DNA from: Gammaproteobacteria bacterium | Lineage (GTDB): Bacteria > Pseudomonadota > Gammaproteobacteria > Burkholderiales > Sulfuricellaceae | Direction: 5' to 3' | DNA length: 64,000 bases | Assembly: GCA_018823025.1 (NCBI GenBank) | Contig: JAHJJI010000142.1 | Span: 1 to 64,000 of the forward strand | In this document: piece after piece, positions 1 to 64,000 of the stretch | Numbering within the stretch: position 1 is the stretch's first letter | Layout of the letters: each line of letters starts with the position of its first letter | Program-made: the position numbers and the translations under genes | The notes under the pieces: generated by a model | Told to the model about the DNA's origin: nothing | Databases searched by the model: none | What the model saw: the letters and a program-made list of their open reading frames with translations, nothing else

Positions 1-1332
1 ACGGTTGGGTAGGCCGGTCAAGGGATCGTGGTGGGCTAGATGATCAAGCTTCGACTCCGATTCTTTCATCGCGCTGATGTCAGAAAAAACCCCCACGTAA
101 TTTATGGTGCGGCCACGCTCGTCCTTCACCTCGCTGATGTTGAGCCATTCCGGATAAATGTCTCCATTCTTGCGCCGGTTCCAGATTTCTCCCTGCCAGC
201 GCCCGGTTTCTCTGATCGTGCTCCACATCGCGGCAAAGAAATCCTCGTCGTGGCGTCCCGATTTGAGCAAATTTGGGGTTTCGCCGATCATCTCTTCATG
301 ACTGTATCCCGTGATTTCGGTAAAACCCTTGTTGATCGAGACAATTCGGCTGTTGCTGTCGGTAATCAGCACACCTTCGGAGGTGTTCTCGAAAACGGCG
401 GCAGACAGGCGCAGTTTGTCCTCCACCCGTTTGCGTTCGGTAATGTCCTGCAGTGAGCCACTCAGGCGGATAATGCGCCCGTCCGCGTTGCGTACAGCTT
501 CGGCTTGCCCATGCACGATGCGCTCTAACCCGCTCGGCAGCAGGATCCGGAAATCGGCTTGAAAGGGTTCGCCTTGGCTGGCGGAGTGGGTGAGGGACTT
601 TTCAATTGCCGCACGATCGTCTGGGTGAGCCAGGGACAGGACGGTTTCCAGGGACAGCGTGGACATTTGCGGAGGTGCTTCGAGGATGCGGCAGGTTTCT
701 TCGGAAATCTGGAACGCGTTCCGTTCGATGTCCCAATCCCAGCCGCCCAGATGAGCGACGCGCTGCACCTCGGCCAATCTGGCTCGGCTGGCAAGCAAGG
801 CGTCCTGGGTGAGCCGGTGTTCGATGATCCCGGCCAGCGTGTTCGCCACGTTGCCGAGAAATTCCACTTCGCGCTCCTGCCGGGCATGGCCGTGTTTCAG
901 GTAGAGCACTATGACGCCCAGCAAGCTTTTTCTCGACAGGATAGGCACGTTATAGTGGCCGTGCGGCTGCATGCCGGGGTAATTGATGTCGTGCCGGGGG
1001 TCAAGGCAGGAAGCGTACTGGATTTCTCGGGTGGCGGCGGCGCGGCCGCACAAGCAATGTCCGAACGGTACGCGCGCACACAGGGGCAGCAGCGCCGGGC
1101 TCAGCCCGCGATGTGCTTTCAGCAGCAGTGTTTCCGAGCCCGCCTCAACCTGGAAGATGCCGCCCTTGGGTTCGATCGGCAGCCAGGAAAGCGCGAGGAT
1201 CACGTCCAGTGCGCGTTCGAATTGCTGCTGGAGGGTCAGGTCCTCAAGGCTGATGCGAAGCAGCGCATTGAGGGCGCTTTGCTCCTCTTTTTCAATCCGG
1301 AGATCGCGCTCATTCAGGTTTTCAATATGCAT
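1..1332 (-). CDS. GAF-PAS-PAS-GGDEF sensor protein (3' end cut by window edge)
   Basis: This is a probable cytoplasmic sensor diguanylate cyclase. The minus-strand frame is open for 444 codons from ATG at 1332, preceded by a GAGGAAG ribosome-binding site, and runs off the window. I read a GAF domain at about residues 25-172 (with a GHCLCGRAA stretch typical of heme- or ligand-binding GAFs), a PAS at about 185-302 ending in DITERKR, a second PAS at about 306-425, and then HLAHHDPLTGLPNR, the usual first helix of a GGDEF domain. The catalytic GGDEF motif lies outside the window, so activity cannot be judged, and an EAL domain could follow. No signal peptide or membrane segment is visible. It is the last visible gene of a minus-strand run with phoH and bcp, 27 bp after phoH. 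The domain order is directly read; c-di-GMP synthesis is inferred from the family. Confidence 0.85.
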   Translation of the reverse strand, partial: MHIENLNERDLRIEKEEQSALNALLRISLEDLTLQQQFERALDVILALSWLPIEPKGGIFQVEAGSETLLLKAHRGLSPALLPLCARVPFGHCLCGRAAATREIQYASCLDPRHDINYPGMQPHGHYNVPILSRKSLLGVIVLYLKHGHARQEREVEFLGNVANTLAGIIEHRLTQDALLASRARLAEVQRVAHLGGWDWDIERNAFQISEETCRILEAPPQMSTLSLETVLSLAHPDDRAAIEKSLTHSASQGEPFQADFRILLPSGLERIVHGQAEAVRNADGRIIRLSGSLQDITERKRVEDKLRLSAAVFENTSEGVLITDSNSRIVSINKGFTEITGYSHEEMIGETPNLLKSGRHDEDFFAAMWSTIRETGRWQGEIWNRRKNGDIYPEWLNISEVKDERGRTINYVGVFSDISAMKESESKLDHLAHHDPLTGLPNR

Positions 1333-1359
1333 GCGCTTCCTCGTTCCACATGCCTGGTT

Positions 1360-2757
1360 TTAGAGCACCTCAGCCGCGTAGTCTGCCAGCCTCGAACGCT
1401 CTCCGCGCATCAACGTCACGTGACCAGAATGCTCCCATCCCTTGAACCGGTCAACAACGTAAGTCAGCCCGGAACTGCCCTCGGTCAGGTAGGGCGTGTC
1501 GATCTGCGCGATATTGCCCAGGCAGACCACCTTGGTGCCGGGGCCGGCACGGGTGACCAGGGTTTTCATCTGCTTCGGTGTCAGGTTCTGAGCTTCATCG
1601 ATGATCAAGAATTTATTCAGGAAGGTACGGCCACGCATGAAGTTGAGCGACTTGATCTTGACCCGCGAGCGAATCAGGTCCTGGGTCGCGGCACGTCCCC
1701 AGTCGCCGGCATTCTCGTCGGTCTTGTTGAGAACATCCAGGTTGTCTTCCAGCGCGCCCATCCACGGTGCCATTTTTTCTTCCTCGGTGCCGGGCAGGAA
1801 ACCGATGTCCTCCCCGACCGGGACGGTGACACGGGTCATGATGATTTCGCTGTAAAGCTTCTGGTCCAGCGTCTGCGTCAGGGCGGATGCCAGGGTGAGC
1901 AGTGTCTTGCCGGTGCCGGCCTGGCCGAGTAGGGTGATGAAATCCACCTCAGGGTTCATCAGCAGGTTCAGGGCGAAATTCTGTTCACGGTTGCGCGCGG
2001 TGATGCCCCAGACGCTGTGTTTGAGATGAGTAAAATCCTTGACCGTTTCCAGCACGGCAGTGTTGCCATTTAATTCCCTGACGATGGCGTGGAACGGGTT
2101 GTCGTATTCGAAATAGACAAATTCGTTGATCATCAGGCTGGAACAAAGCGGCCCTTTGATGCGATAAAAGGTGTGGCCGGCTTCTTGCCAGGATTCCATG
2201 CCCTTGCCATGGTGTTCCCAGAAATCCTGCGGCAGCGCCTTGAGCCCGGTATAAAGCAGATCGGTGTCTTCCAGCACCTTATCGTTGAAGTAATCCTCAG
2301 CGGCATAGCCCAGGGCGCGGGCTTTGATGCGCATGTTGATGTCCTTCGACACCAGGATAACCTCCCGCTTGGGATATTGCTGCTGCAGGTGCATTACCAC
2401 GCTGATGATCTGGTTGTCGGCTTTGCTGGTCGGCATGCCAGCGGGTAGTTCGCCGTTCATTTGCTTGGTTTGCAGAAACAGGCGCCCGCTACAATTGCGA
2501 TCGTTGATGGAGAGGGGGAAGCCATCTTCCATCGCGGTCTGGGCACCGGTGACGATTTCATCCAGGAAGCGGCTTGCCTGGCGCGCATTGCGAGCAACCT
2601 CGGTCATGCCCTTCTTGTTGTTGTCCAGTTCTTCGAGGGTGATCATCGGCAGGAAGATGTCGTGTTCCTCGAAATGAAACAGGCTAGACGGATCGTGCAT
2701 CAGCACGTTGGTATCGAGAACAAATATCTTGGAATGGATGTGTGACTTTCGTGCCAT
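1360..2757 (-). CDS. phoH: PIN-PhoH ATPase
   Basis: PhoH-like protein of 465 residues with an N-terminal PIN ribonuclease-like domain fused to a C-terminal PhoH P-loop ATPase. The PIN domain starts with FVLDTNVLMHDP (first acidic residue near D15). The ATPase has Walker A GQAGTGKT at about residues 278-285 and Walker B FLIIDEAQN near 390. I chose ATG 2757 (MARKSHIHSK) because AAGGGG stands just upstream; an in-frame ATG 36 bp earlier lacks a site. Fusions of this type are linked to RNA unwinding and cleavage in other bacteria, but the role here is inferred. Only 10 bp separate it from bcp upstream, so the two are probably co-transcribed. Confidence 0.93.
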   Translation of the reverse strand: MARKSHIHSKIFVLDTNVLMHDPSSLFHFEEHDIFLPMITLEELDNNKKGMTEVARNARQASRFLDEIVTGAQTAMEDGFPLSINDRNCSGRLFLQTKQMNGELPAGMPTSKADNQIISVVMHLQQQYPKREVILVSKDINMRIKARALGYAAEDYFNDKVLEDTDLLYTGLKALPQDFWEHHGKGMESWQEAGHTFYRIKGPLCSSLMINEFVYFEYDNPFHAIVRELNGNTAVLETVKDFTHLKHSVWGITARNREQNFALNLLMNPEVDFITLLGQAGTGKTLLTLASALTQTLDQKLYSEIIMTRVTVPVGEDIGFLPGTEEEKMAPWMGALEDNLDVLNKTDENAGDWGRAATQDLIRSRVKIKSLNFMRGRTFLNKFLIIDEAQNLTPKQMKTLVTRAGPGTKVVCLGNIAQIDTPYLTEGSSGLTYVVDRFKGWEHSGHVTLMRGERSRLADYAAEVL

Positions 2758-2767
2758 TGGGAACCCC

Positions 2768-3226
2768 TTATTTAAGCGTCTCGATGAAATCAATCACTTC
2801 CTGGGCATGGCCGGCGACCTTCACGCCGCGCCACTCGCGCCGCAGCACGCCTTCGCCATCGATGACAAAGGTGCTGCGTTCGATGCCCCTGACCTGTTTA
2901 CCATACATATTTTTCATTTTGATGACGCCGAACAGATCGCAGGCGGTTTCTTCCTTGTCGCTGAGTAACTCGAACGGCAGATTCTGTTTCGACTTGAAAT
3001 TCTCGTGGGACTTCAGACTGTCGCGCGAGATGCCATAAATTTGGCAGCCGAGGGCCTGGAGTTCCGGATAAAGATCGCGGAACTGTTGTGCTTCGGTAGT
3101 GCAGCCGGGAGTGGAGTCTTTGGGATAGAAATACAGTACTACGAGGTTTCCTTTGGCCGTGGATAAGCGGAATGGCTTGTTTCCGGTCGAGGGAAGTTCA
3201 AAATCTGAAACGGGTCGGTCGAGCAT
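2768..3226 (-). CDS. bcp: Thiol peroxidase of the Bcp/PrxQ family
   Basis: Peroxiredoxin of about 152 residues that would reduce H2O2 and organic peroxides with thioredoxin. The peroxidatic cysteine is Cys42 in the motif DSTPGCTTEA. The resolving cysteine found five residues later in E. coli Bcp is replaced by Gln47; Cys61 (ALGCQIYG) is the most likely substitute, placed as in PrxQ forms with the resolving Cys in the next helix. An in-frame ATG 21 bp upstream (3247) is also possible; I prefer 3226 because the protein then begins MLDRPVSDFELPSTG as in homologues and has a GGTAA upstream. It lies between the radical SAM gene (99 bp) and phoH (10 bp). Confidence 0.9.
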   Translation of the reverse strand: MLDRPVSDFELPSTGNKPFRLSTAKGNLVVLYFYPKDSTPGCTTEAQQFRDLYPELQALGCQIYGISRDSLKSHENFKSKQNLPFELLSDKEETACDLFGVIKMKNMYGKQVRGIERSTFVIDGEGVLRREWRGVKVAGHAQEVIDFIETLK

Positions 3227-3325
3227 GGAAGTTACCGTGTTGAGCATGGCACCATTGTTGACAAAAATCGGCACCAGCGCAACAGGCAACACAGCGTTTT
3301 TTTCAGAGGCGATAGGCGCGCATAT

Positions 3326-4903
3326 TTATGCCTTGCATGAACATGAAGCAAGCTCATCGGTGGGCTGGCGTGAAGAATCACCCCCGCAAGCTGCCACCAC
3401 CTCCGGCTTGGACAACTCCCGTTCGATGATATCCATCGTTGCCCGACCAATATACTCGCTGTTCGGATCGGATGTTTCGATCGCTTCGAGGTAGGCACGA
3501 CCGATCAGGCGACCGAGCGGTTGCGGATTGTAAAGCAGCTTTTTGATGAGAAATGGATTGAAGGTGAGCGGGTTGTAGCCCGGCTTGAGATAGCCCTCGC
3601 TGATCAGCAGACGTTCCACCGGTGTACCGGGTTGAACGCCGATGAAAAAAATGAAAGGCAGCACGTTGTCACGGCCGAACATCTCATACAGTTCCTTGAT
3701 CTTCTCGACGGTCTTCAGCAGGGTTTGGACGGTTTCACCGGGGGCGTTCAAAGGCATGTAAAGTTTGATCTTTTGATCGGTGTACCCGTTCGCCTGGAAC
3801 ATCCGGAAGGCCTCCATCTGTTGCTCCAGCGAATAGCCCAGAGTCAGCTTGTCGATGATCTCCTGCGATCCGGCGAAAGACAGGTCAACGCTGCTCATTC
3901 CCGTTGCCAGCATTTTCCGCGCGATTTCGGGTGTCAGATGGTTCAGCCGCAGATACCCCGACCAGTTGATATCAATTTTTCTTGCCAGCAATTCGTCCAA
4001 AATATGTTCGACATGCTGGGTGCTCCTTTTCGTCGAACAGAACTGCGCATCGGTGAACCAGATTCGCTTGACGCCGTATCGCTTTTGCAGTGCTTCCACC
4101 TCATTGGCGATCTCGGCCGGCTCGCGGTAGCGTTGCATGGCGCCCTCGATTTTGTTGTACAGGCAGAAGTGGCATTGCAGGGGGCATCCCCGCTTGGTAT
4201 GCACGCCGATATCATCGCCGATGTAACGGTGGAAGTCGGGAAAAATCGATTCAACGTAAGCGAAATCGACTGCCGTAAGCTGGCGCAAATCGAAGGTTTC
4301 CGTGCGGACGCGATGATCGACCTGGCCGGAGCGGTTCTTGTAGTAATACTCGCCGACCGGTTGGGTGAAACCATCGACAATCGACAGCATGGTGTCCTCG
4401 CCTTCACCGATGACGATCACCGTATCTGGCGGACATTTCTCGGCGACATACTTGCCGAATATCGACACTGCGGTCCCCCCGACCACGACACGTGTGTCAG
4501 GCAGCATCCGCTTGACCAGCTTCATGTAGCCGAAGTTGCGCAGCCGGCTGGCCACATAGTCATAGATGATGGTCAGTGAATCCTTGGCCGCTTTCAGTCT
4601 TCGATACAACTTCGGCGAATGGTCGAAGTTCATGACGACGCCGAGTGCATCGTCTTCAGGGTGGGGACCGAAGGACTGCATGTTGCGCCATGAAAAAGCC
4701 ACCACGTCCGGACGCAATGTGCGCAGATGTTCCTTTAAAACACGCTTGCGGTCGGATGGTTCAACCAACGCCAGGTCAAGGAGATGTTGATGGATGTCCG
4801 GGCGCTGCTTGTGAATATAGTCGGCGACATAAATGACGCCACCAGGATAGATTTTCCAGCAGGGCAGGCGGATATAAAGAACGGATTTGGCTGTAGGCGA
4901 CAT
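3326..4903 (-). CDS. B12-binding-domain radical SAM enzyme, function unknown
   Basis: A 525-residue radical SAM protein with an N-terminal cobalamin-binding-like Rossmann region (about 1-175, including VVVGGTAV and a GEGED turn) and a TIM-barrel core whose cluster-binding motif is C240-PLQ-C244-HF-C247. Start ATG 4903 has a strong GGAGG site. The C-terminus ends in a short Cys-rich tail (ASCSCKA). The architecture matches the large B12-binding radical SAM class, whose members make methylations, ring contractions or tetrapyrrole changes. I do not recognise the specific subfamily. It heads the minus-strand run with bcp, phoH and the GGDEF sensor. Confidence 0.85.
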   Translation of the reverse strand: MSPTAKSVLYIRLPCWKIYPGGVIYVADYIHKQRPDIHQHLLDLALVEPSDRKRVLKEHLRTLRPDVVAFSWRNMQSFGPHPEDDALGVVMNFDHSPKLYRRLKAAKDSLTIIYDYVASRLRNFGYMKLVKRMLPDTRVVVGGTAVSIFGKYVAEKCPPDTVIVIGEGEDTMLSIVDGFTQPVGEYYYKNRSGQVDHRVRTETFDLRQLTAVDFAYVESIFPDFHRYIGDDIGVHTKRGCPLQCHFCLYNKIEGAMQRYREPAEIANEVEALQKRYGVKRIWFTDAQFCSTKRSTQHVEHILDELLARKIDINWSGYLRLNHLTPEIARKMLATGMSSVDLSFAGSQEIIDKLTLGYSLEQQMEAFRMFQANGYTDQKIKLYMPLNAPGETVQTLLKTVEKIKELYEMFGRDNVLPFIFFIGVQPGTPVERLLISEGYLKPGYNPLTFNPFLIKKLLYNPQPLGRLIGRAYLEAIETSDPNSEYIGRATMDIIERELSKPEVVAACGGDSSRQPTDELASCSCKA

Positions 4904-5143
4904 GGTGCCTCCATTATATATTGAGAGGTTATTGGCTATTCAAGGAGGTCTTCGCACGCTACAGAGCCCAAATGTCTGGCAGTTTGGCTCATGGGTGGGG
5001 TCTGCTATCCAATCGTTGTTGCCGAGGTCAATTTTCACATGGTTAGGTCTGTGAAATCTAGGCGCAGTTTAAATGCATTTTATTTAATATAATATTAGCA
5101 TCTTTTAATATACCCAATGATATTGTTTTCTGTAGTGATCTAG
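4904..5143. other. Non-coding, AT-rich upstream region
   Basis: About 240 bp between the radical SAM start and the integrase relic. It is AT-rich in its second half. The radical SAM promoter should lie here; a TATATAAT is present on the minus strand but sits too close to the ribosome-binding site to be convincing. Its right end may contain more of the decayed integrase, beyond recognition. Confidence 0.5.
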
Positions 5144-5302
5144 TTGGAGAACAGCTACGATATCCGTACCGTGCATGAGTTGCTCGGCCATTCGGATGTA
5201 TGCACTACGATGATTTATAATCACTTTCTCAATCTTGGCGGCATGGTTGAAAGTCCAATTGGATCACCTTTGATGAACCTCAGTGCTGAATCATGGAGAT
5301 AA
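5144..5302 (+). pseudogene. Relic of integron integrase (IntI) C-terminus
   Basis: A 52-codon open stretch reads [18 protein letters not shown], then [13 protein letters not shown] and ESPIGSPL. This matches the last part of integron integrases (YDIRTVQxLLGHSDVSTTMIYTHVL..GG.GVxSPLD), including the box II histidine (LGH) and the nucleophile tyrosine (MIY). A TAG stop directly precedes it in frame and nothing further upstream is recognisable, so only the 3' tail survives. The SPLD-like ending separates it from XerC/D. It overlaps the start of thpR by 10 bp. A cassette-like array lies 33 kb to the right; any link between the two is inference. Confidence 0.8.
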
Positions 5303-5841
5303 AACAGAATCAGGTTGCTCCCGCTCCGGTGCGCCTGTTTTTCGCTCTCTGGCCCAGTGCGGCGGCCTCTACCGAGTTGGTCATGGCGGGGAAGCGTTTG
5401 CACGGGATTTGTGGCGGGCGGCTTACCCGTATGGAAACGATCCACCTTACCTTGGTGTTTCTCGGCGAGGTCGGGCCTGAGCTGATTGGCGATCTGCTTG
5501 AACTGGCCGGGGAGATCAGGGTTCCCGCGTTCAGTGCCTGCTTTACGCGCATCGGCTGGTGGCCCCGTAATCGGATCGTCTGGGCCGCACCCGGTGAGAC
5601 GCCTGTGGAATTGATGCAACTGGTCGATGCGTTGCGGGATAAATTGCTTGGCGCTGGGTTTTATTTCGACCCTCAGCCTTTTGTGCCTCACATCACTCTG
5701 CTACGTAAGGCCGATTGCAGGAAAAGCCCGCTCCCGGTCGAAGAAATCGAATGGCGTGCCGAGGATTTTATCCTGGTCAGGTCGGTGCCAGGAGAGAGAG
5801 GGTCGTCTTACGAAATGGTGGGCCGCTGGAAGTTGTTATAG
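5293..5841 (+). CDS. thpR: RNA 2',3'-cyclic phosphodiesterase (2'-5' RNA ligase family)
   Basis: A 182-residue 2H-phosphoesterase with both signature motifs: HLTL at residues 51-54 and HITL at 133-136. The length is normal. Family members hydrolyse 2',3'-cyclic phosphate RNA ends or join 2'-5' linkages in vitro; the physiological role is unclear. The N-terminus is uncertain: ATG 5293 has no clear ribosome-binding site and lies within the integrase relic, and a GTG at codon 13 (VRLFFALWP) would also fit. Confidence 0.9.
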
Positions 5842-5882
5842 GTGGATAAAGATTCCAGGATTGGGACTGGGATTAATTTTTC

Positions 5883-5910
5883 TTGACAGACAGGCTTTTT
5901 TCGATAGCAT
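5883..5910 (+). promoter_or_regulatory. Possible sigma70 promoter of the outer-membrane protein gene
   Basis: A perfect TTGACA (5883-5888) is followed after 16 bp by TAGCAT (5905-5910), about 90 bp before the start codon at 6001. The -10 match is only partial. Confidence 0.4.
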
Positions 5911-6000
5911 TACCTATTCTGCGCACGGGTTTCACCGCGAATCGGTCGTAGCAAAATAATTAATAAAATTGCTTTAAATTTAACCCACTTGGAGGATGTT

Positions 6001-6615
6001 ATGAAGATCAAGGGTCTAGCCATCGCAGCGCTTGCTGCCAGTCTGACTGCCGGAGCAGCCACTACTTCGGTAGCCCAGGACATACCTAACTGGATTGGTG
6101 TTTCTGTCGGTAATACCCAGTTTAGCAACGATAACAATCTCAGCGGAATTACGCCCACTTCAACGGACAAATCCGACAATGCCTGGAAAATCTACCTGGG
6201 TATCCCGTTCAACAAATACCTGGGCCTGGAGCTTGGCTACGCAAAGCTGGGCGATCAATCCATTAATGGATTGTTTAATGGCGCTGTCGCTTCTTCCAGA
6301 GCGACCAGCACGGCTTACCTCTTTGATCTGGTAGGCAACTACGACTTCAATGAAAGCTTTTCGCTGTTAGGAAAGCTGGGCATGCATCGTTGGGGCGTAA
6401 ATGATGATACGACCAAAAATGGTATAAATGCTAGCAATGGTGCTGATGGCTTTAATTCTACTTACGGACTGGGCGTGCAGTACAACGTGAACAAAGATGT
6501 TGGCCTGCGCATGGAGTGGGAACGTATTAATAATATGGGCCACGAGGGCACAACCGGAAAAATCGATGCCAGCCTCATCACTATCGGTGTCGTGTACAGG
6601 TTCAAGATTCTGTAA
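6001..6615 (+). CDS. Outer-membrane beta-barrel protein (OmpA/OmpW-like)
   Basis: 204-residue secreted protein. The signal peptide (MKIKGLAIAALAASLTAG...) probably ends at SVA just before QDIPNW. The mature part alternates aromatic and polar residues as in small 8-stranded barrels, with pieces such as YLGLELGYAKLG, YLFDLVGNYDF and a terminal strand ending in FKIL. ATG 6001 is preceded by GGAGG. There is no peptidoglycan-binding domain. The substrate or role is unknown. A strong terminator follows. Confidence 0.8.
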   Translation: MKIKGLAIAALAASLTAGAATTSVAQDIPNWIGVSVGNTQFSNDNNLSGITPTSTDKSDNAWKIYLGIPFNKYLGLELGYAKLGDQSINGLFNGAVASSRATSTAYLFDLVGNYDFNESFSLLGKLGMHRWGVNDDTTKNGINASNGADGFNSTYGLGVQYNVNKDVGLRMEWERINNMGHEGTTGKIDASLITIGVVYRFKIL

Positions 6616-6631
6616 GACTGTAAGCCGTTTC

Positions 6632-6667
6632 AAAAAAAGCGGGCGAATATTTCGCCCGCTTTTTTAT
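6632..6667. terminator. Bidirectional Rho-independent terminator
   Basis: GCGGGCGAA / TTCGCCCGC, a perfect 9-bp stem with a 3-nt loop, with A7 on the left and T6 on the right. It serves the barrel gene (+) and the host-attachment gene (-). Confidence 0.93.
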
Positions 6668-6783
6668 TGGGTTGGCGTTTCCTTTACTTGCAAGTCAGCG
6701 TAATAGCCGGGGTGCAGGTTTCGACCTGGTCAGCGCGGTGCGGGAAGGATGCGGGGCGGTCTAGGTGGTGGGCCGCGGTCCTT

Positions 6784-7224
6784 TTATAGGTAAATGAATT
6801 TTTCCAGGTGGACTGCCAGTTCCTTTTGGGTGGCCTTAGTGTAGTCCTTGTCCAGGCTTTCACTTATCAGTCCGTGTACCTGGGTGCTGAACGTGTTGTT
6901 AAGCAGACCGCGGAAGTGGGGCTCTGCGGCCACGATGAGGCGCTGATACTGGTTGCCGGTGCGGCCTTGCTCAATATGGTGCGCGATTTCACGGGCGAAA
7001 ATTTCGTGCTCGTGCTGCTTCGGGTAGGTGGTTGGCTGGTGGGCACCATGGCCGTTTCCTGCGCTTTGCATGTGTCCGGATCGGTCGCTTACCAGGTCCG
7101 AGTTCTTTTTTCTGCTATCAGGATGGTCGAAGGCGGCGATCTTTTCCAGCCCCTTGCTGATTCCCGTGTTGGCGTAGAGTTGTGCTTCACTGGCGTTTGC
7201 GACAAGAATCCAGGTGGTAGTCAT
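6784..7224 (-). CDS. Host attachment family protein
   Basis: 146-residue cytosolic protein that begins MTTTWILVANASEAQLYANTG and ends in KELAVHLEKFIYL, as in the proteobacterial host attachment (Host_attach) family. The fold resembles the release-factor eRF1 middle domain. Despite the name, a role in phage or plant attachment is not established. It stands alone, between two minus/plus boundaries. Confidence 0.85.
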   Translation of the reverse strand: MTTTWILVANASEAQLYANTGISKGLEKIAAFDHPDSRKKNSDLVSDRSGHMQSAGNGHGAHQPTTYPKQHEHEIFAREIAHHIEQGRTGNQYQRLIVAAEPHFRGLLNNTFSTQVHGLISESLDKDYTKATQKELAVHLEKFIYL

Positions 7225-7303
7225 ATTGCCCTCTTCGAGTGGATGAACAAGACCAGTTTTAAGCGTACCACCTTATCCCATTGAGTCAAGGTATGGCTTG
7301 ATC

Positions 7304-8386
7304 TTACTCAAGCATTGCTTTCTTGGCAGCTTCGCGGAAGTCTTTCATGCTGATGCCTGCAGGGCGAAGAATGAGGGCCTCGTCGAACTGGGCATAATGC
7401 TTTGCAGTGGATTTGTTGTAGGCGGGGTCGTAGTGTTTTCCCAGTAATTCCCCGACCAGTTCGTCCCAGGCCAGTCCGGTGGAAAGCACCTGCCATTTCT
7501 GAATTACGCCCTTGCCGTGTATTCCGGTCAGGTGATCCAGTTTTTGACAAAGAGCTTGAGGGTTTTCGATAAAATGGACGTATTCCTCCTTGAGCAGCGC
7601 GATGCGTTGTTCCTGTGCCATTTCGACACGGACGCATTGACCACGTTGCCACATTTCCTCCAGCAAGGCGTCGGGCGCCCGAATATTGCCGATTTTTTTG
7701 CTTTCCGCTTCCACATAAACCGGATGGTCAGGGTCGAATTTCTGTAGCGCTTCCCAGAGTCGGCTTTCGAACAGCTTTTGTGAAGGCTGATCAGCGTCTG
7801 GCAGGTTACCCAGGATCGAGCCGCGGTGGGCGGCGAGTCCTTCCAGATCCAGCACCTGTGCGCCCAATTCATCCAGCGCGGCCAGCAGGCGACTTTTTCC
7901 GGAACCGGTAGGCCCGCAGATGACCCGGTAGTGGAAATGACCGGGCAGGGTTTGCAGCGTTGACAGCACCATGGTGCGGTAGGCTTTGTAACCGCCTTTC
8001 AACTGCTGGGCGCGCCAGCCTATCTGGTTCAGAATGTGTGTCATCGCGCCGCTACGGCTACCGCCGCGCCAACAATAGACCAGAGGCCGCCAGGATTTCG
8101 GTTTGTCGGAAAAAGCATGTTCCACATGATCGGCGATGTTGCGCGCAACCAGCGCCGCGCCGATTTTTTTGGCGTCGAAGGCTGAAGTCTGTTTGTAAAT
8201 GGTGCCGACCCGTGCGCGCTCCTCATCATTCAGTACCGGATAATTGATGGCTCCCGGGATATGGTCCTCTCGGAATTCGGAAGGTGAGCGTACATCGATG
8301 ATGTCGTCAAACTGGGCCAACTGTGCTAGGGTTAAGCCCTCGGCTGCAAGGGTGTTATGCCCGCGATCATTGCTTGTGAAATTCAT
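7304..8386 (-). CDS. mnmH: tRNA 2-selenouridine synthase
   Basis: 360 residues: an N-terminal rhodanese domain with the catalytic Cys105 in YCWRGGSRSG and a C-terminal P-loop domain with GPTGSGKS at 158-165. The enzyme turns 2-thiouridine at the tRNA wobble position into geranylthio- and then selenouridine, using selenophosphate. It diverges from selD, its selenophosphate supplier, with a gap of only 39 bp, so the two share a control region. Confidence 0.96.
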   Translation of the reverse strand: MNFTSNDRGHNTLAAEGLTLAQLAQFDDIIDVRSPSEFREDHIPGAINYPVLNDEERARVGTIYKQTSAFDAKKIGAALVARNIADHVEHAFSDKPKSWRPLVYCWRGGSRSGAMTHILNQIGWRAQQLKGGYKAYRTMVLSTLQTLPGHFHYRVICGPTGSGKSRLLAALDELGAQVLDLEGLAAHRGSILGNLPDADQPSQKLFESRLWEALQKFDPDHPVYVEAESKKIGNIRAPDALLEEMWQRGQCVRVEMAQEQRIALLKEEYVHFIENPQALCQKLDHLTGIHGKGVIQKWQVLSTGLAWDELVGELLGKHYDPAYNKSTAKHYAQFDEALILRPAGISMKDFREAAKKAMLE

Positions 8387-8425
8387 TAGGTTTCAAGAGA
8401 AATTTAAAGGTCTAAAAATTATAAT

Positions 8426-9463
8426 ATGGATATCAAGTTAACAGAGTTCTCGTCTGGTGGGGGCTGCGGCTGCAAAATTTCTCCGGCGGTTTTGAGCGAA
8501 ATTCTTTCCACCATGCCAGCGCGCGCGATTTTTCCAGATTTGCTGGTCGGGATCGAATCCAGCGACGATGCTGCAGTTTATCGCTTGAATGCGGCACAGG
8601 CGATTGTTGCGACAACCGATTTCTTCATGCCTATCGTGGACGATCCATTCGATTTTGGACGAATTGCCGCCACCAATGCGATTTCCGATATCTACGCCAT
8701 GGGCGCACAGCCGATCATGGCGCTCGCCATCGTCGGGATGCCGGTCGGCAAGCTGCCGGTCGAGGTGATCCGTGAAATCCTCAAGGGTGGCGAATCGGTG
8801 TGTGCGGTGGCGGGCATTCCGATCGGTGGTGGACATTCGATCGATTCTACTGAGCCCATATATGGGCTGGTAGCGCTGGGTATTGTCCATCCCGACCGGG
8901 TCAAGCGCAACGACAGGGCTCAGGCGGGCGATGCGCTGATTCTTGGAAAAGGTCTCGGTATTGGCATTATGAGCGCGGCACTGAAGAAAAACGAGCTGTC
9001 AGAGGAGGGTTATCAGCAGATGATAGCCAGCGCCACCCAGCTCAACACGCCGGGGTCGGTGCTGGCCGCCATGTCGGGCGTGCATGGGTTGACCGACGTT
9101 ACCGGTTTTGGATTGCTGGGCCACCTGCTGGAAATCTGCCACGGTTCCAAACTGGCTGCCGAGGTCGAATTCGATCGATTGCCCTTGCTCCCGGTAGCGC
9201 TGAACCTGGCAAAACAGGGTTATGCGCCGGGTGCGGCTGCGCGTAACTGGGCAAGTTATGGACACGAAGTCAGTTTGCCCGCAACCATGCCGGAATGGCA
9301 GAAAAATATGCTGTGCGATCCACAAACCAGTGGTGGGTTGCTGGTGGCTTGCGCCCAGGAAGAGGTGGAAAGCGTACTCGAGATATTCAACCAGCAGGGT
9401 TTCGGCTATGCAGGTGTGATCGGTTCGCTGTGTGCCGGAAAGCCTGGAATATCTGTAAAGTGA
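8426..9463 (+). CDS. selD: Selenophosphate synthase
   Basis: 345-residue SelD that makes selenophosphate from selenide and ATP. The glycine-rich N-terminal loop SSGGGCGCKISP carries the catalytic Cys14 (not selenocysteine) and Lys17. AIR-synthase-like domains follow, with the DDAAVY metal-binding segment near residue 50 and a C-terminal CDPQTSGGLL. It is divergent from mnmH. No selA, selB or selC is visible here, so from this window the product can be tied only to tRNA modification. Confidence 0.96.
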   Translation: MDIKLTEFSSGGGCGCKISPAVLSEILSTMPARAIFPDLLVGIESSDDAAVYRLNAAQAIVATTDFFMPIVDDPFDFGRIAATNAISDIYAMGAQPIMALAIVGMPVGKLPVEVIREILKGGESVCAVAGIPIGGGHSIDSTEPIYGLVALGIVHPDRVKRNDRAQAGDALILGKGLGIGIMSAALKKNELSEEGYQQMIASATQLNTPGSVLAAMSGVHGLTDVTGFGLLGHLLEICHGSKLAAEVEFDRLPLLPVALNLAKQGYAPGAAARNWASYGHEVSLPATMPEWQKNMLCDPQTSGGLLVACAQEEVESVLEIFNQQGFGYAGVIGSLCAGKPGISVK

Positions 9464-9526
9464 TTATTAAACAAAATAATACAAACAAATATTAATGTTG
9501 ATTATAGATAACCAAGCGGGTGGATC

Positions 9527-10213
9527 ATGGTTAAGTTGCTGATTATTGAGGACGATGAGGCTGCTGCGGGTTCTCTGAAACGTGGGCTGGTGGAAGCCGG
9601 CTACGCCGTCGAACTGGCTCATGATGGCGAGCGTGGCTTGCAGCAGGCTCAGGCCGGGGATCACGACCTGTGGGTGATCGATATCATGTTGCCCGGACGC
9701 GATGGGTTGTCGGTTCTGAAGACGCTGCGGGATCAGGGTAGACGTACTCCAGCTCTGATCCTGAGCGCACTCGGTAAGGTGGACGACCGGGTGGAGGGCT
9801 TGCGTGTCGGTGGCGATGATTATGTGGTCAAGCCTTACGCTTTTGACGAATTGCTGGCGCGGATCGAGGCGCTGCTGCGACGTGTGCGGAGCTTTGGCAG
9901 CGGTCCGGAAACCATGCTGGAACTCGCTGATCTTAAAATGGACTTGCTCAGTCGCAATGTGACCCGCGGTGGCCAGGAAATCGATTTGCAGCCGCGCGAA
10001 TTTCGCCTGCTGGAATACCTGATGCGTCACGCTGGTCAAGTGGTGACGCGCACCATGCTGCTGGAAAATGTCTGGGAGTATTTCTTCGATCCTCAGACCA
10101 ATGTCGTGGATGTCCACATCAGCCGGCTGCGTCAGAAAATCGACAAATCCTTTGCCACGCCCCTGTTGCACACAGTGCGGGGACGCGGCTATATCCTGCG
10201 TCCGGAAGCATAA
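9527..10213 (+). CDS. OmpR-family response regulator
   Basis: 228 residues: receiver domain with acidic pocket D9/D10, phospho-acceptor D52 (VIDIMLPGRDG) and K102 (VVKPYAF), then a winged-helix DNA-binding domain ending in TVRGRGYILRPE. Closest in style to the CusR/QseB group. The kinase gene follows with no gap. Confidence 0.95.
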   Translation: MVKLLIIEDDEAAAGSLKRGLVEAGYAVELAHDGERGLQQAQAGDHDLWVIDIMLPGRDGLSVLKTLRDQGRRTPALILSALGKVDDRVEGLRVGGDDYVVKPYAFDELLARIEALLRRVRSFGSGPETMLELADLKMDLLSRNVTRGGQEIDLQPREFRLLEYLMRHAGQVVTRTMLLENVWEYFFDPQTNVVDVHISRLRQKIDKSFATPLLHTVRGRGYILRPEA

Positions 10214-11041
10214 GTGTTCGGGGTGTGGCTTTCATTGGTTCTTCTGCTGTGCCTGCTTGGTGGGGTTGCCGGCTTCTGGTGGCTGCAACGTCGGCGGCAG
10301 CAACAGAAAGAGGCCTTGCTGCGTCGTCAACTGGTTTCGGTGACTCAAAGCTCCCGACAGACGGGTGACAATATCGCTCACGATTTAAGAACACCGTTGA
10401 CGCGCTTGCGAGCTGATGTTGAAGATGCATTGCGACATGACGATAGCGAGATGCATCGTGCCACTCTTGAAAGAGTGCTCGACGAAATCCAGAACATGCA
10501 GAATATTGTCAATGCCTTGCTTGCTCTCAGCCAAGCCGAGGCGGGTGTCATGCGGGTGAGAAAAAAGACCGTGGACCTGTCCGGGTTGCTGGAAGAACTC
10601 ATTGAACTATACATACCCTCTGCCGAAGAACGGCAGCTCACCCTTCAAGGCAGGATTGCCCCAAATCTTAACATCGAAGCCGACCGCCAGTTATTGGCAC
10701 GGATTTTCGCCAACCTTTTCGACAATGAGCTCAAGTACGTTCCAGCCGGCGGTACCATCCTGCTGACAGCCCTCGCCAGTGGACCCCATGTGGAAATCAG
10801 GGTAGAGGATGACGGCCCGGGTATTCCAGTTGAAATGCGTGACAAGATTTTCGAGCGCTTTGCCCGTCTTGATCCAAGTCGAACACTGTCTGGTGGATCC
10901 GGGCTGGGACTCTCCCTGGTCAAGGCTTTTGCGCAGCTGCTTCAAGGCGAAGTGCGCGTAGTGGAAAGCAGTTTGGGTGGGGCGGCATTTATCCTGACTT
11001 TGCCAGCATCGGCTGCAGAACTTTCCAAACCCTCTCCATGA
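10214..11041 (+). CDS. Short membrane histidine kinase without sensor domain
   Basis: 275-residue kinase starting with GTG directly after the regulator stop. One membrane helix (about residues 4-24) is followed within 30 residues by the H box GDNIAHDLRTPLTRLR (His56), then the N box (NLFDNELKYVP), VEDDGPGIP and GSGLGLSLV. Kinases with this type of H box normally have two helices, a periplasmic domain and a HAMP linker before it; here all of that is missing. There is no frameshifted remnant, because the upstream sequence is the intact regulator. The signal is unknown. The 3' end overlaps tesA by 53 bp tail to tail. Confidence 0.9.
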   Translation: MFGVWLSLVLLLCLLGGVAGFWWLQRRRQQQKEALLRRQLVSVTQSSRQTGDNIAHDLRTPLTRLRADVEDALRHDDSEMHRATLERVLDEIQNMQNIVNALLALSQAEAGVMRVRKKTVDLSGLLEELIELYIPSAEERQLTLQGRIAPNLNIEADRQLLARIFANLFDNELKYVPAGGTILLTALASGPHVEIRVEDDGPGIPVEMRDKIFERFARLDPSRTLSGGSGLGLSLVKAFAQLLQGEVRVVESSLGGAAFILTLPASAAELSKPSP

Positions 11042-11615
11042 TCATCGGTTGCGCAGCTGTAGTGGGATGTAGTCCATCAGCCTGAAATAGTTCCGGATTG
11101 TCGGCAAAACCATCAAGCAGAAAGGGAAGTAGTGAGATCTTATGACGCTGCGCTGCCTGTTGGTAGATAGACTGGAACTTGGCGGCATAGGCGCTGCCAT
11201 AGTTGGGGGGAAGGCGCATTCCGATCAGCAGTACACGGGCTTTGCTTTTGCGACAGGCAGTAATGATGGCATTAAGGTTGGATGCGGCGGCATCAAGTGG
11301 CAGACCGCGTAAGCCGTCGTTCGCTCCCAGTTCCAGGATTACCACCGCTGGCCGGTGCTCGGCCAAAACCTGTTCGATTCTGTATCGGCCGCCGCTCGTG
11401 GTTTCACCGCTGATGCTGGCGTTGATCACCCGGTAGCCGGGCCGTTTTTGGTGTATCCGCTGATCGAGGAGAGACACCCAGCCGCTGTCGGCAGGAATGC
11501 CGTAGGAAGCTGAAAGACTGTCCCCGAGCACGAGGATGACTGGCGCGGATTGGGTGGCTTGGGCAGCGACGGCCCAGAGCAGGAAACAGACAATCAAAAG
11601 CAGGCGCGTAACCAT
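10989..11615 (-). CDS. tesA: Arylesterase / TesA-type SGNH lipase
   Basis: 208-residue periplasmic SGNH hydrolase. A signal peptide ([20 protein letters not shown]) is followed by block [10 protein letters not shown] (Ser nucleophile), block [11 protein letters not shown] and block V DGLHP with the Asp/His pair. The family hydrolyses acyl-CoA, lysophospholipid and aryl esters. The gene diverges from ybbA, the arrangement also seen in E. coli (tesA next to ybbA-ybbP), and the two start codons overlap by 2 bp. Confidence 0.93.
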
Positions 11616-12306
11616 GAATGCATCCCATCAAAATTTTATTGTGCAGGCAATTGCGCTAACCAAGCAAGTGACCAGCGAGGGGGCGCCGTTGATCATCCTC
11701 GATCAGCTCGATTTCTCGGCATCGCCGGGCGAATCGGTTGCCGTTCTGGGTGCTTCCGGTTCGGGAAAATCCACCCTGCTCGGCTTGCTGGCTGGCTTGG
11801 ATGTGCCAACAGGCGGCAAGGTTTTGCTAGAGGGCACCGATCTGTTTGCACTCGATGAGGATGGGCGGGCAGCCTTGCGCGGACGACTCGTTGGATTTGT
11901 ATTCCAGTCGTTTCAACTCCTGCCGGCGCTGACTGCGCTGGAAAACGTGATGCTGCCACTGGAACTTGCCGGGGTGAATGGCGCTCGCATCGAGGCGGTT
12001 GCTGCGCTGGAGCAGGTAGGGCTGGCGCAGAGGGCTTCCCATTATCCGCGCCAGCTCTCTGGCGGCGAGCAGCAGCGTGTGGCAATTGCCCGTGCTTTTT
12101 CTGTCAACCCGCGCCTGTTGCTGGCCGATGAGCCGACAGGCAACCTCGACAGCGCGACTGGCGAGCGCATCATTGACCTGCTATTTCAGCTGAACGAGGA
12201 ACACGGTACCACGCTGATCCTGGTGACCCACGACGACAGTCTGGCGCAACGCTGTAAGCGACGTTTGCACCTTGATAGAGGTGTTCTAGTTCGGGAAGTT
12301 GCATGA
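11614..12306 (+). CDS. ybbA: ABC transporter ATP-binding protein, YbbA type
   Basis: 230 residues with Walker [10 protein letters not shown], signature [15 protein letters not shown], Walker [13 protein letters not shown] and the switch histidine in LVTHD. It belongs to the LolD/MacB-like subgroup that works with FtsX-type permeases. ATG 11614 (MNASHQNF) is chosen because the longer open frame upstream lies inside tesA. The start codon shares two bases with the tesA start on the other strand. The stop overlaps ybbP by 4 bp (ATGA). Confidence 0.94.
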
Positions 12307-14795
12307 ACAGCTTTGCCCTTTCTCTGCGTATGCTGCATCGCGAGTGGCGTGCCGGGGAACTGCGCGTGCTGGCCGTTGCATTGGTGATTGCAGTGGCCAG
12401 CGTCACATCGGTCGGTTTCTTTACCGACCGCGTCGGGCGGGCATTGGCGCAACAGGCGAATATGCTGTTGGGTGCAGATCTGGCGCTTATCTCGGACCAT
12501 CCGCTGGATAGCGTTTTTGAGCGCGAGGCGTTGCAGCGTGGTCTGCAGACGGCTCACACACTGAGTTTTCCCAGCATGGTACTGCATGGGGAACGCGCCC
12601 AACTGGCGGAAATCAAGGCGGTGAGCCGCAACTATCCGCTACGTGGGCAGCTGCGGGTGTCGCAGCGACCTTACGCCCCGGATAGCGCCAGTAGCGAGAT
12701 TCCGGAAACTGGCACGGTATGGCCTGACCAGCGCCTGTTTAATCAGATGGATGTGGGGGCCGACACAGAACTGGAAGTAGGGACAAGTCATCTGGCCGTG
12801 TCTGCCATTCTGACCCGGGAGCCGGATCGTGCCGGCGTCCTGTTCAATATTGCGCCGCGCCTGCTGATGAATATTCAGGATATTCCGGCGACCGGGTTGA
12901 TTCAAGAGGGCAGCCGCGTCAGCTACCGTCTGCTGGTTGCAGGAGAGGTCGGCACGGTTGAATCCTTCCGCGCCTGGGCTGCAACACGGCTGAAGCGCGG
13001 CGAGCGTCTGGAAGGGGTGTCGGACGCTCGTCCGGAAATCCGCGCTGCGCTGTCGCGGGCGGAGCGCTTCCTCGGTCTGGCTGCGCTTACCAGCATTGTT
13101 CTGGCAGCGGTGGCGGTGGTTATGGCGACACGCAGATTCATGGCTCGACATCTCGACAACTGCGCTGTGATGCGATGCCTGGGTGCCCAGCAGCGGCTTA
13201 TTTTCCGGCTTTACCTGTTCCAGTTTCTCCTGCTTGGCATGCTGGCCAGCCTGATCGGCTGTCTGCTTGGTTATTTCGGGCAGATGGTGCTGGCGCATCA
13301 GTTGGGCAGTTTGATTTCCGCCGATCTGCCCCTGCCGTCGATGCTGCCGGCCGTACAGGGAATTCTGACCGGCATGGTGACGCTGTTGGGGTTTTCGCTG
13401 CCTTTTCTGCAGCAGCTGAAGCATGTCCCTGCCCTGCGCGTGTTGCGCCGCGAGATCGGCCCCCCCGGGCGTTTCGGTTTGTTCGGTTTTGCTTTAGGGC
13501 TTGCTGGTATTTCCGGGCTGGTGCTATGGCAGGCTGGGGATGTCAGGCTGGGTGGTTATGCGCTGGCGGGCTTGTTTTCGGCCATCCTGGTCGCTGCACT
13601 GCTGGCGCTGTTGCTGATCAGGGCATTGTCCGGGATGCGTCGCCAGGCCGCCGCATCGTGGCGCTATGGGCTGGCCAACATTGCACGGCGGGCGGGTGGC
13701 AGCGTGGTGCAGGTGAGTGCTTTTAGCCTGGGAATGCTGATGTTGCTTCTGTTGACCGTAGTGCGCGGCGATCTGATGCAAAGCTGGCAATCCACGCTGC
13801 CGGCCGATGCGCCCAACCGTTTCGTGATCAACATTCAGCCCGATCAGGTTAAGTTACTGAGAGAATTTTTCCATGCGCGCCACTTGCCACCGCCGCCGCT
13901 CTACCCGATGGTGCGCGGCAGGTTGCTGGCGGTTAACGGCAAGCCGGTAGCTACCGTGGAATATCCCGATCAGCGCGCGCAACGGCTGCTTGAGCGGGAA
14001 TTCAACCTTTCCTGGTCGGATCTCCTGCCTGATGAAAATCAGCTTGTCGCCGGAAAATGGTGGCCTCAGAGTGGGCATGTCAGTGCTCAACTGTCGGTCG
14101 AGGAGGGTATCGCCCAGACGCTCGGCATAAAATTGGGCGATGAACTGAGTTACAGTGTCGGTGGTACAAATTTCGGCGCGCGGGTAGCGAATCTGCGTAA
14201 GGTCAACTGGGATTCCTTTCGCGTCAATTTCTTCGTGATCGCCTCGCCCGGCGTGCTGGAAAAATTTCCCGCCAGCTATATCACCAGTTTCCATTTGCCT
14301 GAAGCGCAGGGAGGCCTGCTTGACGAAATGGTCAAGGCGTTTCCGAATCTGACGGTGATCGACGTGGCCGCCGTAATGAACGAAGTACGCACCATCATGG
14401 ATCGGGTTGCCGGTGCTGTCGAGTTCGTTTTCCTGTTCACCTGGGTGATGGGCTTCACCGTATTGTATGCCGCAATTGCTGCTACCCGCGACGAGCGGGT
14501 ATACGAGACGGCGATATTGCGCACTCTGGGAGCAAGCAGGCGGCAATTGCTGGCTGGCCTGTTCGCCGAGTTTGCCGGGATCGGCTTGCTTGCCGGGTTG
14601 GTTGCCGCGCTCGGCGCGAGCGGAACGAGTTATATCCTGAGCACCCGAATCCTGTCGCTGCCCTATGTGTTCAACTTCTGGCTGCTGCCGGTGGGGATGC
14701 TGGCCGGAACCGTCGCTATCGGCGTTGCCGGTATCGCCGGTTGCTACAGCGTGCTGAATCAGCCCCCTTTGCAGACGATCAGGAATAGCAGCTAG
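12303..14795 (+). CDS. ybbP: Large FtsX-family permease, YbbP type
   Basis: 830-residue inner-membrane protein with an N-terminal helix (about 20-40), a long extracytoplasmic domain (about 45-255), a first FtsX core of several helices (about 255-480), a second extracytoplasmic domain and a final FtsX core (about 690-815). This matches YbbP, the partner of YbbA and genetic neighbour of TesA. Transport or mechanotransmission of a lipid-like substrate is often proposed; the substrate is unknown. It is translationally coupled to ybbA. Confidence 0.93.
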
Positions 14796-14833
14796 AATTC
14801 GTCTTTTACATTATCTTACCTGTAGGAAACACC

Positions 14834-16033
14834 ATGAAATTCGGCACCCCGTTAAGCCCTAGCGCAACCCGCGTCATGCTGCTCGGCAGCGGCGAACTCG
14901 GCAAGGAGGTGATTATCGCCTTGCAGCGCCTCGGTGTGGAAGTGATCGCAGTGGACCGCTATGCAAACGCGCCCGGCCATCAAGTGGCGCATCGCGCGCA
15001 CGTCATCAATATGGCCGATGGTGCTGCGCTGCGTGCCCTGGTCGAGCAGGAAAAGCCGCACCTGATCGTGCCAGAGATCGAAGCCATCGCCACCGACATG
15101 TTGGTCGAAATCGAGCGTGATGGACTGGCCGAGGTGATACCCACGGCGCGCGCCGCGCAGTTGACCATGAATCGCGAAGGCATACGCCGACTGGCGGCAG
15201 AAACGCTGCAACTGCCGGTTTCGCCCTATGCCTTCGCAGACAGCCTGGAAGATCTTCAGGCGGCGATCGACGGTGGAATTGGTTATCCCTGCATCGTCAA
15301 ACCGGTGATGTCCTCCTCCGGCAAGGGCCAATCCAGGCTGGATGGCCCTGCCGATGTCAAAATGGCATGGGATTATGCCGCCAGCGGAGGTCGGGTAAAT
15401 CAGGGGCGGGTAATCGTCGAAGGTTTTATTGATTTCGAGTACGAAATTACGCTGCTCACCGTGCGCGCGGTGGGCGCCTCGGGCCAAGTGGAAACCTTTT
15501 TCTGCGAGCCGATCGGCCACGTCCAGGTCAAGGGAGACTATGTCGAAAGTTGGCAGCCGCAGCCGATGAGCGACGCGGCGCTGGCCCGTTCGCGCGAAAT
15601 TGCTGGGGCGGTGACGGATAACCTGGGCGGGCGTGGCATTTTTGGGGTCGAATTGTTCGTCAAGGGCGACCAGGTTTGGTTTTCCGAAGTCAGCCCGCGC
15701 CCGCACGATACCGGCATGGTGACAATGTGCAGCCAGATCCAGAGCGAATTCGATCTGCATGCCCGCGCCATTCTTGGTCTGCCGGTGGACACATGTCTGC
15801 GGGCACCTGGGGCCAGCGCAGTGATTTATGGGGGTATGGAGGCGACCGGCATTTTCTTTGAAGGCGTGGCGGACGCCTTGGCCGTACCGCAGAGCGACCT
15901 GCGTCTGTTCGGCAAGCCGGAGAGCTTCACCCGCCGCCGCATGGGTGTGGCACTCGCCAACGGTAAAGATATAGAAGAGGCGCGCGGTCGGGCCAAACTC
16001 GTGGCGAGCAAAGTCAGACCGGTGCGAGGCTAG
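14834..16033 (+). CDS. purT: Formate-dependent GAR transformylase
   Basis: 399-residue ATP-grasp enzyme that makes formyl-GAR from GAR, formate and ATP in purine synthesis. It begins [26 protein letters not shown] and has the ATP-grasp segment [15 protein letters not shown] and [13 protein letters not shown], all characteristic of PurT rather than PurK. A truncated hemoglobin gene begins 2 bp after its stop. Confidence 0.97.
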
Positions 16034-16035
16034 GC

Positions 16036-16416
16036 ATGCAGACACATTACGAAAGAATTGGCGGCGAGGAAGTGGTGCACAAACTGGTTGACCGCTTTTA
16101 CGACCTGATGGACCAGCAGCAGGATTTCCAAAGTATCCGCGAACTGCATGCCAAGAGCCTGAAGGCTTCGCGCGAGAAGTTGTTTATGTTCCTGTCCGGC
16201 TGGCTCGGTGGGCCGCAACTGTATGTAGAGAAATACGGCCATCCGCGCTTGCGCCAGCGGCACCTGCCATTTGCAATCGGCGATGCGGAGCGCGACCAGT
16301 GGATGAACTGCATGATTCAGGCAATGCAGGATCTGTGTCTGGAAGAGGGCTTGCGCAAGGAGCTGGCTGCCGCCTTCCAGAAAACCGCCGATTTTATGCG
16401 CAACAAGGAAAGTTGA
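16036..16416 (+). CDS. Group II truncated hemoglobin
   Basis: 126 residues. It starts YERIGGEEVVHKLVDRFYDLM and carries the group II features SGWLGGPQLYVEKYGHPRLRQRH (proximal His in the GHPRLR segment) and a late Trp (DQWMNCMIQAM). Such proteins bind O2 or NO, and roles in oxygen delivery or NO detoxification are proposed. The 2-bp gap to purT suggests one transcript. Confidence 0.93.
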   Translation: MQTHYERIGGEEVVHKLVDRFYDLMDQQQDFQSIRELHAKSLKASREKLFMFLSGWLGGPQLYVEKYGHPRLRQRHLPFAIGDAERDQWMNCMIQAMQDLCLEEGLRKELAAAFQKTADFMRNKES

Positions 16417-16503
16417 TTGTCCCTTGAAATGACAAAACCGTAACCCTTCGTGCTCTGGCAAATCTCTATAATCCGAATCGCAATGTTTGCCGGAGAGAAA
16501 AAA

Positions 16504-16833
16504 ATGAAAGTCTTGATGTTGTTGGTGATGGGCGTGTTGGTGGTTGCTGCAAGTACAGCGAAAGCCATGGATAGTGATGCGATTCTGGGTGGGGCACTGG
16601 GCGGTGGAGCTGGCGCCGCAATTGGTTCAGCCATGGGTGGGCGCGATGGCGCAATTATCGGTGGCGCTGTGGGTGGTGCGGCTGGTGTCGCGGTGGCAAC
16701 GTCCGACCGCAGACGTGAAACCGTGAGAGTGAGAAAAGAAGTCGTCTATGTTGATGACCATGATCATCGCGACAATGGGCGGCATCGCGGCCACTACAAG
16801 AATAAACACAAGTACGGTCGCCATGACGATTGA
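16504..16833 (+). CDS. Secreted glycine-zipper protein with basic/His-rich tail
   Basis: 109 residues: signal peptide (MKVLMLLVMGVLVVAASTAKA), a Gly-zipper region with repeated GGALGGGAG, GSAMGG and GGAVGGAAG units, then a charged tail rich in Asp, His, Arg and Lys. ATG 16504 has GGAGAG upstream. The zipper could insert in or span a membrane; no function is known. Confidence 0.8.
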   Translation: MKVLMLLVMGVLVVAASTAKAMDSDAILGGALGGGAGAAIGSAMGGRDGAIIGGAVGGAAGVAVATSDRRRETVRVRKEVVYVDDHDHRDNGRHRGHYKNKHKYGRHDD

Positions 16834-16852
16834 GTCAGAGTAAAGCGGTGAC

Positions 16853-16885
16853 AAAAAAAGGCGCTCAGTTTCGAGCGCCTTTTTT
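16853..16885. terminator. Bidirectional Rho-independent terminator
   Basis: GGCGCTC / GAGCGCC stem with a 6-nt loop, A7 to the left and T6 to the right. It lies between the convergent glycine-zipper gene and rhlE. Confidence 0.93.
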
Positions 16886-16905
16886 CATGGTGTTGCTAGT
16901 CAGAA

Positions 16906-18216
16906 TTACCGACCGCGGCTGACAGGACGGCCGGTTCCGGTAGCACTCTTGTTCGGGCCGCCGCGACCCGCATAACCTTCGCGGTTGCCGTTGGGGCGAC
17001 CTTCGTAGCCGGGACGACGGTCATTGTTTCCGAATCCAGGACGCTTGCCGGAAGGGCTGGGCGCACTGGAACGCATCGGCCGTTTCGCTTCGAAGCCGGG
17101 AACGATATGTGGGGTGATGGCGTGGCCGGTGAAGCGCTCGATCTTCTTCAGGTTCATCACGTCCTTGCCGGAGGCGAAGGATACCGCAATCCCCGTGCTG
17201 CCAGCGCGGCCGGTACGACCGATGCGGTGAACGTAGTCCTCGGCGAACTTGGGCAGATCGAAGTTGATCACATGGCTGATGCCGGCTACGTCAAGTCCGC
17301 GCGCTGCCACGTCGGTGGCGACCAGGACTTTGATGGCGCCGCTGCGCATGCGGGTGAGGGTGCGGTTACGCGCGCCCTGGTTCATGTCGCCGTGCAGAGC
17401 AGCAGCTTGATGGCCCAGTGCGAACAGGTCTTCTGCCAGCATGTCGGCATCGCGCTTGGTGGAGGTGAATACGATGGCCTGTTTGACATTGATGTCGGTC
17501 AACAGATGCTGCAACAAGCGATTTTTGTGCGACATGTCGTCAACGATATGCAGACGCTGTTCGATGTTCTCGTGCTTGGCCTGTTGCGCGGTCATCTGGA
17601 TGCGCTTGGGATCTTTCAGCAGGCGCTTCGCCAGGGTGGCGATGGTGCCTTCCAGTGTGGCCGAGAAGAGCAGGGTCTGGCGGCTGGCAGGGGTGGCGGC
17701 GGCAATTTTCTCGACGTCGTCGATGAAACCCATGTCCAGCATGCGGTCGGCTTCGTCCAGCACCAGCATTTCCAGGCGCGAGAAGTCGATGCGGCCACGG
17801 TCGAGATGGTCGATCAGGCGGCCAGGCGTGGCGACGAGGATGTCCACAGGCTGCGACAGCAGCTTGTTTTGCAGCGGGTAAGGCATGCCGCCGAGGATGC
17901 TGACGGTTTTGACGCGCATGTGCTTGCTGTATTTGCGAGCAGCATCGTTAACCTGGTTTGCCAGTTCGCGTGTCGGGGTCAATACCAGTATGCGCGGACC
18001 TTTGCTTTTGCTCTGTGAAGGTTCGGTCAGGTATTGCAGCGCAGGCAGGATGAATGCGGCAGTTTTGCCGGTGCCGGTTTGTGCCGAAGCCATCAGGTCG
18101 TGACCTGCGAGTACTTCGGGGATGGCCGCAGCCTGGATCGGTGATGGTTCGGTGTAACCGCTATCGGCGATTGCTTGCAGGATGGCGGGATTCAGATTCA
18201 GTTTTTCAAAAGACAC
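16906..18216 (-). CDS. rhlE: DEAD-box RNA helicase, RhlE type
   Basis: 436 residues with motif I ASAQTGTGKTAAF, motif Ia PTRELA, DEAD (VLDEADRML), SAT (LFSATL) and HRIGRTGR, followed by a Gly/Arg-rich tail (GFGNNDRRPGYEGRPNG...) typical of RhlE and cold-response helicases. I set the start at GTG 18216 (VSFEKLNLN) with AAGGAAAA upstream; the 25 preceding open codons are not homologous. The AT-rich 280-bp leader would suit cold-regulated expression, but that is inference. Confidence 0.95.
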   Translation of the reverse strand: MSFEKLNLNPAILQAIADSGYTEPSPIQAAAIPEVLAGHDLMASAQTGTGKTAAFILPALQYLTEPSQSKSKGPRILVLTPTRELANQVNDAARKYSKHMRVKTVSILGGMPYPLQNKLLSQPVDILVATPGRLIDHLDRGRIDFSRLEMLVLDEADRMLDMGFIDDVEKIAAATPASRQTLLFSATLEGTIATLAKRLLKDPKRIQMTAQQAKHENIEQRLHIVDDMSHKNRLLQHLLTDINVKQAIVFTSTKRDADMLAEDLFALGHQAAALHGDMNQGARNRTLTRMRSGAIKVLVATDVAARGLDVAGISHVINFDLPKFAEDYVHRIGRTGRAGSTGIAVSFASGKDVMNLKKIERFTGHAITPHIVPGFEAKRPMRSSAPSPSGKRPGFGNNDRRPGYEGRPNGNREGYAGRGGPNKSATGTGRPVSRGR

Positions 18217-18504
18217 GTAGTTTTCCTTAAAGTTAAGGTAAAAATAACGCGCAGCAGGCAATAAGCAGGGGTGACCCGATTGACAAGACAAGGGTCAAGT
18301 ACCAAACACCACGCGGCGCTAAAACATCGTCGCTAACCGGGGTGTATCGTACTCAGAAAATTCTGAGAAGGAAGGGTCAGGAGCGATGAACAAAGGCTGA
18401 GAACACATTACTTCAGCCAAGCGGCGCATTATACGGAGATTTTCCAGAAAAGCCAGATATTTATGCTACAATCGCTGACTTTTTTACCTAGCAGGAATCA
18501 ATAC
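18217..18504. promoter_or_regulatory. Divergent control region rhlE / typA
   Basis: 288 bp with no gene. A TACAAT hexamer at 18468-18473, about 32 bp before typA, is a plausible -10 for that gene. The minus-strand part forms a long leader for rhlE. An imperfect hairpin (CAGAAAATTCTG around 18355) is visible, without assigned role. Confidence 0.45.
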
Positions 18505-20313
<1,809 letters not shown>

Positions 20314-20330
20314 CGGCATAACCTGTCAAG

Positions 20331-20376
20331 AATCCCCCGCATTTCCGATCTACAAATCGGGTAGCGGGGGATTTTT
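20331..20376 (+). terminator. Rho-independent terminator of typA
   Basis: Outer stem AATCCCCCGC / GCGGGGGATT, inner stem CCGAT / ATCGG, followed by a T-rich run. Confidence 0.85.
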
Positions 20377-20466
20377 ATTTGGAGGTTAGCCACCCTGATC
20401 TCGGCCTGATAACGGCGCCATCGGTGATGCGTTATAATCTCCTTTCCATTTGATTTAGAGAAAGCC

Positions 20467-21807
20467 ATGCCCGAAATCCTGATCGGCATTCTGCTGTTGT
20501 TTATCCTGGCCGCCACTTTGTGGCTGGGGTTCAGATTTGGCGGGTTGGTCCGCCTGCAGAATGAACTTCCGTCACTGGTGGCGCAAATCATGGAGGATAA
20601 GCATCGTGCCATGCTGTCCGACCTGCACGAGGGCCTGACCAGGCAGGGCGACCGTATGAATTCGGCTGCAGCGGAAAACGCCGAGCGTCTGCGTGGATCG
20701 ATCTCTCAGGAACTCCAGTTAAACCGGGATGCGCTGGAGAAATTGCAGCTGTCTCAGAGTACCAGCCTGGCCCAGACTCGTGAAGCGATGCTGGCGCAAT
20801 CTGCCGAGCAGGTGCGCGCCAACCAGGAACTGATTCAGTCCACCTTGCGCAACACCACCCAGCAGCTGACTTCCGCCATTGAATCGTTGACCAAATCGGT
20901 GGATGGCCGTCTCGAACAGATCAGCGGCAAAGTAACGGAACGTCTGGACGAGGGTTTCAAGAAAACCAACGAGACCTTCGCCAACGTCATGGCACGGCTG
21001 GCGACTATCGATGAGGCGCAGAAGAAGATCGACGGACTCACCACCAACATGGTAAGCCTGCAGGAACTGCTCGGCGACAAGCGTTCGCGCGGTGCCTTCG
21101 GCGAGGTTCAACTGGAGGCGCTGGTGCGTAACATTCTGCCTCCTTCGGCCTACGCCTTCCAGCAAACCCTGAGCAATGGCAACCGCGTGGACTGTCTGTT
21201 GACGCTGCCCGAACCGACGGGCAATGTTGCCGTCGATTCCAAGTTTCCGCTGGAAAACTATCACCGCATGTTCGCTGCCGAGTTATCCGAGGGAGACCGC
21301 GCGCAAGCGCTGAAGCAGTTCAAGTCGGACGTAAAAAAACATGTGGACGCCATCAGCGAAAAATACATCATTCCCGGTGAAACCAGCGATGGCGCGGTGA
21401 TGTTCGTGCCGGCCGAGGCGGTATTTGCCGAGATTCACGGCCATCATCAGGATGACGTGGTGGATTACGCGATGCAGAAGCGCGTATGGATCGTTTCGCC
21501 GACCACCATGATGGCGATTCTGAACACCGCCCGGGCGGTCATCAAGGACGTTGAAACCCGCAAGCAGGTGCATATTATCAAGGATGCGCTGAGCAAGCTG
21601 GGTAAGGAGTTTTCCCGCTTCGACACACGCATGAAAAAGCTGGCGGATCATATTCGCCTGGCCCATGAGGATGCCGAGGAAGTGCATGTCACCAGCCAGA
21701 AGATCAGCCGCCGTTTTGCCCAGATCGAGCATGTGCAACTGGATGAATCGGGCGTGCCGGTATTGGAAGTTCCGGGTGATGTTCCGATCGTCGGCGAGGA
21801 ATCCTGA
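20467..21807 (+). CDS. rmuC: RmuC family protein
   Basis: 446 residues: one N-terminal membrane helix ([19 protein letters not shown]), a long coiled coil (about 25-210) and the RmuC nuclease-like core ([20 protein letters not shown] and the [10 protein letters not shown] block). RmuC limits inversions at short repeats in E. coli and has a PD-(D/E)XK-like fold. A GGDEF-EAL gene starts 2 bp after the stop. Confidence 0.95.
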
Positions 21808-21809
21808 GC

Positions 21810-24146
21810 GTGCTGAAGAATTCAAAAACTCTCATTCTTGCCGGATTCAGTCTGGTGTTACTGCTGATGGTTGGGCTGACCGTTATCGGCCTGATGCGCA
21901 TCATGGATGTGAACGAGAAAATGGAGGACATCAGGTCGGTCAATTACACCAAAACTGCGCTGGTTTCAGAGATGAGGGCGGCAGCCCGTGACCGTGCAAT
22001 CAGTTTGCACCGGTTGGCGCTGCTGACCGATCCGTTCGAATGGGACGAGGAGCTGGTTGAATTTGGACGGATTGCCGCCAGATTCATTCAGGCGCGCGAA
22101 AAATTGGTAGCGCTTGGACTTAGCCATGAAGAAAAAGACTTGTTGGCGCAGTCGCTGGAACTGGCAAAGCGTGGTGAGCAACTGCAGGCCATGGTTGTGC
22201 AGTCTTTCCAGCAGGGAAAACTTGCAGAAGCTCGCAGTTCCTTGCTGAAGGAGGTGATTCCCGCACAGAAGCGGGTGATTTCTCAGCTCACCCTGCTCAA
22301 GGATTTGCAGCAGGAAAATGAACGCAAAGTTGCAGCCGATGCGGCATCTTCATTTCGCAGAGTGTTGCTATTGATGGGCATGCTTGGTGCGTTGGCTGTT
22401 TTACTGGGTACCTTGATTGCCCTGTATGTGATGAGACGAACCGCTTTGACGGAGCGTGCCCTGCTTCAGGAAAAGGAGCGCGTCCAGGTCACGCTGGATT
22501 CCATCGGGGAAGGCGTGATCACTACCGATGTCCATGGCAACGTGACCTACTTCAACCCCGTTGCCGAGCAGCTCACCGGTTGGAAACTGGCAGAAATCCA
22601 GGGGTTGACCCTGCGCTGGGCATTTAATGCCGTTGATGCTTTCACACGCAAGCAAATCCAGCATCCCGCTTTTGACGGACCCATTGATGGTGTGATGGTG
22701 AGTCAGTATGAAAATATCCTGCTGATCGGAGTCGATAATCGCGAGTTCGACATCGAAAGTTCAGCTGCACCGATACGTAATCCCGAAGGCGAAGCGATCG
22801 GCTCAGTGCTCGTGTTCCGTGATGTTACGCAGGCGCGCGAGTTGGCCAAACAACTGGCTTGGCAGGCATCTCACGATCAACTGACCAATTTGATCAACCG
22901 GCGCGAATTCGACCTCAGGCTAACCCGGTTGCTGGACAGCACCACCTCTGATCATGAACAACATGCCTTGTTGTATATGGATCTCGACCAGTTCAAGCTG
23001 GTCAATGATACCGCCGGTCATGCGGCTGGGGATGAATTGCTGCGGCAATTGACTGACAAGCTTCGGGCGCAAATCCAGGGTAATGATACGCTGGCCCGGC
23101 TGGGTGGAGATGAGTTCGGCGTTTTGCTGGAACACCGGCCCCTTGATGAGGCAATACGAATTGCCAATGTGCTACGTAAAATTGTGCAGGATTTCCGCTT
23201 TCAATGGGAAGGCAAGACTTTCGAAGTGGGCGTCAGTATTGGCCTGGTGCCGATCGCAGCGCACTGTGGCAGCGCGACGAATCTGATGAGTTGCGCCGAT
23301 GCGGCCTGTTATGCCGCCAAAGACAGGGGTCGAAACCGTGTCAATGTTTACAGTCCGGAGGATCTTGATCTGATCCAGCGCCACAGCGAGATGAGCTGGG
23401 TTGCCGATATTTCAAAGGCATTCGAGGAGAAGCGTTTCCTCCTCTATTATCAGCCTATTGTCTCTCTTCTTGGGGAGGTGCCGGGGGATGATTATCGCGG
23501 CGAGATACTGTTGCGCATGATGGATATGGGTGGGGAGTTGGTGCCGCTGAAAAATTTTCTGCCAGCCGCCGAACGCTACGGCCTGATGCCGGTAATCGAC
23601 CGCTGGGTAGTGCGAACCCTGTTCGCCATGGTGCAGCAGAGATTGAACTGTGCCGATACAGCGGGCCTGCCTCGCCTCTGCTCGATCAATCTTTCCGGCG
23701 CCAGTCTGAATGACGAGTTTTTCCTCGATTTTCTTCAAGAACAGATCGCCTGTTACGGTATTTCACCCGCATCATTGTGCTTTGAAATCACCGAGACCGT
23801 GGCGATCTCGAATATTGAGCGTGTGCGCCATTTCATGCAGGAATTGAAGCTGTCAGGCTGCCGTTTTTCCCTGGACGATTTCGGCAGCGGAATGTCGTCG
23901 TTTTCCTATCTCAAGGAATTGCCGGTGGATTATCTGAAAATCGATGGGATTTTCGTCCAGAACATGGCGAACAATCCCATCGATTTCGCCATGGTTGAAG
24001 CGATTAACCGTATTGGCCATGTGATGGGAATCAAAACGATCGCCGAGTTTGTCGAGGACCAAACAACCCTGGAAATGCTGCGCTCGCTTGGAGTGGATTA
24101 TGCGCAGGGCAACCTGATCGGCGAACCTCGACAGCTCGAGTACTAA
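21810..24146 (+). CDS. Membrane PAS-GGDEF-EAL protein
   Basis: 778 residues starting with GTG. Helix 1 (about 8-29), a four-helix periplasmic sensor (30-180), helix 2 (184-207), a PAS domain (222-342, FRDVTQARE), a diguanylate cyclase domain with intact GGDEF at 432-436, and a phosphodiesterase domain from about 535. The EAL signature reads EIL (565-567, GEILLRM) but other EAL-family residues ([22 protein letters not shown]) are kept, so hydrolysis remains possible. Net direction of c-di-GMP turnover cannot be told. The tight link to rmuC suggests co-transcription. Confidence 0.93.
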
Positions 24147-24217
24147 GCTATGAGGCTATTAGCCTGCGTCGGTGATATTTGCCAGCCTTGCGGTACTGGC
24201 TGGGGCTTGCTAGCAGC

Positions 24218-24682
24218 TTATTTATTTTTTGTCGGCGGCGGGTTTCTCAGCATCCACACTGCCAGAATTCCCTCTATTTCATGGCTCAGGGAATGGTAGG
24301 CCTTGTCGCGCGGGGTTTCGTTCTTGAAGTCCTTGGCGTAGGCATCGGCACCCTTGCTCAGGAAAAACTCGACGAGTTCCTTCCTTCCTGTATAAGCGGC
24401 AATATGCAGCGGCGTCACTCCATTGTTGTCCCTGGCGTTGATATTGGCACCTCTGGCCACCAGCAGCTTGGCGATTTCATGGTTGGAACTGCTGGCGGCG
24501 ATATGCAGCGGAGTGGAACCGAGCTCAGTCCGCGTGTTGATGAGATTCTTGTTGGCGCCCAGCATTTTTTCTACCTCTTGTGGGGTGCCATCCCGGGCGG
24601 CTTCGAAAATCGTACCGGCCGCGTGGGAATTGCCAATCACGCTCACCAGAAAAATGGCGACACTGATGATTTTAGTACTCAT
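24218..24682 (-). CDS. Secreted ankyrin-repeat protein
   Basis: 154 residues with a signal peptide (MSTKIISVAIFLVSVIGNSHA) and about four ankyrin repeats (TELGSTPLHIAASSSN, DNNGVTPLHIAAYTGR and degenerate flanking ones). It is probably periplasmic and protein-binding. The partner is unknown. It is convergent with the GGDEF-EAL gene and divergent from the next gene. Confidence 0.88.
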   Translation of the reverse strand: MSTKIISVAIFLVSVIGNSHAAGTIFEAARDGTPQEVEKMLGANKNLINTRTELGSTPLHIAASSSNHEIAKLLVARGANINARDNNGVTPLHIAAYTGRKELVEFFLSKGADAYAKDFKNETPRDKAYHSLSHEIEGILAVWMLRNPPPTKNK

Positions 24683-24773
24683 TGCTGGATTCCTTTGGAT
24701 TCGTTATCTGGAGGGCATTTGGTATGATGGGAACGACGGCAAGTTTAATGTGAATCCAATGAGGAGTAAATTA

Positions 24774-25175
24774 ATGCAGAACGTTTTGAAACTTTGTGCC
24801 GGCGTAGCCGCTTTCGGCTTCGCCGCCGCTTTTTCTGCACAGGCGGCTGACTGGTCTCCAGTGATCCAGGTCGGCGACAACGTTCGTGAGATCGATACCT
24901 CCAGCATTGTCGGTACGCCACCGGTTTTCGCTTATGCAACTCGCCACGTTTTCGGGGATTTGGAATACCGCATCGGCAAACGTGGCATAAAATACCTGGT
25001 GATCTCCAGCAAGGCGGATTGCCGGCATCGGACCACGTCGAGGCTGGCGGTGGATGCTTACGATGAGACCATGACGCTGGTCAGCAAGCAGGCCATTCAA
25101 AATCCAGAGGAAACTGTTGTTTATCCGGAGAGCATCGAGGAAGCGGTACTCAAGTATGTGTGTCAACCCAAATAG
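24774..25175 (+). CDS. Secreted surface-adhesin-like protein of unknown function
   Basis: 133 residues. I set the start at ATG 24774 (MQNVLKLCAG), preceded by GAGGAG; a signal peptide ends at SAQA just before ADW. The mature part has two cysteines (DCRHRT and YVCQPK) that could form a disulphide. It resembles the small Neisseria-type surface proteins rich in beta strands, but I do not recognise the family with certainty. Confidence 0.75.
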   Translation: MQNVLKLCAGVAAFGFAAAFSAQAADWSPVIQVGDNVREIDTSSIVGTPPVFAYATRHVFGDLEYRIGKRGIKYLVISSKADCRHRTTSRLAVDAYDETMTLVSKQAIQNPEETVVYPESIEEAVLKYVCQPK

Positions 25176-25200
25176 CGTAATGTCATTTCTATATTAGAAT

Positions 25201-25217
25201 TTAGGGGATTCCCCTAA
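25201..25217. promoter_or_regulatory. 17-bp palindrome, possible operator
   Basis: TTAGGGG-ATT-CCCCTAA is a perfect inverted repeat, 67 bp before the EAL-HDOD gene, not followed by a T run. The dyad with an odd centre suits a dimeric regulator of the LuxR/NarL type. The regulator is unknown. Confidence 0.5.
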
Positions 25218-25283
25218 CTACGCGCCAGGGCGTTTGTTGTATTCTTGTTTGATCTTTGGAAATAACCAGATGGAATATCATAG

Positions 25284-26750
25284 ATGTTAGGCAGGCTCTT
25301 GAAATGGATATTCGGTCAACAGGATTTACATTCCCACGCATCCAGCAAGCAGGCTCAGCGGGCCTCTACCACGAGCCTGGACGAGAGCAAGCTCGATGGT
25401 CTTGCGCCACTAAAGGAAGTTGATCATTCTAATTTATTAGGACAAGGTCTCGCATCCCCCTCTCCCACTATCTCACCGGTTAAACCCTCTGTGGAAGAGG
25501 GTGCAGTCCCGGCGGAAACAGTTCAGTCGTTTATTTGCCGTGACCCCATGCTTGACAGTAGCGGACGCATGGCGGGCTATGAATTCATGCTGCGCAAATC
25601 TCACGGGCACAAGGTTCGCCTTGAAACCCGTGCGGTTTTACGCCTGTACGACGAGGTTTTGCTCCGAAATATGATGGACATGGATATTGGTCGATTACTG
25701 GGAAGCCGGTTAGCCTTTATAGGTATTTCCCCGGCTTCCCTCAGTTGTCGCCTATTTGAAGACCTGCCGAAAAAAGGCGTTGTGCTGGTGATCCGCTCTG
25801 CCTCGGAATTGATCGACAAACCTGAAGAAACATTGGCAAATCTGATTGCACTTAAAGAAAAAGGTTTCCTGATTGCACTGGAGGATTTTTCGGATGTGCC
25901 GGAGATGAGCCAGTTTCTTCAGGTTGTCGATTTGGCGATTATCGATGTCTCCTCGGAAGATTCGCAGAGGCTGCGCCATATGGTGGACTCTCTATGCAGC
26001 CAGTATCTATGGATAAGGTTGATCGCAAAAAATGTCGAATCCACGGAGGCCTATGATGCTTGCCGGAAATTGCGATTCGATTATTTCCAGGGGCCTTTCC
26101 TGACACGGTTGGAGGAACTGGAACAGCCCAGGGTAGGCGCCAATCACATCAGGCTGTTCGAACTGCTGAACCTGATTCAGAAGGATGCAGATATCACTGA
26201 ACTGGTTAACGTGTTCAAGCTTGATCCGATGCTGACCTATAAATTTCTGCGCTACATCAACTCTGTGGGGGGCGGGTTGGTGATGAAAGTGGCCGCGATC
26301 GAACATGCTATTGCCGTGTTGGGCCAGAAAAAACTCTATCGGTGGCTGACCTTGCTTTTGTACAGTGGTGGAACCGCCTATCCACAGGACAGGGCGCTGA
26401 TGGAAAATGCGATGGTTCGCGGGCGTATGACGGAAACGCTGGGACGGGAAGCTTTCTCGCCCGGAGAGCTGGATAACCTGTTTATCGTTGGTTTCTTTTC
26501 TCTATTGGACGTGTTGCTCAGGGTGCCGATGGGAAAGGCGCTGGCCTACCTTAATCTGTCTGAGGAATTGATTCAGGCTCTGGTTCACCAAGAAGGAAGA
26601 TATGCGCCTTATCTGAAGCTTGCCATTGCCTGCGAACAATTCGAACCTGAAAGAATTGCCGAGCTTGCAGCTGATTGTAGGCTGGATGTACAGAAAGTGA
26701 ATATCGCCCATATTGACGCCATGCTGTGGGCGCTGGAAGTCGATCAATAG
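25284..26750 (+). CDS. EAL-HDOD signalling protein
   Basis: 488 residues: a variable linker (1-95), a degenerate EAL domain (about 100-285; the signature position reads YEF and other catalytic acids are missing) and an HDOD domain (about 290-485, beginning IRLFELLNLIQKDADITELVNVFKLDP). This is the YuxH/CdgJ architecture, in which the EAL part is a binding module rather than an enzyme. A role in motility or c-di-GMP response fits the neighbouring GGDEF-EAL and chemoreceptor genes. Confidence 0.9.
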   Translation: MLGRLLKWIFGQQDLHSHASSKQAQRASTTSLDESKLDGLAPLKEVDHSNLLGQGLASPSPTISPVKPSVEEGAVPAETVQSFICRDPMLDSSGRMAGYEFMLRKSHGHKVRLETRAVLRLYDEVLLRNMMDMDIGRLLGSRLAFIGISPASLSCRLFEDLPKKGVVLVIRSASELIDKPEETLANLIALKEKGFLIALEDFSDVPEMSQFLQVVDLAIIDVSSEDSQRLRHMVDSLCSQYLWIRLIAKNVESTEAYDACRKLRFDYFQGPFLTRLEELEQPRVGANHIRLFELLNLIQKDADITELVNVFKLDPMLTYKFLRYINSVGGGLVMKVAAIEHAIAVLGQKKLYRWLTLLLYSGGTAYPQDRALMENAMVRGRMTETLGREAFSPGELDNLFIVGFFSLLDVLLRVPMGKALAYLNLSEELIQALVHQEGRYAPYLKLAIACEQFEPERIAELAADCRLDVQKVNIAHIDAMLWALEVDQ

Positions 26751-26881
26751 ATTTCTTTTCGCCCTGCATGCACTATCATCGGAAATTTTATACTTCCCTT
26801 TACCCCGGTAAAATATTTCCAGCTCTTTTTTGAGCTCGGTTCTGGATAGTCAAAATCCCTAATAAGAAATAGTATAATCCC

Positions 26882-26895
26882 TTAATCTAAATCAA
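26882..26895. promoter_or_regulatory. FNR/CRP-like box before the chemoreceptor gene
   Basis: TTAATCTAAATCAA differs from the FNR consensus TTGATNNNNATCAA at one base. It lies inside a wider dyad (AATCCCTT / AAGGGATT). A TATAAT at 26873-26878 is directly upstream, where binding would block it; a weaker TAGTAT at 26919-26924 is placed correctly for activation from a centre near -41. Confidence 0.5.
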
Positions 26896-26973
26896 GGGAT
26901 TCCATTGGCTATCCTTGTTAGTATTGTTATTTGATTCATTCTTTCTGATTGTTAAGGTCACGGTGTCTGGCTA

Positions 26974-28962
26974 ATGAAAAATTTAAGCATCTCCTCAAAA
27001 GTGGCATTACTGCTTCTTATCCCCCTCCTTAGCGTTATCTTCTACATGGTAATCAATGCGAAGAATAACTATCAGGAATGGCGCAGTTCATCGGCGACTG
27101 AATCGCTGATGGCATTGGCCATTGATCTCGGTAGCCTGACCCATCGCCTGCAAATCGAGCGTGGGGCGACCGTCGGTTTCATTCAATCAAAGGGAGAACG
27201 GTTTGCCAGTGATTTGCCCGGATACCGGACTGAATCCGACAAGCGGTTGGCGGAATTGAAAGACCAATACGGCCTGCTCAACAAAGCATCAAGCTTGCCT
27301 TCAGGCATCAAGAGCGTACTCGATACAACGTTAGCCGAGCTGGATAAAATGGGGGACATGCGTACTGCTGCATCCCAGTTTCGCGTTCCAGCCGCTGAGG
27401 CCGCCAGTTACTACACAAAAACCATCGCCTCCATTCTTGACACAATTCCTGCCATTTCCGAAATAAATAACGACATGAATGTCGCTAAACGCATGCCGGC
27501 TTACCTGGCACTGCTTCGGGCCAAGGAACGAAATGGTCAGGAGCGTGCGTTGCTGGCTGGGGTCTTCACTGTCAACAAGATTGAATCCGCGCAGTACCGT
27601 GCTTTATTGAGTCATATTGCCGCTCAGCAGTCTTATCTTGTCAGTTTCGATAATTTCGCTTCCAAAGAGGTGCGGGAGCTTTATAAGCAGAAAATGTCAG
27701 GCAACTACGTCAATGAAGTTGAGGCCATGCAAAAAGTCGTGATAGATAAAGCGGCAGAGGGGCAATTCGAGATCGAACCGAGTAAATGGTTTGGCGTCAT
27801 GACTGCTAAAATCGATGCCATGTATGAAGTCGAAGAGGCTTTTGCCGGACAGATCAAGGCCCTGGTTGCCGAGCATGCCGGTAAGGCCCGTACTGCTTTG
27901 ACTCTACATACGGGTATTGATATTGCGTTGCTGTTGGCGATGATAGGATTGGGTTATTCGATAGCCATCAGTATCACGCGCCCAATCAATTCACTGAAGG
28001 CTGGCATCGTCCAGATTCAGGGCGACAATGATCTGACCAGCAGGGTGGAGATCAGCGGAAAGGATGAAATTGGACAGGTGGCGGAAGCGTTTAATCACCT
28101 CGTCGGCAGCCTGCAAAGCATTATTCAGCAGGTGAGTACAAACGCGGTAGAGGTACTGCACCTTTCTGAACAACTCGCGGCCACCGCGTCACAGGTGGCG
28201 AGCAGTTCAGAGCATCAGAGCGAGTCGGCTTCTTCCATGGCAGCTGCGGTTGAAGAAATGACCGTGAGCATCGATCAGGTCTCCGAACACGCACGTGAGG
28301 CGCAGAATATTTCCCAGTCGAGCAGCGAACTTTCTACCCGCGGTAGCGATGTGATTCTGAAGGTTGTGGAGGACATGCGTGGCATCGCCGAGACGGTTCA
28401 CGAATCCTCCGCGATTATCGAGGGACTGGGGCAGCAGTCTGACCAGATTTATTCGATAGTCCAGGTTATCAAGGAAATAGCTGACCAGACCAATCTGCTG
28501 GCTCTCAATGCCGCCATCGAGGCAGCTCGTGCCGGTGAGCAGGGGCGCGGTTTCGCCGTAGTGGCAGATGAGGTGAGGAAGTTGGCGGAGCGCACCACGC
28601 GTTCCACCCAGGAAATCGCCACCATGATTCAGAAGATTCAGGGCGGCACCAAGCAGGCGGTAGCCAGCATGGGGGTGGGTGTGGAGCGGGTTAACCAAGG
28701 AGTTTCCCTGGCCGGCCAGGCTGGAGATGCCATTCGCCAAATTCAGTCGGGGGCGCAGCGGGTCGGGGTGGCCATCACTGATATTTCTTCCGCACTCAAG
28801 GAACAAAGTATCGCCAGCAGTGAAATTGCGCGCCATGTGGAACAGGTGGCGCAAATGTCGGATGAAAACCATACGGTAACTCGAGGCAATGCAAAATCAG
28901 CTCTGCATTTGGAAGAGTTGGCAATGAATCTACAGGGCGCTGTCGAGAAATTTAAAGTTTGA
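26974..28962 (+). CDS. Methyl-accepting chemotaxis protein with NIT sensor domain
   Basis: 662 residues: helix 1 (about 9-27), a periplasmic helical domain (40-305) with the nitrate/nitrite-sensing (NIT) pattern [21 protein letters not shown], helix 2 (about 312-333), HAMP (about 335-390) and the signalling hairpin whose tip reads [20 protein letters not shown]. No C-terminal receptor-methylation pentapeptide is seen. Nitrate sensing follows from the domain family, not from direct evidence. The FNR-like box upstream would fit expression at low oxygen. Confidence 0.92.
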
Positions 28963-29055
28963 ACCCGCGCCTGGGGGAGTAAGAGAGCGGGAACGGCTAC
29001 GACGTGAGGCGATGCTCATGATTCGAGGCGGCTCTTCTCGCCCTGTCCATTGGAA

Positions 29056-29712
29056 TTAGCGTCGTTTTGATTTGGCGACAAGATAGTCGATGACCGGCAG
29101 CACATCCGCCTGGTTGCTGCCCATCATGCTGGCTGAAGTCACGTATTGTCCATTTACCGCGATTGTCGGTACCGAATCTACGCCGTAGGCTGCTGTCAGT
29201 TGTTGTGCGCGCTGGACTTTTTTTATTACGGCAGCAGAGTTGATGGCTTTGAGAAATTCATTTTTCCCGACGCCCTGTTTTTCGAGGAAATTTGCCATCT
29301 GTTCTGTTGTCTTCAAGGGTATCCATTCATCATGAATGGCGTTGAATATTTGGCTGTGCAACTCCTCCACTTTGCCTAAATTCTCCAGCGCGTAATAAAG
29401 CTGTTGTTGCAGAATTGCCCCTTCATTCCGCGCCACCGGAATACGTTTGAAAGCGATACTGTTCCGATGGCGTTTAGCCCATGGCTCGATCAGTGGCGCC
29501 ATGGCATTGCAGTGCGGGCAGTCGTACCAGAAAAACTCGATAACCTCTACTTTACCGTCTGCCTTCGTTGGTTGAGGAGAACTCAGTATCTGGTAATCAA
29601 ATCCTGCTTCCGGCTTTACAGGTGAAGCAGCAACTGCTGTCGACAAAACGATGAACGTTCCCAGCAAGATGCCGATAGAGGATGTGACAAAGTTTTGGAT
29701 AGGTGATCGCAT
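29056..29712 (-). CDS. dsbA: Thiol:disulfide interchange protein DsbA
   Basis: 218-residue periplasmic oxidase that puts disulphides into exported proteins. It has a signal peptide (SSIGILLGTFIVLSTAVAA), the active site FFWYDCPHCNAM and the cis-proline loop SVPTIAVNGQY. I chose ATG 29712 (MRSPIQNF) over an opening 45 bp upstream because GGCGGG precedes it. Confidence 0.93.
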   Translation of the reverse strand: MRSPIQNFVTSSIGILLGTFIVLSTAVAASPVKPEAGFDYQILSSPQPTKADGKVEVIEFFWYDCPHCNAMAPLIEPWAKRHRNSIAFKRIPVARNEGAILQQQLYYALENLGKVEELHSQIFNAIHDEWIPLKTTEQMANFLEKQGVGKNEFLKAINSAAVIKKVQRAQQLTAAYGVDSVPTIAVNGQYVTSASMMGSNQADVLPVIDYLVAKSKRR

Positions 29713-29808
29713 TTTCAGACCCGCCTTGTTGGGAGGCATCGATAGTGCCAAGTCCAAGGCCGCATTGGCTAGTCAGTCAATGCGGTCTTTTTCTGGTGTT
29801 CGACTAGG

Positions 29809-30201
29809 CTAGTAGCCGGTTTGGGTGTGTTCAGGCAAATCGATGTTATCACCGAAAAAATTCCAGAGCAGTTGCGCAAAAACCTCTGGGGCGATGACGG
29901 TATGGCGGTTTTCGGTTTCCTGAAGCCTGAGCCGTAAGGCCTTGCGCAGTTCAGCATTGCCGGTAAGATCAAATATGATATCGACCTGTTCGCCAAGATC
30001 GATTACCTCCAGGGCATCCTTGAAAACCGGGACGTTGCTGTGAGCAAAACCCAGAGCGACAGGAGAGTCCAGATGGCGATCTGCCACCGCCACGATTTCT
30101 ACGTTGACATGTTCTTCCTGGATTTTCTCCAGAAAATGTTCGGCGAAACATTCACCAACGCTACCCAAGCCTAGCAATGCAACTTTGACTTTATTGCTCA
30201 T
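29809..30201 (-). CDS. Small NAD-binding Rossmann protein, homoserine-dehydrogenase-like
   Basis: 130 residues beginning KVALLGLGSVGECFAEHFL, a classic GxGxxG dinucleotide motif, followed by EIVAVADR and IIFDLTGN, as in the N-terminal NAD domain of homoserine dehydrogenase or aspartate dehydrogenase. The catalytic domain is absent, so it is either a single-domain regulator or a truncated enzyme. The start has a strong AGGAGGAA site, which argues it is expressed. Confidence 0.7.
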   Translation of the reverse strand: MSNKVKVALLGLGSVGECFAEHFLEKIQEEHVNVEIVAVADRHLDSPVALGFAHSNVPVFKDALEVIDLGEQVDIIFDLTGNAELRKALRLRLQETENRHTVIAPEVFAQLLWNFFGDNIDLPEHTQTGY

Positions 30202-30334
30202 GATTGTTGTTCCTCCTGATTTTTTTAATTAGATATGCAGCTAAGTCTTGCGATTCGAGAATAGCTGAATGGATGGGTCGTGGCAAGCGCATGGCTTGCA
30301 GGCCGGACAGGGGAAATGAATCGCGTTTACCGAA

Positions 30335-30372
30335 AGAAAAAATGGCTAGTGCCAGGCACTAGCCATTTCATT
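30335..30372 (-). terminator. Rho-independent terminator of the PEPCK gene
   Basis: A perfect 12-bp stem AATGGCTAGTGC / GCACTAGCCATT with a 3-nt loop (30341-30367), followed on the minus strand by T6. It is 56 bp after the stop of the large minus-strand gene. Confidence 0.9.
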
Positions 30373-30428
30373 GTCAGCCTCGTCAATTTTGGAGTGGTCA
30401 GCAGTACACTGCGGCCACAATGGCGAAT

Positions 30429-33400
30429 CTATGTTCTTGACTGCATCGGCCGTAACGGGTCGGCACCGATAGTACCACTCAGGCTTTGCAGGTATGCCAT
30501 GCTCTTTACCCAATTCAGCTTGGTCTTGGCACTTTCTAGCCGTTCATGGATGTCAAGCCGTTCTGCCAGATCCTGATGACTTGTACGGCAGGCGAAGGTA
30601 TCCAGATAAGTGATATGGCGCTCCCAAAGACGGATGTCCCGCGCCTGCTTCGTCATTAGTCGTTCCTGGTACCAATCAGATGCGAGCAATGCTTCACGGG
30701 TAAACAAGGCCCGGATGGCAGGGTCATGCACATCTTTGCCCTTATAATTGCCATTAGCCATGATGTGAAGCAAGGCTTTGAGCGGTGGGCAGGCATCTTC
30801 CACACTACCGTCTTCCAGATAGCAGGCTGCCACCTTTTGCTGCGCTTCGACGATATTTTCCACGCCATCCACGAACACCGCCATGTCCTGGGTTTCCGGA
30901 CGCAGGATATGCTCACCAAATACTGCGCGGGGTGCATCGAACATCTTGCCCATGAAACCGTGTACAAAGCGTTCAGTGATGCGGTAGCCAAGACGGCTTG
31001 CCTGGATCAGGCGGCCTTGATATTGGAAATCGGCGATCTTTTCCATGTAGCCGTTTTCGATCAGGAAGCGCGGATCCCGTTCCTGTGGCTTCAGGCGCGA
31101 CCAGATTTCCGGCACGAGCAGGCTGATGTCGTGATCGACTCGGAGATTCGGGCCGATATAACCGGCAGCGGTGGAATAGCCAGCGTAACCTGTAAGGATG
31201 AAAGACACCAGCGTATTGTTCATATCTACAGTGGGCCGGAGGGCGTTGAACGGCCCTTTGGTGAGCGCGCCTTCGCTGCCAGCCCCTGTCGTGGAGGGCG
31301 ATTTGCCGGTGAGGCTGCAGATGAAGTCCATGAACAGCTCGGGCAGTTCCTGATAGTGAATCGGGTTATAGACTGCCAAAGGTCGTATGCCGGGTTCCGG
31401 CGGATTGTTGCGACGGCCCACCAGCACTGCGTTGACAGGTTCGATGACGGGTGTGCCCAAAGGAACCCGTCGATTGAATCTGGCGCCGATTTCCGCCACA
31501 TAGCGCCTTACCGGGTTGGCGAGGTCGAGCCGCAGTTGCAGGTAACGGGGGTTTTTGCTCGGCTTGCCATCCACCATGCGTGGATGTGCGGAGGACACCA
31601 CATATTGATTTGCTTCATGGGCTTCGCGAAGAATCTTGCGCATGGGGTCGGTGTACTGGTCGAACCCCACCACGTCATCGATGATTTTCGACAATGACTC
31701 GCCATTAATCGGTTCGAAATTTGCAATAAAGTTGTCGCGCAGGGCCATATCCTGTTCGGTCTGGAGATCGAATCCGCGATGAATCGCCTCGTCCGGGCGC
31801 TGGAACAGGCGGTACTCGCAGTTACGCACGAGCTTGACGGAAGGGTTGTCGCTTTTCGGTGACACATTGGGCAGGGATGTGGCGGGAACGACAACTGAGG
31901 CGCTGATGTCGTCCTCCATCTGTACCTTGTCGGCAGCGATGAAATCCTGGCGTAACTTGAACACGCGCCATGCCCCGTTCTCAGCAAAACCTATCCGTAA
32001 ATAGGAACCGACAAGCTTTCTTTCGCCGAGCTTGAGTTCATGGCCGGGATGACCGTTAACGAAATCCGTCGACAGATAATTGCGCCAATTGTCGCCCCAT
32101 TCAGGGCGATACATGCGTTTAATAATGAACACCAGCGCTAAAATGCGGTCAGGAATTTCTTCCAGCCAGGCATTGTATTCCTCGGTGTGGGAGGGGGAGG
32201 GGGTGAGTACCTTGATCACCGAACCCAGGCTGCGTTCGGTGCTGAGTAGCGTGCGGGCCGCATCCCGGTCCTCATGTTCGAATCCCGGTTTGAAGCGGCC
32301 CGAGTAATTTTTCTTGACGATATTTTCAACCTGAGTGAGGTCCTTCTCCAGGTCGGCAACGAAAAGCGGACCGTAGATCACCGCGTCATTCAGCGACTTG
32401 GAAATCTCCGATTTTCCTCCACCTGACACGGTGCAGGGCTTGTGGCAGAAAGTACCTTCCGGATCCGTGCCCACCAAACGCCATGATGGCGCGCCCGGAT
32501 GCTTGCACATCTCGACCTTGTAGCCGTTGGGCTGCACGTAGATATGGGCCGGACGAAGCTTGATGGTCTGAGGTACGCCATCCTTCATCCAGTTGATGGT
32601 TTGAGCGTGAAGATCCATGCGCAGGTCCTGCGGCACATAAATGACTTCCGGATGCAACTTGTCGATGCCGTAGCCTTCAGGCTGCACGGTCATCAAATCG
32701 CCGTACTGGGTCGCGATCTCTTCAAAGCTGTATCCCGGTACCCGGGTGATGCTGTCCACGCCGAATTCCTCACCGTGGTTGTGCCGCGGGAACGCCAGCG
32801 CACCGCCCGCATGCTCCTCTTCAGCCAGCCCGAAAAGGTTGGTGGCATAGCTGATCTGGGTCTTGACTTCTTTCTTGCAGTATCCGAAGTAATTGTCGGC
32901 CAGTATGGTGACGATCACCCCACGCTCGTCGCGAGCGGTGATTTTGAAGGCGGAACCATCGTTATACAGTTCGTTTTCATCGACCCAGCACATACCATCC
33001 GTTAGTTGGCGGGGCGAGGCAGCATCCCGGTGGGGAAGCCCAAGTTCTTTCTTGGTGAGTCGGGTCAGGTGAGGCGCCAAAATCACACAACCGGTGTGCC
33101 CGGACCAATGATCCACGTCAAGTCCGACGTCGTTCGACGCCAGGACAGGGTTGCCGCCATTGCCGAAGATGCTTTCTACAAAATCCAGATTACTCACCAG
33201 ACCGCCTGGTGCGAAAAAGCGAATTTCCATAATCTTTTCCGGTTCGTGTCCGGGGATTTCGGGGCAGATTACCGGGCGAAGAAGCAGCGAAACGAACATC
33301 GCCGCTTCCTGCGGCTGTCCAGCGGCGAACGGCAAGCGCAGCAGATGTTCCGGGGGGTTGACTGCCTCACGCAACAGACGTGCAAAAGCGACCTTGGGAA

Positions 33401-33893
33401 CCGCTTTCTTGTCGCCGGGGATCGGTAGTCCGCCCTCGGTTACGTGGAATAATCCCTTGGTCGTGCGACGGTCGCTAACCGGGTTGTGCAGTACGCCGTT
33501 ACGAATTCGATAACTGCTGACATAATCGCCCTTGAACTCATTCTTGTTCACCGGCAGGGAAAGCTCTCTGGCCACGCCATGGCGGTCGAGGATCAGCGTG
33601 TTTTCCGGCAACCGGGGTACGGAACCATCTGCCGCATCGGCAAGATAATCGTCCAGGAACGCCTGGATACGTTGATCGGGTGGGCAGAGGTAGCCGCTCA
33701 ACAAGCGGGATTTTTCCCGGTAGCTTTGCAGAAGATTTTGCGCAACGGCCAGGAAATCGCTACTTTCGCCCTCTAGGCAGGGCGGTTGGCCCGACGAGGA
33801 CAGCTTCAGGTTGATGTATAGCTGAAGGCGTTTGCGGGTTTCTTGAGGGTCTTCAGAGTCGTCCCCCAGCCCCAGAAATTGATTCAGATCCAT
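30429..33893 (-). CDS. PPi-dependent phosphoenolpyruvate carboxykinase
   Basis: 1154 residues, the size of the PPi-type PEPCK family (about 1100-1180, known from Propionibacterium and Entamoeba) and twice that of ATP or GTP types. Segments I recognise as conserved in that family include RNGVLHNPVSDRRTTKG, SGHTGCVILAPHLT, ADNYFGYCKKEVKTQISY, the phosphate loop TVSGGGKSEISKS (near 490-496), NNPPEPGIRPLAVYNPIHY and TGKSPSTTGAGSEGALTKG. The reaction is oxaloacetate + PPi to PEP + CO2 + Pi, reversible, in the cytosol at the PEP-pyruvate-oxaloacetate node. Single gene, own terminator. Assignment rests on remembered family sequence; it could be a paralogue with other regulation. Confidence 0.82.
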   Translation of the reverse strand: MDLNQFLGLGDDSEDPQETRKRLQLYINLKLSSSGQPPCLEGESSDFLAVAQNLLQSYREKSRLLSGYLCPPDQRIQAFLDDYLADAADGSVPRLPENTLILDRHGVARELSLPVNKNEFKGDYVSSYRIRNGVLHNPVSDRRTTKGLFHVTEGGLPIPGDKKAVPKVAFARLLREAVNPPEHLLRLPFAAGQPQEAAMFVSLLLRPVICPEIPGHEPEKIMEIRFFAPGGLVSNLDFVESIFGNGGNPVLASNDVGLDVDHWSGHTGCVILAPHLTRLTKKELGLPHRDAASPRQLTDGMCWVDENELYNDGSAFKITARDERGVIVTILADNYFGYCKKEVKTQISYATNLFGLAEEEHAGGALAFPRHNHGEEFGVDSITRVPGYSFEEIATQYGDLMTVQPEGYGIDKLHPEVIYVPQDLRMDLHAQTINWMKDGVPQTIKLRPAHIYVQPNGYKVEMCKHPGAPSWRLVGTDPEGTFCHKPCTVSGGGKSEISKSLNDAVIYGPLFVADLEKDLTQVENIVKKNYSGRFKPGFEHEDRDAARTLLSTERSLGSVIKVLTPSPSHTEEYNAWLEEIPDRILALVFIIKRMYRPEWGDNWRNYLSTDFVNGHPGHELKLGERKLVGSYLRIGFAENGAWRVFKLRQDFIAADKVQMEDDISASVVVPATSLPNVSPKSDNPSVKLVRNCEYRLFQRPDEAIHRGFDLQTEQDMALRDNFIANFEPINGESLSKIIDDVVGFDQYTDPMRKILREAHEANQYVVSSAHPRMVDGKPSKNPRYLQLRLDLANPVRRYVAEIGARFNRRVPLGTPVIEPVNAVLVGRRNNPPEPGIRPLAVYNPIHYQELPELFMDFICSLTGKSPSTTGAGSEGALTKGPFNALRPTVDMNNTLVSFILTGYAGYSTAAGYIGPNLRVDHDISLLVPEIWSRLKPQERDPRFLIENGYMEKIADFQYQGRLIQASRLGYRITERFVHGFMGKMFDAPRAVFGEHILRPETQDMAVFVDGVENIVEAQQKVAACYLEDGSVEDACPPLKALLHIMANGNYKGKDVHDPAIRALFTREALLASDWYQERLMTKQARDIRLWERHITYLDTFACRTSHQDLAERLDIHERLESAKTKLNWVKSMAYLQSLSGTIGADPLRPMQSRT

Positions 33894-34191
33894 AATACGA
33901 TTTACCTTGTACGTGCGTCTGCACTTGAGAAAAACGAGTATTTTACTCTGAATCTAGTGATTTTGAGATGGTTGACCGATGGAAACCCGCAAGTTGCGAC
34001 TGTAACGATCTGGTGACCGAGGTTGAGTTTATTGCCAGAATTCAGGTGCAAATTCATCGGATAGCGGATTTTGCCTGATATAAAAGGATTTTCCGGTATA
34101 ACATTGCACCCCACACCGGAAATCGGTGCTGTACTTGATAAAATCAAATCTAAGCGAAATAAGCTTAGCCAATAGAACATATAGGTCATTC

Positions 34192-34875
34192 ATGCCAACA
34201 AACGCACTATCGAAGCTGGAACTCACGAGATTGGAGGAATTGCTGGCCTCCTCCATTTTCAATGGAAAGGCCATGAGTCTGGACAAATTGCAGGGATTCC
34301 TGTGCGCCGTTATCAGCGCGCCAGACACCATCTCGCCAGACCAATGGATGCATGAAGTTTTCAAGATCGGGCCGGAACACGAATCGATGGAACTGGCTCA
34401 GGAGTTCATGACATTGATGATGCGTTTCTATAACGGCGTGGCCACAACACTTGGCGAAAATCAGCCAATCAAATTTATCCTGAAACCTCTCACTGATCAG
34501 CAGCCTGATTATCAAACATGGTGCGAGGGCTACATTCTGGGGTGGGGGCTTTCCGCGGAGGAATGGCTGAGTCCGGGAAACGAACCTTTGAAGAAGCTGA
34601 CTTTCCCGATTTTGCTTTTGTCCGGCGCATTTAAAGAAGAATCTGAAAGAAGGGGAAAGAAATACCTGCCTGATGATGAATATGCGAAATTGCAGCAGGA
34701 ATGTGCTGAAATGCTTCCCAAGGTGGTTGCGGGGATATATCACTATTGGCATTCCCGAGCGAAGCCTGTTCCAACCAAGCGGGAAACGCCTAAAGTCGGG
34801 CGCAATGAGACTTGTCCATGTGGGAGTGGTCTGAAATTCAAGCAATGCTGCGGCAAGGAAAGAACGCTGCACTAA
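34192..34875 (+). CDS. UPF0149/YecA-family protein with SEC-C zinc motif
   Basis: 227 residues: a helical UPF0149 domain (about 1-180, with [21 protein letters not shown] and [12 protein letters not shown]) and a C-terminal SEC-C motif ([19 protein letters not shown]) that binds zinc as in SecA. YecA-like proteins associate with ribosomes or SecA; the role is not settled. Start ATG 34192 has AGGT upstream. Confidence 0.9.
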
Positions 34876-35094
34876 CATGTAGTCGTTGCGATCTGATCTG
34901 ACAGGCTTTGTCAGAATGTGATCTTTCATTTGACCCTGAGCGGTGATATGGCCCGCAGATCATTTGTCCAGTTTCTTGCGTCTCGCGGAGAGTGACACTG
35001 CCGCACAGTTTGTTTTTCTTGTAGAATGATGATGCCGGGCTGATTTGTCACACTACCCTGTGACTTTGCGGCCAAGCCCAAATCAGCCCGGACC
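34876..35094. other. Intergenic, no gene seen
   Basis: A small dyad TCTGACA / TGTCAGA (34898-34916) lies 22 bp after the yecA-like stop but has no T run. Otherwise nothing recognised. Confidence 0.5.
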
Positions 35095-35475
35095 TGAAGT
35101 CAATGCGGCTCGCCTACCGTCAGGGAATGTCCATTGTCCCGCGGGCCGAGGCCGAGCAACTAGGGCACGGCAGTCTGCGCCCATTCGACTGCTGTGGGAT
35201 ATTTCCCGCATTCGCGCCAAAGCAACTGCGCAGCATGTCCGTATCGATGATGTCCGGATTCATCGGATGGCTGCCATGCTTCGGGGAAGCTCTTGGGCCA
35301 ACGCCAGAGTGAGCCCTCCATGGCCCACTTGGTCGCGCAGTAGGGGGCGACCCCGGGATCAGTCGCGCGCCCCGACCAGAACCGAAATTGACAATAACCC
35401 GCTTTTTCTGTTTACCATGGCGGGCGTAATTGGGAAAACCGAACTTTCGTTCGCGCCCCTGAATGGTCCCTAGAA
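35095..35475 (-). pseudogene. Decayed short-chain dehydrogenase/reductase (SDR)
   Basis: Read on the minus strand in shifting frames, one finds in order PAMVNRKSG, IVNFGSGRG, VAPYCATKWAMEGSL (the YxxxK active-site motif of SDRs), NPDIIDTDMLRS, then LLGLGPRDNGHSLTV, the order expected in the C-terminal two thirds of a classical SDR. At least two frameshifts and a stop (TAG between AVP and LLGL) break it. The N-terminal NAD-binding half is not recognisable in 35476-35700. Confidence 0.75.
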
Positions 35476-35702
35476 CCAGCCGGAAGCAGACCGTGGGAAA
35501 AATGAGCAGTCGGCGAAGGGCTGCTTTGCGACGCCAAACCCCACAGGCACTATCAGGCACTTGATACGCCGACCGGAGACCAAACTGTCGCTGACATCAT
35601 CCCGGCTCTAAACAGCCTTGACCACCTGAGCAATTGGTAGAGACACCTGCTCGCTCTTTGGTCGATTGGCCAGAGAGCGGAGCGCGCGAATAATCTAATG
35701 CG
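35476..35702. other. Decayed sequence, no gene
   Basis: About 230 bp without a convincing open frame. It may hold further remnants of the SDR gene, but I cannot support this. Confidence 0.4.
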
Positions 35703-36101
35703 CTATCTCTGCGCCCCCTCCAATTTTGAGTCCACAGGCTCCATTTGGCCAGGAATTCGCGATGGCGTCGAACCGACAGGTTGTGCCGCTACCGACACGC
35801 GCTCATTGTGCGCAATCCGTGATACATGGCCCGACCATCCAAACAGCACAAGTGCAAATGCCAGCAATACTTGGACCTGTACACCCGCAGAGTAATGACG
35901 CGCTACCCATAGCCGTGCAATAAACGCAAACAGCGTCACTGCGGCCAGCTGACCGGTAAACTCGCCGGCGCTTTCGAGTGCGACATTATCGCTCCAGGCA
36001 AACAAGGACGGAAGCGCCAACGCGAGCAGGATTAACGCAAGCGCAACTCTACGCGTGCGTGTCGTTTGATTGATGAGTTCGATGCTGCTGCGGTCATGCA
36101 T
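35703..36101 (-). CDS. Small membrane protein, unknown
   Basis: 132 residues from ATG 36101 (MHDRSSIELIN), preceded by AGAGGAAA. Two or three hydrophobic segments (VALALILLALALPSLFAW, LAAVTLFAFIARLW, VQVLLAFALVLFGW) are followed by a hydrophilic tail. No family recognised. It lies in a decayed region and could be truncated. Confidence 0.55.
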   Translation of the reverse strand: MHDRSSIELINQTTRTRRVALALILLALALPSLFAWSDNVALESAGEFTGQLAAVTLFAFIARLWVARHYSAGVQVQVLLAFALVLFGWSGHVSRIAHNERVSVAAQPVGSTPSRIPGQMEPVDSKLEGAQR

Positions 36102-36280
36102 TATGCCAATTTCCTCTGTTGATTGAGTAAGGTAGCCGGGCGAATGCGCCATTATGCACACGCTCACCGCCTAGAAATGCCTTCATTTTATTAGTAAATC
36201 GAAAAAATCTGTAGTCCGTACCCTACCTGTTTTGGCATATACTTTACTCCATCCTTCGTGCTGCTTCTGGTAATAAATCT

Positions 36281-36520
36281 ATGGAAAAGATCCTGCAATA
36301 CTTGAAAAAGCATGGTGAACAGCTTGACGCAGAGATTGCTGAAGCTATAGGAATATCATTAACTGATGTGCGCCTCCATATAGCAGAACTTGCTGCCAAA
36401 GGAGAGGTTATGGCGTGCAACTCGATTAGGTTCGAGAAAGGGGAGAAAGTCGAGGGAATACGTTGCCGAATATCTGGATATATTCCGCCTGCAGCACCGG
36501 GCAGAAAGCCTAAGGTTTAG
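36281..36520 (+). CDS. Small winged-helix DNA-binding protein
   Basis: 79 residues beginning MEKILQYLKKHGEQLDAEIAEA; the helix-turn-helix (EIAEAIGISLTDVRLHIAEL) is followed by a wing (GEVMACNSIRFEKGEKVEGIRCRISGY). It looks like a MarR/ArsR-fold domain without effector part. It probably regulates transcription; targets are unknown. Confidence 0.75.
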   Translation: MEKILQYLKKHGEQLDAEIAEAIGISLTDVRLHIAELAAKGEVMACNSIRFEKGEKVEGIRCRISGYIPPAAPGRKPKV

Positions 36521-36578
36521 TTGAAATCATCGTACTTCCCCGGCACATCCCAAGCGTAACCCTGCCTGAAGAACGGTA

Positions 36579-36866
36579 ATGATCGAATCTATCTTCAAGT
36601 TTCTCAGCGTTTACGTCGAAAAGTTGCCGCAAATTGGCGTACCCAAAGACAAGCAGGCGCATTTCATCGTAGGTGCGGTTCTGTTTTTCTTGCTGGCAAC
36701 TTGCGGTGCACCCACATTATTTGCTGTGTGCAGCGTATCTCTCATTGGCGCAGCGAAAGAAATCTACGACCACTTCCATCCCGATTTGCAGACCTGTGAT
36801 TTCTTTGACTGGCTTGCAACGACACTGGGTGGGTTGTTCGCACTCGCTGTCTGGAGTGTCTTGTGA
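36579..36866 (+). CDS. Small membrane protein with D..H..G / KE..D pattern
   Basis: 95 residues. DKQAHFIVGAVLFFLL, then AAKEIYDHFHP and DFFDWLATTLGG. This spacing of His, Lys-Glu, Asp and Asp-Thr is shared with YfiM/DUF2279-like and VanZ-like small membrane proteins that are often found in phages. Two or three helices. Function unknown. Confidence 0.65.
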   Translation: MIESIFKFLSVYVEKLPQIGVPKDKQAHFIVGAVLFFLLATCGAPTLFAVCSVSLIGAAKEIYDHFHPDLQTCDFFDWLATTLGGLFALAVWSVL

Positions 36867-36985
36867 TCAACCTGTTCAACCCCCGAAGTGCTCTAGCCGA
36901 GTTCCTGAAAAGCAAACGGCCACCCAGAAAGATGACCGTAGCCATGGTGATGGCCCAAGTGCTTGAAAAGTTTTCGGCGCCCTGA
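36863..36985 (+). CDS. Possible 40-residue basic small protein
   Basis: A GTG-initiated frame overlaps the previous stop by 4 bp (GTGA) and runs 40 codons, with a Lys/Arg-rich middle (KSKRPPRKM) and an amphipathic end. The coupling is the only support; it may be chance. Confidence 0.35.
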   Translation: MINLFNPRSALAEFLKSKRPPRKMTVAMVMAQVLEKFSAP

Positions 36986-37000
36986 TGTAAAGCCAACCAC

Positions 37001-37339
37001 CTACACTTTCTTCACGAATTCGGATTTCAGCTGCATTGCGCCAATTCCGTCGATCTTGCAGTCGATGTCGTGATCGCCTTCCACCAGACGGATATTCTTC
37101 ACCTTCGTCCCAACCTTGACCACCAAGGACGACCCTTTGACCTTTAGATCCTTGATCACCACCACAGTATCGCCATCCATCAGCACGTTCTCATTGGCAT
37201 CGCACACAAAGTGCCGGTCATCAGTGTTCTTCGCTGCCTCCTTCGGCCACTCGTGCGCACATTCCGGGCAGATAAACATGGCGCCGTCTTCATAGGTGAA
37301 TTCCGAATTGCATTGCGGGCATTTTGGTAAAGTGTTCAT
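37001..37339 (-). CDS. phnA: PhnA/YjdM zinc-ribbon protein
   Basis: 112 residues: an N-terminal zinc ribbon ([21 protein letters not shown]) and a C-terminal SH3-like barrel ([17 protein letters not shown]). Typical full-length PhnA, historically named alkylphosphonate uptake protein, although its true function is unclear. Single gene. Confidence 0.93.
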
Positions 37340-37402
37340 TGTGGGATGGTCATTGGTAAAGGACTTATGAGGTATTCAAAATAGCGCATAGTCAGTAGGT
37401 CA

Positions 37403-37630
37403 TCAGTAGCGTTTAAGCGCCATTCTAATTCGGTCAATAGTGTCCTCTATCCGCGCCTTTTTTGATACCTCCAACCCGAGATCTTCTGCGATTCTGTAAA
37501 TCCTGGCTGGATCAAGAGGGATACCACCAGCGTCAATGGCAGAGATTAACTGTTTGGCACGTCGAATTTCAGCCGGCATGATGTCAAGTGGCTTGAGCCA
37601 ATTCAATACACGTGAGATGAAAGCATTCAT
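37403..37630 (-). CDS. Small conserved-looking protein, unknown
   Basis: 75 residues, mixed charged and hydrophobic, beginning MNAFISRVLNWLKPLDIMPAE; residues 35-60 (GIPLDPARIYRIAEDLGLEV) read like a helical domain. No family recognised. Confidence 0.6.
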   Translation of the reverse strand: MNAFISRVLNWLKPLDIMPAEIRRAKQLISAIDAGGIPLDPARIYRIAEDLGLEVSKKARIEDTIDRIRMALKRY

Positions 37631-37911
37631 GCTTGGCTAAGGGATAGAGTTAAAGATAGACATAGTACTCGTTCGGGAAAAGTACTCATGGGCTGTTTCC
37701 TGTATTGTCGACCTTATACAGACTTCATGCCCAATGCAGAGCCAAGAAGAGCTATACAGAGCCGGAATAGAAAAAGGGCTACCGCCTAAACGATAACCCT
37801 TTGTCGCTACTGCATATTTGGCTCCCCGTTCTGGTCTTACTGCGAACCGAAACGATCGTGCTGGAATTGCCACAAAGGTTCGCGAAAGCAGCTTAGAGAA
37901 AGGATTATATC
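37631..37911. other. Intergenic, no supported gene
   Basis: 281 bp. A 78-codon minus-strand opening exists but has no convincing start or protein character. Confidence 0.4.
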
Positions 37912-38229
37912 ATGTGGATTTTTATGTCTAATGCTTTTCTGTCGGTGGTGGCTCATCGGGATAAGCCTGGGGTGATGATGGTACGGGCGAGGGTGAAGGG
38001 GGATATCGAGCGGGTTTTCCCTGGTGTGAAGGAGAAACGGACGCCGGCGGCGGACTATCTTTATCGGGCGGAGATCGATCGGGGTCGCGTGGCCAAGGTG
38101 ATGGCGGAGCAGATCGAGGCGGTTGACTACGATAATTTCAAGAATTCGGTCGGTGACCATGGGCGGCACATGGCTTATAGTGGAGTCTGGACGCAGATGC
38201 TGCGGCTGCAGCATAGTTGCGAAAGGTAG
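37912..38229 (+). CDS. Small conserved hypothetical protein
   Basis: 105 residues with AAGGAT before the ATG. MWIFMSNAFLSVVAHRDKPGVMMVRAR and EAVDYDNFKNSV fit a small family I know from other proteobacterial genomes (often 100-120 residues, starting MWI and containing IDYDNFK), of unknown function. Confidence 0.72.
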   Translation: MWIFMSNAFLSVVAHRDKPGVMMVRARVKGDIERVFPGVKEKRTPAADYLYRAEIDRGRVAKVMAEQIEAVDYDNFKNSVGDHGRHMAYSGVWTQMLRLQHSCER

Positions 38230-38371
38230 TGTCAAATCTTTATGGCAGTGTCCAGTCGAGCCTGAACTTGTGCGTCAGTTCGGTGCCATAAGGCGACGGT
38301 GGCTACACTTTGTTCGACCGGCAGCAACATGATGATCAGCGGTCAATCAGACAAGGAGATATTGGGATTTT

Positions 38372-38464
38372 CTACAACGTTTGACGTAAGGTGCAGCCAG
38401 AGCCGCAGGCGGAGGGAACCCAAAGCGTAGCTTTGGGCCGCCCCTCTCGGCGGAATTGTTAGGC
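38372..38464 (-). other. attC-like integron recombination site 1
   Basis: On the minus strand a 93-bp site runs from a GCCTAAC core (38458-38464), followed by AATTC and GC-rich inverted arms, to a GTTGTAG at the far end. The centre is a perfect hairpin CCCAAAGC-GTA-GCTTTGGG (38419-38437). The stop codon of the upstream gene (TAA, 38459-38461) lies inside the core, as in many gene cassettes. The distal core deviates from GTTRRRY. Confidence 0.7.
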
Positions 38465-39055
38465 ATTGCTCGTATCATCCTTGAGTCGCCCTCTAAGGAA
38501 TTTTCCTGTAGCTCCTTTTAGCTCGCTTCTGTCAAAGAGCTTGCCTTCAAACTGAAAATCCCGATCAATGCGAACAATGAGCAACTGCTCAAAGTTTCCT
38601 TGGCTCTTGACGAGTACACGGTCGCTGGCTTTCTCAGGCGAGATGGTCTTTACCTCAACGAGCTTTCCGGCAATTGTGCCGTCAGAACCGGCCTCGTGTG
38701 TCCCATGACGGCGAAGTCCGAATTTGATTTCAGCGTAGATCTCCCCGAGTTCTCCCCAGACTTGTAAGTACCTGCCAGTATTCTCGAAGTGACGTGTAGC
38801 GCAATCAACTAGATCGTGGAAAATCTCAGCTTGCTCTAGGGTGCTAAAGGGAAATCCATCTCTGCTCTGAAAAGGGGTGCCTGGCTCAACTGGGATGGCA
38901 TCATTTTCTGGTGCATCTTTAAGCTGAGAATCGATCCATTCTCTGCTTATATATTCCCACTCCCAAGGCGCTGCGCCAGAGCCCGCAGCGTCGGCTATTT
39001 CCTCTGGACTATAACCACGTTCGTTCATTTCATAAAGGAAATCCCAGTCGCTCAT
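38459..39055 (-). CDS. Cassette protein with PD-(D/E)XK-like motif
   Basis: 198 residues. Start ATG 39055 with AGAGAAG lies 12 bp after the upstream attC-like site; a longer start would fall inside that site. The C-terminal half has GELGEIYAEIKFG, then D125 (AGSDG) and E134-V-K136 (KLVEVKTIS), the spacing and hydrophobic context of a PD-(D/E)XK nuclease fold. The N-terminal half is helical and acidic. Family not recognised; restriction or repair-type cleavage is inference. Its stop codon is in the next attC core. Confidence 0.7.
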   Translation of the reverse strand: MSDWDFLYEMNERGYSPEEIADAAGSGAAPWEWEYISREWIDSQLKDAPENDAIPVEPGTPFQSRDGFPFSTLEQAEIFHDLVDCATRHFENTGRYLQVWGELGEIYAEIKFGLRRHGTHEAGSDGTIAGKLVEVKTISPEKASDRVLVKSQGNFEQLLIVRIDRDFQFEGKLFDRSELKGATGKFLRGRLKDDTSNA

Positions 39056-39066
39056 AGCTTCTCTTT

Positions 39067-39135
39067 GCCTACGTTTGAAATCACCGGCGCTGCGCAGCTT
39101 CATCGCGTAGCAACCGGTGGATTGATGGGTTAGCG
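39067..39135 (-). other. attC-like integron recombination site 2
   Basis: 69 bp between CGCTAAC and CGTAGGC (minus strand). Arms AATCCACCGG and CCGGTGATT pair except for one extra C, which matches the extrahelical base typical of attC arms. The right-hand core appears to have lost one T of GTTAGGC. Confidence 0.65.
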
Positions 39136-39150
39136 TTCGCTGGCATAGTG

Positions 39151-40512
39151 TTACTCACTGAGATCACTAGCCGTCTGTAGTGCCAGTACGGCGGATGGGA
39201 GTACACGATTGAGCCAAAAATCCGCGTCGAGTTTTCGATTACCGGAAAGCGAGGTATCGAAGAGGAACGATTGAATGGAGTCACGGAGGCACGCCTTCGC
39301 AATAATAGCCTGCTCATGAATAAGGGGAGCATCTTTAGATTGAAGATTTAGCCCGCCATGAACAACCCTATTTCGTACCTTTTGTATGTCACGAATCCTT
39401 TCAAAACGAACGCGGCGAACTTCCGTGGTACCGAGAAACGCATAGTTCAAGGCAACTCGGAAGGAGAGTTCGGATGAGTCGTTTGGATTGAGCAGTGCCT
39501 CAAGTCCAATAACTGCGTCGAGCAGAGCATCAACGGGTGACATGCGATGTTCGGCGTCCATTAGTCGAACACAGGCAATTCGAACTTCATCGCGTTGGTT
39601 TGCGGTCAAGCGAGAATGCACTTCGAAAAGCCTCGGAATATCCTCGCTTGTCAGGTTCATAGATGCGAACGGATGCCTAACTAGAGGGGCCATGCTATGC
39701 CCACCAAGCCCTGGTAGGACGAGTGGTCCGATGTCAAAAAAGCTGGCTATCACACCGACGCGGCCTTCCTTTAGTACGTGAAGCGCTGATAGAAGCGTGC
39801 CGAGCTGTTCCTGATTCCGCTGCTGCAAATCCGACTGCGCAATTGGCTCCGAATAGTCGGGCGTCAGTCGGAAAAGGACGTCCTCCTCGATAAATGCGGC
39901 GGTTGAAACTGAACGGGAAATAATGTCATGCCGGTCTCCAGACGTGACATCATGGCTACCTAAATCTGAGATTTCTTCATCGGACAGTTTCCGAACTGAA
40001 AATCGATCGGTGAGTTCTATCCATTCGACACCCTCCGGTAATGTCAGTCCACTGAGTGGGGTACGCACCTGCTGCTTCACTCGACGTGAGATGAGGACGG
40101 CATGTAGATCGTCGAGGACTTTTCCGATGGCATCGTTCATCGGGACACCGGTCGCCAGGTGCCGTTCCGCCTCCTTGCACCAACAAGTTGCGAGACTCGT
40201 TACGTCCTGAATCTTTTGGCTCCGTCCAGGGACTGAAACGTAACCAAGAAGCTCAGGTTGGCTTTCCATTACTTCAACTTGGAAATCCTTTAGAGAGGCA
40301 AGCTCTTCTACCCTGCGTTGAAATGCGATCCATGTGTGAATGCCGCGATAAGGCTCGATATTTATTGAGAAAGAACCACCACCCTGCGGACGCACAACGC
40401 GCTTCCAATCAGCGGGTTGCTCGGCAATCCACAATGGGAAAAGTTCGTGGAGTAAGCACGTCGCACTTGTCCTTACTCCTTCGAGTAGCCCGACTTTCTC
40501 TGGTTCGCTCAA
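39151..40512 (-). CDS. Cassette protein with Apea-like HEPN domain
   Basis: 453 residues, start TTG 40512 with GGAG upstream. The N-terminal 250 residues are not recognised. The C-terminal part (about 310-430) is helical: DALLDAVIGLEALL, ELSFRVALNYAFLG, then RNRVVHGG, giving the HEPN signature RNxxxH at R380, N381 and H385. HEPN domains of this Apea-like type are seen in RNases and defence proteins. The gene ends 15 bp before attC-like site 2 and begins 22 bp after site 3. Confidence 0.78.
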   Translation of the reverse strand: MSEPEKVGLLEGVRTSATCLLHELFPLWIAEQPADWKRVVRPQGGGSFSINIEPYRGIHTWIAFQRRVEELASLKDFQVEVMESQPELLGYVSVPGRSQKIQDVTSLATCWCKEAERHLATGVPMNDAIGKVLDDLHAVLISRRVKQQVRTPLSGLTLPEGVEWIELTDRFSVRKLSDEEISDLGSHDVTSGDRHDIISRSVSTAAFIEEDVLFRLTPDYSEPIAQSDLQQRNQEQLGTLLSALHVLKEGRVGVIASFFDIGPLVLPGLGGHSMAPLVRHPFASMNLTSEDIPRLFEVHSRLTANQRDEVRIACVRLMDAEHRMSPVDALLDAVIGLEALLNPNDSSELSFRVALNYAFLGTTEVRRVRFERIRDIQKVRNRVVHGGLNLQSKDAPLIHEQAIIAKACLRDSIQSFLFDTSLSGNRKLDADFWLNRVLPSAVLALQTASDLSE

Positions 40513-40534
40513 TATGGTCTCCGCAATAGTCGAG

Positions 40535-40590
40535 CGCTAACGTCGGAGATGACCGCCGATAGGAGGTCCGTGTCGATCGACCTGTTAGAC
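40535..40590 (-). other. attC-like integron recombination site 3
   Basis: 56 bp with a perfect GTCTAAC core (RYYYAAC) at one end (40584-40590) and CGTTAGCG at the other. Arms GTCGATCGACACGGACC and GGTCATCTCCGAC are imperfectly complementary. Short for an attC, but the core is good. Confidence 0.6.
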
Positions 40591-40597
40591 CTCTGGC

Positions 40598-41275
40598 TCA
40601 CAGAAAGTGCTCGATGAGTTCCCGTGTGCCCGAAATCAAGTCTCCAGCATCGCGGATGTCGAACTTGTCCCATTCTGCGTGAAGCGCTGGGTTTCTAACT
40701 CCGGCGTACGCCTTCACACGTTTTGCCTTCACGGGGGTGAACACCCCCGCCTTGACCAGTGCGTCAACCAACGGCTCCAGCGTGAGGCCGCTGCCGCTTA
40801 CATTGTTCTTCGTGGCGATACGCTTAATCGTATCCTCAAGGACGATGGCTGCGAGGACTCCGGCCTCGCGAGCCTTGTTCGCGCGATGGAACGCCTCCGC
40901 ATGATCCAGGAAGTCGTCGAATGCGGTTGCCATAACTACGTCTTCCAGTCGGCGCAGTAGGCCGTGTTCCGCCTCGTCTTTCAGGGAGGCAAGTACGCCG
41001 TGCATCTTTTGTACAAGCGGCCATGGAGCCCCGCCAGCCAGCTCCTTGCTCGTCGTGATTCGCGTCAGTTCGTCGCGGAAGTAGCTACCCTGAGCGGTCG
41101 TCAGCAAAATCAGGTTCGCACAGGAAGTCATCCAAGCCTGGACGTCTGGGATTAAATCTGCATCGACCCAATGTTCAGGGCCGTATTCCCCCTGGTGTCT
41201 GCGCCGGGACATAAGCACGCCACCGCGCTGAAGCAAGGCTTCGATTCGCTTTAAGAGGTCTGGCGTAAGAGACAC
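40598..41275 (-). CDS. Cassette protein with HEPN-like RNxxxH motif
   Basis: 225 residues, start GTG 41275 with AGGAG 7 bp upstream. A mainly helical protein. The second half reads AIVLEDTIKRIA, LEPLVDALVKAGV, then VRNPALHAEWDK, a canonical RNxxxH (R194, N195, H199) of the HEPN/DUF4145 kind. It could be an RNase-type effector or a helix-bundle binding protein. It begins 17 bp after an integron core site. Confidence 0.75.
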   Translation of the reverse strand: MSLTPDLLKRIEALLQRGGVLMSRRRHQGEYGPEHWVDADLIPDVQAWMTSCANLILLTTAQGSYFRDELTRITTSKELAGGAPWPLVQKMHGVLASLKDEAEHGLLRRLEDVVMATAFDDFLDHAEAFHRANKAREAGVLAAIVLEDTIKRIATKNNVSGSGLTLEPLVDALVKAGVFTPVKAKRVKAYAGVRNPALHAEWDKFDIRDAGDLISGTRELIEHFL

Positions 41276-41291
41276 GAGGTTGCTCCTGAGG

Positions 41292-41298
41292 TCTAACG
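41292..41298 (-). other. Lone integron core site (attI-like or truncated attC)
   Basis: GTTAGAC on the minus strand fits GTTRRRY exactly and equals the core of site 3. No inverted arms surround it, which fits an attI site or the edge of a lost cassette. Confidence 0.5.
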
Positions 41299-41302
41299 GT
41301 TA

Positions 41303-41308
41303 TTATAC
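41303..41308 (-). promoter_or_regulatory. Possible -10 element before the cassette array
   Basis: A perfect TATAAT on the minus strand, 28 bp before the first cassette gene. At 17-bp spacing the -35 region reads AACAAT, a poor match. Confidence 0.35.
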
Positions 41309-41570
41309 GGACCCACCGGTCAGTATTGTTGTTAATAATAAGGCGTGCTGTTTTATGATAAGTTGTTGATTCATAGCAACCAGATAAATTTCCCTGTTCG
41401 CATATGATGTAATAATACGGCAAATCAATGAGGCTCGTGTGCAATGCATTTGCCTATTGGATTGTGTGGCCGTTGTTGAGTGCTTAGCCGACTATGGACA
41501 GGTAGGCGCTGACAGTCCATTTTGGGTCGAAAGTGTGAGTTCGTCATTCTATGCTGCGTCCAATGGTGTA
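41309..41570. other. Intergenic right of the cassette array, no gene seen
   Basis: About 260 bp, AT-rich near the array. No integrase can be read on either strand. Confidence 0.45.
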
Positions 41571-41600
41571 AGGTAACCGGGGCCGAAGCCCCGGTTACCT
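41571..41600 (-). terminator. Strong hairpin terminator-like element
   Basis: A perfect 13-bp stem AGGTAACCGGGGC / GCCCCGGTTACCT; on the minus strand the loop is TTCG. It lies 4 bp after the stop of the small minus-strand gene. The T run is weak, so efficiency is uncertain. Confidence 0.65.
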
Positions 41601-41604
41601 TTAC

Positions 41605-41751
41605 TTAACCTTGCGGTTTTTTGGGTGACGGAATCTTCACACGCTCTTTCTCGGTCTCCCTCGGGTGGGCGCGAGCAAATTTCTCGTCCACGATTCGACC
41701 GGATACAGAGCTGCGGAAGATAGTTCTCGTTTGGCTGGTAGTTTTAGCCAT
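41605..41751 (-). CDS. 48-residue protein with SGRIV motif
   Basis: MAKTTSQTRTIFRSSVSGRI then DEKFARAHPRETEKERV. The pattern RSSVSGR(I/F)V..xxARxxPxxTxxE recurs in small phage and chromosomal proteins of unknown function. ATG 41751 has AGGAGA upstream. It is followed by a hairpin terminator. Confidence 0.7.
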   Translation of the reverse strand: MAKTTSQTRTIFRSSVSGRIVDEKFARAHPRETEKERVKIPSPKKPQG

Positions 41752-42055
41752 GGGAAATCTCCTTTGCATCAGGTTGCAGAGGAGGGCAAACACAATCTTG
41801 GCTGTCCCACATATTGCGCCCACAAAAAATGCGGGTTACTATCGGGTTTCTGTCAGTTCCAAGTAATATTTGTTTTACCGCTCTGGGCAGATCATCTGTT
41901 CAGAGCGCCTCATCCGCGCAGCATTTCTACCACATATAGTGGTTTTTAAAATGCGACACCACTAATTCTAGTGCTTTGTTTCGTTATACGCAACAACTTG
42001 TCAAGTAAATCCATTTTATTGGCACATAATTATTATTCATAGGTGCTCGACAAGC
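41752..42055. other. Intergenic at the left edge of the prophage, nothing recognised
   Basis: AT-rich, about 300 bp. The left phage boundary should be near here, but no direct repeat or attachment site can be defined because the right end is outside the window. Confidence 0.4.
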
Positions 42056-42066
42056 GCCATTTCCTT

Positions 42067-42081
42067 CCCCTGTTTATGTCT
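42067..42081 (+). promoter_or_regulatory. Phage motif copy 1 (CCCCTGTTTATGTCT)
   Basis: First of three identical 15-mers, 26 bp before the small terminase gene. Similarity with copy 2 extends 11 bp further upstream (GCCATTTCC). Confidence 0.6.
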
Positions 42082-42107
42082 AGCTATGTTCGCGCAAACT
42101 GCGCAGC

Positions 42108-43052
42108 ATGGCCAAAGATCGTTCTGATCCGCTTTCTCGTGTCACTTTCCGTTGCAAGGTTTGCCAGTGTAATTTCGAGGCGGAACCTGAGCGGGTAGAG
42201 GCTTGTCCGGAGCTGGAGCATCATCCGTTTGCTTATTTCGGGCGCTGTCCGCATTGCGGGGCGGAGGCGGAGACGGCGCATTGGTATCTGAATCTGATCA
42301 AGGGTTGGTCGAAAGCGACGGGGCCGACTACGCCGGAGGGGGTGGCGGCGACTTCGGCTAACCTGGTGGGGCATCCGACGCCGGAAGAATCCAAACGCAC
42401 TCGATTCAATGCGATGAAGCACGGGCTTTCTGCCCGGACTGCGACTTATTTTCCTTCCAAGCCTGACGGTTATGATTTCTGCAGGGGCTGCGACGTTGAC
42501 CGCGGTTATTGCGCGGAGCAGCCGGCATGCGTGAAGAAGACCGAGCTGTTCATGCTGCACCATGCGGCGTTCGATCAGCGCAATCCCAAGCACTTGATGG
42601 GCATTTATGCCGACCTGCAGGCGTCGATTTTTGCGGTGCTGCAGCAGATCCTGCAAACCATCGTGGCGGACGGGGTGAAGATCACGACGCCAGAGTGGTA
42701 CACGGACAAGGAAACCGGGAAGACTGTCATCGCCGAGTACAAGGATGAGCAGGGAAACCGGAGAATTCTGACGGAGATCAATGCTCATCCGCTGTTCAAG
42801 CCGCTGGGTGATCTGCTGTCCAAGACCGGCCTGACTCTTTCCGATATGGGCATGACGACCAAGGTGATCGAGGCGGAATCGGAGGAGATGGGGCAGCTGA
42901 GTGCGGCCCGGGCGGACAAGGATAGTTTGCTGGATTTTGGTCGCCGGCAGACCGAGGCGCTGGAGAAGCTGCACGGGGTAATCGAGCGGGCGCGGCTGGA
43001 GAAGGGGCGCGATGCGGTTTTAATCGAGTACCAGGAGAACAACGGTGGCTGA
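42108..43052 (+). CDS. Phage terminase small subunit-like protein
   Basis: 314 residues with an N-terminal zinc ribbon (RCKVCQC ... GRCPHCGAE) and further Cys pairs (FCRGCDVDRGYC), then a helical C-terminal half with coiled-coil character. Position directly before the large terminase with an 8-bp overlap supports a DNA-recognition role in packaging. I do not recognise the exact family. The start lacks a strong ribosome-binding site. Confidence 0.65.
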   Translation: MAKDRSDPLSRVTFRCKVCQCNFEAEPERVEACPELEHHPFAYFGRCPHCGAEAETAHWYLNLIKGWSKATGPTTPEGVAATSANLVGHPTPEESKRTRFNAMKHGLSARTATYFPSKPDGYDFCRGCDVDRGYCAEQPACVKKTELFMLHHAAFDQRNPKHLMGIYADLQASIFAVLQQILQTIVADGVKITTPEWYTDKETGKTVIAEYKDEQGNRRILTEINAHPLFKPLGDLLSKTGLTLSDMGMTTKVIEAESEEMGQLSAARADKDSLLDFGRRQTEALEKLHGVIERARLEKGRDAVLIEYQENNGG

Positions 43053-44670
43053 GCGGGTTTCGGCTGCCGACCGGCTGCGCCTCACCAACCGGGCGGAGGT
43101 GGAGATCAAGCGCTACGCACAGCCGGATCCGGAAACCGGCGTCCGCCAGCATTCCTTGTGGCACAAGCACGTTCACAACGCCAACCTCGACCCGATGCAG
43201 GTTTTGCGCATGATCGAGATGGACCAGTACCCTAACACGATCGATATTTCCTGCCGGCGCACGCGCAAGACTTCCACCAAGGAGCTGTACAACCTGGAGC
43301 GCCTGTCCGTCAACCCAGGGCTTGAGCTGGGCATCGTGGCGCCACGTCAGCAGCAGAGCACGAACAATCTGAATTACATGCTGGAGGCGATCGCGCGTTC
43401 GCCGATGCTGCAGGCGTATATCGCTTATGCGCGTGGTCGACCGCGGCTGGCTGATACCGGATTCCAGTTCACCAACGGTTCCAAGGCTTCGGCCTACGGG
43501 ATCATGGGGCAGATCGATGGCGATTCGCTGGCGATCGCTTCCCTGGAAGAAGTGGACGACATGCCTGCCGACCGGCTGCTGTCGCGTTTTTTGCCGATGC
43601 TGGGCGCTTCCGAGCGGCTGGGTATGGAGGTGAAGATCGAGCCGGAAATCCGCATTTCAGGGGTTTACAAGGGCGCGGACGTGTTGCAGAACCTGATCGA
43701 CTCCGGGCAATACCGTGTGCTGCCGACGGTGGATGTGTATCTGGGGCAGGAGCTGGGCATCATCAACGCGGACTGGGTGGCCAACATGCGTGCCCAGCAG
43801 ACCGAGGGGGAGTGGATCCGGCAGTTTCTGTGCCTGAATGTGGCATCTCAGAACTGGATCTGGGAAAAGCATATCAAGCGCGCCCGGGCGGTAGGGCTGG
43901 CGGCCGGGCTGGAGATCGCCGGGCCGCTGCCGGGTCGGCGATACAAGCGGCGCGGGCTGATTTCGTTCGGTTACGACCATCTTGGCCACGGCGAAAGCCT
44001 GGTCGCCTCCAAGTCGGGACTGGTGGTGTCGGAGCTGGTGGGGAATTTTGTCACTTTTCCATTCGTGCGCACATGGCCGGCTGGTACCGACGAGAAAATC
44101 ATTGAGCGCGAACTACTGGTGCTGTGGGAATACTTCCGGCCTGACTACGCCATGGGCGACGCTTACGGCATCGGCCTGCTGACTTCGGTGAACGACGCGC
44201 TGTTTCGCTTGGGGCTGACGGATATCGACCGGATGAGCATCGGCGACGGGCAGAGCACGCAGACCACCTGGGGATCGTGGCCGTTCGCGCCGATCCGCTT
44301 CTCGGGCATGACCAAACATGCCATGGCGTCGGTGCTGCGCAGCGCGTTTCACAACGGGCGGGCTGCGGTGCCGTATTTCGACGACGACAGCGCCCTCTCC
44401 CCCGACCCCTCTCCCGCAAGCGGGCGAGGGGAGATTGATCAGGATTTTCTGACCTTTACGCGGCAGCTGGCCAACATCAAGGAAGAAAAAACCAAGGCGG
44501 ATTATTCCTCCTTCAAGATGGCTGACCCGAAGATCGGCGACGACTTGTTCGACGCGGCGTGCGCGGCGGTGTGGGCGCTGGAAACGCGCGGGGCGGACGA
44601 TGTGGCGACGGTGATCGGGCAGCGCACGCAGTCGCGGGATCAGTTGCTGGGCATGAAGGTGGCGGCGTGA
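43045..44670 (+). CDS. Phage terminase large subunit
   Basis: 541 residues, start GTG 43045 with AGGAG. The ATPase part has an unusual Walker A (SCRRTRKTST, residues 69-78) and a Walker B-like stretch ending LAIASLEEVDDM with the catalytic Glu. The nuclease part has Asp-bearing segments FGYDHLGHGES and DYAMGDAYGIG. An in-frame copy of a palindromic repeat inserts SPDPSPASGRGEID at about residues 451-464. The enzyme would package phage DNA into proheads. Confidence 0.82.
   Translation: MAERVSAADRLRLTNRAEVEIKRYAQPDPETGVRQHSLWHKHVHNANLDPMQVLRMIEMDQYPNTIDISCRRTRKTSTKELYNLERLSVNPGLELGIVAPRQQQSTNNLNYMLEAIARSPMLQAYIAYARGRPRLADTGFQFTNGSKASAYGIMGQIDGDSLAIASLEEVDDMPADRLLSRFLPMLGASERLGMEVKIEPEIRISGVYKGADVLQNLIDSGQYRVLPTVDVYLGQELGIINADWVANMRAQQTEGEWIRQFLCLNVASQNWIWEKHIKRARAVGLAAGLEIAGPLPGRRYKRRGLISFGYDHLGHGESLVASKSGLVVSELVGNFVTFPFVRTWPAGTDEKIIERELLVLWEYFRPDYAMGDAYGIGLLTSVNDALFRLGLTDIDRMSIGDGQSTQTTWGSWPFAPIRFSGMTKHAMASVLRSAFHNGRAAVPYFDDDSALSPDPSPASGRGEIDQDFLTFTRQLANIKEEKTKADYSSFKMADPKIGDDLFDAACAAVWALETRGADDVATVIGQRTQSRDQLLGMKVAA
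44392..44432. repeat. Palindromic repeat, family C, inside terminase gene
   Basis: CTCTCCC...CTCTCCCGCAAGCGGGCGAGGGGAG. The arms CCCGC / GCGGG pair around AA. In frame with the terminase, adding about 14 residues. Confidence 0.8.
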
Positions 44671-44682
44671 ACGGCTTGAAGC

Positions 44683-44718
44683 AAATCCCCCCTAGCCCCC
44701 CTTTTGCAAAGGGGGGGA
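44683..44718. repeat. Palindromic repeat, family A, copy 1
   Basis: AAATCCCCCCTAGCCCCCCTTTTGCAAAGGGGGGG. Arms CCCCCCTTTTGC / GCAAAGGGGGG. The G run stands 2 bp before the GTG start of the next gene and can act as its ribosome-binding site. Confidence 0.85.
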
Positions 44719-44719
44719 T

Positions 44720-44998
44720 GTGATAGGGAACGAATACGCGCGGGCAACGGGGAAAGAAACCCATCCCCACCCTAGCACTCCCCTTGAAGGGGAGGGGATT
44801 GATGGTGGCGGGCGAGGGGAGGAAAAAAGGCGTCCGCGCGAGTTGAGCGAGGACGAGAAGTTAAAGGTGGCGTGCACCGCGCAGCGCGTGGAGCTGCACA
44901 TGCCGGAAGTGGTGCCGCTGGTCAAGGAACTGCACGCGCTGGGAATGATAGACGGCTGGCGCAATGTGAAAAATTTCAGGTTTAAGGAGGGGTCATGA
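44720..44998 (+). CDS. Small phage protein with embedded repeat
   Basis: 92 residues from GTG 44720. Residues 13-33 (ETHPHPSTPLEGEGIDGGGR) are encoded by a palindromic repeat; the likely original protein is the C-terminal half (RELSEDEKLKVACTAQRV... to NFRFKEGS). It overlaps the portal gene by 4 bp. Function unknown. Confidence 0.65.
   Translation: MIGNEYARATGKETHPHPSTPLEGEGIDGGGRGEEKRRPRELSEDEKLKVACTAQRVELHMPEVVPLVKELHALGMIDGWRNVKNFRFKEGS
44759..44820. repeat. Palindromic repeat, family B, copy 1
   Basis: CCCATCCCCACCCTAGCACTCCCCTTGAAGGGGAGGGG with a G-rich tail. Arms TCCCCTT / AAGGGGA. In frame within the small gene. Confidence 0.8.
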
Positions 44999-46368
44999 GC
45001 CTTTTGGAACGTACTTTCAAAGCCACCGGGCGGGTAGACACCACGCTGCTTTCCAAGGCGCGACTGCCGAACGAGCCGGTTTCGCGAAGCTCCGAGATAG
45101 GTCGACGGCCAACGCCGGAAGATCAGCTCAAGTATCTGTACCGGTTGATGTGGGTGGATCCGGATCTGCGCCAGGCGATTCTGGATGTGCGCGAGATGGA
45201 TCGGCTCGATGGTCGGGTCAAGCGCATTCATGCCCGGGTAGCGCGCGACGTGATCAAGGGCGGGCTGATCATGCAGCAGGCCAAGGAAAACGAGAAGCTG
45301 GCGACCTTATGGGACGAATTCCAGCGGCGCCTGCAGTTGAACCGGGTGGAGAAACTGAAATCCGACGCCAAGGGGCTGGTGATGGAAGGAAATTTACCCA
45401 TGCAGTGGGTGCTCGATGGCGACTACAACGTGGTGGCCGGGGTGCGCATGCCATCCGAAACCATCCTGCCCAACGTGAGCGAGGCCGGGCAGTTCAAGGA
45501 TGTGGCCAAGGCCTATATCCAGTTCGACATCATGACCGGCAGCGAGCAGGCCAGCTTCCCGCTGTGGCAGCTGCTGTTTGCGCGCTTCGACCCGGACAAC
45601 TTCGACGACATGGGCAGCCTGGGACGGCCGTTCCTGGACGCGACCCGAACTACCTGGCGCAAGCTGATCATGACCGAGGAGGATCTGGTGATCCGGCGCC
45701 GGATGCGTGCACCGCTGCGCATGGCGCATTTCCTGAAAGGGGCGAGCCCGACCGAGCTGCAAACCTACAAGGACGAAGTTACCGCCAACCAGGGCGAGAT
45801 CACCACCGATTATTTCTCCAATAAGGAAGGATCGGTCACGGCGGTGCAGGGCGATACCAATCTGGACCATACCAAGGACATCGTGCATCTGCTGGATACC
45901 TTCTTCGCCGGTTCGCCGCTGCCCAAGGGAATGATGGGCTACACCGACGGCATGGCGCGCGACATCCTGGAGGATCTGAAGCGCGACTATTACGACGAGG
46001 TGGATGTGCTCCAGGACACCCTGTCATTTGTTTACGACCAGGGATTCCGGCTGCACCTGCTGCTGAAGGGGATCAATCCGGACGACGAGGATTTCAGGAT
46101 CACGTTTGCCGAGCGTCGCACCGAAACGCCAAGCCAGACGGCGGATCGCGGATTGAAGCTCCAGGCATTGGGAATTCCTCAAGGAATGGTGTGGGAAGAA
46201 CTCGGGTTCGATCCGTCCTATGTGCGGAAGCGCAAAGACTGGGAGGCGAAGAACTATGACCCTTACCCTGAGCCGGACAAGATCAATGCACCTGGTGCTC
46301 CGAAAGTCAGCGTTACACCTGGCAACGGGCGCAAGGGGGATTCGGCGACGAGCATCAGCAATGGCTGA
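44995..46368 (+). CDS. Phage portal protein
   Basis: 457 residues in the position and size of a portal between terminase and MuF. Internal features: QLKYLYRLMWVDPDLRQAIL, a long helical region with RVKRIHARVARDVIKGG, SPLPKGMMGYTDGMARDILE and a Pro-rich C-terminus. It forms the dodecameric DNA channel at the head vertex. Start ATG 44995 has AAGGAGG upstream. Assignment rests on order and general character. Confidence 0.75.
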   Translation: MSLLERTFKATGRVDTTLLSKARLPNEPVSRSSEIGRRPTPEDQLKYLYRLMWVDPDLRQAILDVREMDRLDGRVKRIHARVARDVIKGGLIMQQAKENEKLATLWDEFQRRLQLNRVEKLKSDAKGLVMEGNLPMQWVLDGDYNVVAGVRMPSETILPNVSEAGQFKDVAKAYIQFDIMTGSEQASFPLWQLLFARFDPDNFDDMGSLGRPFLDATRTTWRKLIMTEEDLVIRRRMRAPLRMAHFLKGASPTELQTYKDEVTANQGEITTDYFSNKEGSVTAVQGDTNLDHTKDIVHLLDTFFAGSPLPKGMMGYTDGMARDILEDLKRDYYDEVDVLQDTLSFVYDQGFRLHLLLKGINPDDEDFRITFAERRTETPSQTADRGLKLQALGIPQGMVWEELGFDPSYVRKRKDWEAKNYDPYPEPDKINAPGAPKVSVTPGNGRKGDSATSISNG

Positions 46369-46401
46369 AATCCCCCCTAGCCCCCCTTTTTCAAAGGGGG
46401 G
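46368..46401. repeat. Palindromic repeat, family A, copy 2
   Basis: Begins at the portal stop codon and ends with GGGGGG 3 bp before the MuF start ATG at 46405, so it supplies both the intergenic sequence and the ribosome-binding site. Confidence 0.85.
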
Positions 46402-46404
46402 AAC

Positions 46405-48321
46405 ATGAGCGACCGCACCGCCATCCAGGCCGCCATTAAGCGGGCCACCAAAGCCGCGCAGACAGGCATGAACAGCCTGGATGCGGCGGCGTTGTCCGAG
46501 CTGGAGCAGGTTTACCAGCAGGCGGCGGCGGATATTCAGGCGCAGATCCAGGCGCATGCCGGGGGTGACGGTAAGCTGGCGCTATCTGAGCTGCAATCTC
46601 TGCGCGACCAGGTGGGTTTTCGGCTTTCCAAGCTGTCCGAGACCCGGAATGTGCTGCTGCAGCAGAAGCTGGGGGAGGCGTCTGCTTTGGGGGTGGATCC
46701 GTTCACGGTTCAAATCCCCCCTAGCCCCCCTTTTGCAAAGGGGGGGATTTACGGAGATGGGCTTTTATCGGCTTCGGCGGCGATGCAGATCAATAACGAG
46801 GCATTGCAGTTCGTGCGCACCTTTGTGGCGGCGGACGGTTTGCAGCTTTCCGATCGCATCTGGCGGATCGACCGGCATGCACGCGAGGCGGTGACGGGAT
46901 CTCTGGAGCAGGCGATTATCCAGGGGCACGGCGCTTCGCAGGCGGCGCGGGATTTTCTGATGCGCGGGGAGGCTGTGCCGCTGGATATCCAGAACAAGAT
47001 GGGTATGGCGAACGCAGGTAAGGTGGGGAAAGAGGCGGCCGGCGCGCTGTTCGCCGGGAATGGTTCGCCGCTGGATAACGCGATGCGGTTGTTCAGAACC
47101 GAGATCAACCGGGCGCACGGCACGGCTTATTTGAAGGGCGCGGAGGCGCACCCGGATTGTGTCGGCACGCGCTTTCTGATCTCGCCATCTCATCCGCAGC
47201 ACGACATTTGCGACCTGCACGCCAGCGCGAACCTGCATGGCCTCGGCCCGGGTGTTTATCCTCCAGGTAAAACCCCGTGGCCAGCTCACCCGAACACATT
47301 AAGTTATGTGGTGGCGGTGTTCAAGGATGAGGTGACAGCCGCAGACAAGGCCGGCAAGGAAAACGCCATGCAGGCGTTGGACCGGCTGACTCCGGCGCAG
47401 CGCATCGGCGTGCTGGGGGTGAACAAGCACGAGGTGTTCAAGGAAGGGAAGCTGACGCAGGGGATGATCAAGGCACCGTGGAAGGCGGTGCAGAAGCGAA
47501 TCGGCATCAAACCACCTGTCAAGCCGGTGCCGATACCGAAGCCGGTGAAAACGGTTGCGCCTGCGAACCTTTCCCTGGGCGAAATGATTTCTGCCGGCGC
47601 ATCGATCGGGGATGGATTTTTAAAAGTGGCTCAGACTTCCAGCGGGATTAACGGGCCGCGGCTGTTTGAAGAGATACATAAGCAGCTCGGCGCGCTTCGC
47701 CCGATCAACACGCCGACAAAGGTGGTGAATAGCGGGAAAGGTGCGGAATGGGTCAAAGCGGCATCGCGGATTTTTCCAGATGACTGGACAAAGCTGGCCG
47801 ATGCCTACGGGCCGCTGAGTGTCAGGGCGACTACGGGCAGGGGAAGACAGTCTTCGCTAAATCATGATGTCAAAGGAGAGCGTTACAGAATGGCCGGCTT
47901 TGGCGTGATCACCTCCAAAGGCGGAGACGGGTTTATTTCCACCGGGAGTTTTTCCACTTCGGTGCACGAATACACCCACCGGTTGCAGCATGTCATTCCA
48001 GAGCTGGATGATTATTTCCAGAATCTGCATGCCAGGCGGACGGCAAGCGATCCGCTGAAGCGCTTGCGGGATTTATTTCCGGGCTATAATTACCGCAGGG
48101 ATGAAGTGGCGCGCGAGGACAAATATGTTTCCGCGTACCAGGGCAAGGTGTATTCTGGCTATGGGCACTCCTACCTGGGCAAGCACGGGGCGCTGGAAGT
48201 CATGACCATGGCGTTCGAGGATGTGCTGGGCGGATCTGCGGTCAGGCTGGAAAAGATCGTTGAACACGACCGAGAAATGTTTAACCTGGTGATCGGGCTG
48301 TTATTCAAATATGTACCGTAA
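46405..48321 (+). CDS. MuF-type head protein with C-terminal HExxH domain
   Basis: 638 residues. Residues 1-330 fit a MuF minor head protein: helical start, FRTEINRAHGTAYLKGAE, CDLHASANLHGLGPGVYPPG, WPAHPNTLSYVV. Residues 103-114 (IPPSPPFAKGGI) come from a palindromic repeat read in frame. After a Pro-rich linker (PPVKPVPIPKPVK, near 373) comes a second domain with HEYTH at 521-525 and a candidate third ligand E598 (ALEVMTMAFE), as in gluzincin-like metallopeptidases. MuF proteins with C-terminal toxin domains are known in phages. Substrate unknown. Confidence 0.8.
   Translation: MSDRTAIQAAIKRATKAAQTGMNSLDAAALSELEQVYQQAAADIQAQIQAHAGGDGKLALSELQSLRDQVGFRLSKLSETRNVLLQQKLGEASALGVDPFTVQIPPSPPFAKGGIYGDGLLSASAAMQINNEALQFVRTFVAADGLQLSDRIWRIDRHAREAVTGSLEQAIIQGHGASQAARDFLMRGEAVPLDIQNKMGMANAGKVGKEAAGALFAGNGSPLDNAMRLFRTEINRAHGTAYLKGAEAHPDCVGTRFLISPSHPQHDICDLHASANLHGLGPGVYPPGKTPWPAHPNTLSYVVAVFKDEVTAADKAGKENAMQALDRLTPAQRIGVLGVNKHEVFKEGKLTQGMIKAPWKAVQKRIGIKPPVKPVPIPKPVKTVAPANLSLGEMISAGASIGDGFLKVAQTSSGINGPRLFEEIHKQLGALRPINTPTKVVNSGKGAEWVKAASRIFPDDWTKLADAYGPLSVRATTGRGRQSSLNHDVKGERYRMAGFGVITSKGGDGFISTGSFSTSVHEYTHRLQHVIPELDDYFQNLHARRTASDPLKRLRDLFPGYNYRRDEVAREDKYVSAYQGKVYSGYGHSYLGKHGALEVMTMAFEDVLGGSAVRLEKIVEHDREMFNLVIGLLFKYVP
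46712..46748. repeat. Palindromic repeat, family A, copy 3, in MuF gene
   Basis: AAATCCCCCCTAG then CCCCCCTTTTGCAAAGGGGG, nearly identical to copy 1. In frame, encoding IPPSPPFAKGG. Confidence 0.85.
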
Positions 48322-48661
48322 ATACACGCTAGAACCATCTGTCAGATACGAGTCCGCCCTGGAGTTCGAGTGGGATCCGGCTGTCGGCGGCGTGCGCGGC
48401 AAGGATGCCGCCCGCGTGCTGACCGTTGTCCAGCGGGCAAAAGACGAAGGCGAGGTGCAGGGGCATCCTTACCCGAGCACTTATCCTGTCACCAACCCTC
48501 TGCGCAATTCCTCCGAGATGGCCGTGGTGTTGGGACAATACTGGAAACTGCCGGTTGACCTCGCGCTGGCTTACCCAAAACCAGAGGAAGACGATGATGT
48601 CGTCTACCGGATCGATGAGAACGGCGTCGAGCATATCGCCGAATTCCAGCCGCTGGAATAG
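48311..48661 (+). CDS. Small protein overlapping the MuF gene end
   Basis: 116 residues, acidic, no signal or membrane segment (YRIDENGVEHIAEFQPLE at the end). It overlaps MuF by 11 bp, so translation is coupled. It could be an immunity or chaperone partner of the HExxH domain, by position only. Family not recognised. Confidence 0.6.
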   Translation: MYRKYTLEPSVRYESALEFEWDPAVGGVRGKDAARVLTVVQRAKDEGEVQGHPYPSTYPVTNPLRNSSEMAVVLGQYWKLPVDLALAYPKPEEDDDVVYRIDENGVEHIAEFQPLE

Positions 48662-48971
48662 CCTATCGCTTATCCACAGTTTTTGTGGAAAAGCCACTGC
48701 ATAACTCTGACTCACCCCCGATTCATCTGCCTGACCGCTTACTGCTGAAATTTTAGGCGGCTGTCTGCCATGTGCCATGAACAGGCATTCGACCAGCCGG
48801 GCGTGACCGTCTGAAATATGGCGAACTACAGTCATTCATCGGTAGAGTTAGTGCAAATATTTCTCTTTTAAAACTCTGTAAATTGTCACCAGAATTTTTA
48901 ACCCATAGGGCTTTATATTTTGATAGTTGCCTCAATCTTGGGGGCTTCCATCTTATTTTCGATAACATCTC
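48662..48971. other. Intergenic, no gene seen
   Basis: 310 bp between the MuF unit and the DUF3050 gene. No open frame of note and no terminator. The sequence looks like decayed chromosomal filler rather than phage. Confidence 0.45.
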
Positions 48972-49769
48972 ATGACGAATCTTGACCAGCAGTTTTCTGA
49001 AGTCCTTATCAAGCAACATAGCTTGGAGGCTCATCCTGTCTTTTCCGCCATCAAAACACTAGACGATTTACGTGTGTTCATGTCCTGGCATGTGTTTGCG
49101 GTATGGGATTTTATGTCCCTGCTTAAGCAACTCCAGCGCAAGTTGACCTGTGTTGATTTGCCTTGGGTGCCGCCAGCTAATCCTGTCGCATCAAGACTTA
49201 TCAATGAGATTGTACTGGGTGAGGAATGTGATGAAATGCCAGGAGGAGGGCATCTCAGTCACTTTGAGATATATTTACTGGCAATGCGTGAAATAGGCGC
49301 TGATACTAGGCAGATTGAGGATTTCGTACGGCTCATTCGTGCAGGCACATCGGTCGAGATGGCATTACAATCGGCGGGGGTGGATTGGGCAGTCAGTCGC
49401 TTTGTGACCAGCACCCTTAACACTGCTATTACGGGTAGCGTGAATGAAGTGCTGGGCAGTTTTTTCTTTGGACGGGAAAACGTCATTCCCGCAATGTTCA
49501 GGAGTCTGTTGGCACAATGGCAGGTAGACGAAAAGAAAACGCCAGTATTTGTCTACTACCTCAATCGTCATATTGAGCTGGACGGCGATAGCCATGGCCC
49601 CGCAACCTGGAATATCATCAAGGAACTAGTCGGCGATGATCCTTTTGCCAACGCTCAGGTCAAGTCTGCCGCAGAAGAAGCTATCAATGCGCGACGGGAT
49701 TTATGGGACGGGTTGGCGGCGTGTTTAAAAGATATTAATGCCCAACCCCTCGAAAAGATGAGGGCGTAA
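48972..49769 (+). CDS. DUF3050 heme-oxygenase-like protein
   Basis: 265 residues matching DUF3050: FMSWHVFAVWDFMSLLKQLQ, RLINEIVLGEECDE and YYLNRHIELDGDSHGP. These Glu/His positions fit the metal site of heme-oxygenase-like diiron oxidases, so an oxidase role is a reasonable inference. It is not a structural phage gene; it sits between head genes, flanked by about 300 bp of sequence without genes on each side. Confidence 0.85.
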   Translation: MTNLDQQFSEVLIKQHSLEAHPVFSAIKTLDDLRVFMSWHVFAVWDFMSLLKQLQRKLTCVDLPWVPPANPVASRLINEIVLGEECDEMPGGGHLSHFEIYLLAMREIGADTRQIEDFVRLIRAGTSVEMALQSAGVDWAVSRFVTSTLNTAITGSVNEVLGSFFFGRENVIPAMFRSLLAQWQVDEKKTPVFVYYLNRHIELDGDSHGPATWNIIKELVGDDPFANAQVKSAAEEAINARRDLWDGLAACLKDINAQPLEKMRA

Positions 49770-49989
49770 CTTGATCTATCGTAATAGTTAAAATTTGTCG
49801 CCGAGAGAAACTACAAACATTCGTTGATCCTCATCTGGGTGACTCTTCTTGAAAGCTAAACGGACTGTCAGTGAGCGGCAAACGGACGGCTGAAATGGGT
49901 CGAACCCGGTCATGAATCTTCCTCTAGAGCTGAAATTCGCTGGAAGGTGACTGCTCCTCTGAAAGTGTAGATAAGTCTGCCATTTCCGT
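49770..49989. other. Intergenic, no gene seen
   Basis: About 220 bp after the DUF3050 gene without open frame, terminator or clear repeat. Confidence 0.4.
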
Positions 49990-50004
49990 CCCCTGTTTAT
50001 GTCT
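49990..50004 (+). promoter_or_regulatory. Phage motif copy 2 (CCCCTGTTTATGTCT)
   Basis: Identical 15-mer, 47 bp before the 50052 gene, again preceded by GCCATTTCC. Confidence 0.6.
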
Positions 50005-50051
50005 TGACCTCCTGGCGCAATATCGGCGAGAACTGATGGAGGGTTTGGGTT

Positions 50052-50756
50052 ATGAGTAATGCGAAGGATTTGGAGGCGAAGGCGAGGCCTGGATGGCCGC
50101 CTGTGAATGCGGTTCTGATGTCAACACCTGGATCGAATGTAGTGTTGTGCTCACCCATTGCAGGCGACCCTGATGCGGCCGTAAATCAGTCCATTAGCCA
50201 GCCTCAAGGAATGATCATTGGAATGCTGACACCGGGGCCGGGAATACTGGATGAAATCCATGTGATTACCCAGCGTACCGGTATCGGAGGCACACCATCC
50301 GCAGTAGCTCAGAATGTGCGATGGAGCGTTTGTTCAGTCGTTGCAGAGAAAGACCCGTTATGTTTAGCTGGAATAAAATTTGACACGGTGCTGGCGACAG
50401 GAATCGCACAGGTTGCTCCTGCAACCATAGGGGATGTACCTCTGGCTACAGGTCTGGCATTGGCTGTTCCGACGCAGTTTGTGATCGTAGTTCAAGGGGC
50501 ATTCCAATCTGTAGCCGACCTTAGTATATATGCGCAGAACTGCCGGTCAGCCGGGCCATTACCCGGCGTATATGGGAACATATCTGGTGGGGTTGTTATT
50601 ACCGCTGCAGCCTACTGTACAAACCGGCTCACTTTTGATGGGGTAAATCCACCGCAGATACAGACTGGAATATATTCTGCAGGGGTTAACGACCCCTATA
50701 TCACCCCTATTGCGTACAAGGGTCTTAGTGTTTATGCAAAGTGGAGGAAACAATAA
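50052..50756 (+). CDS. Phage-region protein of unknown function, possibly virion-associated
   Basis: 234 residues, rich in Ala, Gly, Val and Pro with beta-strand character and no signal peptide. Begins MSNAKDLEAKARPGWPPVNA. Its stop overlaps the start of a tail-fibre-assembly-like gene, so it may be a short tail-fibre or decoration protein. No family recognised. Confidence 0.6.
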   Translation: MSNAKDLEAKARPGWPPVNAVLMSTPGSNVVLCSPIAGDPDAAVNQSISQPQGMIIGMLTPGPGILDEIHVITQRTGIGGTPSAVAQNVRWSVCSVVAEKDPLCLAGIKFDTVLATGIAQVAPATIGDVPLATGLALAVPTQFVIVVQGAFQSVADLSIYAQNCRSAGPLPGVYGNISGGVVITAAAYCTNRLTFDGVNPPQIQTGIYSAGVNDPYITPIAYKGLSVYAKWRKQ

Positions 50757-51220
50757 TGGTTAAGATCAATGTCTCGTCCTCCCTAAACTCCACGGACTTC
50801 ACCGCGCAGCTTCACGCACTTGGCCTGAATGTATATCACTACAACAACGATATGCACGTTGATGGAACTCCCTCTCAAGTTTCGGCAGGCATTGCATTGG
50901 CATCCACTTATAACTTTAAAATAGGGCAGGACAAGGATAAAGGGACGGCAATTAACCTGGATCGAGCCAAAGCACTGGTCGCGCCTGTGCTGTTCAACGG
51001 TAATACTTATGATGCAGATGATTATAGTGTTGCCAATCTGACGGCGACTGTGGCGGCCTTCAATGCTGGGGTACCTATACCTTCCAGTTTTACTTGGCGG
51101 ACATCAGACAATCAGGATATTGCGATGACTCTTCCGCAGTTGATCTCTCTGGCTGGCGCTGTATTGACAAGTAGGCTGGCTGCATACAAGGCGTCATGGG
51201 CGGCGAAGGCTGCGCTGTAG
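50756..51220 (+). CDS. Tail-fibre-assembly-like protein (DUF4376 type)
   Basis: 154 residues from ATG 50756 (GGAGGAAACAATA upstream, stop/start overlap TAATG). The C-terminal part TWRTSDNQDIAMTLPQLISL ... YKASWAAKAAL has the pattern of DUF4376/tail-fibre-assembly C-termini (W, DN, V, L..L, Y). Residues 55-60 (NFKIGQ) and 67-74 (INLDRAKA) also fit. It closes a two-gene unit followed by a terminator. Confidence 0.7.
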   Translation: MVKINVSSSLNSTDFTAQLHALGLNVYHYNNDMHVDGTPSQVSAGIALASTYNFKIGQDKDKGTAINLDRAKALVAPVLFNGNTYDADDYSVANLTATVAAFNAGVPIPSSFTWRTSDNQDIAMTLPQLISLAGAVLTSRLAAYKASWAAKAAL

Positions 51221-51239
51221 AGCTTTGTTATGTCAGATC

Positions 51240-51265
51240 AAAAACCCGCTTCGGCGGGTTTTTTT
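51240..51265 (+). terminator. Rho-independent terminator
   Basis: AAAAACCCGC-TTCG-GCGGGTTTTTTT, 19 bp after the tail-fibre-assembly-like stop. It separates this unit from the capsid genes. Confidence 0.95.
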
Positions 51266-51319
51266 ATTTCCCTTTATCCCCACCACGAAAGCGTGGCTCC
51301 CTCTCCTTAATCCTATCGA

Positions 51320-51359
51320 ACCCATCCCCATCCTAACCTTCCCCTTGAAGGGGAAGGAA
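51320..51359. repeat. Palindromic repeat, family B, copy 2
   Basis: CCCATCCCCATCCTAACC followed by TTCCCCTT-GAAGGGGAA. Same family as 44759 and 59241. Confidence 0.8.
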
Positions 51360-51398
51360 CGAACGAATATGGCGATGTTTTCAACATGACATCCTCTG

Positions 51399-51413
51399 CC
51401 CCTGTTTATGTCT
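51399..51413 (+). promoter_or_regulatory. Phage motif copy 3 (CCCCTGTTTATGTCT)
   Basis: Identical 15-mer, 107 bp before the chosen start of the capsid polyprotein and 134 bp after the preceding terminator. Confidence 0.6.
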
Positions 51414-51520
51414 TGCGCCTTTACGGATGATGGCTCTCGTCTGTTGAAGGTTTGCCGCGCGGGTGCGGCGCAGCGCTCCCTGTTTCGTACCCGCACCAGC
51501 GGCTTCTTAGTGAGGTGACT

Positions 51521-54211
51521 GTGAGGCTATTAAATCCCCCCCAGCCCCCCTTTTTAAAAAGGGGGGAGTTTGAGAGAGCCCTCTTTTGCAAAAGGGGGGA
51601 GCTTGAGAGATCCCTCTTTTGCGAAAGGGGGGAGTTTGAGAGATCCATCTTTTGCAAAAGGGGGAGAGTGTTGAGGCTCGAAGCTGGTAACCCTTCCGGG
51701 GCAGTGCGATTCCTGTCCGGGCTCCATGTGAATCTGGAGGAGGGAAAGAACACCAGCTGGGTGACGTTGACGCGTACCGGGACATTCTCGGATCCGCGCT
51801 ACGGCAAGTTCGACATTACCAGGGAAATGCTGCTTTCGATGGTGCGCAATTTCGATGCGCGCACTTACGGGCAGGATATTTTCGCGGATGTTTCACACCG
51901 TCCCGATCTCGGAGCGGCGGGGACTTTTCTCAGCCTGAAGATCGAAGGCGACCGGCTGCGTGCGCAGGTCGAGTGGACGCCTTACGGCATCGACGCGATC
52001 AAGAGCAAGGGCTACAAATATTTTTCTGTCGAATTCCATGAGAACTGGAAAGACAACGAGGCAGGAAAACAGCACGGCACCGTTTTATTGGGCGCTGCAT
52101 TGACCGTGCGTCCGGTCATCAAAGGGCTCGCTCCCGTCACGCTCTCCGAAGCTGTTGGCGAAACACCGACTTATTTACATCCTGAATTGCAATCCACCCT
52201 ATTAGAGGAGATTTCCGTCATGAAAGAGAAGATGCTCAAGGCGCTGCGCGCCAAACTGGAAGCCCGCAAGCTGGCCGAAGTCAACATCAACCAGATTCTG
52301 CTGGCGTATGCCGCTGCGCTGGGCGAGGTGACTGATGAGGCCAAGGCCGAGGTGCTGCTGGCCGAATTTGACGTGCTGGGCCAGCAACTATTCGACGCAG
52401 TTGGCGAAAAACCCGCAACGATCCAGCTCTCCGTCGCCGGTACCGGCGTGACCGCCGCTGACGTAACCCGCATCCTGGCAGAATCTCAAGCCAAGGTAGC
52501 CGACGAGGCGCGCAAGCTGGCCGAGGGCCGCGAAACCAACGTGAAGCTGCTGGCCGACACGATTAACGCCGCTGCCGGGCTGGATGACGCCACCAAGAAG
52601 GCGCTGGCCGCCGAAGTAGCTGACCTGATCACCCCGGCGATGACTGCCGACCAGGTGAAGCGCCTGGCAGAAAACCAGATCAAGCACGGTAACGAAGTGG
52701 TAGCTGCGCGCCAGCTGTCCAACATGGGCTTTCAATGGCCAGCTGGCAACGTGCATATCAGCGTGGACAGCTCGAACAACGTGAAGGCGTTGCAGGAACA
52801 AGCCGACAAGATTCTGGGCTATACCAGTATGCACCCCGCGCAGCGCTTCGACCGCACCGCCGGTCAGCTGCAAACCGTGAACAAGGAACTGGCCGAGAAG
52901 GTGCTGGCGCAGTTTGACGCAGCTAATGGCCCCCGCCTGCATGCTGAGCACAAATTGCTGGCAGCCGGTGATAGCGTGGTATCTGACGTGGCGGTTCCGG
53001 CTTCATTCGAGCGCACTGTGATCCGCGAGGCGTTGTACAACATGGTCGGCTTGCAGTTCATGGATGTGGGCGTGGAGATGTTCTCTACCGTGCACCAGAT
53101 TCCATACAGCTACCGCGATACGACGGCTGCAGGGCGCGGGAATACACGGACGTTTGAAGGCCAGCCGATCAAGCGTGCAGCATTGAAACAGACCGTGGAA
53201 AGCGCTTACCAGACACCACAGAAAATTGCGTTCGAGGTATCGGACGAACTGGGTTACCTGACCAGCAACGGGCAGCTGAACTGGAACGCGATGATGGAGA
53301 ATGCCCGCAATGCGGTGCGCATTATTGGCGAGGACACCGAGCAGCTGGTTTTCGATGAAACGCTTAATGCTTCTGATCAGTACGCCACTGTGGCGGTGGT
53401 AGGAGAAGCCACCGGTACCGGTAACGCTGCCAAGACAATTTTCCCGCTGGGCAACTTCCCGGTGGTGCGCCCAAAGAAGGTTTACGACCTGCAGGGCACG
53501 CTGGTGGGTAGCGCGCTGTACGGTATTACGGTGACGGTAGCTGCCGCCGCGAAGCTCGAGTATGACGGCACCAACACGCAGGCGGCAGGGTTGTACTGGA
53601 AGATTGACTACAACCTGGGTGAACTCACCTTTGTGAGCGAGCTGGGCGTACCTACCGCAGTGGCCAACTTGGCGGCCATCGTGGCGGGCTACACCTACAC
53701 CACCAACGTCTACAAGTTCGACACCGATCTGGGAGCGCTGAAGGTCGAGGAGAAGTGGGACGATTTCCTGTACCGCTTTGGTCTGCGTAAAAACATCATC
53801 GAGTATGACCGCTACCATGCCTGCAACTTCTCGGTAATGAGCGGCACGGTGCGCACTCAGGCAGAGCAGGCACGCAGCTTCGTGGAAAGCTGGGCACGCA
53901 AGGGAACCGATCTTTCCATGGAGGGCAACCTGGGGCAGATCAAAGGCGTGCAGCAATATGCCAGCACCGCCCCCGGTCTGGCGATGGGTGACCAGCGCGT
54001 GGTGATCGGCGAGCGCGGCATTACGCGCTATCGCATGACCAAGCCCTGGACGATGAATCCGCTTGAAAATCAGAAAGACTCGAGCGGACGATTCACTGGC
54101 AAGAAAGAAGCCTATGGCGACCAGTTCATCGTGCTGCATACCCCAACGTTGTTGAAAGGCGCGTTGACCAGTATGGCGCTGTACAGCTCCAGCACTCGGG
54201 TATCTCGTTAA
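51521..54211 (+). CDS. Fused Mu-like protease, scaffold and major capsid protein
   Basis: 896 residues from GTG 51521 (GAGG upstream). After 48 residues encoded by tandem repeats comes a Mu-I-like prohead protease (about 50-215: HVNLEEGKNTSWVTLTRTGT, DPRYGKFDITREML, VSHRPDLGAAG, VEWTPYGIDAIKSKGYKYFS, LLGAALTVRPVIKG), a helical scaffold region (about 235-400) and a capsid-like C-terminus (about 440-896). The protease and capsid are usually separate genes. An internal ATG at 52220 with GAGGAG could give a 663-residue scaffold-capsid product. The true N-terminus is uncertain because of the inserted repeats; GTG 51668 is an alternative. Confidence 0.78.
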   Translation: MRLLNPPQPPFLKRGEFERALFCKRGELERSLFCERGEFERSIFCKRGRVLRLEAGNPSGAVRFLSGLHVNLEEGKNTSWVTLTRTGTFSDPRYGKFDITREMLLSMVRNFDARTYGQDIFADVSHRPDLGAAGTFLSLKIEGDRLRAQVEWTPYGIDAIKSKGYKYFSVEFHENWKDNEAGKQHGTVLLGAALTVRPVIKGLAPVTLSEAVGETPTYLHPELQSTLLEEISVMKEKMLKALRAKLEARKLAEVNINQILLAYAAALGEVTDEAKAEVLLAEFDVLGQQLFDAVGEKPATIQLSVAGTGVTAADVTRILAESQAKVADEARKLAEGRETNVKLLADTINAAAGLDDATKKALAAEVADLITPAMTADQVKRLAENQIKHGNEVVAARQLSNMGFQWPAGNVHISVDSSNNVKALQEQADKILGYTSMHPAQRFDRTAGQLQTVNKELAEKVLAQFDAANGPRLHAEHKLLAAGDSVVSDVAVPASFERTVIREALYNMVGLQFMDVGVEMFSTVHQIPYSYRDTTAAGRGNTRTFEGQPIKRAALKQTVESAYQTPQKIAFEVSDELGYLTSNGQLNWNAMMENARNAVRIIGEDTEQLVFDETLNASDQYATVAVVGEATGTGNAAKTIFPLGNFPVVRPKKVYDLQGTLVGSALYGITVTVAAAAKLEYDGTNTQAAGLYWKIDYNLGELTFVSELGVPTAVANLAAIVAGYTYTTNVYKFDTDLGALKVEEKWDDFLYRFGLRKNIIEYDRYHACNFSVMSGTVRTQAEQARSFVESWARKGTDLSMEGNLGQIKGVQQYASTAPGLAMGDQRVVIGERGITRYRMTKPWTMNPLENQKDSSGRFTGKKEAYGDQFIVLHTPTLLKGALTSMALYSSSTRVSR
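51532..51667. repeat. Palindromic repeat family A, copy 4, with tandem 33-bp units
   Basis: One full family A element (51532-51566) is followed by three 33-bp units, each GAG(T/C)TTGAGAGA... ending TTTTGC(A/G)AAAGGGGG. Since 33 bp is 11 codons, they encode 11-residue repeats of the type EFERALFCKRG within the capsid polyprotein. Confidence 0.88.
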
Positions 54212-54230
54212 TTAACCATCGCCACCCTGA

Positions 54231-54279
54231 AACCCTCCCCTCACCCTAACCCTCTCCCCGCAAGCGGGGCGAGGGGATA
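54231..54279. repeat. Palindromic repeat, family C, copy 2
   Basis: CCCTCCCCTCACCCTAAC then CCTCTCCCCGC-AA-GCGGGGCGAGGGG. Lies between the capsid stop and the next gene. Confidence 0.85.
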
Positions 54280-54314
54280 GAAAAAAGGGGGGGCAGGAGG
54301 TCAAGGAGATTCAA

Positions 54315-54809
54315 GTGGAAAAAATTCCTGTTACGAATAACACCGCGATGCCGATCTATGTCGGATCGTCCATGGTACCAGCCGGGGAAACCCGGCATTT
54401 CGATATTGATCATGTGCCGCTGCACTTGCGGCCTGTGGCGGCTGAGGTCGAGGCTCCTTTTGCTTTGGATAACAATGCACTGGTTGCGCTGATAGGCGAG
54501 TCGGTAAAGAACATCATCGAGGCCTTTCCGACGCTTACGCTGGAAGAACTGGAGCAGATCGGCGAGATCGAGCAGCTTGGCCAGAACCGCAAGACGCTGC
54601 TTTCAGCTATTGCCACCGAGATCCTGAAGCGCGAAGGCGATTCGAATCTTGAGTTTTTCCTGGCTGGCGACGACGAAGCTGTGATCGCGAATCTGGCACG
54701 GCTGGAAGAGCCTGCCCTGGTACGCCTGGCAGAAATCGAAACCGCCGGGCAGAACCGCGAGGCGGTGGTGAGCGCCATCTCTGCCGAGCAGATCAAGCGG
54801 GCCGGATAA
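54315..54809 (+). CDS. Phage protein, unknown
   Basis: 164 residues, start GTG 54315 with AAGGAGA. Contains two similar helical segments (EELEQIGEIEQLGQNRKTLLSAI and ALVRLAEIETAGQNREAVVSAI), suggesting an internal duplication. It follows the capsid and precedes a connector, so it may be a head-completion or decoration protein. Confidence 0.65.
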   Translation: MEKIPVTNNTAMPIYVGSSMVPAGETRHFDIDHVPLHLRPVAAEVEAPFALDNNALVALIGESVKNIIEAFPTLTLEELEQIGEIEQLGQNRKTLLSAIATEILKREGDSNLEFFLAGDDEAVIANLARLEEPALVRLAEIETAGQNREAVVSAISAEQIKRAG

Positions 54810-54815
54810 GCCACG

Positions 54816-55433
54816 ATGGGCGACATGTCCCAGGCAAGTCTGGTCACGGACCTGAAAGCCTCGCTGAACGATGCGGCGGGTGTTTTCACGGCTGCGGCCG
54901 ATGCCGATTTTATCCGGCACCTGGACATGTCCGCCCTCGATCTTGGCCGGTTTCGCCCGCGCACCATGCTGGGCTCGATAACGCTGACGGCGGAAAAGGT
55001 CGATTATCCGGCGCCGACGGATTTTCTTTCCTACAAGGCGGCGATCTGGGGTACGACCCGACCCAAACCATGGGATAAGACCTGGCCTGGAAAATTGCCG
55101 GAGGCACGTGTGGCCGAAAACACCGGTGCGCTGGAGCTGCATCTGATCCCTGCGCCGAATGCCACCCAGATCGCGGTGCTGGGTTCGACTTACAAATTCT
55201 ATTACTTTGCCCGCCACGCGATTGGCGCCACCGCTGCGAATACCAGCGTGCAGCCCGGTGACCGCGGCTTGCTGCTGCTGCGCGCCCAGGCTGAAGCGAT
55301 GAAGGAACTGGCGGCGCGCAACGTGAAGAAGCCGGTGCAGATGCGCGACGGGATCTCGGGCGGAGCGAAGAACGGCACGCCGGCGTATTTGTTCGAGGCG
55401 CTGATGGAACAGTTTGAAAGGGCTGCGGCATGA
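54816..55433 (+). CDS. Head-tail connector-like protein
   Basis: 205 residues: helical start (SLVTDLKASLNDAAGVF, ADADFIRHLDMSALDLGRFRP) and end (RAQAEAMKELAARNVKKP, YLFEALMEQFERAA). This size and all-alpha/beta mix after the capsid is usual for an adaptor that closes the portal. Assignment by position. It may start at MGDMSQ or three codons later. Confidence 0.55.
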   Translation: MGDMSQASLVTDLKASLNDAAGVFTAAADADFIRHLDMSALDLGRFRPRTMLGSITLTAEKVDYPAPTDFLSYKAAIWGTTRPKPWDKTWPGKLPEARVAENTGALELHLIPAPNATQIAVLGSTYKFYYFARHAIGATAANTSVQPGDRGLLLLRAQAEAMKELAARNVKKPVQMRDGISGGAKNGTPAYLFEALMEQFERAAA

Positions 55434-55702
55434 AAAAGAGTTTTCGCATGATCGAGTGGTTGCTGATTTCGCTGGCTTTGCTGGCGCTGATCTATTGGGT
55501 TTCTCCGCAGCAGCTGCCGGTGGTGATCTACAAGCTGGCTTTGCTGACGACTTCGGCATGGGTGGCGTACTGGATAGACCGGACGCTGTTCCCTTATGCG
55601 CGGCCTGATGCCTCCAACATGATGTGGTTGCAAGTGGCCGGGCAGATCCGCCGGGCGATCATCGTCGGGGCGGCCATGATCGCAGTGAGTATCGGGCTAT
55701 GA
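55430..55702 (+). CDS. Putative holin
   Basis: 90 residues with three hydrophobic helices (MIEWLLISLALLALIYWV, YKLALLTTSAWVAYWI, AIIVGAAMIAVSIGL), directly before a transglycosylase and spanins. It would form the membrane holes that release the lysin. Overlaps both neighbours by 4 bp. Confidence 0.75.
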   Translation: MKKSFRMIEWLLISLALLALIYWVSPQQLPVVIYKLALLTTSAWVAYWIDRTLFPYARPDASNMMWLQVAGQIRRAIIVGAAMIAVSIGL

Positions 55703-56286
55703 AGTGGCTGACGCTCTCCCTCTTGTTGATTGCCGGTCTGTGTCAGGCCGGTGTGCCCGCACCGGCGCTGCAGTACCGGGCTCCACTGACGCGCAATGCG
55801 CATGCCGTGTGGGGGCTGGATGCGCCGATAGCTACTTTTGCAGCACAGATACACCAGGAGAGCGGGTGGAACTCCAATGCAAAATCGGCTTATGCCGGCG
55901 GTTTGGCTCAGTTTACCCCGGCGACGGCTACGTGGATTAGTGGGGTTTATTCCAGGGAACTCGGCGACAACCAGCCGTTTAATCCTTCCTGGGCAATGCG
56001 CGCGCTGGTGACTTACGATCGGCGGCTGTTCAACCAGGTGAAAGGGGCAAGCGAGTGCGACCGGATGGCGTTTGCGCTCGCCGCCTATAACGGCGGGCTG
56101 GGTTGGGTATACAAGCGGCAGAAGTTGTCCGCGCTCCCCGGCAGATGCTTCGACGCGACCTGCGAGATCAATCCCGGCATCACGGCAGCGAACCAGAAAG
56201 AGAACAGCCATTATCCGCGCGTGATTCTGCTCAAGTGGCAGACGATCTATGCGCAGTGGGGCAGGGGGGTGTCATGCCTTACCTGA
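55699..56286 (+). CDS. Secreted lytic transglycosylase (phage lysin)
   Basis: 195 residues: signal peptide (MKWLTLSLLLIAGLCQA) and an SLT domain with the catalytic Glu in AAQIHQESGWNSNAKSAYAG, then GLAQFTPATA and ALAAYNGGLGW. Cleaves peptidoglycan between MurNAc and GlcNAc. The signal peptide means it can reach the periplasm without the holin. Start ATG 55699 overlaps the holin stop. Confidence 0.9.
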   Translation: MKWLTLSLLLIAGLCQAGVPAPALQYRAPLTRNAHAVWGLDAPIATFAAQIHQESGWNSNAKSAYAGGLAQFTPATATWISGVYSRELGDNQPFNPSWAMRALVTYDRRLFNQVKGASECDRMAFALAAYNGGLGWVYKRQKLSALPGRCFDATCEINPGITAANQKENSHYPRVILLKWQTIYAQWGRGVSCLT

Positions 56287-56720
56287 TATTGCTTACTTTT
56301 CTGGCCGGATTGACCGGCGGCTGGTTTTTCACCTCTGAGCATTACGAGGCGAACCAGGCCGCTGCCGAGCGCGCTGCCGTGAAGGCGTACAAAGCTGACG
56401 TGGAACGCGGAAATACAGAGTCCGGCAAGCTCGCCGCAGTTGAAACCGTGATCCAGATCAAAACCGTGGAGAGGATTAAATATGTTCCCCAAGTTACTAC
56501 TGGCAAGCCTTGCCTGTCTGCTTCTGCTGTGCAGCTGCTCAACGGTACCGACAAGCCCACCCTGCGCGAAACCACCGGGCAACCTCCTGCAGAAAGTGCC
56601 GGAGCACCTGAAGCCACTGATACCGATGTCGAGACTTGGGCAATCGAAGCCAGTGGACAGTACGAAAGCTGCGCCGCCAGGCTGAATGCGCTGATCGACT
56701 TCGAGGAGGGGAGGCCATGA
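56274..56720 (+). CDS. Rz-like inner-membrane spanin
   Basis: 148 residues: an N-terminal membrane anchor (MPYLILLTFLAGLTGGWFF) and a long helical periplasmic part (AAAERAAVKAYKADVERGN, VETVIQIKTVERIKYVP). Together with the nested lipoprotein it would fuse inner and outer membranes at lysis. Overlaps the lysin gene by 13 bp. Confidence 0.85.
   Translation: MPYLILLTFLAGLTGGWFFTSEHYEANQAAAERAAVKAYKADVERGNTESGKLAAVETVIQIKTVERIKYVPQVTTGKPCLSASAVQLLNGTDKPTLRETTGQPPAESAGAPEATDTDVETWAIEASGQYESCAARLNALIDFEEGRP
56482..56685 (+). CDS. Rz1-like outer-membrane spanin lipoprotein, nested in Rz
   Basis: 67 residues wholly inside the Rz gene in another frame, start ATG 56482 with GAGAGG. A lipoprotein signal (LLLASLACLLLLCSCS, acceptor Cys19) precedes a short Pro-rich mature chain (SPPCAKPPGN, APPG), as in lambda Rz1. 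Confidence 0.85.
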   Translation: MFPKLLLASLACLLLLCSCSTVPTSPPCAKPPGNLLQKVPEHLKPLIPMSRLGQSKPVDSTKAAPPG

Positions 56721-56953
56721 GCATGACGCCAAATGAAGTCGAAGAGATCGTCAAGAAGACGATTGATGCTATGGATGGCCATAGCAAGTCTTTCTGGGTA
56801 GACCCGGAGAAGCATTACAAGAGCCACGACCGCCTGGATAAGCTGCTGGATGTTTTTGACGGGGCGCAATCGGTGGCCATGAAGACGCTGGTTGGCGCGA
56901 TGGTTCTGGGTGGATTGATTTTGGCAGCCATTTCTATGGGTTTCAAGAAGTGA
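56717..56953 (+). CDS. Small phage membrane protein
   Basis: 78 residues: a hydrophilic N-terminus (VEEIVKKTIDAMDGHSK, DPEKHYKSHDRLDKLL) and one C-terminal helix (TLVGAMVLGGLILAAISMG). Could be a second holin or antiholin, by position in the lysis module. ATG 56717 overlaps the Rz stop; GGAGGGGAGG precedes it. Confidence 0.7.
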   Translation: MSMTPNEVEEIVKKTIDAMDGHSKSFWVDPEKHYKSHDRLDKLLDVFDGAQSVAMKTLVGAMVLGGLILAAISMGFKK

Positions 56954-57465
56954 AACTCGGCATCGAGCTAAATTCCAAGGCCGCGCTGGCTGCGTTTGAT
57001 AAAGCGCCGGCGGTGATGAACCGCGCTTTGTCGCGGTATCTGGATCGGGCTGCGCAGGAAGTGGCGCGCGAGGCACGCAGTGCCGCACCGAAGGTATACA
57101 GCACGCTGGTGCAGTCGATTCGTGTCTATCAGGTGGGGGTGTTGGCGCGCTTGGTCGCACCGTCGGTGAATTATGCGCGTGCGGTGGAAGAAGGTACCAA
57201 GCCCGGTTACATGCCGCCAACCGGCCCGCTGATGGACTGGATCAAGCTGCGTGGTGGCGTGCGCATGGCGCGCAAAGGAAGCAAAAAGCGCGCAGGGCAG
57301 GAAACCGAATTGCGCGCGCGTGCTTTTGGCCTGGCGCGGTTTATTTTTGCTCACGGCACCAAAGCGCACCCCTTCATGGCGCCCACCGCCGCGAAGATGC
57401 AAAGCCGCGTGCACCAGCTGCTGCGCGAAGGTGCGGCGGCAGGTGTGCAGGAGGTGTTCGGATGA
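56950..57465 (+). CDS. HK97 gp10-like head-tail joining protein
   Basis: 171 residues, start GTG 56950. NRALSRYLDRAAQEVAREAR, APKVYSTLVQSIRV, VNYARAVEEGTKPG and GTKAHPFMAPTAAKMQ follow the HK97-gp10 pattern (the YA..VE.GT and HPFM.PA signatures). It would help attach the tail. Confidence 0.85.
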   Translation: MKLGIELNSKAALAAFDKAPAVMNRALSRYLDRAAQEVAREARSAAPKVYSTLVQSIRVYQVGVLARLVAPSVNYARAVEEGTKPGYMPPTGPLMDWIKLRGGVRMARKGSKKRAGQETELRARAFGLARFIFAHGTKAHPFMAPTAAKMQSRVHQLLREGAAAGVQEVFG

Positions 57466-57872
57466 GTCTGAATACGCTACTGGAGCAGATCAAGACGACG
57501 CTGGCAGCAGCGCAGCCTTTGCGGGTAGTGACGCGCAGCCTGAAGGATTTCGGCGATCGGCCTGAGGCGGATCTGGTGAAGGGGATCTTTACCCTGGTTT
57601 CCCAGGGCGAGGGTGGCTACAACAATCTGCCCGGGCGCGAGGCGATGTTCGGCAAGTCGAATACGGTGCTGGTTGGGCAGATTATGGTCAGCGAGGACAG
57701 CGAGCCGGTCGCCATCGAATCTGCAGAGCTGGCGATGGTGGAAGAAATAAAAGGGTTTGTTCGCGCGTTGCCGGCTGGAATTGACTCGCTGCAAATGAAG
57801 GGTTTCCGGCAGAGCGGGCAGCTTGAGCACCCTTATGGCTGGGTTTCAATCGATATGGAGATGATGACATGA
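57462..57872 (+). CDS. Phage tail terminator-like protein
   Basis: 136 residues with alternating helices and strands (LLEQIKTTLAAAQPLRVVTR, KGIFTLVSQGEG, VLVGQIMVSED). Position between gp10-like and tail tube genes fits a tail terminator (gpU-like). Overlaps the gp10-like gene by 4 bp. Confidence 0.6.
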   Translation: MSLNTLLEQIKTTLAAAQPLRVVTRSLKDFGDRPEADLVKGIFTLVSQGEGGYNNLPGREAMFGKSNTVLVGQIMVSEDSEPVAIESAELAMVEEIKGFVRALPAGIDSLQMKGFRQSGQLEHPYGWVSIDMEMMT

Positions 57873-58069
57873 AGAAAACGAACGTAGCTGGTGACCCTCT
57901 CCTCAATCCTCTCCCGCAAGCAGGAGAGGAAGCGAGCGCGAAAGTCGCTGCCTTGAACGACGAACCCCATGGGCATGGCGGCAGTTATGTGCTCGACCCG
58001 GATGGCGACAAGCGCTCGTTGATTGAGCGCACGCAGCCTGCCGAACATCAATCAGAGAAAGGAGCATAA
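57869..58069 (+). CDS. Small phage protein with embedded repeat
   Basis: 66 residues. Residues 9-22 (DPLLNPLPQAGEEA) come from a family C palindromic repeat. The C-terminal half (HGHGGSYVLDPDGDKRSLIERT) looks like an ordinary short phage protein. Stop is 2 bp before the tail tube gene. Confidence 0.6.
   Translation: MKKTNVAGDPLLNPLPQAGEEASAKVAALNDEPHGHGGSYVLDPDGDKRSLIERTQPAEHQSEKGA
57895..57930. repeat. Palindromic repeat, family C, copy 3
   Basis: CCTCTCCTCAATCCTCTCCC then GCAAGCAGGAGAGGA. In frame in the 66-residue gene. Confidence 0.75.
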
Positions 58070-58071
58070 CC

Positions 58072-59226
58072 ATGCTAACCCGCAAACGCACGATTCTGGG
58101 CAAGATCGAAACGACCTACGGCCAGGACCCTACCCCTTCCGGGGCATCCAACGCGATCCTGGTGAGCAATATCAACCCGACGCCGCAGGAAACCGAGATG
58201 GCCGACCGCAATCTGATCCGCCCTCACCTGGGTAGTTCGGAGCAATTGCCGGTGGCGATTCACTCCATGGTGGAATTCGACGTGGAAGTGGCCGGTTCCG
58301 GCACCGCAGGGGTTGCTCCGGCATACGGGCCGCTACTGCGCGCGTGCGCGTTTGCGGAAACCATTCTGGCCGCAGCAGTAACCGGTACGGCACAGGCTGG
58401 TGGTGCTTCTGTCGTTACCCTTGCAGCCGGGGCTTCGGCAGTGGATAACTTCTACCGTAGCCTGACTATCCGCACCACCGGCGGTACCGGTAGCGGACAG
58501 TCGCGCGTGATTGCTTCTTACGTGGGCGCCACCAAAGTGGCCACGGTGAGCGAGGCATGGACTACGCCGCCGGATGCCACCACGACTTACTCCATTGATG
58601 CACAGGTAGTGTATGCGCCAGTGTCCAGTGGCTTCGAGTCGGTTACGCTCCACCTGAATATCGACGGTGTACTGCACAAGATGACAGGCGCTCGCGGCAC
58701 GGTGAGTTTCGATCTGACCGCAAAGAAAATTCCGGTGATGAAGTTCAAATTTACCGGACTGTATGTAGCCGTAATTGACGGCGCTGCGCCGACGGTGGTG
58801 TATTCCGCCTACCAGAAGCCGGTGCCTGTCAACGGCGTGAATACCACCGGACTGACGCTGCTCGGATACGCCGGGGCGGTGCTGTCGCAGCTTTCATTCG
58901 ACATGGCAAACAGCGTGGTATTCCGTTCGTTGGTAGGTGCCGAGTCGGTGCTGATTACCGACCGCAAGCCGGCGGGGAATATCACCATGGAAGCGGTGGC
59001 GGTGGCGACCAAGGACTGGTGGACGGCAGTGAAGAACGCCACCACCGGCGCGCTGAGCGTGACGCAGGGCACGGCGGCTGGTAACAAGGTGAAGTTCGAT
59101 TCGCCCGCAGCGCAACTCACCAAGCCGACGTACCAGGATATGGACGGCGTGCAGATGCTGCAGGCAGGCATGGTGTACGTGCCAGGCGTAAACGGGAACG
59201 ACGAATTCACCATTTCGGTGCAGTAA
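58072..59226 (+). CDS. Major tail tube protein-like
   Basis: 384 residues, beta-rich, with an inserted domain of repeated Thr/Ala strands (TGTAQAGGASVVTLAAGASA). A TYGQDPTPSG segment at the start and SGFESVTLHLNIDGVLHKM fit siphovirus tube proteins with an extra Ig-like or decoration part. AAAGGAG precedes the ATG. Placed right before the tail chaperones. Confidence 0.75.
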   Translation: MLTRKRTILGKIETTYGQDPTPSGASNAILVSNINPTPQETEMADRNLIRPHLGSSEQLPVAIHSMVEFDVEVAGSGTAGVAPAYGPLLRACAFAETILAAAVTGTAQAGGASVVTLAAGASAVDNFYRSLTIRTTGGTGSGQSRVIASYVGATKVATVSEAWTTPPDATTTYSIDAQVVYAPVSSGFESVTLHLNIDGVLHKMTGARGTVSFDLTAKKIPVMKFKFTGLYVAVIDGAAPTVVYSAYQKPVPVNGVNTTGLTLLGYAGAVLSQLSFDMANSVVFRSLVGAESVLITDRKPAGNITMEAVAVATKDWWTAVKNATTGALSVTQGTAAGNKVKFDSPAAQLTKPTYQDMDGVQMLQAGMVYVPGVNGNDEFTISVQ

Positions 59227-59240
59227 CACCCCTCTCCCTA

Positions 59241-59303
59241 AACCCATCCCCACCCTAGCCCTCCCCTTGAAGGGGAGGGGAATAAAGGTGGAGGGCGAGG
59301 GGA
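59241..59303. repeat. Palindromic repeat, family B, copy 3
   Basis: CCCATCCCCACCCTAGCC then CTCCCCTTGAAGGGGAGGGG and a G-rich tail, almost identical to the copy at 44759. Fills the gap between tail tube and chaperone genes. Confidence 0.85.
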
Positions 59304-59327
59304 TAAAGGCAAACCAAGGAGCGAAGC

Positions 59328-59684
59328 ATGTTTACAGTTATGGACGAAGACAAAGCAAAAGAGATCAAAAACTGGCCGGTGACGATCAATATCCCCGGTG
59401 ATGGCGGTGCGATTACCAAAGCCGAAATCCGGTGCGATTTTCTGCTGCTGAAACAGGATGAGATCGACTCGATCATTCAGGCTGCGCGCGAAGGCGATGA
59501 CAGCTCTGATCTGATGGAGAAGGTATGGATCGGCTTTAATGGCGTGCAGGATGCGGCTGGTACAACTATCGAGTTTTCAGCGCCAAACCGTGACCGCTTG
59601 CTCAAAATCTCCTATTTGCGCTCGGCGGTGACTCGCGAATATTTCAATGCCGTCAACGGCGGGAAACCCAAGCGGGGAAACTAG
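59328..59684 (+). CDS. Tail assembly chaperone G
   Basis: 118 residues (DEDKAKEIKNWPVTINIPGD, LLKQDEIDSIIQAAR, RLLKISYLRSAVTREYF). Position between tube and tape measure identifies it. It ends in a slippery heptamer and TAG. AAGGAG precedes the ATG. Confidence 0.82.
   Translation: MFTVMDEDKAKEIKNWPVTINIPGDGGAITKAEIRCDFLLLKQDEIDSIIQAAREGDDSSDLMEKVWIGFNGVQDAAGTTIEFSAPNRDRLLKISYLRSAVTREYFNAVNGGKPKRGN
59675..59681 (+). promoter_or_regulatory. Programmed -1 frameshift site
   Basis: G GGA AAC read in the zero frame (codons CGG GGA AAC TAG) is a canonical X XXY YYZ slippery site placed directly before the stop. After slipping, the frame is open for another 130 codons to 60073. Confidence 0.85.
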
Positions 59685-60073
59685 CCGGCGCGGCGCGACA
59701 CTGGGCGAGTCAACCCGCGCCGCAACAGGAACCTGCAGAAGAAACAGAAGCGCTGGATGATTTGCTCGCTTTTGGCGTGGTCAAGGAGGAGGTTGGCGAT
59801 TATCTGGAGGATAGCGAAGAAGAAACTTCAGATGAAGACGCGGATTGCTACGAGGTATGGCCGGATAACTGGGAGACCTTCACTGTTTTTATCTCCTTGT
59901 CTGCCCGCTGGCAGATAGATGGAATGAGTGGACGTTATCAAGGGTTCCTCCGCGCAGACATCGAAAGCACTTTGCGACTGATGCAAATAGAAAGCAGCCG
60001 GCACCTGGAAATATTTCAGAATTTGCAGGTCATGGAAGGCGCGGCAATGAAGGAGTTGAATCGTGAGCGATAA
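59681..60073 (+). CDS. T extension of the G-T tail chaperone fusion
   Basis: Made only by the -1 shift: LAGAARHWASQPAPQQEP, an acidic stretch (YLEDSEEETSDEDADCYEVW) and a helical end. The fusion gpGT would have about 248 residues and recruit the tape measure during tail assembly. It has no independent ribosome-binding site and overlaps the tape measure start by 11 bp. Confidence 0.82.
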   Translation, partial: LAGAARHWASQPAPQQEPAEETEALDDLLAFGVVKEEVGDYLEDSEEETSDEDADCYEVWPDNWETFTVFISLSARWQIDGMSGRYQGFLRADIESTLRLMQIESSRHLEIFQNLQVMEGAAMKELNRER

Positions 60074-63000
60074 CGTAACCATAGGCATTCGCCTTACCGC
60101 CGACGGCAAGGAACTTGTCGGCGCGGTGCAGTTATCGACTACCGAGCTGGAAAAACTGTCGGCGGCTACGCGCAAATCGGGCGGCGATGCCGAGAATTTC
60201 AGTGCCAAGCAGGTATCGATGGCGAGTAATATCCGCTCAGTTGCTCGCGAGCTGGTTAGTTATTGGGCCGCATGGAAGATAGGCTCAACATTAAAAGACA
60301 TGGCGCTGTTGAATGCGCGCTATGAGACGCTCGGCATCAGTATGGACGTGGTAGGCAGGAACGCAGGATATACCGGCGCTCAGATGGAAGCCGCATCCGA
60401 AGCGATGCAGCGCACAGGAATAAGTATGGTTGAGTCCAGGCAGCAGGCGATGCGCCTGGTGCAAGCCCATATCGATCTTGCTCAATCCACCCAGCTCGCC
60501 CGCATCGCCCAGGATGCTGCAGTGATCGGCAATATGAACTCCTCCGAAGCATTCGCCAACATGATCCACGGTATTCAGACCGGGCAAACCGACGTGCTGC
60601 GTACCATCGGTCTGAACATCAGCATGGAGGAATCCTACAAGGTGTTGGCTTTGCAACTGCACAAGAACGTCGATGCGCTGACCCAGAATGAAAAAACCCA
60701 GGCGATACTCAATGCTGTGATGCTGGCCGGTGCAGATATCGCCGGAACTTATGAAGCGGCCATGGGCTCGGCCGGTAAGCAGATGAAGTCTATGGAGCGT
60801 TATCTCGAAGACGTGAAGGTAAAATCTGGCGAGGTTTTCAACGAACTGCTCACTGTGGCGGTAATGGGTTTTACAGAAAACCTGAAGGACGCCAATGGAG
60901 AGCTGGATCAAATGGCTTCAAATGGCCAGATCAAAGAATGGGGAAATGCAGTAACCGATCTCTTTGTCGGGATTGCCGACAATTTGAATAACATGGCCGG
61001 CGCCATGCGCATTGTGATGGCGACGATAGGCGCGTCCTATGCAGCAATGCGTAATCCGTCGAATTTTGGCGAGTATAAAGCTGCTTACGATAAAGAGGTT
61101 GCCGATATTCTTGCTGGCGAAGACACGTTCGGCAAGGCGCTGATTATCAGACGCCAGGCAACGGCGGAAAAAATCGCATCAGATGCTGCCAATAAAAAAG
61201 CCTCTGATCTTAAATCAACCGCCGATTACATGGCAAAAGTGGAAGCGTTGGACGCTAGGTATTTCGCATCGCGGACAATGACAGCAAAACAATACGACGC
61301 GGAAATGGCGAAACTGGCGAATGGTGATCACCACCAGTACAAGGACACCTCATCTACTGGAAAAGACACGGCAGCCGAATCGGCGATCAAACACGCTCAG
61401 GATTTTATCAAAAGTCTCAAGCTGCAAGATGAGCAACTCGGACTCGATGAAGGGCAAAAGAAACTGGCTGAAGCGGCGACGATTTCACTTACGGTGAAGT
61501 CAGAGGCCCTACGGGCGAAGATCATGGATGCGGCAAAAGCCTATTCTGTTCACTTCGCAGCGCAAAAAGAAATGATCGCAGCTGCGAAGGAAAATAACGC
61601 GATATTTGATCAGTTTTTCGATGCCTCTGAAAAAGAGCGTCTTGCTGTGGAAAGTGGAATTTCCGGCCTACGCCAAAAAATCGAAGCGATGGACGAGGAA
61701 ACTTACGCTCTCACGCACAACACGGAGCAGATCCGCGAACATATCGTGTTGCTGGCTCTGGAAAAATCAGGACTGGATGCGACCAGTGATGCCTACGCGA
61801 CAATGAAGACACGCATGGAAGAAGCCAGTGCAGCCAACATGATGGCGAAACAAAACAAACTGATCGCCGACGACCAGATGAAGGAATGGAACTCCTTATG
61901 GTCAACGGTGGAACAAACCGGTAAAACCGTATTCACCGGGTTGCTGAGTAATGGCAAAAATGCCTTCGAGGGCATCGGCAAGGCAATCAAGGCCAGCGTG
62001 ATCGACCTGCTTTACCAGCTGACGGCCAGAAAGTGGATTATCAATATCGGGACAAGTCTTTCCGGATCGATGGGGATATCCGGCGCAGCTGATGCGGCGG
62101 CTGGCACCAGCGGCTCTATCACGGATTCTATATCCCTGGCTTCCAAGGCAGCAGACTTGTGGACAAAGGCTGCCTCTGCTGTGAATTATGGCGGGGTAGC
62201 ATCGGGTGCTGCGTATGGTACTGGATTCGCAAGTGAACAAAGCCTCCAACTTGCTGCCCAAGAAAGCGGCATGGGTGCTGCTGGTGGAGCGGCTAGTGGG
62301 ATGGGCGTGATAGGCGGAGGTATCGCTGCGTATACGATGGGGCGGCAATACGGTGTTGTTGGCGGAATAATCGGTGGAGCAGGCTCTGTTGCATTAGGCG
62401 GTGCGATTGCTGGCGGGATGGCAGGGACAGGAATTGCTGCAGGGGCAACAGCAGCGTTAGCAGCTATTCCAGTTTGGGGGTGGGCTGCAATGGCAGCGTT
62501 GGCAGTGTTTGGGTCGATGAGCGGGGGGGGTGGTCCAAAACCATCCGAAATAGTCATAGAAGGAAGTGTTGACGCATTGCGTCTGACGCCAATGAATGTA
62601 AATGGTGCCGGTAATATAGAAGCAAACAACCCGGCTTATGCTCAAGCGGCAGACAGACTTAATGCCCTTCCTGATTCAATCCAAAAACTGATATTAGGGG
62701 CACATGATATTCAAGGTCCTTCAGATAGTGCAGAAGGAATGATTGCAGGTCTGATGGGTAAAATCCAAGCCCTTGTGGACATTGGCGAACTTGCAAATCA
62801 AATGAGCCCGATGCTAACTGCTATCAAAGCAGTGGTGTCCGAAGACGTACTTGTTGAATTAGCCTGGCAGTTTAAGCAAATCGGAGTCTCGTCATCTGCT
62901 TTATCTAATTATTACGATAAGTTCTTCTCTGCACAGGAAAAGGGCGCTGAAATGATGACGGGCATGGCCACCGCCCTGAATAAACTTGGCATAACCGTGA

Positions 63001-63647
63001 TTCCGAAAACAAATGCAGAATTCCGAAAACTAGTAGAAGCACAGAATCTCACCACATCTGCTGGGCAACTGATGTTCACTTCTTTGATTGGGTTGAGTGG
63101 CGCGTTTGATGTAGCGGCCACCGCGATGGCAGAGGTAACAAAAGCGGAAGCAGCGCTCGCTGACCAAAGAAGGTCAATGGAAATCAGCCTGATGGATCTG
63201 ACCGGCAACGCAACCGGCGCATTGGCCGCCCGGCGCGCCGACGAGCTGGCCGCGCTGGACGCAACCCTGCAGCCACTGCAGGAGCAGATCAACGCACAGA
63301 CCGATCTGAATACGGCCTATACCAAAGCCTCTGCCGCCATGCAGGCGATGAAGCTGCTCACCACTGATACCTTCTCCACCCTGATCGACTACACCCGCTA
63401 CATGCGCCTGGCCTCGAACGCCGGCATTTCTGGTGCGGACGCCGGCTTGCCGCCAGATCCCGGCACGACGTTTATGCCTGGCAGAAGCGGCAATGACGCC
63501 AACAAGGAACTGGTGGTCGCGGTGGACGATCTGCGCGCCGAGATACAAGCTGGCCAGATTACGATGGCGACGTACTTGAAGGATACCGCTAAGATTTTGG
63601 CACGATGGGAAGGGGGCGGCATGCCTGAAGTGCGGGTTGTTGTATGA
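60063..63647 (+). CDS. Tail tape measure protein
   Basis: 1194 residues, start GTG 60063. N-terminal phage tape-measure region (MSDNVTIGIRLTADGKELVG, AREL, RYETLGISMDVVGRNAG), long coiled coils (about 380-600), a hydrophobic Gly/Ala-rich membrane-active region (about 690-815) and a helical C-terminus. Its length sets the tail length, roughly 175-185 nm if the usual 1.5 angstrom per residue rule holds. Confidence 0.93.
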   Translation: MSDNVTIGIRLTADGKELVGAVQLSTTELEKLSAATRKSGGDAENFSAKQVSMASNIRSVARELVSYWAAWKIGSTLKDMALLNARYETLGISMDVVGRNAGYTGAQMEAASEAMQRTGISMVESRQQAMRLVQAHIDLAQSTQLARIAQDAAVIGNMNSSEAFANMIHGIQTGQTDVLRTIGLNISMEESYKVLALQLHKNVDALTQNEKTQAILNAVMLAGADIAGTYEAAMGSAGKQMKSMERYLEDVKVKSGEVFNELLTVAVMGFTENLKDANGELDQMASNGQIKEWGNAVTDLFVGIADNLNNMAGAMRIVMATIGASYAAMRNPSNFGEYKAAYDKEVADILAGEDTFGKALIIRRQATAEKIASDAANKKASDLKSTADYMAKVEALDARYFASRTMTAKQYDAEMAKLANGDHHQYKDTSSTGKDTAAESAIKHAQDFIKSLKLQDEQLGLDEGQKKLAEAATISLTVKSEALRAKIMDAAKAYSVHFAAQKEMIAAAKENNAIFDQFFDASEKERLAVESGISGLRQKIEAMDEETYALTHNTEQIREHIVLLALEKSGLDATSDAYATMKTRMEEASAANMMAKQNKLIADDQMKEWNSLWSTVEQTGKTVFTGLLSNGKNAFEGIGKAIKASVIDLLYQLTARKWIINIGTSLSGSMGISGAADAAAGTSGSITDSISLASKAADLWTKAASAVNYGGVASGAAYGTGFASEQSLQLAAQESGMGAAGGAASGMGVIGGGIAAYTMGRQYGVVGGIIGGAGSVALGGAIAGGMAGTGIAAGATAALAAIPVWGWAAMAALAVFGSMSGGGGPKPSEIVIEGSVDALRLTPMNVNGAGNIEANNPAYAQAADRLNALPDSIQKLILGAHDIQGPSDSAEGMIAGLMGKIQALVDIGELANQMSPMLTAIKAVVSEDVLVELAWQFKQIGVSSSALSNYYDKFFSAQEKGAEMMTGMATALNKLGITVIPKTNAEFRKLVEAQNLTTSAGQLMFTSLIGLSGAFDVAATAMAEVTKAEAALADQRRSMEISLMDLTGNATGALAARRADELAALDATLQPLQEQINAQTDLNTAYTKASAAMQAMKLLTTDTFSTLIDYTRYMRLASNAGISGADAGLPPDPGTTFMPGRSGNDANKELVVAVDDLRAEIQAGQITMATYLKDTAKILARWEGGGMPEVRVVV

Positions 63648-64000
63648 AAATCCTCCGCCCGATGAGCATCAACAACCCGGCGCTGGTATCGAGCAACGTG
63701 CCGGAAGCGGATTACGCTGCCTATAATCCCATCACCCCTTATGCCCTGGGTACCAAGGTAATCGATGTTTCGCCTGCCGCTACTGTGACGCTGAGCATCG
63801 CTTCGCCCTGCGTGGTGAACTGGCCGGCGCACGGCTTGCCATTGATGAAGAATAGCAAGCCGGTGGCGACGCCGGTGGTTTTAGCCACCACTGGTGCGCT
63901 GCCGCCAGAGTTGACAGTAGGCGTAGCCTATTACGTGCTGCCGCTGGATACCGACCACTTTATGCTCAGCACCACTCACAACGGCGCGCCAATCAACACT
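63644..64000 (+). CDS. Distal tail protein, cut by window edge
   Basis: First 119 codons of a gene overlapping the tape measure stop by 4 bp: MKILRPMSINNPALVSSNVP and a beta-rich continuation (VVLATTGALPPELTVGVAYY). The position suggests a baseplate or distal tail component. No family recognised from this piece. Confidence 0.65.
   Translation, partial: MKILRPMSINNPALVSSNVPEADYAAYNPITPYALGTKVIDVSPAATVTLSIASPCVVNWPAHGLPLMKNSKPVATPVVLATTGALPPELTVGVAYYVLPLDTDHFMLSTTHNGAPINT

Follow-up and report, generated by a model that had tools for sequence, protein, structure and literature searches.

An integrase-less integron cassette array that probably sits on an orphan, dispersed attI-like element in a Sulfuricellaceae bacterium

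RESULTS

In the window analyzed here (the whole stretch of 64 kb), three genes on the minus strand form an integron cassette array at 38372-41297. It opens with a core GTTAGAC (41291..41297, minus strand), followed by the genes of cassette 1 (40598..41275), cassette 2 (39151..40512) and cassette 3 (38459..39055), all on the minus strand. Each gene is followed by one attC site in the same orientation with the arrangement R''-L''-L'-R'. Site 1 (40535..40590, minus strand) pairs the R'' core GTCTAAC (40584-40590) with GTTAGCG (40535-40541), site 2 (39066..39135, minus strand) pairs CGCTAAC (39129-39135) with GTAGGCA (39066-39072), and site 3 (38372..38464, minus strand) pairs GCCTAAC (38458-38464) with GTTGTAG (38372-38378). 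A first-pass annotation of this DNA had described three same-strand genes with these cores, their partners and a lone GTTAGAC, and every one of these features is present. The TAA stop codon of the lowest-coordinate gene indeed falls within GCCTAAC, and the extra base reported for site 2 is an unpaired C in one arm. The partners had been called GTTRRRY-like; site 2 deviates, with a right core of GTAGGC, and the other cores are as described. The first core of each cassette complements the R'' core of its own attC site: over 9 of 9 nucleotides in cassette 1, whose opening core has its exact complement at the cassette end, over 7 of 7 in cassette 2, and with one T missing in cassette 3.

To score these sites, we used an attC covariance model trained on 28 attC sites, all from integrase-adjacent arrays. 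With filters off, the three best matches in the 64-kb window were the three sites, all on the same strand (site 2, 52.2 bits, E 5e-11; site 1, 28.3 bits, E 8e-5; site 3, 21.4 bits, E 0.005), and the match ranked fourth reached 15.1 bits (E 0.22), so the cassette signature exceeds chance. The score of site 3, the lowest of the three, is explained by its right-hand core, GTTGTAG, which is part of the flank and not of a cassette. A genome-wide search with the same model at E 0.1 listed two of the three sites. The simpler analyses could be taken to favor chance hairpins lying between unrelated genes, with no integron array at all: a first core-and-fold scan recovered none of the three sites in the window, a second (37.2-42.6 kb) recovered one together with a false site, and the folding energies of single sites only modestly beat shuffled sequences (z of -1.1, -2.2 and -2.3). 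The attC model matches, the cores and the element family described below contradict this explanation, and we consider it vanishingly improbable.

The protein encoded by cassette 1 (225 amino acids) is HEPN-like, with the motif RNPALH, and many of its plasmid relatives are annotated as HEPN or DUF4145 (24.6 to 27.0% identity for the best 20 of 26). A structure model of low confidence (pLDDT 66) ranked HEPN folds at the top, at an E value of only 0.3. The gene of cassette 2 (453 amino acids, TTG start) encodes a protein with an RNRVVH motif that belongs to no family: no match was found in Pfam, PADLOC or NCBIfam, and no relatives in genome contigs, plasmids or phages; its structure model was uninformative (pLDDT 35). 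The protein of cassette 3 (198 amino acids) weakly matches DUF6998 (Pfam PF22522, 26.1 bits against a cut-off of 27) and has plasmid relatives of up to 80% identity. Its start probably lies after the core and not at the ATG at 39103 within site 2. The annotation had proposed that orthologues always found in one order, together with failure of an attC model, would speak against an array; the attC model does match, and the four relatives of this gene that we inspected lie in other contexts. It had also suggested looking for the same genes beside other attC sites, and one of these relatives is carried by a Vibrio plasmid cassette that has attC sites of its own. A pattern-based search of viral contigs found no relatives of the three genes, no PADLOC defense model matched any of the three proteins, and no second copy of the cassettes was found in this genome. 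The HEPN-like motifs and the DUF6998-like domain hint that the cassette genes may serve phage defense.

On one side the array borders prophage packaging genes, comprising a terminase region and portal (42108..46368, plus strand), in which the terminase shares 53% identity with a phage DNA packaging protein and PHROGs assigned head/portal functions at 44995-46368. The six proteins encoded on the other side (34.1-38.2 kb) had no relatives in 55 viral loci retrieved via the terminase.

The array starts at a conserved region of ~140 bp, the putative docking region attI-B (41291..41430, minus strand), which ends at the core G|TTAGAC and scores 132 bits in nhmmer, this copy being among those used to build the model. 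We examined 29 copies, 6 from this genome and 23 from relatives, and saw at most six in any one genome. A separate short run of genes follows each copy, the first gene starting no more than tens of bases beyond the core. Same-strand attC matches of at least 20 bits lay downstream within 4.5 kb in 22 of the 29 copies, compared to upstream in 2 (both tandem) and on the opposite strand in 1. The remaining 7 copies had no downstream attC match; one of them, L167, ends at a contig end. Among the 26 copies in which the script located a core, 13 showed exact 8-nt self-complementarity of that core within 2.5 kb, versus 34 of 646 mismatched pairings. Different genes lie behind different copies: tblastx comparison of the DNA downstream of 27 copies found a cassette gene in common only at an orthologous locus. 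At the glgP-symporter locus, G000 and G003 share one gene and G006, with perfect cores, carries another, a difference that may indirectly reflect insertion or excision of cassettes by an IntI.

An uninterrupted (empty) attI-B was not found, and a joined 239-nt query matched its left and right parts separately within the family. The sole match spanning the core, G048:C5, was rejected as an empty site, as it contains a gene. Eight further symporter loci were inspected for an element-free orthologue, and neither G007, where glgP directly precedes the symporter, nor G013, where other DNA lies in between, gave a clean boundary. No attI-B was detected in plasmids and phages (search with 142 window bases), and its exact pattern was absent from viral contigs. 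That pattern occurred in four stretches of genome contigs: one, from a Betaproteobacteria MAG, is identical to the G006 copy in the sequence around the element and represents that copy; of the others, L139 reached 10 bits with the element HMM, and two gave no score. Rfam returned no match. A consensus promoter scan found nothing on the minus strand of attI-B and one weak plus-strand site near it.

The first-pass annotation was correct that no integrase lies within several kb of the array; the nearest trace in the window, 33 kb off, is a relic of an integron integrase C terminus (5141..5260, plus strand; ~40 residues with a stop codon; TIGR02249, 42.3 bits). A complete resident intI is located on contig C99 (500 bits). 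In a relative, G090, attI-B occupies the attI position, between a complete divergent intI and the cassette GTTAGAACTC...GAGTTCTAAC; this copy scored 94.6 bits even though it was excluded from HMM building. Comparison of 23 of the 28 over-cut-off integrases revealed 69.8 to 77.2% identity to the resident C99 IntI for 21 of them and 51% for the G090 IntI. Judged by these identities, the resident IntI and the 21 others are a different branch from the G090 IntI, which is why the resident integrase may be unable to use attI-B. Across 25 integrase-adjacent stretches, attI-B was present at G090 only and a different site, attI-A, at 14. G003 and G171 carry attI-B and have no integrase over the cut-off. 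In a protein-level comparison, matches between attI-B cassettes and integrase-linked stretches were few (the three longest span 68 to 124 residues at 46 to 71% identity).

Could the cassettes have entered a secondary (attG-type) site, a host repeat containing G|TT, with the left element being a conserved host promoter instead of an attI? That attI-B mostly lies far from any intI, while integrase-adjacent stretches mostly carry another attI, would fit, as would the nonconsensus GTTGTAG core of the right flank and an edge motif, GACGCTGTAGAAAA, that also flanks other arrays as inverted arms. By definition an attG target is neither attI nor attC, so the left flank, being attI-B, argues against it, and the right flank alone could be compatible. 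The G090 copy stands where an attI is expected, beside and divergent from a complete intI, and neighboring genes differ at nearly all of the 27 copies compared; we regard secondary-site insertion as quite unlikely.

Loss of the integrase in place is a common explanation for CALINs, and each locus may once have been a complete integron with intI beside attI-B. Relics of intI, such as that at 5141-5260, do occur in this genome. However, tblastn with both integrase types over up to 4 kb upstream of the 29 copies found intI at the G090 copy only (other signals: E 0.003 at 20% identity, E 0.07 and E 0.17), and the window relic, 33 to 36 kb from the array, appears to resemble the resident IntI type. 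We consider decay in place unlikely.

The right-hand flank (38246..38386, minus strand) is conserved as well: dispersed arrays in the family share it (nhmmer score of 117 bits, this copy being part of the model; BLAST to relatives), and it was detected only within family f1. Array edges across the family repeatedly carry the motif GACGCTGTAGAAAA. The conservation of both flanks between loci, and tandem attI-B units with both flanks at C69, could mean that a transposon- or MITE-like mechanism moved the array together with its flanks. Against this, no terminal inverted repeats of attI-B units were seen by eye, and the inverted GACGCTGTAGAAAA arms precede the cassette cores of other arrays and not attI-B. 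We give unit movement little likelihood.

DISCUSSION

With at least two attC sites by our own model and no intI nearby, the array is by definition formally a CALIN; intI is not adjacent to attI, as it is in a complete integron, and an attI at the array start is indicated by the homologous attI region in the G090 integron. The first-pass annotation had proposed a stranded CALIN. Its integrase-less cassette array stands; "stranded" fits only in part, as a conserved attI-like element opens the array and a conserved flank closes it, in a genome with five further attI-B copies bearing cassettes or worn cassettes and a complete intI on another contig. Our analyses, which are of sequence, make it likely that this is an integrase-less integron on an orphan, dispersed attI-B.

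We propose that the three cassettes would have been captured by site-specific recombination between attC, as a folded bottom strand, and attI. The capture site would be a copy of attI-B separated from any integrase gene, and attI-B itself a dispersed docking site in this lineage. An integrase acting in trans probably loaded the cassettes; it could be the resident IntI or a since-lost IntI-B. The element may also drive cassette transcription, for which the promoter scan was blank on the relevant strand. More tentatively, and with somewhat less than even confidence, we suggest a distributed integron: an active integrase locus together with many orphan attI copies derived from a second integron class, trans-loaded with different cassettes, with the palindromic GACGCTGTAGAAAA arms around G|TT as a further landing site.

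Like CALINs, the window array has three same-orientation attC sites and no nearby integrase; it differs in its recognizable attI element and conserved right flank, both of which are repeated at several loci of the genome. In the Shewanella prophage M16-3, a CALIN has an attI of its own (Qi et al. 2023, PMC9892861) and is likewise an integrase-less array that starts from an attI site beside phage packaging genes. According to the part of that report available to us, the same attI is found at that prophage's complete integron, whereas attI-B differs from the attI of the resident integron; unlike the M16-3 CALIN, attI-B recurs at many dispersed loci in several families. In Xanthomonas, CALINs occur at loci away from ilvD (PMC12444791), so that clusters of cassettes similarly occupy several places on the chromosome and intI lies elsewhere; in the excerpt of that study available to us, no common attI-like element is described at these positions, unlike the attI-B seen here. 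Cassettes away from the integron platform are also known from attG sites (Loot et al. 2024, via PMC12901181 and PMC12444791). As far as the excerpts of these sources go, attI-B differs in being one long conserved sequence, found at the attI position in G090.

This analysis identifies the attI-B copies, the resident integrase and the G090 integron, whose integrase is the presumed cognate one. Together, the dispersed copies suggest that one genome is able to carry several docking sites for mobile genes. Integrons are usually described as having a single attI beside intI, that is, one favored, expressed position at which cassettes queue. Several orphan attI copies per genome, if true, would lift this single-position limit, and some CALINs would then be accounted for as docking sites instead of debris. 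A distributed integron, if true, would allow several cassettes to occupy the favored first position simultaneously.

A three-cassette array without a nearby integrase

The first-pass annotation had proposed a small integron-like gene cassette array with no integrase beside it, and direct sequence reading found all of the features that it named at positions 38372 to 41297 on the minus strand. The array starts with the core GTTAGAC (41297-41291), followed by three open reading frames, each succeeded by an attC site recognized by sequence reading and by an attC model: gene 1 (225 aa; attC at 40590-40535), gene 2 (453 aa; attC at 39135-39066), and gene 3 (198 aa; attC at 38464-38372).

The attC model, R1, was built on 28 sites from ten loci, with none contributed by the window or the dispersed arrays. 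These sites were chosen by eye among 56 candidates, the array-direction matches of a core-and-fold scan in 11 integrase-adjacent stretches, and the structure was written by hand on their alignment. The same scan yielded 45 candidates on the opposite strand and is thus not specific alone; simple scans of this kind recovered at most one of the three window sites. With filters off, R1 scored 52.2, 28.3, and 21.4 bits at exactly the three reported sites, on one strand, and the next-best match in the window reached 15.1 bits. Across the whole genome at E 0.1, R1 returned 27 sites, including two of the three in the window. Folding energies of the single window sites (z of -1.1, -2.2, and -2.3) are weak evidence for attC by themselves. 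Based on the attC model, the cores, and the absence of a nearby integrase, the array is real and by definition a CALIN (a cluster of attC sites without a nearby integrase).

A circular cassette carries one attC, whose two cores pair. Cassette 1 starts with GTTAGACCT and ends with its own AGGTCTAAC (9/9 complementary), and cassette 2 starts with GTTAGCG and ends with CGCTAAC (7/7 complementary). Cassette 3 starts with GTAGGCA and ends with TGCCTAAC, one T short. Other arrays of the group (contig C69 of the same genome and the relative G048) have GTAG-type starts too, so cassette 3 shows a variant that need not reflect damage. The most likely start of gene 3 is therefore 39055, behind the cassette 3 core. 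The final right-hand core, GTTGTAG, is part of the flank and not a cassette core.

A dispersed element precedes the array

The 140 bases ahead of the first core (41291-41430, minus strand) are a repeated element. A query joining this left element to the conserved right flank at the far end of the array (38246-38386, minus strand) matched 8 of the 22 genomes of the window genome's family (f1), its own included, and 23 of the 399 genomes of the order. Best E values were <1e-6 in 17 genomes, one of which (G017) matched by the right flank only, and weaker in 6; as two candidates were scored per genome, copy numbers are lower bounds. We examined 29 left-element copies base by base and trained an HMM on 26; two G004 copies, both partial (∼30 bits), were excluded. 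By HMM or base-level reading, the window's own genome carries copies in the window, on C69 (two, in tandem), C115, C107, and C71, the last degenerate (19 bits, E 6e-4).

In G090, a genome of another family in the same order, a copy excluded from HMM training (94.6 bits) stands on the plus strand next to a complete integron integrase (400 bits, minus strand), ∼30 bp past the integrase's stop-to-stop frame and ∼115 bp from that frame's first ATG. The cassette after it has cores GTTAGAACTC and GAGTTCTAAC; its attC-like site scores 20.8 bits (E 0.04). This position beside intI is the textbook position of attI, and we therefore call the element an attI; attI-B, and attI-A for the site described below, are labels coined here.

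Same-strand attC sites of at least 20 bits lay within 4.5 kb downstream of 22 of the 29 copies and downstream of none of the other 7; sites occurred upstream of 2/29, both tandem, and on the opposite strand at 1/29. The exact 8-nt complement of the core was found within 2.5 kb in 13 of the 26 copies in which our script found a core, compared with 34 of 646 trials of cores in other copies' DNA. The DNA after the core varies, often with a start codon within ∼50 bases by eye. A tblastx comparison of the next 3.2 kb of 27 copies, made between different stretches and not within a stretch, revealed a cassette gene common to attI-B loci at a single orthologous locus only. Flanking genes of these 27 copies also varied, outside that locus and two protein-family pairs (25 largest clusters). 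The first pair shares an ankyrin-like protein family; the second links the G090 integrase to a similar recombinase encoded 1.9 kb downstream of a G177 copy. This open frame (L170, G177:C1), ∼1.9 kb 3' of the attI-B copy, scores below the integron-integrase cut-off.

attI-B copies and integrases lie apart except in G090

The resident integrase of the window's genome, on C99, is 51% identical to that of G090 and 69.8 to 77.2% identical to 21 others (23 of the 28 over-cut-off integrases were compared). attI-A (TTTTTAGGGTGTCTACTTTACGTT, up to 4 mismatches) was found in 14 of 25 integrase-adjacent stretches, C99 included; attI-B was found only in G090's. An integrase over the curated cut-off occurs in 15 of the 22 family genomes and in 8 of ten further-searched genomes (G003 repeated and nine others); G003 and G171 have none over the cut-off, though both carry attI-B. 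Searches up to 4 kb upstream of the 29 copies recovered intI at G090 only. Among the copies and integrases listed, no pair except G090's stands side by side, and the shortest same-contig distance is ∼43 kb (G014:C23).

The C99 integron (L026) has a complete intI, attI-A, and 10 attC matches. Contig C121 (L027) starts with an attI-A-like site followed by 6 attC matches, and inspection by eye showed no integrase in the 280 bases preceding that site. Lone attC sites, with no second match nearby, occur at C120:16135, C11:25210, and C107:35870. The window also holds an integron integrase C-terminus relic with a stop codon (5141-5260, plus strand), similar to one at G004:C61:1368-1487.

Probable cassette turnover and a candidate second landing site

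Between glgP and a symporter gene, C107 and G003 carry the element, a 120- to 125-aa gene, and a worn attC (21 to 25 bits); at the same locus, G006 carries the element, a different gene, and perfect cores. The simplest reading of these sequences is that a cassette was replaced at an inherited site; alternatively, elements may have inserted separately at one spot.

Family arrays end in a conserved right flank starting TTGACGCTGTAGAAAATCCC (TTGTAGAAAATCCC in the window). Its HMM matched in f1 genomes only, and copies at loci L031 and L180 are at best look-alikes by eye. The 22 family genomes contain 23 exact matches to the 14-mer GACGCTGTAGAAAA (2 to the reversed control), and the window's own genome has none. 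By our own reading, 12 matches close an array at its right end (the core of one, in G003, is degenerate), and the other 11 are arms in inverted orientation immediately ahead of a cassette-type core; at 15 of the 23 loci, the fetched flank contained an attC with an E value of at most 0.1. A three-attC array in G001:C23 is flanked by both arms, and one right arm closes an array starting at attI-A of G015's integrase. These sequences point to a second recurring landing site for cassettes, a putative palindrome around G|TT. No uninterrupted copy was found among the loci examined.

Family loci with cassette arrays flanked by the inverted arms TTTTCTACAGCGTC...GACGCTGTAGAAAA, the possible palindromic landing site, include L174, L185, and L256. 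A second, weaker right-flank copy in the window (48745-48853, minus strand; 32.5 bits, E 4e-8) lies inside the prophage and adjoins a DUF3050 gene (48972-49769); other weaker copies are on C51 and C110.

Genomic setting and cassette genes

Prophage packaging genes, including a terminase with a Microcystis phage relative, adjoin the array from 42108 onward. Among 55 viral loci fetched by terminase, 49 have relatives of the gene preceding the terminase and 53 of the portal; none of these loci has relatives of the six proteins encoded on the other side of the array. The array's neighbour is thus the packaging end of a prophage. An 83% identical copy of 41575-42166, which includes a small gene upstream of the array, lies near the end of contig C119.

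Gene 1 has relatives in 26 plasmid records, for many of which the annotation is HEPN or DUF4145 (24.6 to 27.0% identity for the best 20 of 26), and an RNPALH motif; its structure model is weak, with HEPN folds as top matches (E 0.3). Gene 2 has an RNRVVH motif, and domain-profile searches found no family for it. Gene 3 scores just below the DUF6998 cut-off and has relatives on Variovorax (80% and 72%) and Xanthomonas (73%) plasmids, stretches on which the attC model gave no match. A 42% relative in Vibrio vulnificus lies in a cassette starting GTTAGGCTATT and ending AATAGCCTAAC, with attC-model matches before (15.8 bits) and after (23.3 bits). PADLOC gave no match on the array genes. A defence role is our guess from domain types, consistent with the defence genes often reported in cassettes (PMC12444791).

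Published work already describes CALINs in phages and a Shewanella prophage CALIN that has an attI of its own (PMC9892861), CALINs at several Xanthomonas loci (PMC12444791), and cassette insertion at attG, away from the integron platform (Loot 2024, as described in papers citing it). Literature listings and abstract openings, with subscription literature largely out of reach, did not mention any attI family dispersed in this way, which is weak evidence for its novelty. For the array, an integrase-less integron sitting on a dispersed, orphan attI is a better description than CALIN, and its main interest is the attI-B family.

Follow-up and report, generated by a model that had tools for sequence, protein, structure and literature searches.

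A phage protease-scaffold-capsid fusion gene with a conserved internal start that is predicted to yield two nested head proteins

A prophage head gene in the window, the whole 64,000-nucleotide stretch of DNA that was analysed, joins a maturation protease, a helical scaffold and a modelled HK97-fold major capsid domain in one frame. Very probably, a single mRNA of this gene gives rise to two proteins that co-assemble, a major 663-aa scaffold-capsid protein and a minor 847-aa protein that also carries the protease. Comparison with relatives firmly supports the domain assignments, the conservation of the fusion and the action of selection on an internal start and its ribosome-binding site.

Domain order and N-terminus of the gene

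The open frame from 51521 to 54211 on the plus strand has no internal stop. An earlier note on this DNA had read it as one 896-codon protease-scaffold-capsid frame. The fusion stands, as it recurs in 107 loci, but the N-terminus must be moved, with GTG 51668 and a length of 847 aa being likelier. Specifically, the codons from 51521 to 51667 read through a 33-bp tandem repeat (51546 to 51664, about 3.5 copies, unstranded) that is made of REP-like CCCCCTTTTgcAAAAGGGGG palindromes and has the look of a host-type insertion, the same palindrome family being dispersed over the host genome. Since roughly the first 49 codons cross this host array, and since the homology of the relatives begins only past it at about GTG 51668, a start at 51521 is unlikely. 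The true start is thus probably GTG 51668, giving a gene from 51668 to 54211 on the plus strand, with TTG 51671 as a possible alternative. GTG 51668 is preceded by GGGGGAGA, a purine-rich stretch that the repeat array itself provides. Residues are numbered throughout from GTG 51668. Other REP-like palindromes occur in the prophage head-gene region at window positions 44697-44716, 46382-46401 and 46726-46745 in addition to the 51546-51664 array. One lies within a 638-aa head-morphogenesis ORF, and one adjoins the N-terminal end of the fusion frame. A DUF3050 (haem-oxygenase-like) gene at 48972-49769, an unusual cargo, is also found between head genes.

The N-terminal part of the protein matches PF10123 (Mu prophage I protease) with an E-value of 6.5e-12 and a score of 46.1 bits against a curated cut-off of 25.2, and it also matches phrog_328 (head maturation protease), which bears out the Mu-I-like protease domain proposed in the earlier note. 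These matches, together with invariant columns and a fold match, delimit a protease domain at residues 29-146 (51752 to 52105, plus strand). When modelled alone this domain reaches a pLDDT of 87.9, with Z scores of 8-10.8 to herpesvirus assemblins and T4 gp21. His77 (51896-51898) and Ser120 (52025-52027) are invariant among the aligned relatives and are probably the catalytic pair. The modelled domain thus has an assemblin-type fold, with a conserved serine and histidine whose catalytic role is putative.

An AlphaFold model built from 77 aligned relatives (mean pLDDT of 84.7) places behind the beta-rich region of residues 29-146 a scaffold region of long helices at residues 172-352 (52181 to 52723), a low-confidence linker at residues 353-367 (52724 to 52768) and a C-terminal domain, all on the plus strand. 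The C-terminal part has no capsid match by sequence in Pfam, PHROG or NCBIfam, and the family profile likewise has no match by sequence among PDB chains. Structural comparison of about residues 381-842 (52808 to 54193) with HK97-fold capsids gives a Foldseek E-value of 2e-8 and VIA Z scores of 14-17, and these matches assign the model to the HK97 fold, which is characterized by an E-loop, a spine helix, a P domain and an A domain. Because the domain libraries gave this part no name, its capsid identity is settled by the structure model alone, whereas the protease is named by PF10123 and phrog_328. The helical scaffold and capsid-like domain noticed earlier from the letters are therefore both recovered by modelling, and the protease and capsid domains share one uninterrupted frame, as in a natural fusion of protease and major capsid protein.

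The internal ATG at 52220-52222 is in frame and is preceded by a Shine-Dalgarno motif, GAGGAG (52205 to 52210), with a 9-nt spacer, exactly as the earlier note had described. It is residue 185 of the long product, and initiation there would give a nested scaffold-capsid protein of 663 aa (52220 to 54211, plus strand) that is without the first 13 residues of the scaffold region.

Conservation of the fusion and of the internal start

Relatives of the gene occur in a cultured phage of Microcystis, vB_MaeS-yong1 (yong1; 40%), and in other genomes of the source's family, order and class. At least 203 stretches in IMG/VR encode a relative, the best 80 of which were retained, and an alignment-based scan of bacterial genome contigs located 53 loci, whereas a scan of genome contigs with the single protein returned nothing. 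Scanning with the L176 protein returned distant capsid pieces only. There were 135 loci initially scored as fused, and after removal of one (L056) the set was made non-redundant at 90% identity, leaving 107 loci. The same one-gene fusion is present in all 107, which come from separate assemblies of isolates, MAGs and viral contigs; complete chromosomes and phage yong1 are among them. The dropped locus has an in-frame TAG in the scaffold at about position 1194 (GLT*DDVKR) and is otherwise full-length, which could reflect mutation, sequencing error or recoding.

The relatives without the fusion are of two kinds only, namely decayed copies and genes of other elements that encode the capsid alone. 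Two pairs of loci that appeared unfused were rejected as such, one (L018/L027) being decayed copies with a frameshift and foreign sequence and the other (L017/L026) decayed copies with a deletion. An apparent split gene (G006) was likewise rejected, as its two parts lie on contigs that overlap exactly over 141 bp, the break being one of contigs and not of the gene. Among the remaining irregular loci L159 is split into several frames, L161 has no capsid adjoining and the end of L110 looks truncated or chimeric. The earlier note had named, as a finding that would count against it, related phages in which the genes are separate and an internal start is lacking; none appeared among these relatives. 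The capsid-only relatives (about 500 aa; L025 reverse strand 6319-7923, L106:4866-6428 and L141:4902-6434) have their own start region and are located 3' of a tyrosine integrase, with tape-measure genes coming after; a DUF927 helicase is also upstream of the capsid-only gene in L141 and apparently in L025. A PF10123 protease was not found in their genomes or records by a weak search in which the positive control gave no signal. These loci may be satellites, or they may belong to some other class of integrative element, having in either case acquired the capsid without protease and scaffold.

Each of the 107 non-redundant relatives carries a start codon at the internal site (104 ATG and 3 GTG), while the residues flanking it vary and in some relatives the methionine is displaced by one codon. 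A tree built without the columns neighbouring the internal start, whose branches sum to 37 substitutions per site, places two independent changes from ATG to GTG and no change to a non-start codon. As a valine encoded by GTG preserves initiation and loses the methionine, this indicates selection on the start rather than on the residue. A Shine-Dalgarno core of at least 4 nt precedes the internal start in 100 of the 107 genes, most often with a spacer of 9 nt, as compared with 97 of the 1,743 other in-frame ATGs in the same genes. Correspondingly, the mean anti-Shine-Dalgarno energy across the family is -7.0 at the internal start versus -5.3 in synonymous shuffles and -3.2 at other ATGs.

Constraint on this site is also evident from synonymous codon identity, which was taken as the rate at which relatives with identical residues use the same codon and was compared with the rest of the gene. 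Observed identity exceeds expectation at codons -4 (0.91 versus 0.57), -5 (0.77 versus 0.64), -1 (0.82 versus 0.49) and +1 (0.88 versus 0.69), with codon -12 similarly raised (0.74 versus 0.54) and the remaining nearby codons at or below expectation. The relatives in these pairwise comparisons are not independent, and single tests were given no p-value weight; the overall pattern nevertheless reads as the trace of a ribosome-binding site that overlaps coding sequence. The leucine codons at -6 and -7, immediately 5' of the Shine-Dalgarno motif, agree less between relatives than expected (0.29 and 0.26 versus 0.45 and 0.46), as would be seen if rare A/T-rich leucine codons were preferred here because they leave the site free of structure.

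Analysis of single genes is much less informative. The Shine-Dalgarno energy of the window gene is no stronger than that of its synonymous shuffles (-9.1 versus -8.5) because its Glu-Glu pair forces the motif, so that constraint is visible only family-wide. Gln-Glu or Glu-Glu residues have the same effect across the family, where only 3% of genes differ from their shuffles at p<0.05. Given this weakness, the argument is carried by the family-wide codon test and by the comparison with other ATGs, which together indicate that selection maintains ATG 52220 in its role as an initiation codon. The earlier proposal that this start gives scaffold-capsid alone has in this way gained comparative evidence, from the start codon in 107/107 relatives, from the synonymous constraint on the ribosome-binding site and from alignment with the start of Mu gene Z.

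Predicted products and alternative readings

We infer translation of both products, their ratio, their co-assembly and the site of cleavage as follows. Initiation at GTG 51668 would produce the minor 847-aa protease-scaffold-capsid protein, and initiation at ATG 52220 the main 663-aa scaffold-capsid protein that would form the bulk shell subunit. As scaffold and shell domains are common to both, the two would co-assemble into a prohead in which a few long copies bring the protease inside. The protease would then cleave itself as well as the scaffold region, the latter probably around residues 353-367, and what stays behind would be an emptied shell of mature capsid protein (about 480 aa). Cleavage is placed at this linker because pLDDT dips there and because the capsid-only relatives begin there. 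From the precedent of Mu, lambda and herpesvirus, it is a reasonable inference that the ratio of long to short product sets the protease dosage; the Shine-Dalgarno energy is similar at the two starts (-6.8 upstream and -7.0 internally), so the ratio itself is not readable from sequence.

An alternative is that the gene encodes a plain polyprotein made only at full length, in which case every subunit would lose its protease by cleavage inside the prohead and the internal methionine would be merely structural. The frame is indeed open throughout, and the labels of fusion or capsid polyprotein have been given to other protease-capsid fusions, namely those of MD8 (PMC8508860) and PAJU2 (as cited in PMC8306868). 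However, a structural methionine does not account for its replacement by valine only as GTG, for the shift of the exact methionine codon by one among relatives or for conservation under the Shine-Dalgarno motif that peaks in nucleotides and not in amino acids. A 1:1 ratio of protease to shell would also mean hundreds of protease domains per prohead, and we regard the polyprotein as improbable. Even less probable is that the internal start has no function and simply persists as a fossil from before the gene fusion. This start is probably homologous to that of Mu Z and hence inherited, but a fossil should have decayed among proteins with 35-70% identity, and instead it is retained in 107/107 relatives with synonymous constraint on its ribosome-binding site. 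As for an assembly error or missed stop that joined two genes, we found no point in its favour. This concern, which the earlier note had voiced together with a frameshift, is answered by the presence of the fusion in 107 non-redundant loci of many source types and by the split in G006 being a contig break, and its probability is negligible.

The two-product reading may on the other hand hold for the family and be idle in the window, should this copy belong to a decaying prophage. The host repeat array lies right at the N-terminus of the gene, other repeats are in or near neighbouring head genes, and related genomes do contain decayed copies (L017/L026 and L018/L027). Against this, the 847-aa frame is intact, the putative catalytic residues are the invariant ones and the surrounding head and tail genes are open, making decay of this copy a possibility to be kept in mind and not the expected state.

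Comparison with known fusions and head genes

Protease-capsid fusions are already known, examples being NCBIfam NF045541 (scaf_prot_MCP2, protease/MCP fusion) and phage MD8, in which a single gene was proposed by its authors to carry all three functions (PMC8508860). The known fusions, including those of Rhodobacter, Arthrobacter and Microbacterium phages, resemble the window gene in having a protease and an HK97-fold capsid in one gene; they differ in having S78 or ClpP proteases and capsids of families PF25209 and PF05065, and neither the window protein nor its genome matches NF045541 at its 525-bit cut-off. Among 62 non-redundant S78/ClpP fusions, which are unrelated to the window gene, 54 have an ATG with a Shine-Dalgarno core at the protease/scaffold junction, compared with 0-14 such ATGs in 60-residue windows elsewhere in the gene. 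Examples include RcKvothe (L282), S1, VP882 (L287), vB_EcoM-ep3, MinM1, Alexa and LPPA33, and MD8 (L293) and mEp460 have the same junction ATG. Under the stricter comparison with synonymous shuffles, this set stands out only when its genes are taken together (Wilcoxon p 8e-4; singly, 13% reach p<0.05), and we therefore rate it as only likely that the junction start in these fusions works in the same manner. That phage protease-capsid fusions generally are nested two-product genes with a selected internal start, across at least three unrelated protease types (Mu-I, S78 and ClpP), is a generalization that we favour somewhat. A literature search, with most subscription papers outside its reach, turned up no report of an internal start in a protease-capsid fusion.

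Shell subunits are needed by the hundred in a phage head, whereas proteases are generally expected to be much less numerous. The protease-capsid fusions that annotations now often contain thus raise a problem of stoichiometry that a conserved internal start would resolve. If the general reading is true, then the fused layout works only because nested translation supplies protease-free capsid subunits. Database records of a 'fusion protein' would become two-product genes, a tagged or recoded clone could lose the main capsid protein, and the understanding of capsid maturation would be affected as well.

The closest model for the window gene is Mu I/Z, which has a PF10123 protease and an in-frame internal start (codon 179 in Mu, 185 here) with AGGAG before it. 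According to the NC_000929 annotation the start of Mu gene Z is codon 179 of gene I, with CAACAGGAGAACAAACCC in front, and in PaMx73, a Mu-like P. aeruginosa phage, a GTG that follows ACGAGGA at codon 177 has been described as a putative internal start (PMC4378225). In a profile alignment the Mu Z start and that of the window gene differ in position by about one residue at most (Mu ...DILQQENKPMNETLRKLL, window ...STLLEEISVMKEKMLKAL), and in the 107-row alignment the Mu Z methionine is 2-4 columns from the family start columns, varying with gap placement. From this alignment we conclude that the internal start is probably older than the fusion and is the ancestral start of a Mu-type scaffold Z, the new step probably being the joining of the scaffold frame to the downstream capsid gene. 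An internal start with a ribosome-binding site that would give a protease-free scaffold is thus present here as in Mu, as judged from sequence. The difference is that the Mu frame stops after the scaffold and its capsid gene T is separate, so that the nested product is scaffold Z, whereas here all 107 relatives are fused and the nested product would be scaffold-capsid. The capsid domain has no detectable relation to Mu gpT.

In lambda the scaffold Nu3 is nested in the protease gene, C, and its translation begins at an internal start there; C and Nu3 reportedly were found to overlap by Shaw and Murialdo in 1980 (cited in PMC8508860). The analogy with lambda drawn in the earlier note is therefore apt, but Mu I/Z is nearer. 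Lambda has an S49/ClpP-like protease and a separate capsid gene E, unlike the PF10123/assemblin fold and fused capsid seen here, and the window gene would work like C/Nu3 without being a member. Herpesvirus UL26/UL26.5 also encodes a protease-scaffold and, nested within that frame, the scaffold by itself, and the computed fold match extends this likeness to the assemblin protease itself; there, in contrast, UL26.5 has its own nested transcript and the major capsid protein is a separate gene. Finally, the predicted short product has the layout of HK97 gp5, in which an N-terminal scaffold (delta) domain is fused to an HK97-fold capsid (PMC10275583), although the HK97 protease gp4 is a separate gene and not an N-terminal extension of the same one. 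The window gene would thus yield from one frame both the nested arrangement of Mu I/Z and lambda C/Nu3 and the scaffold domain-capsid layout of HK97, and so provides a link between them.
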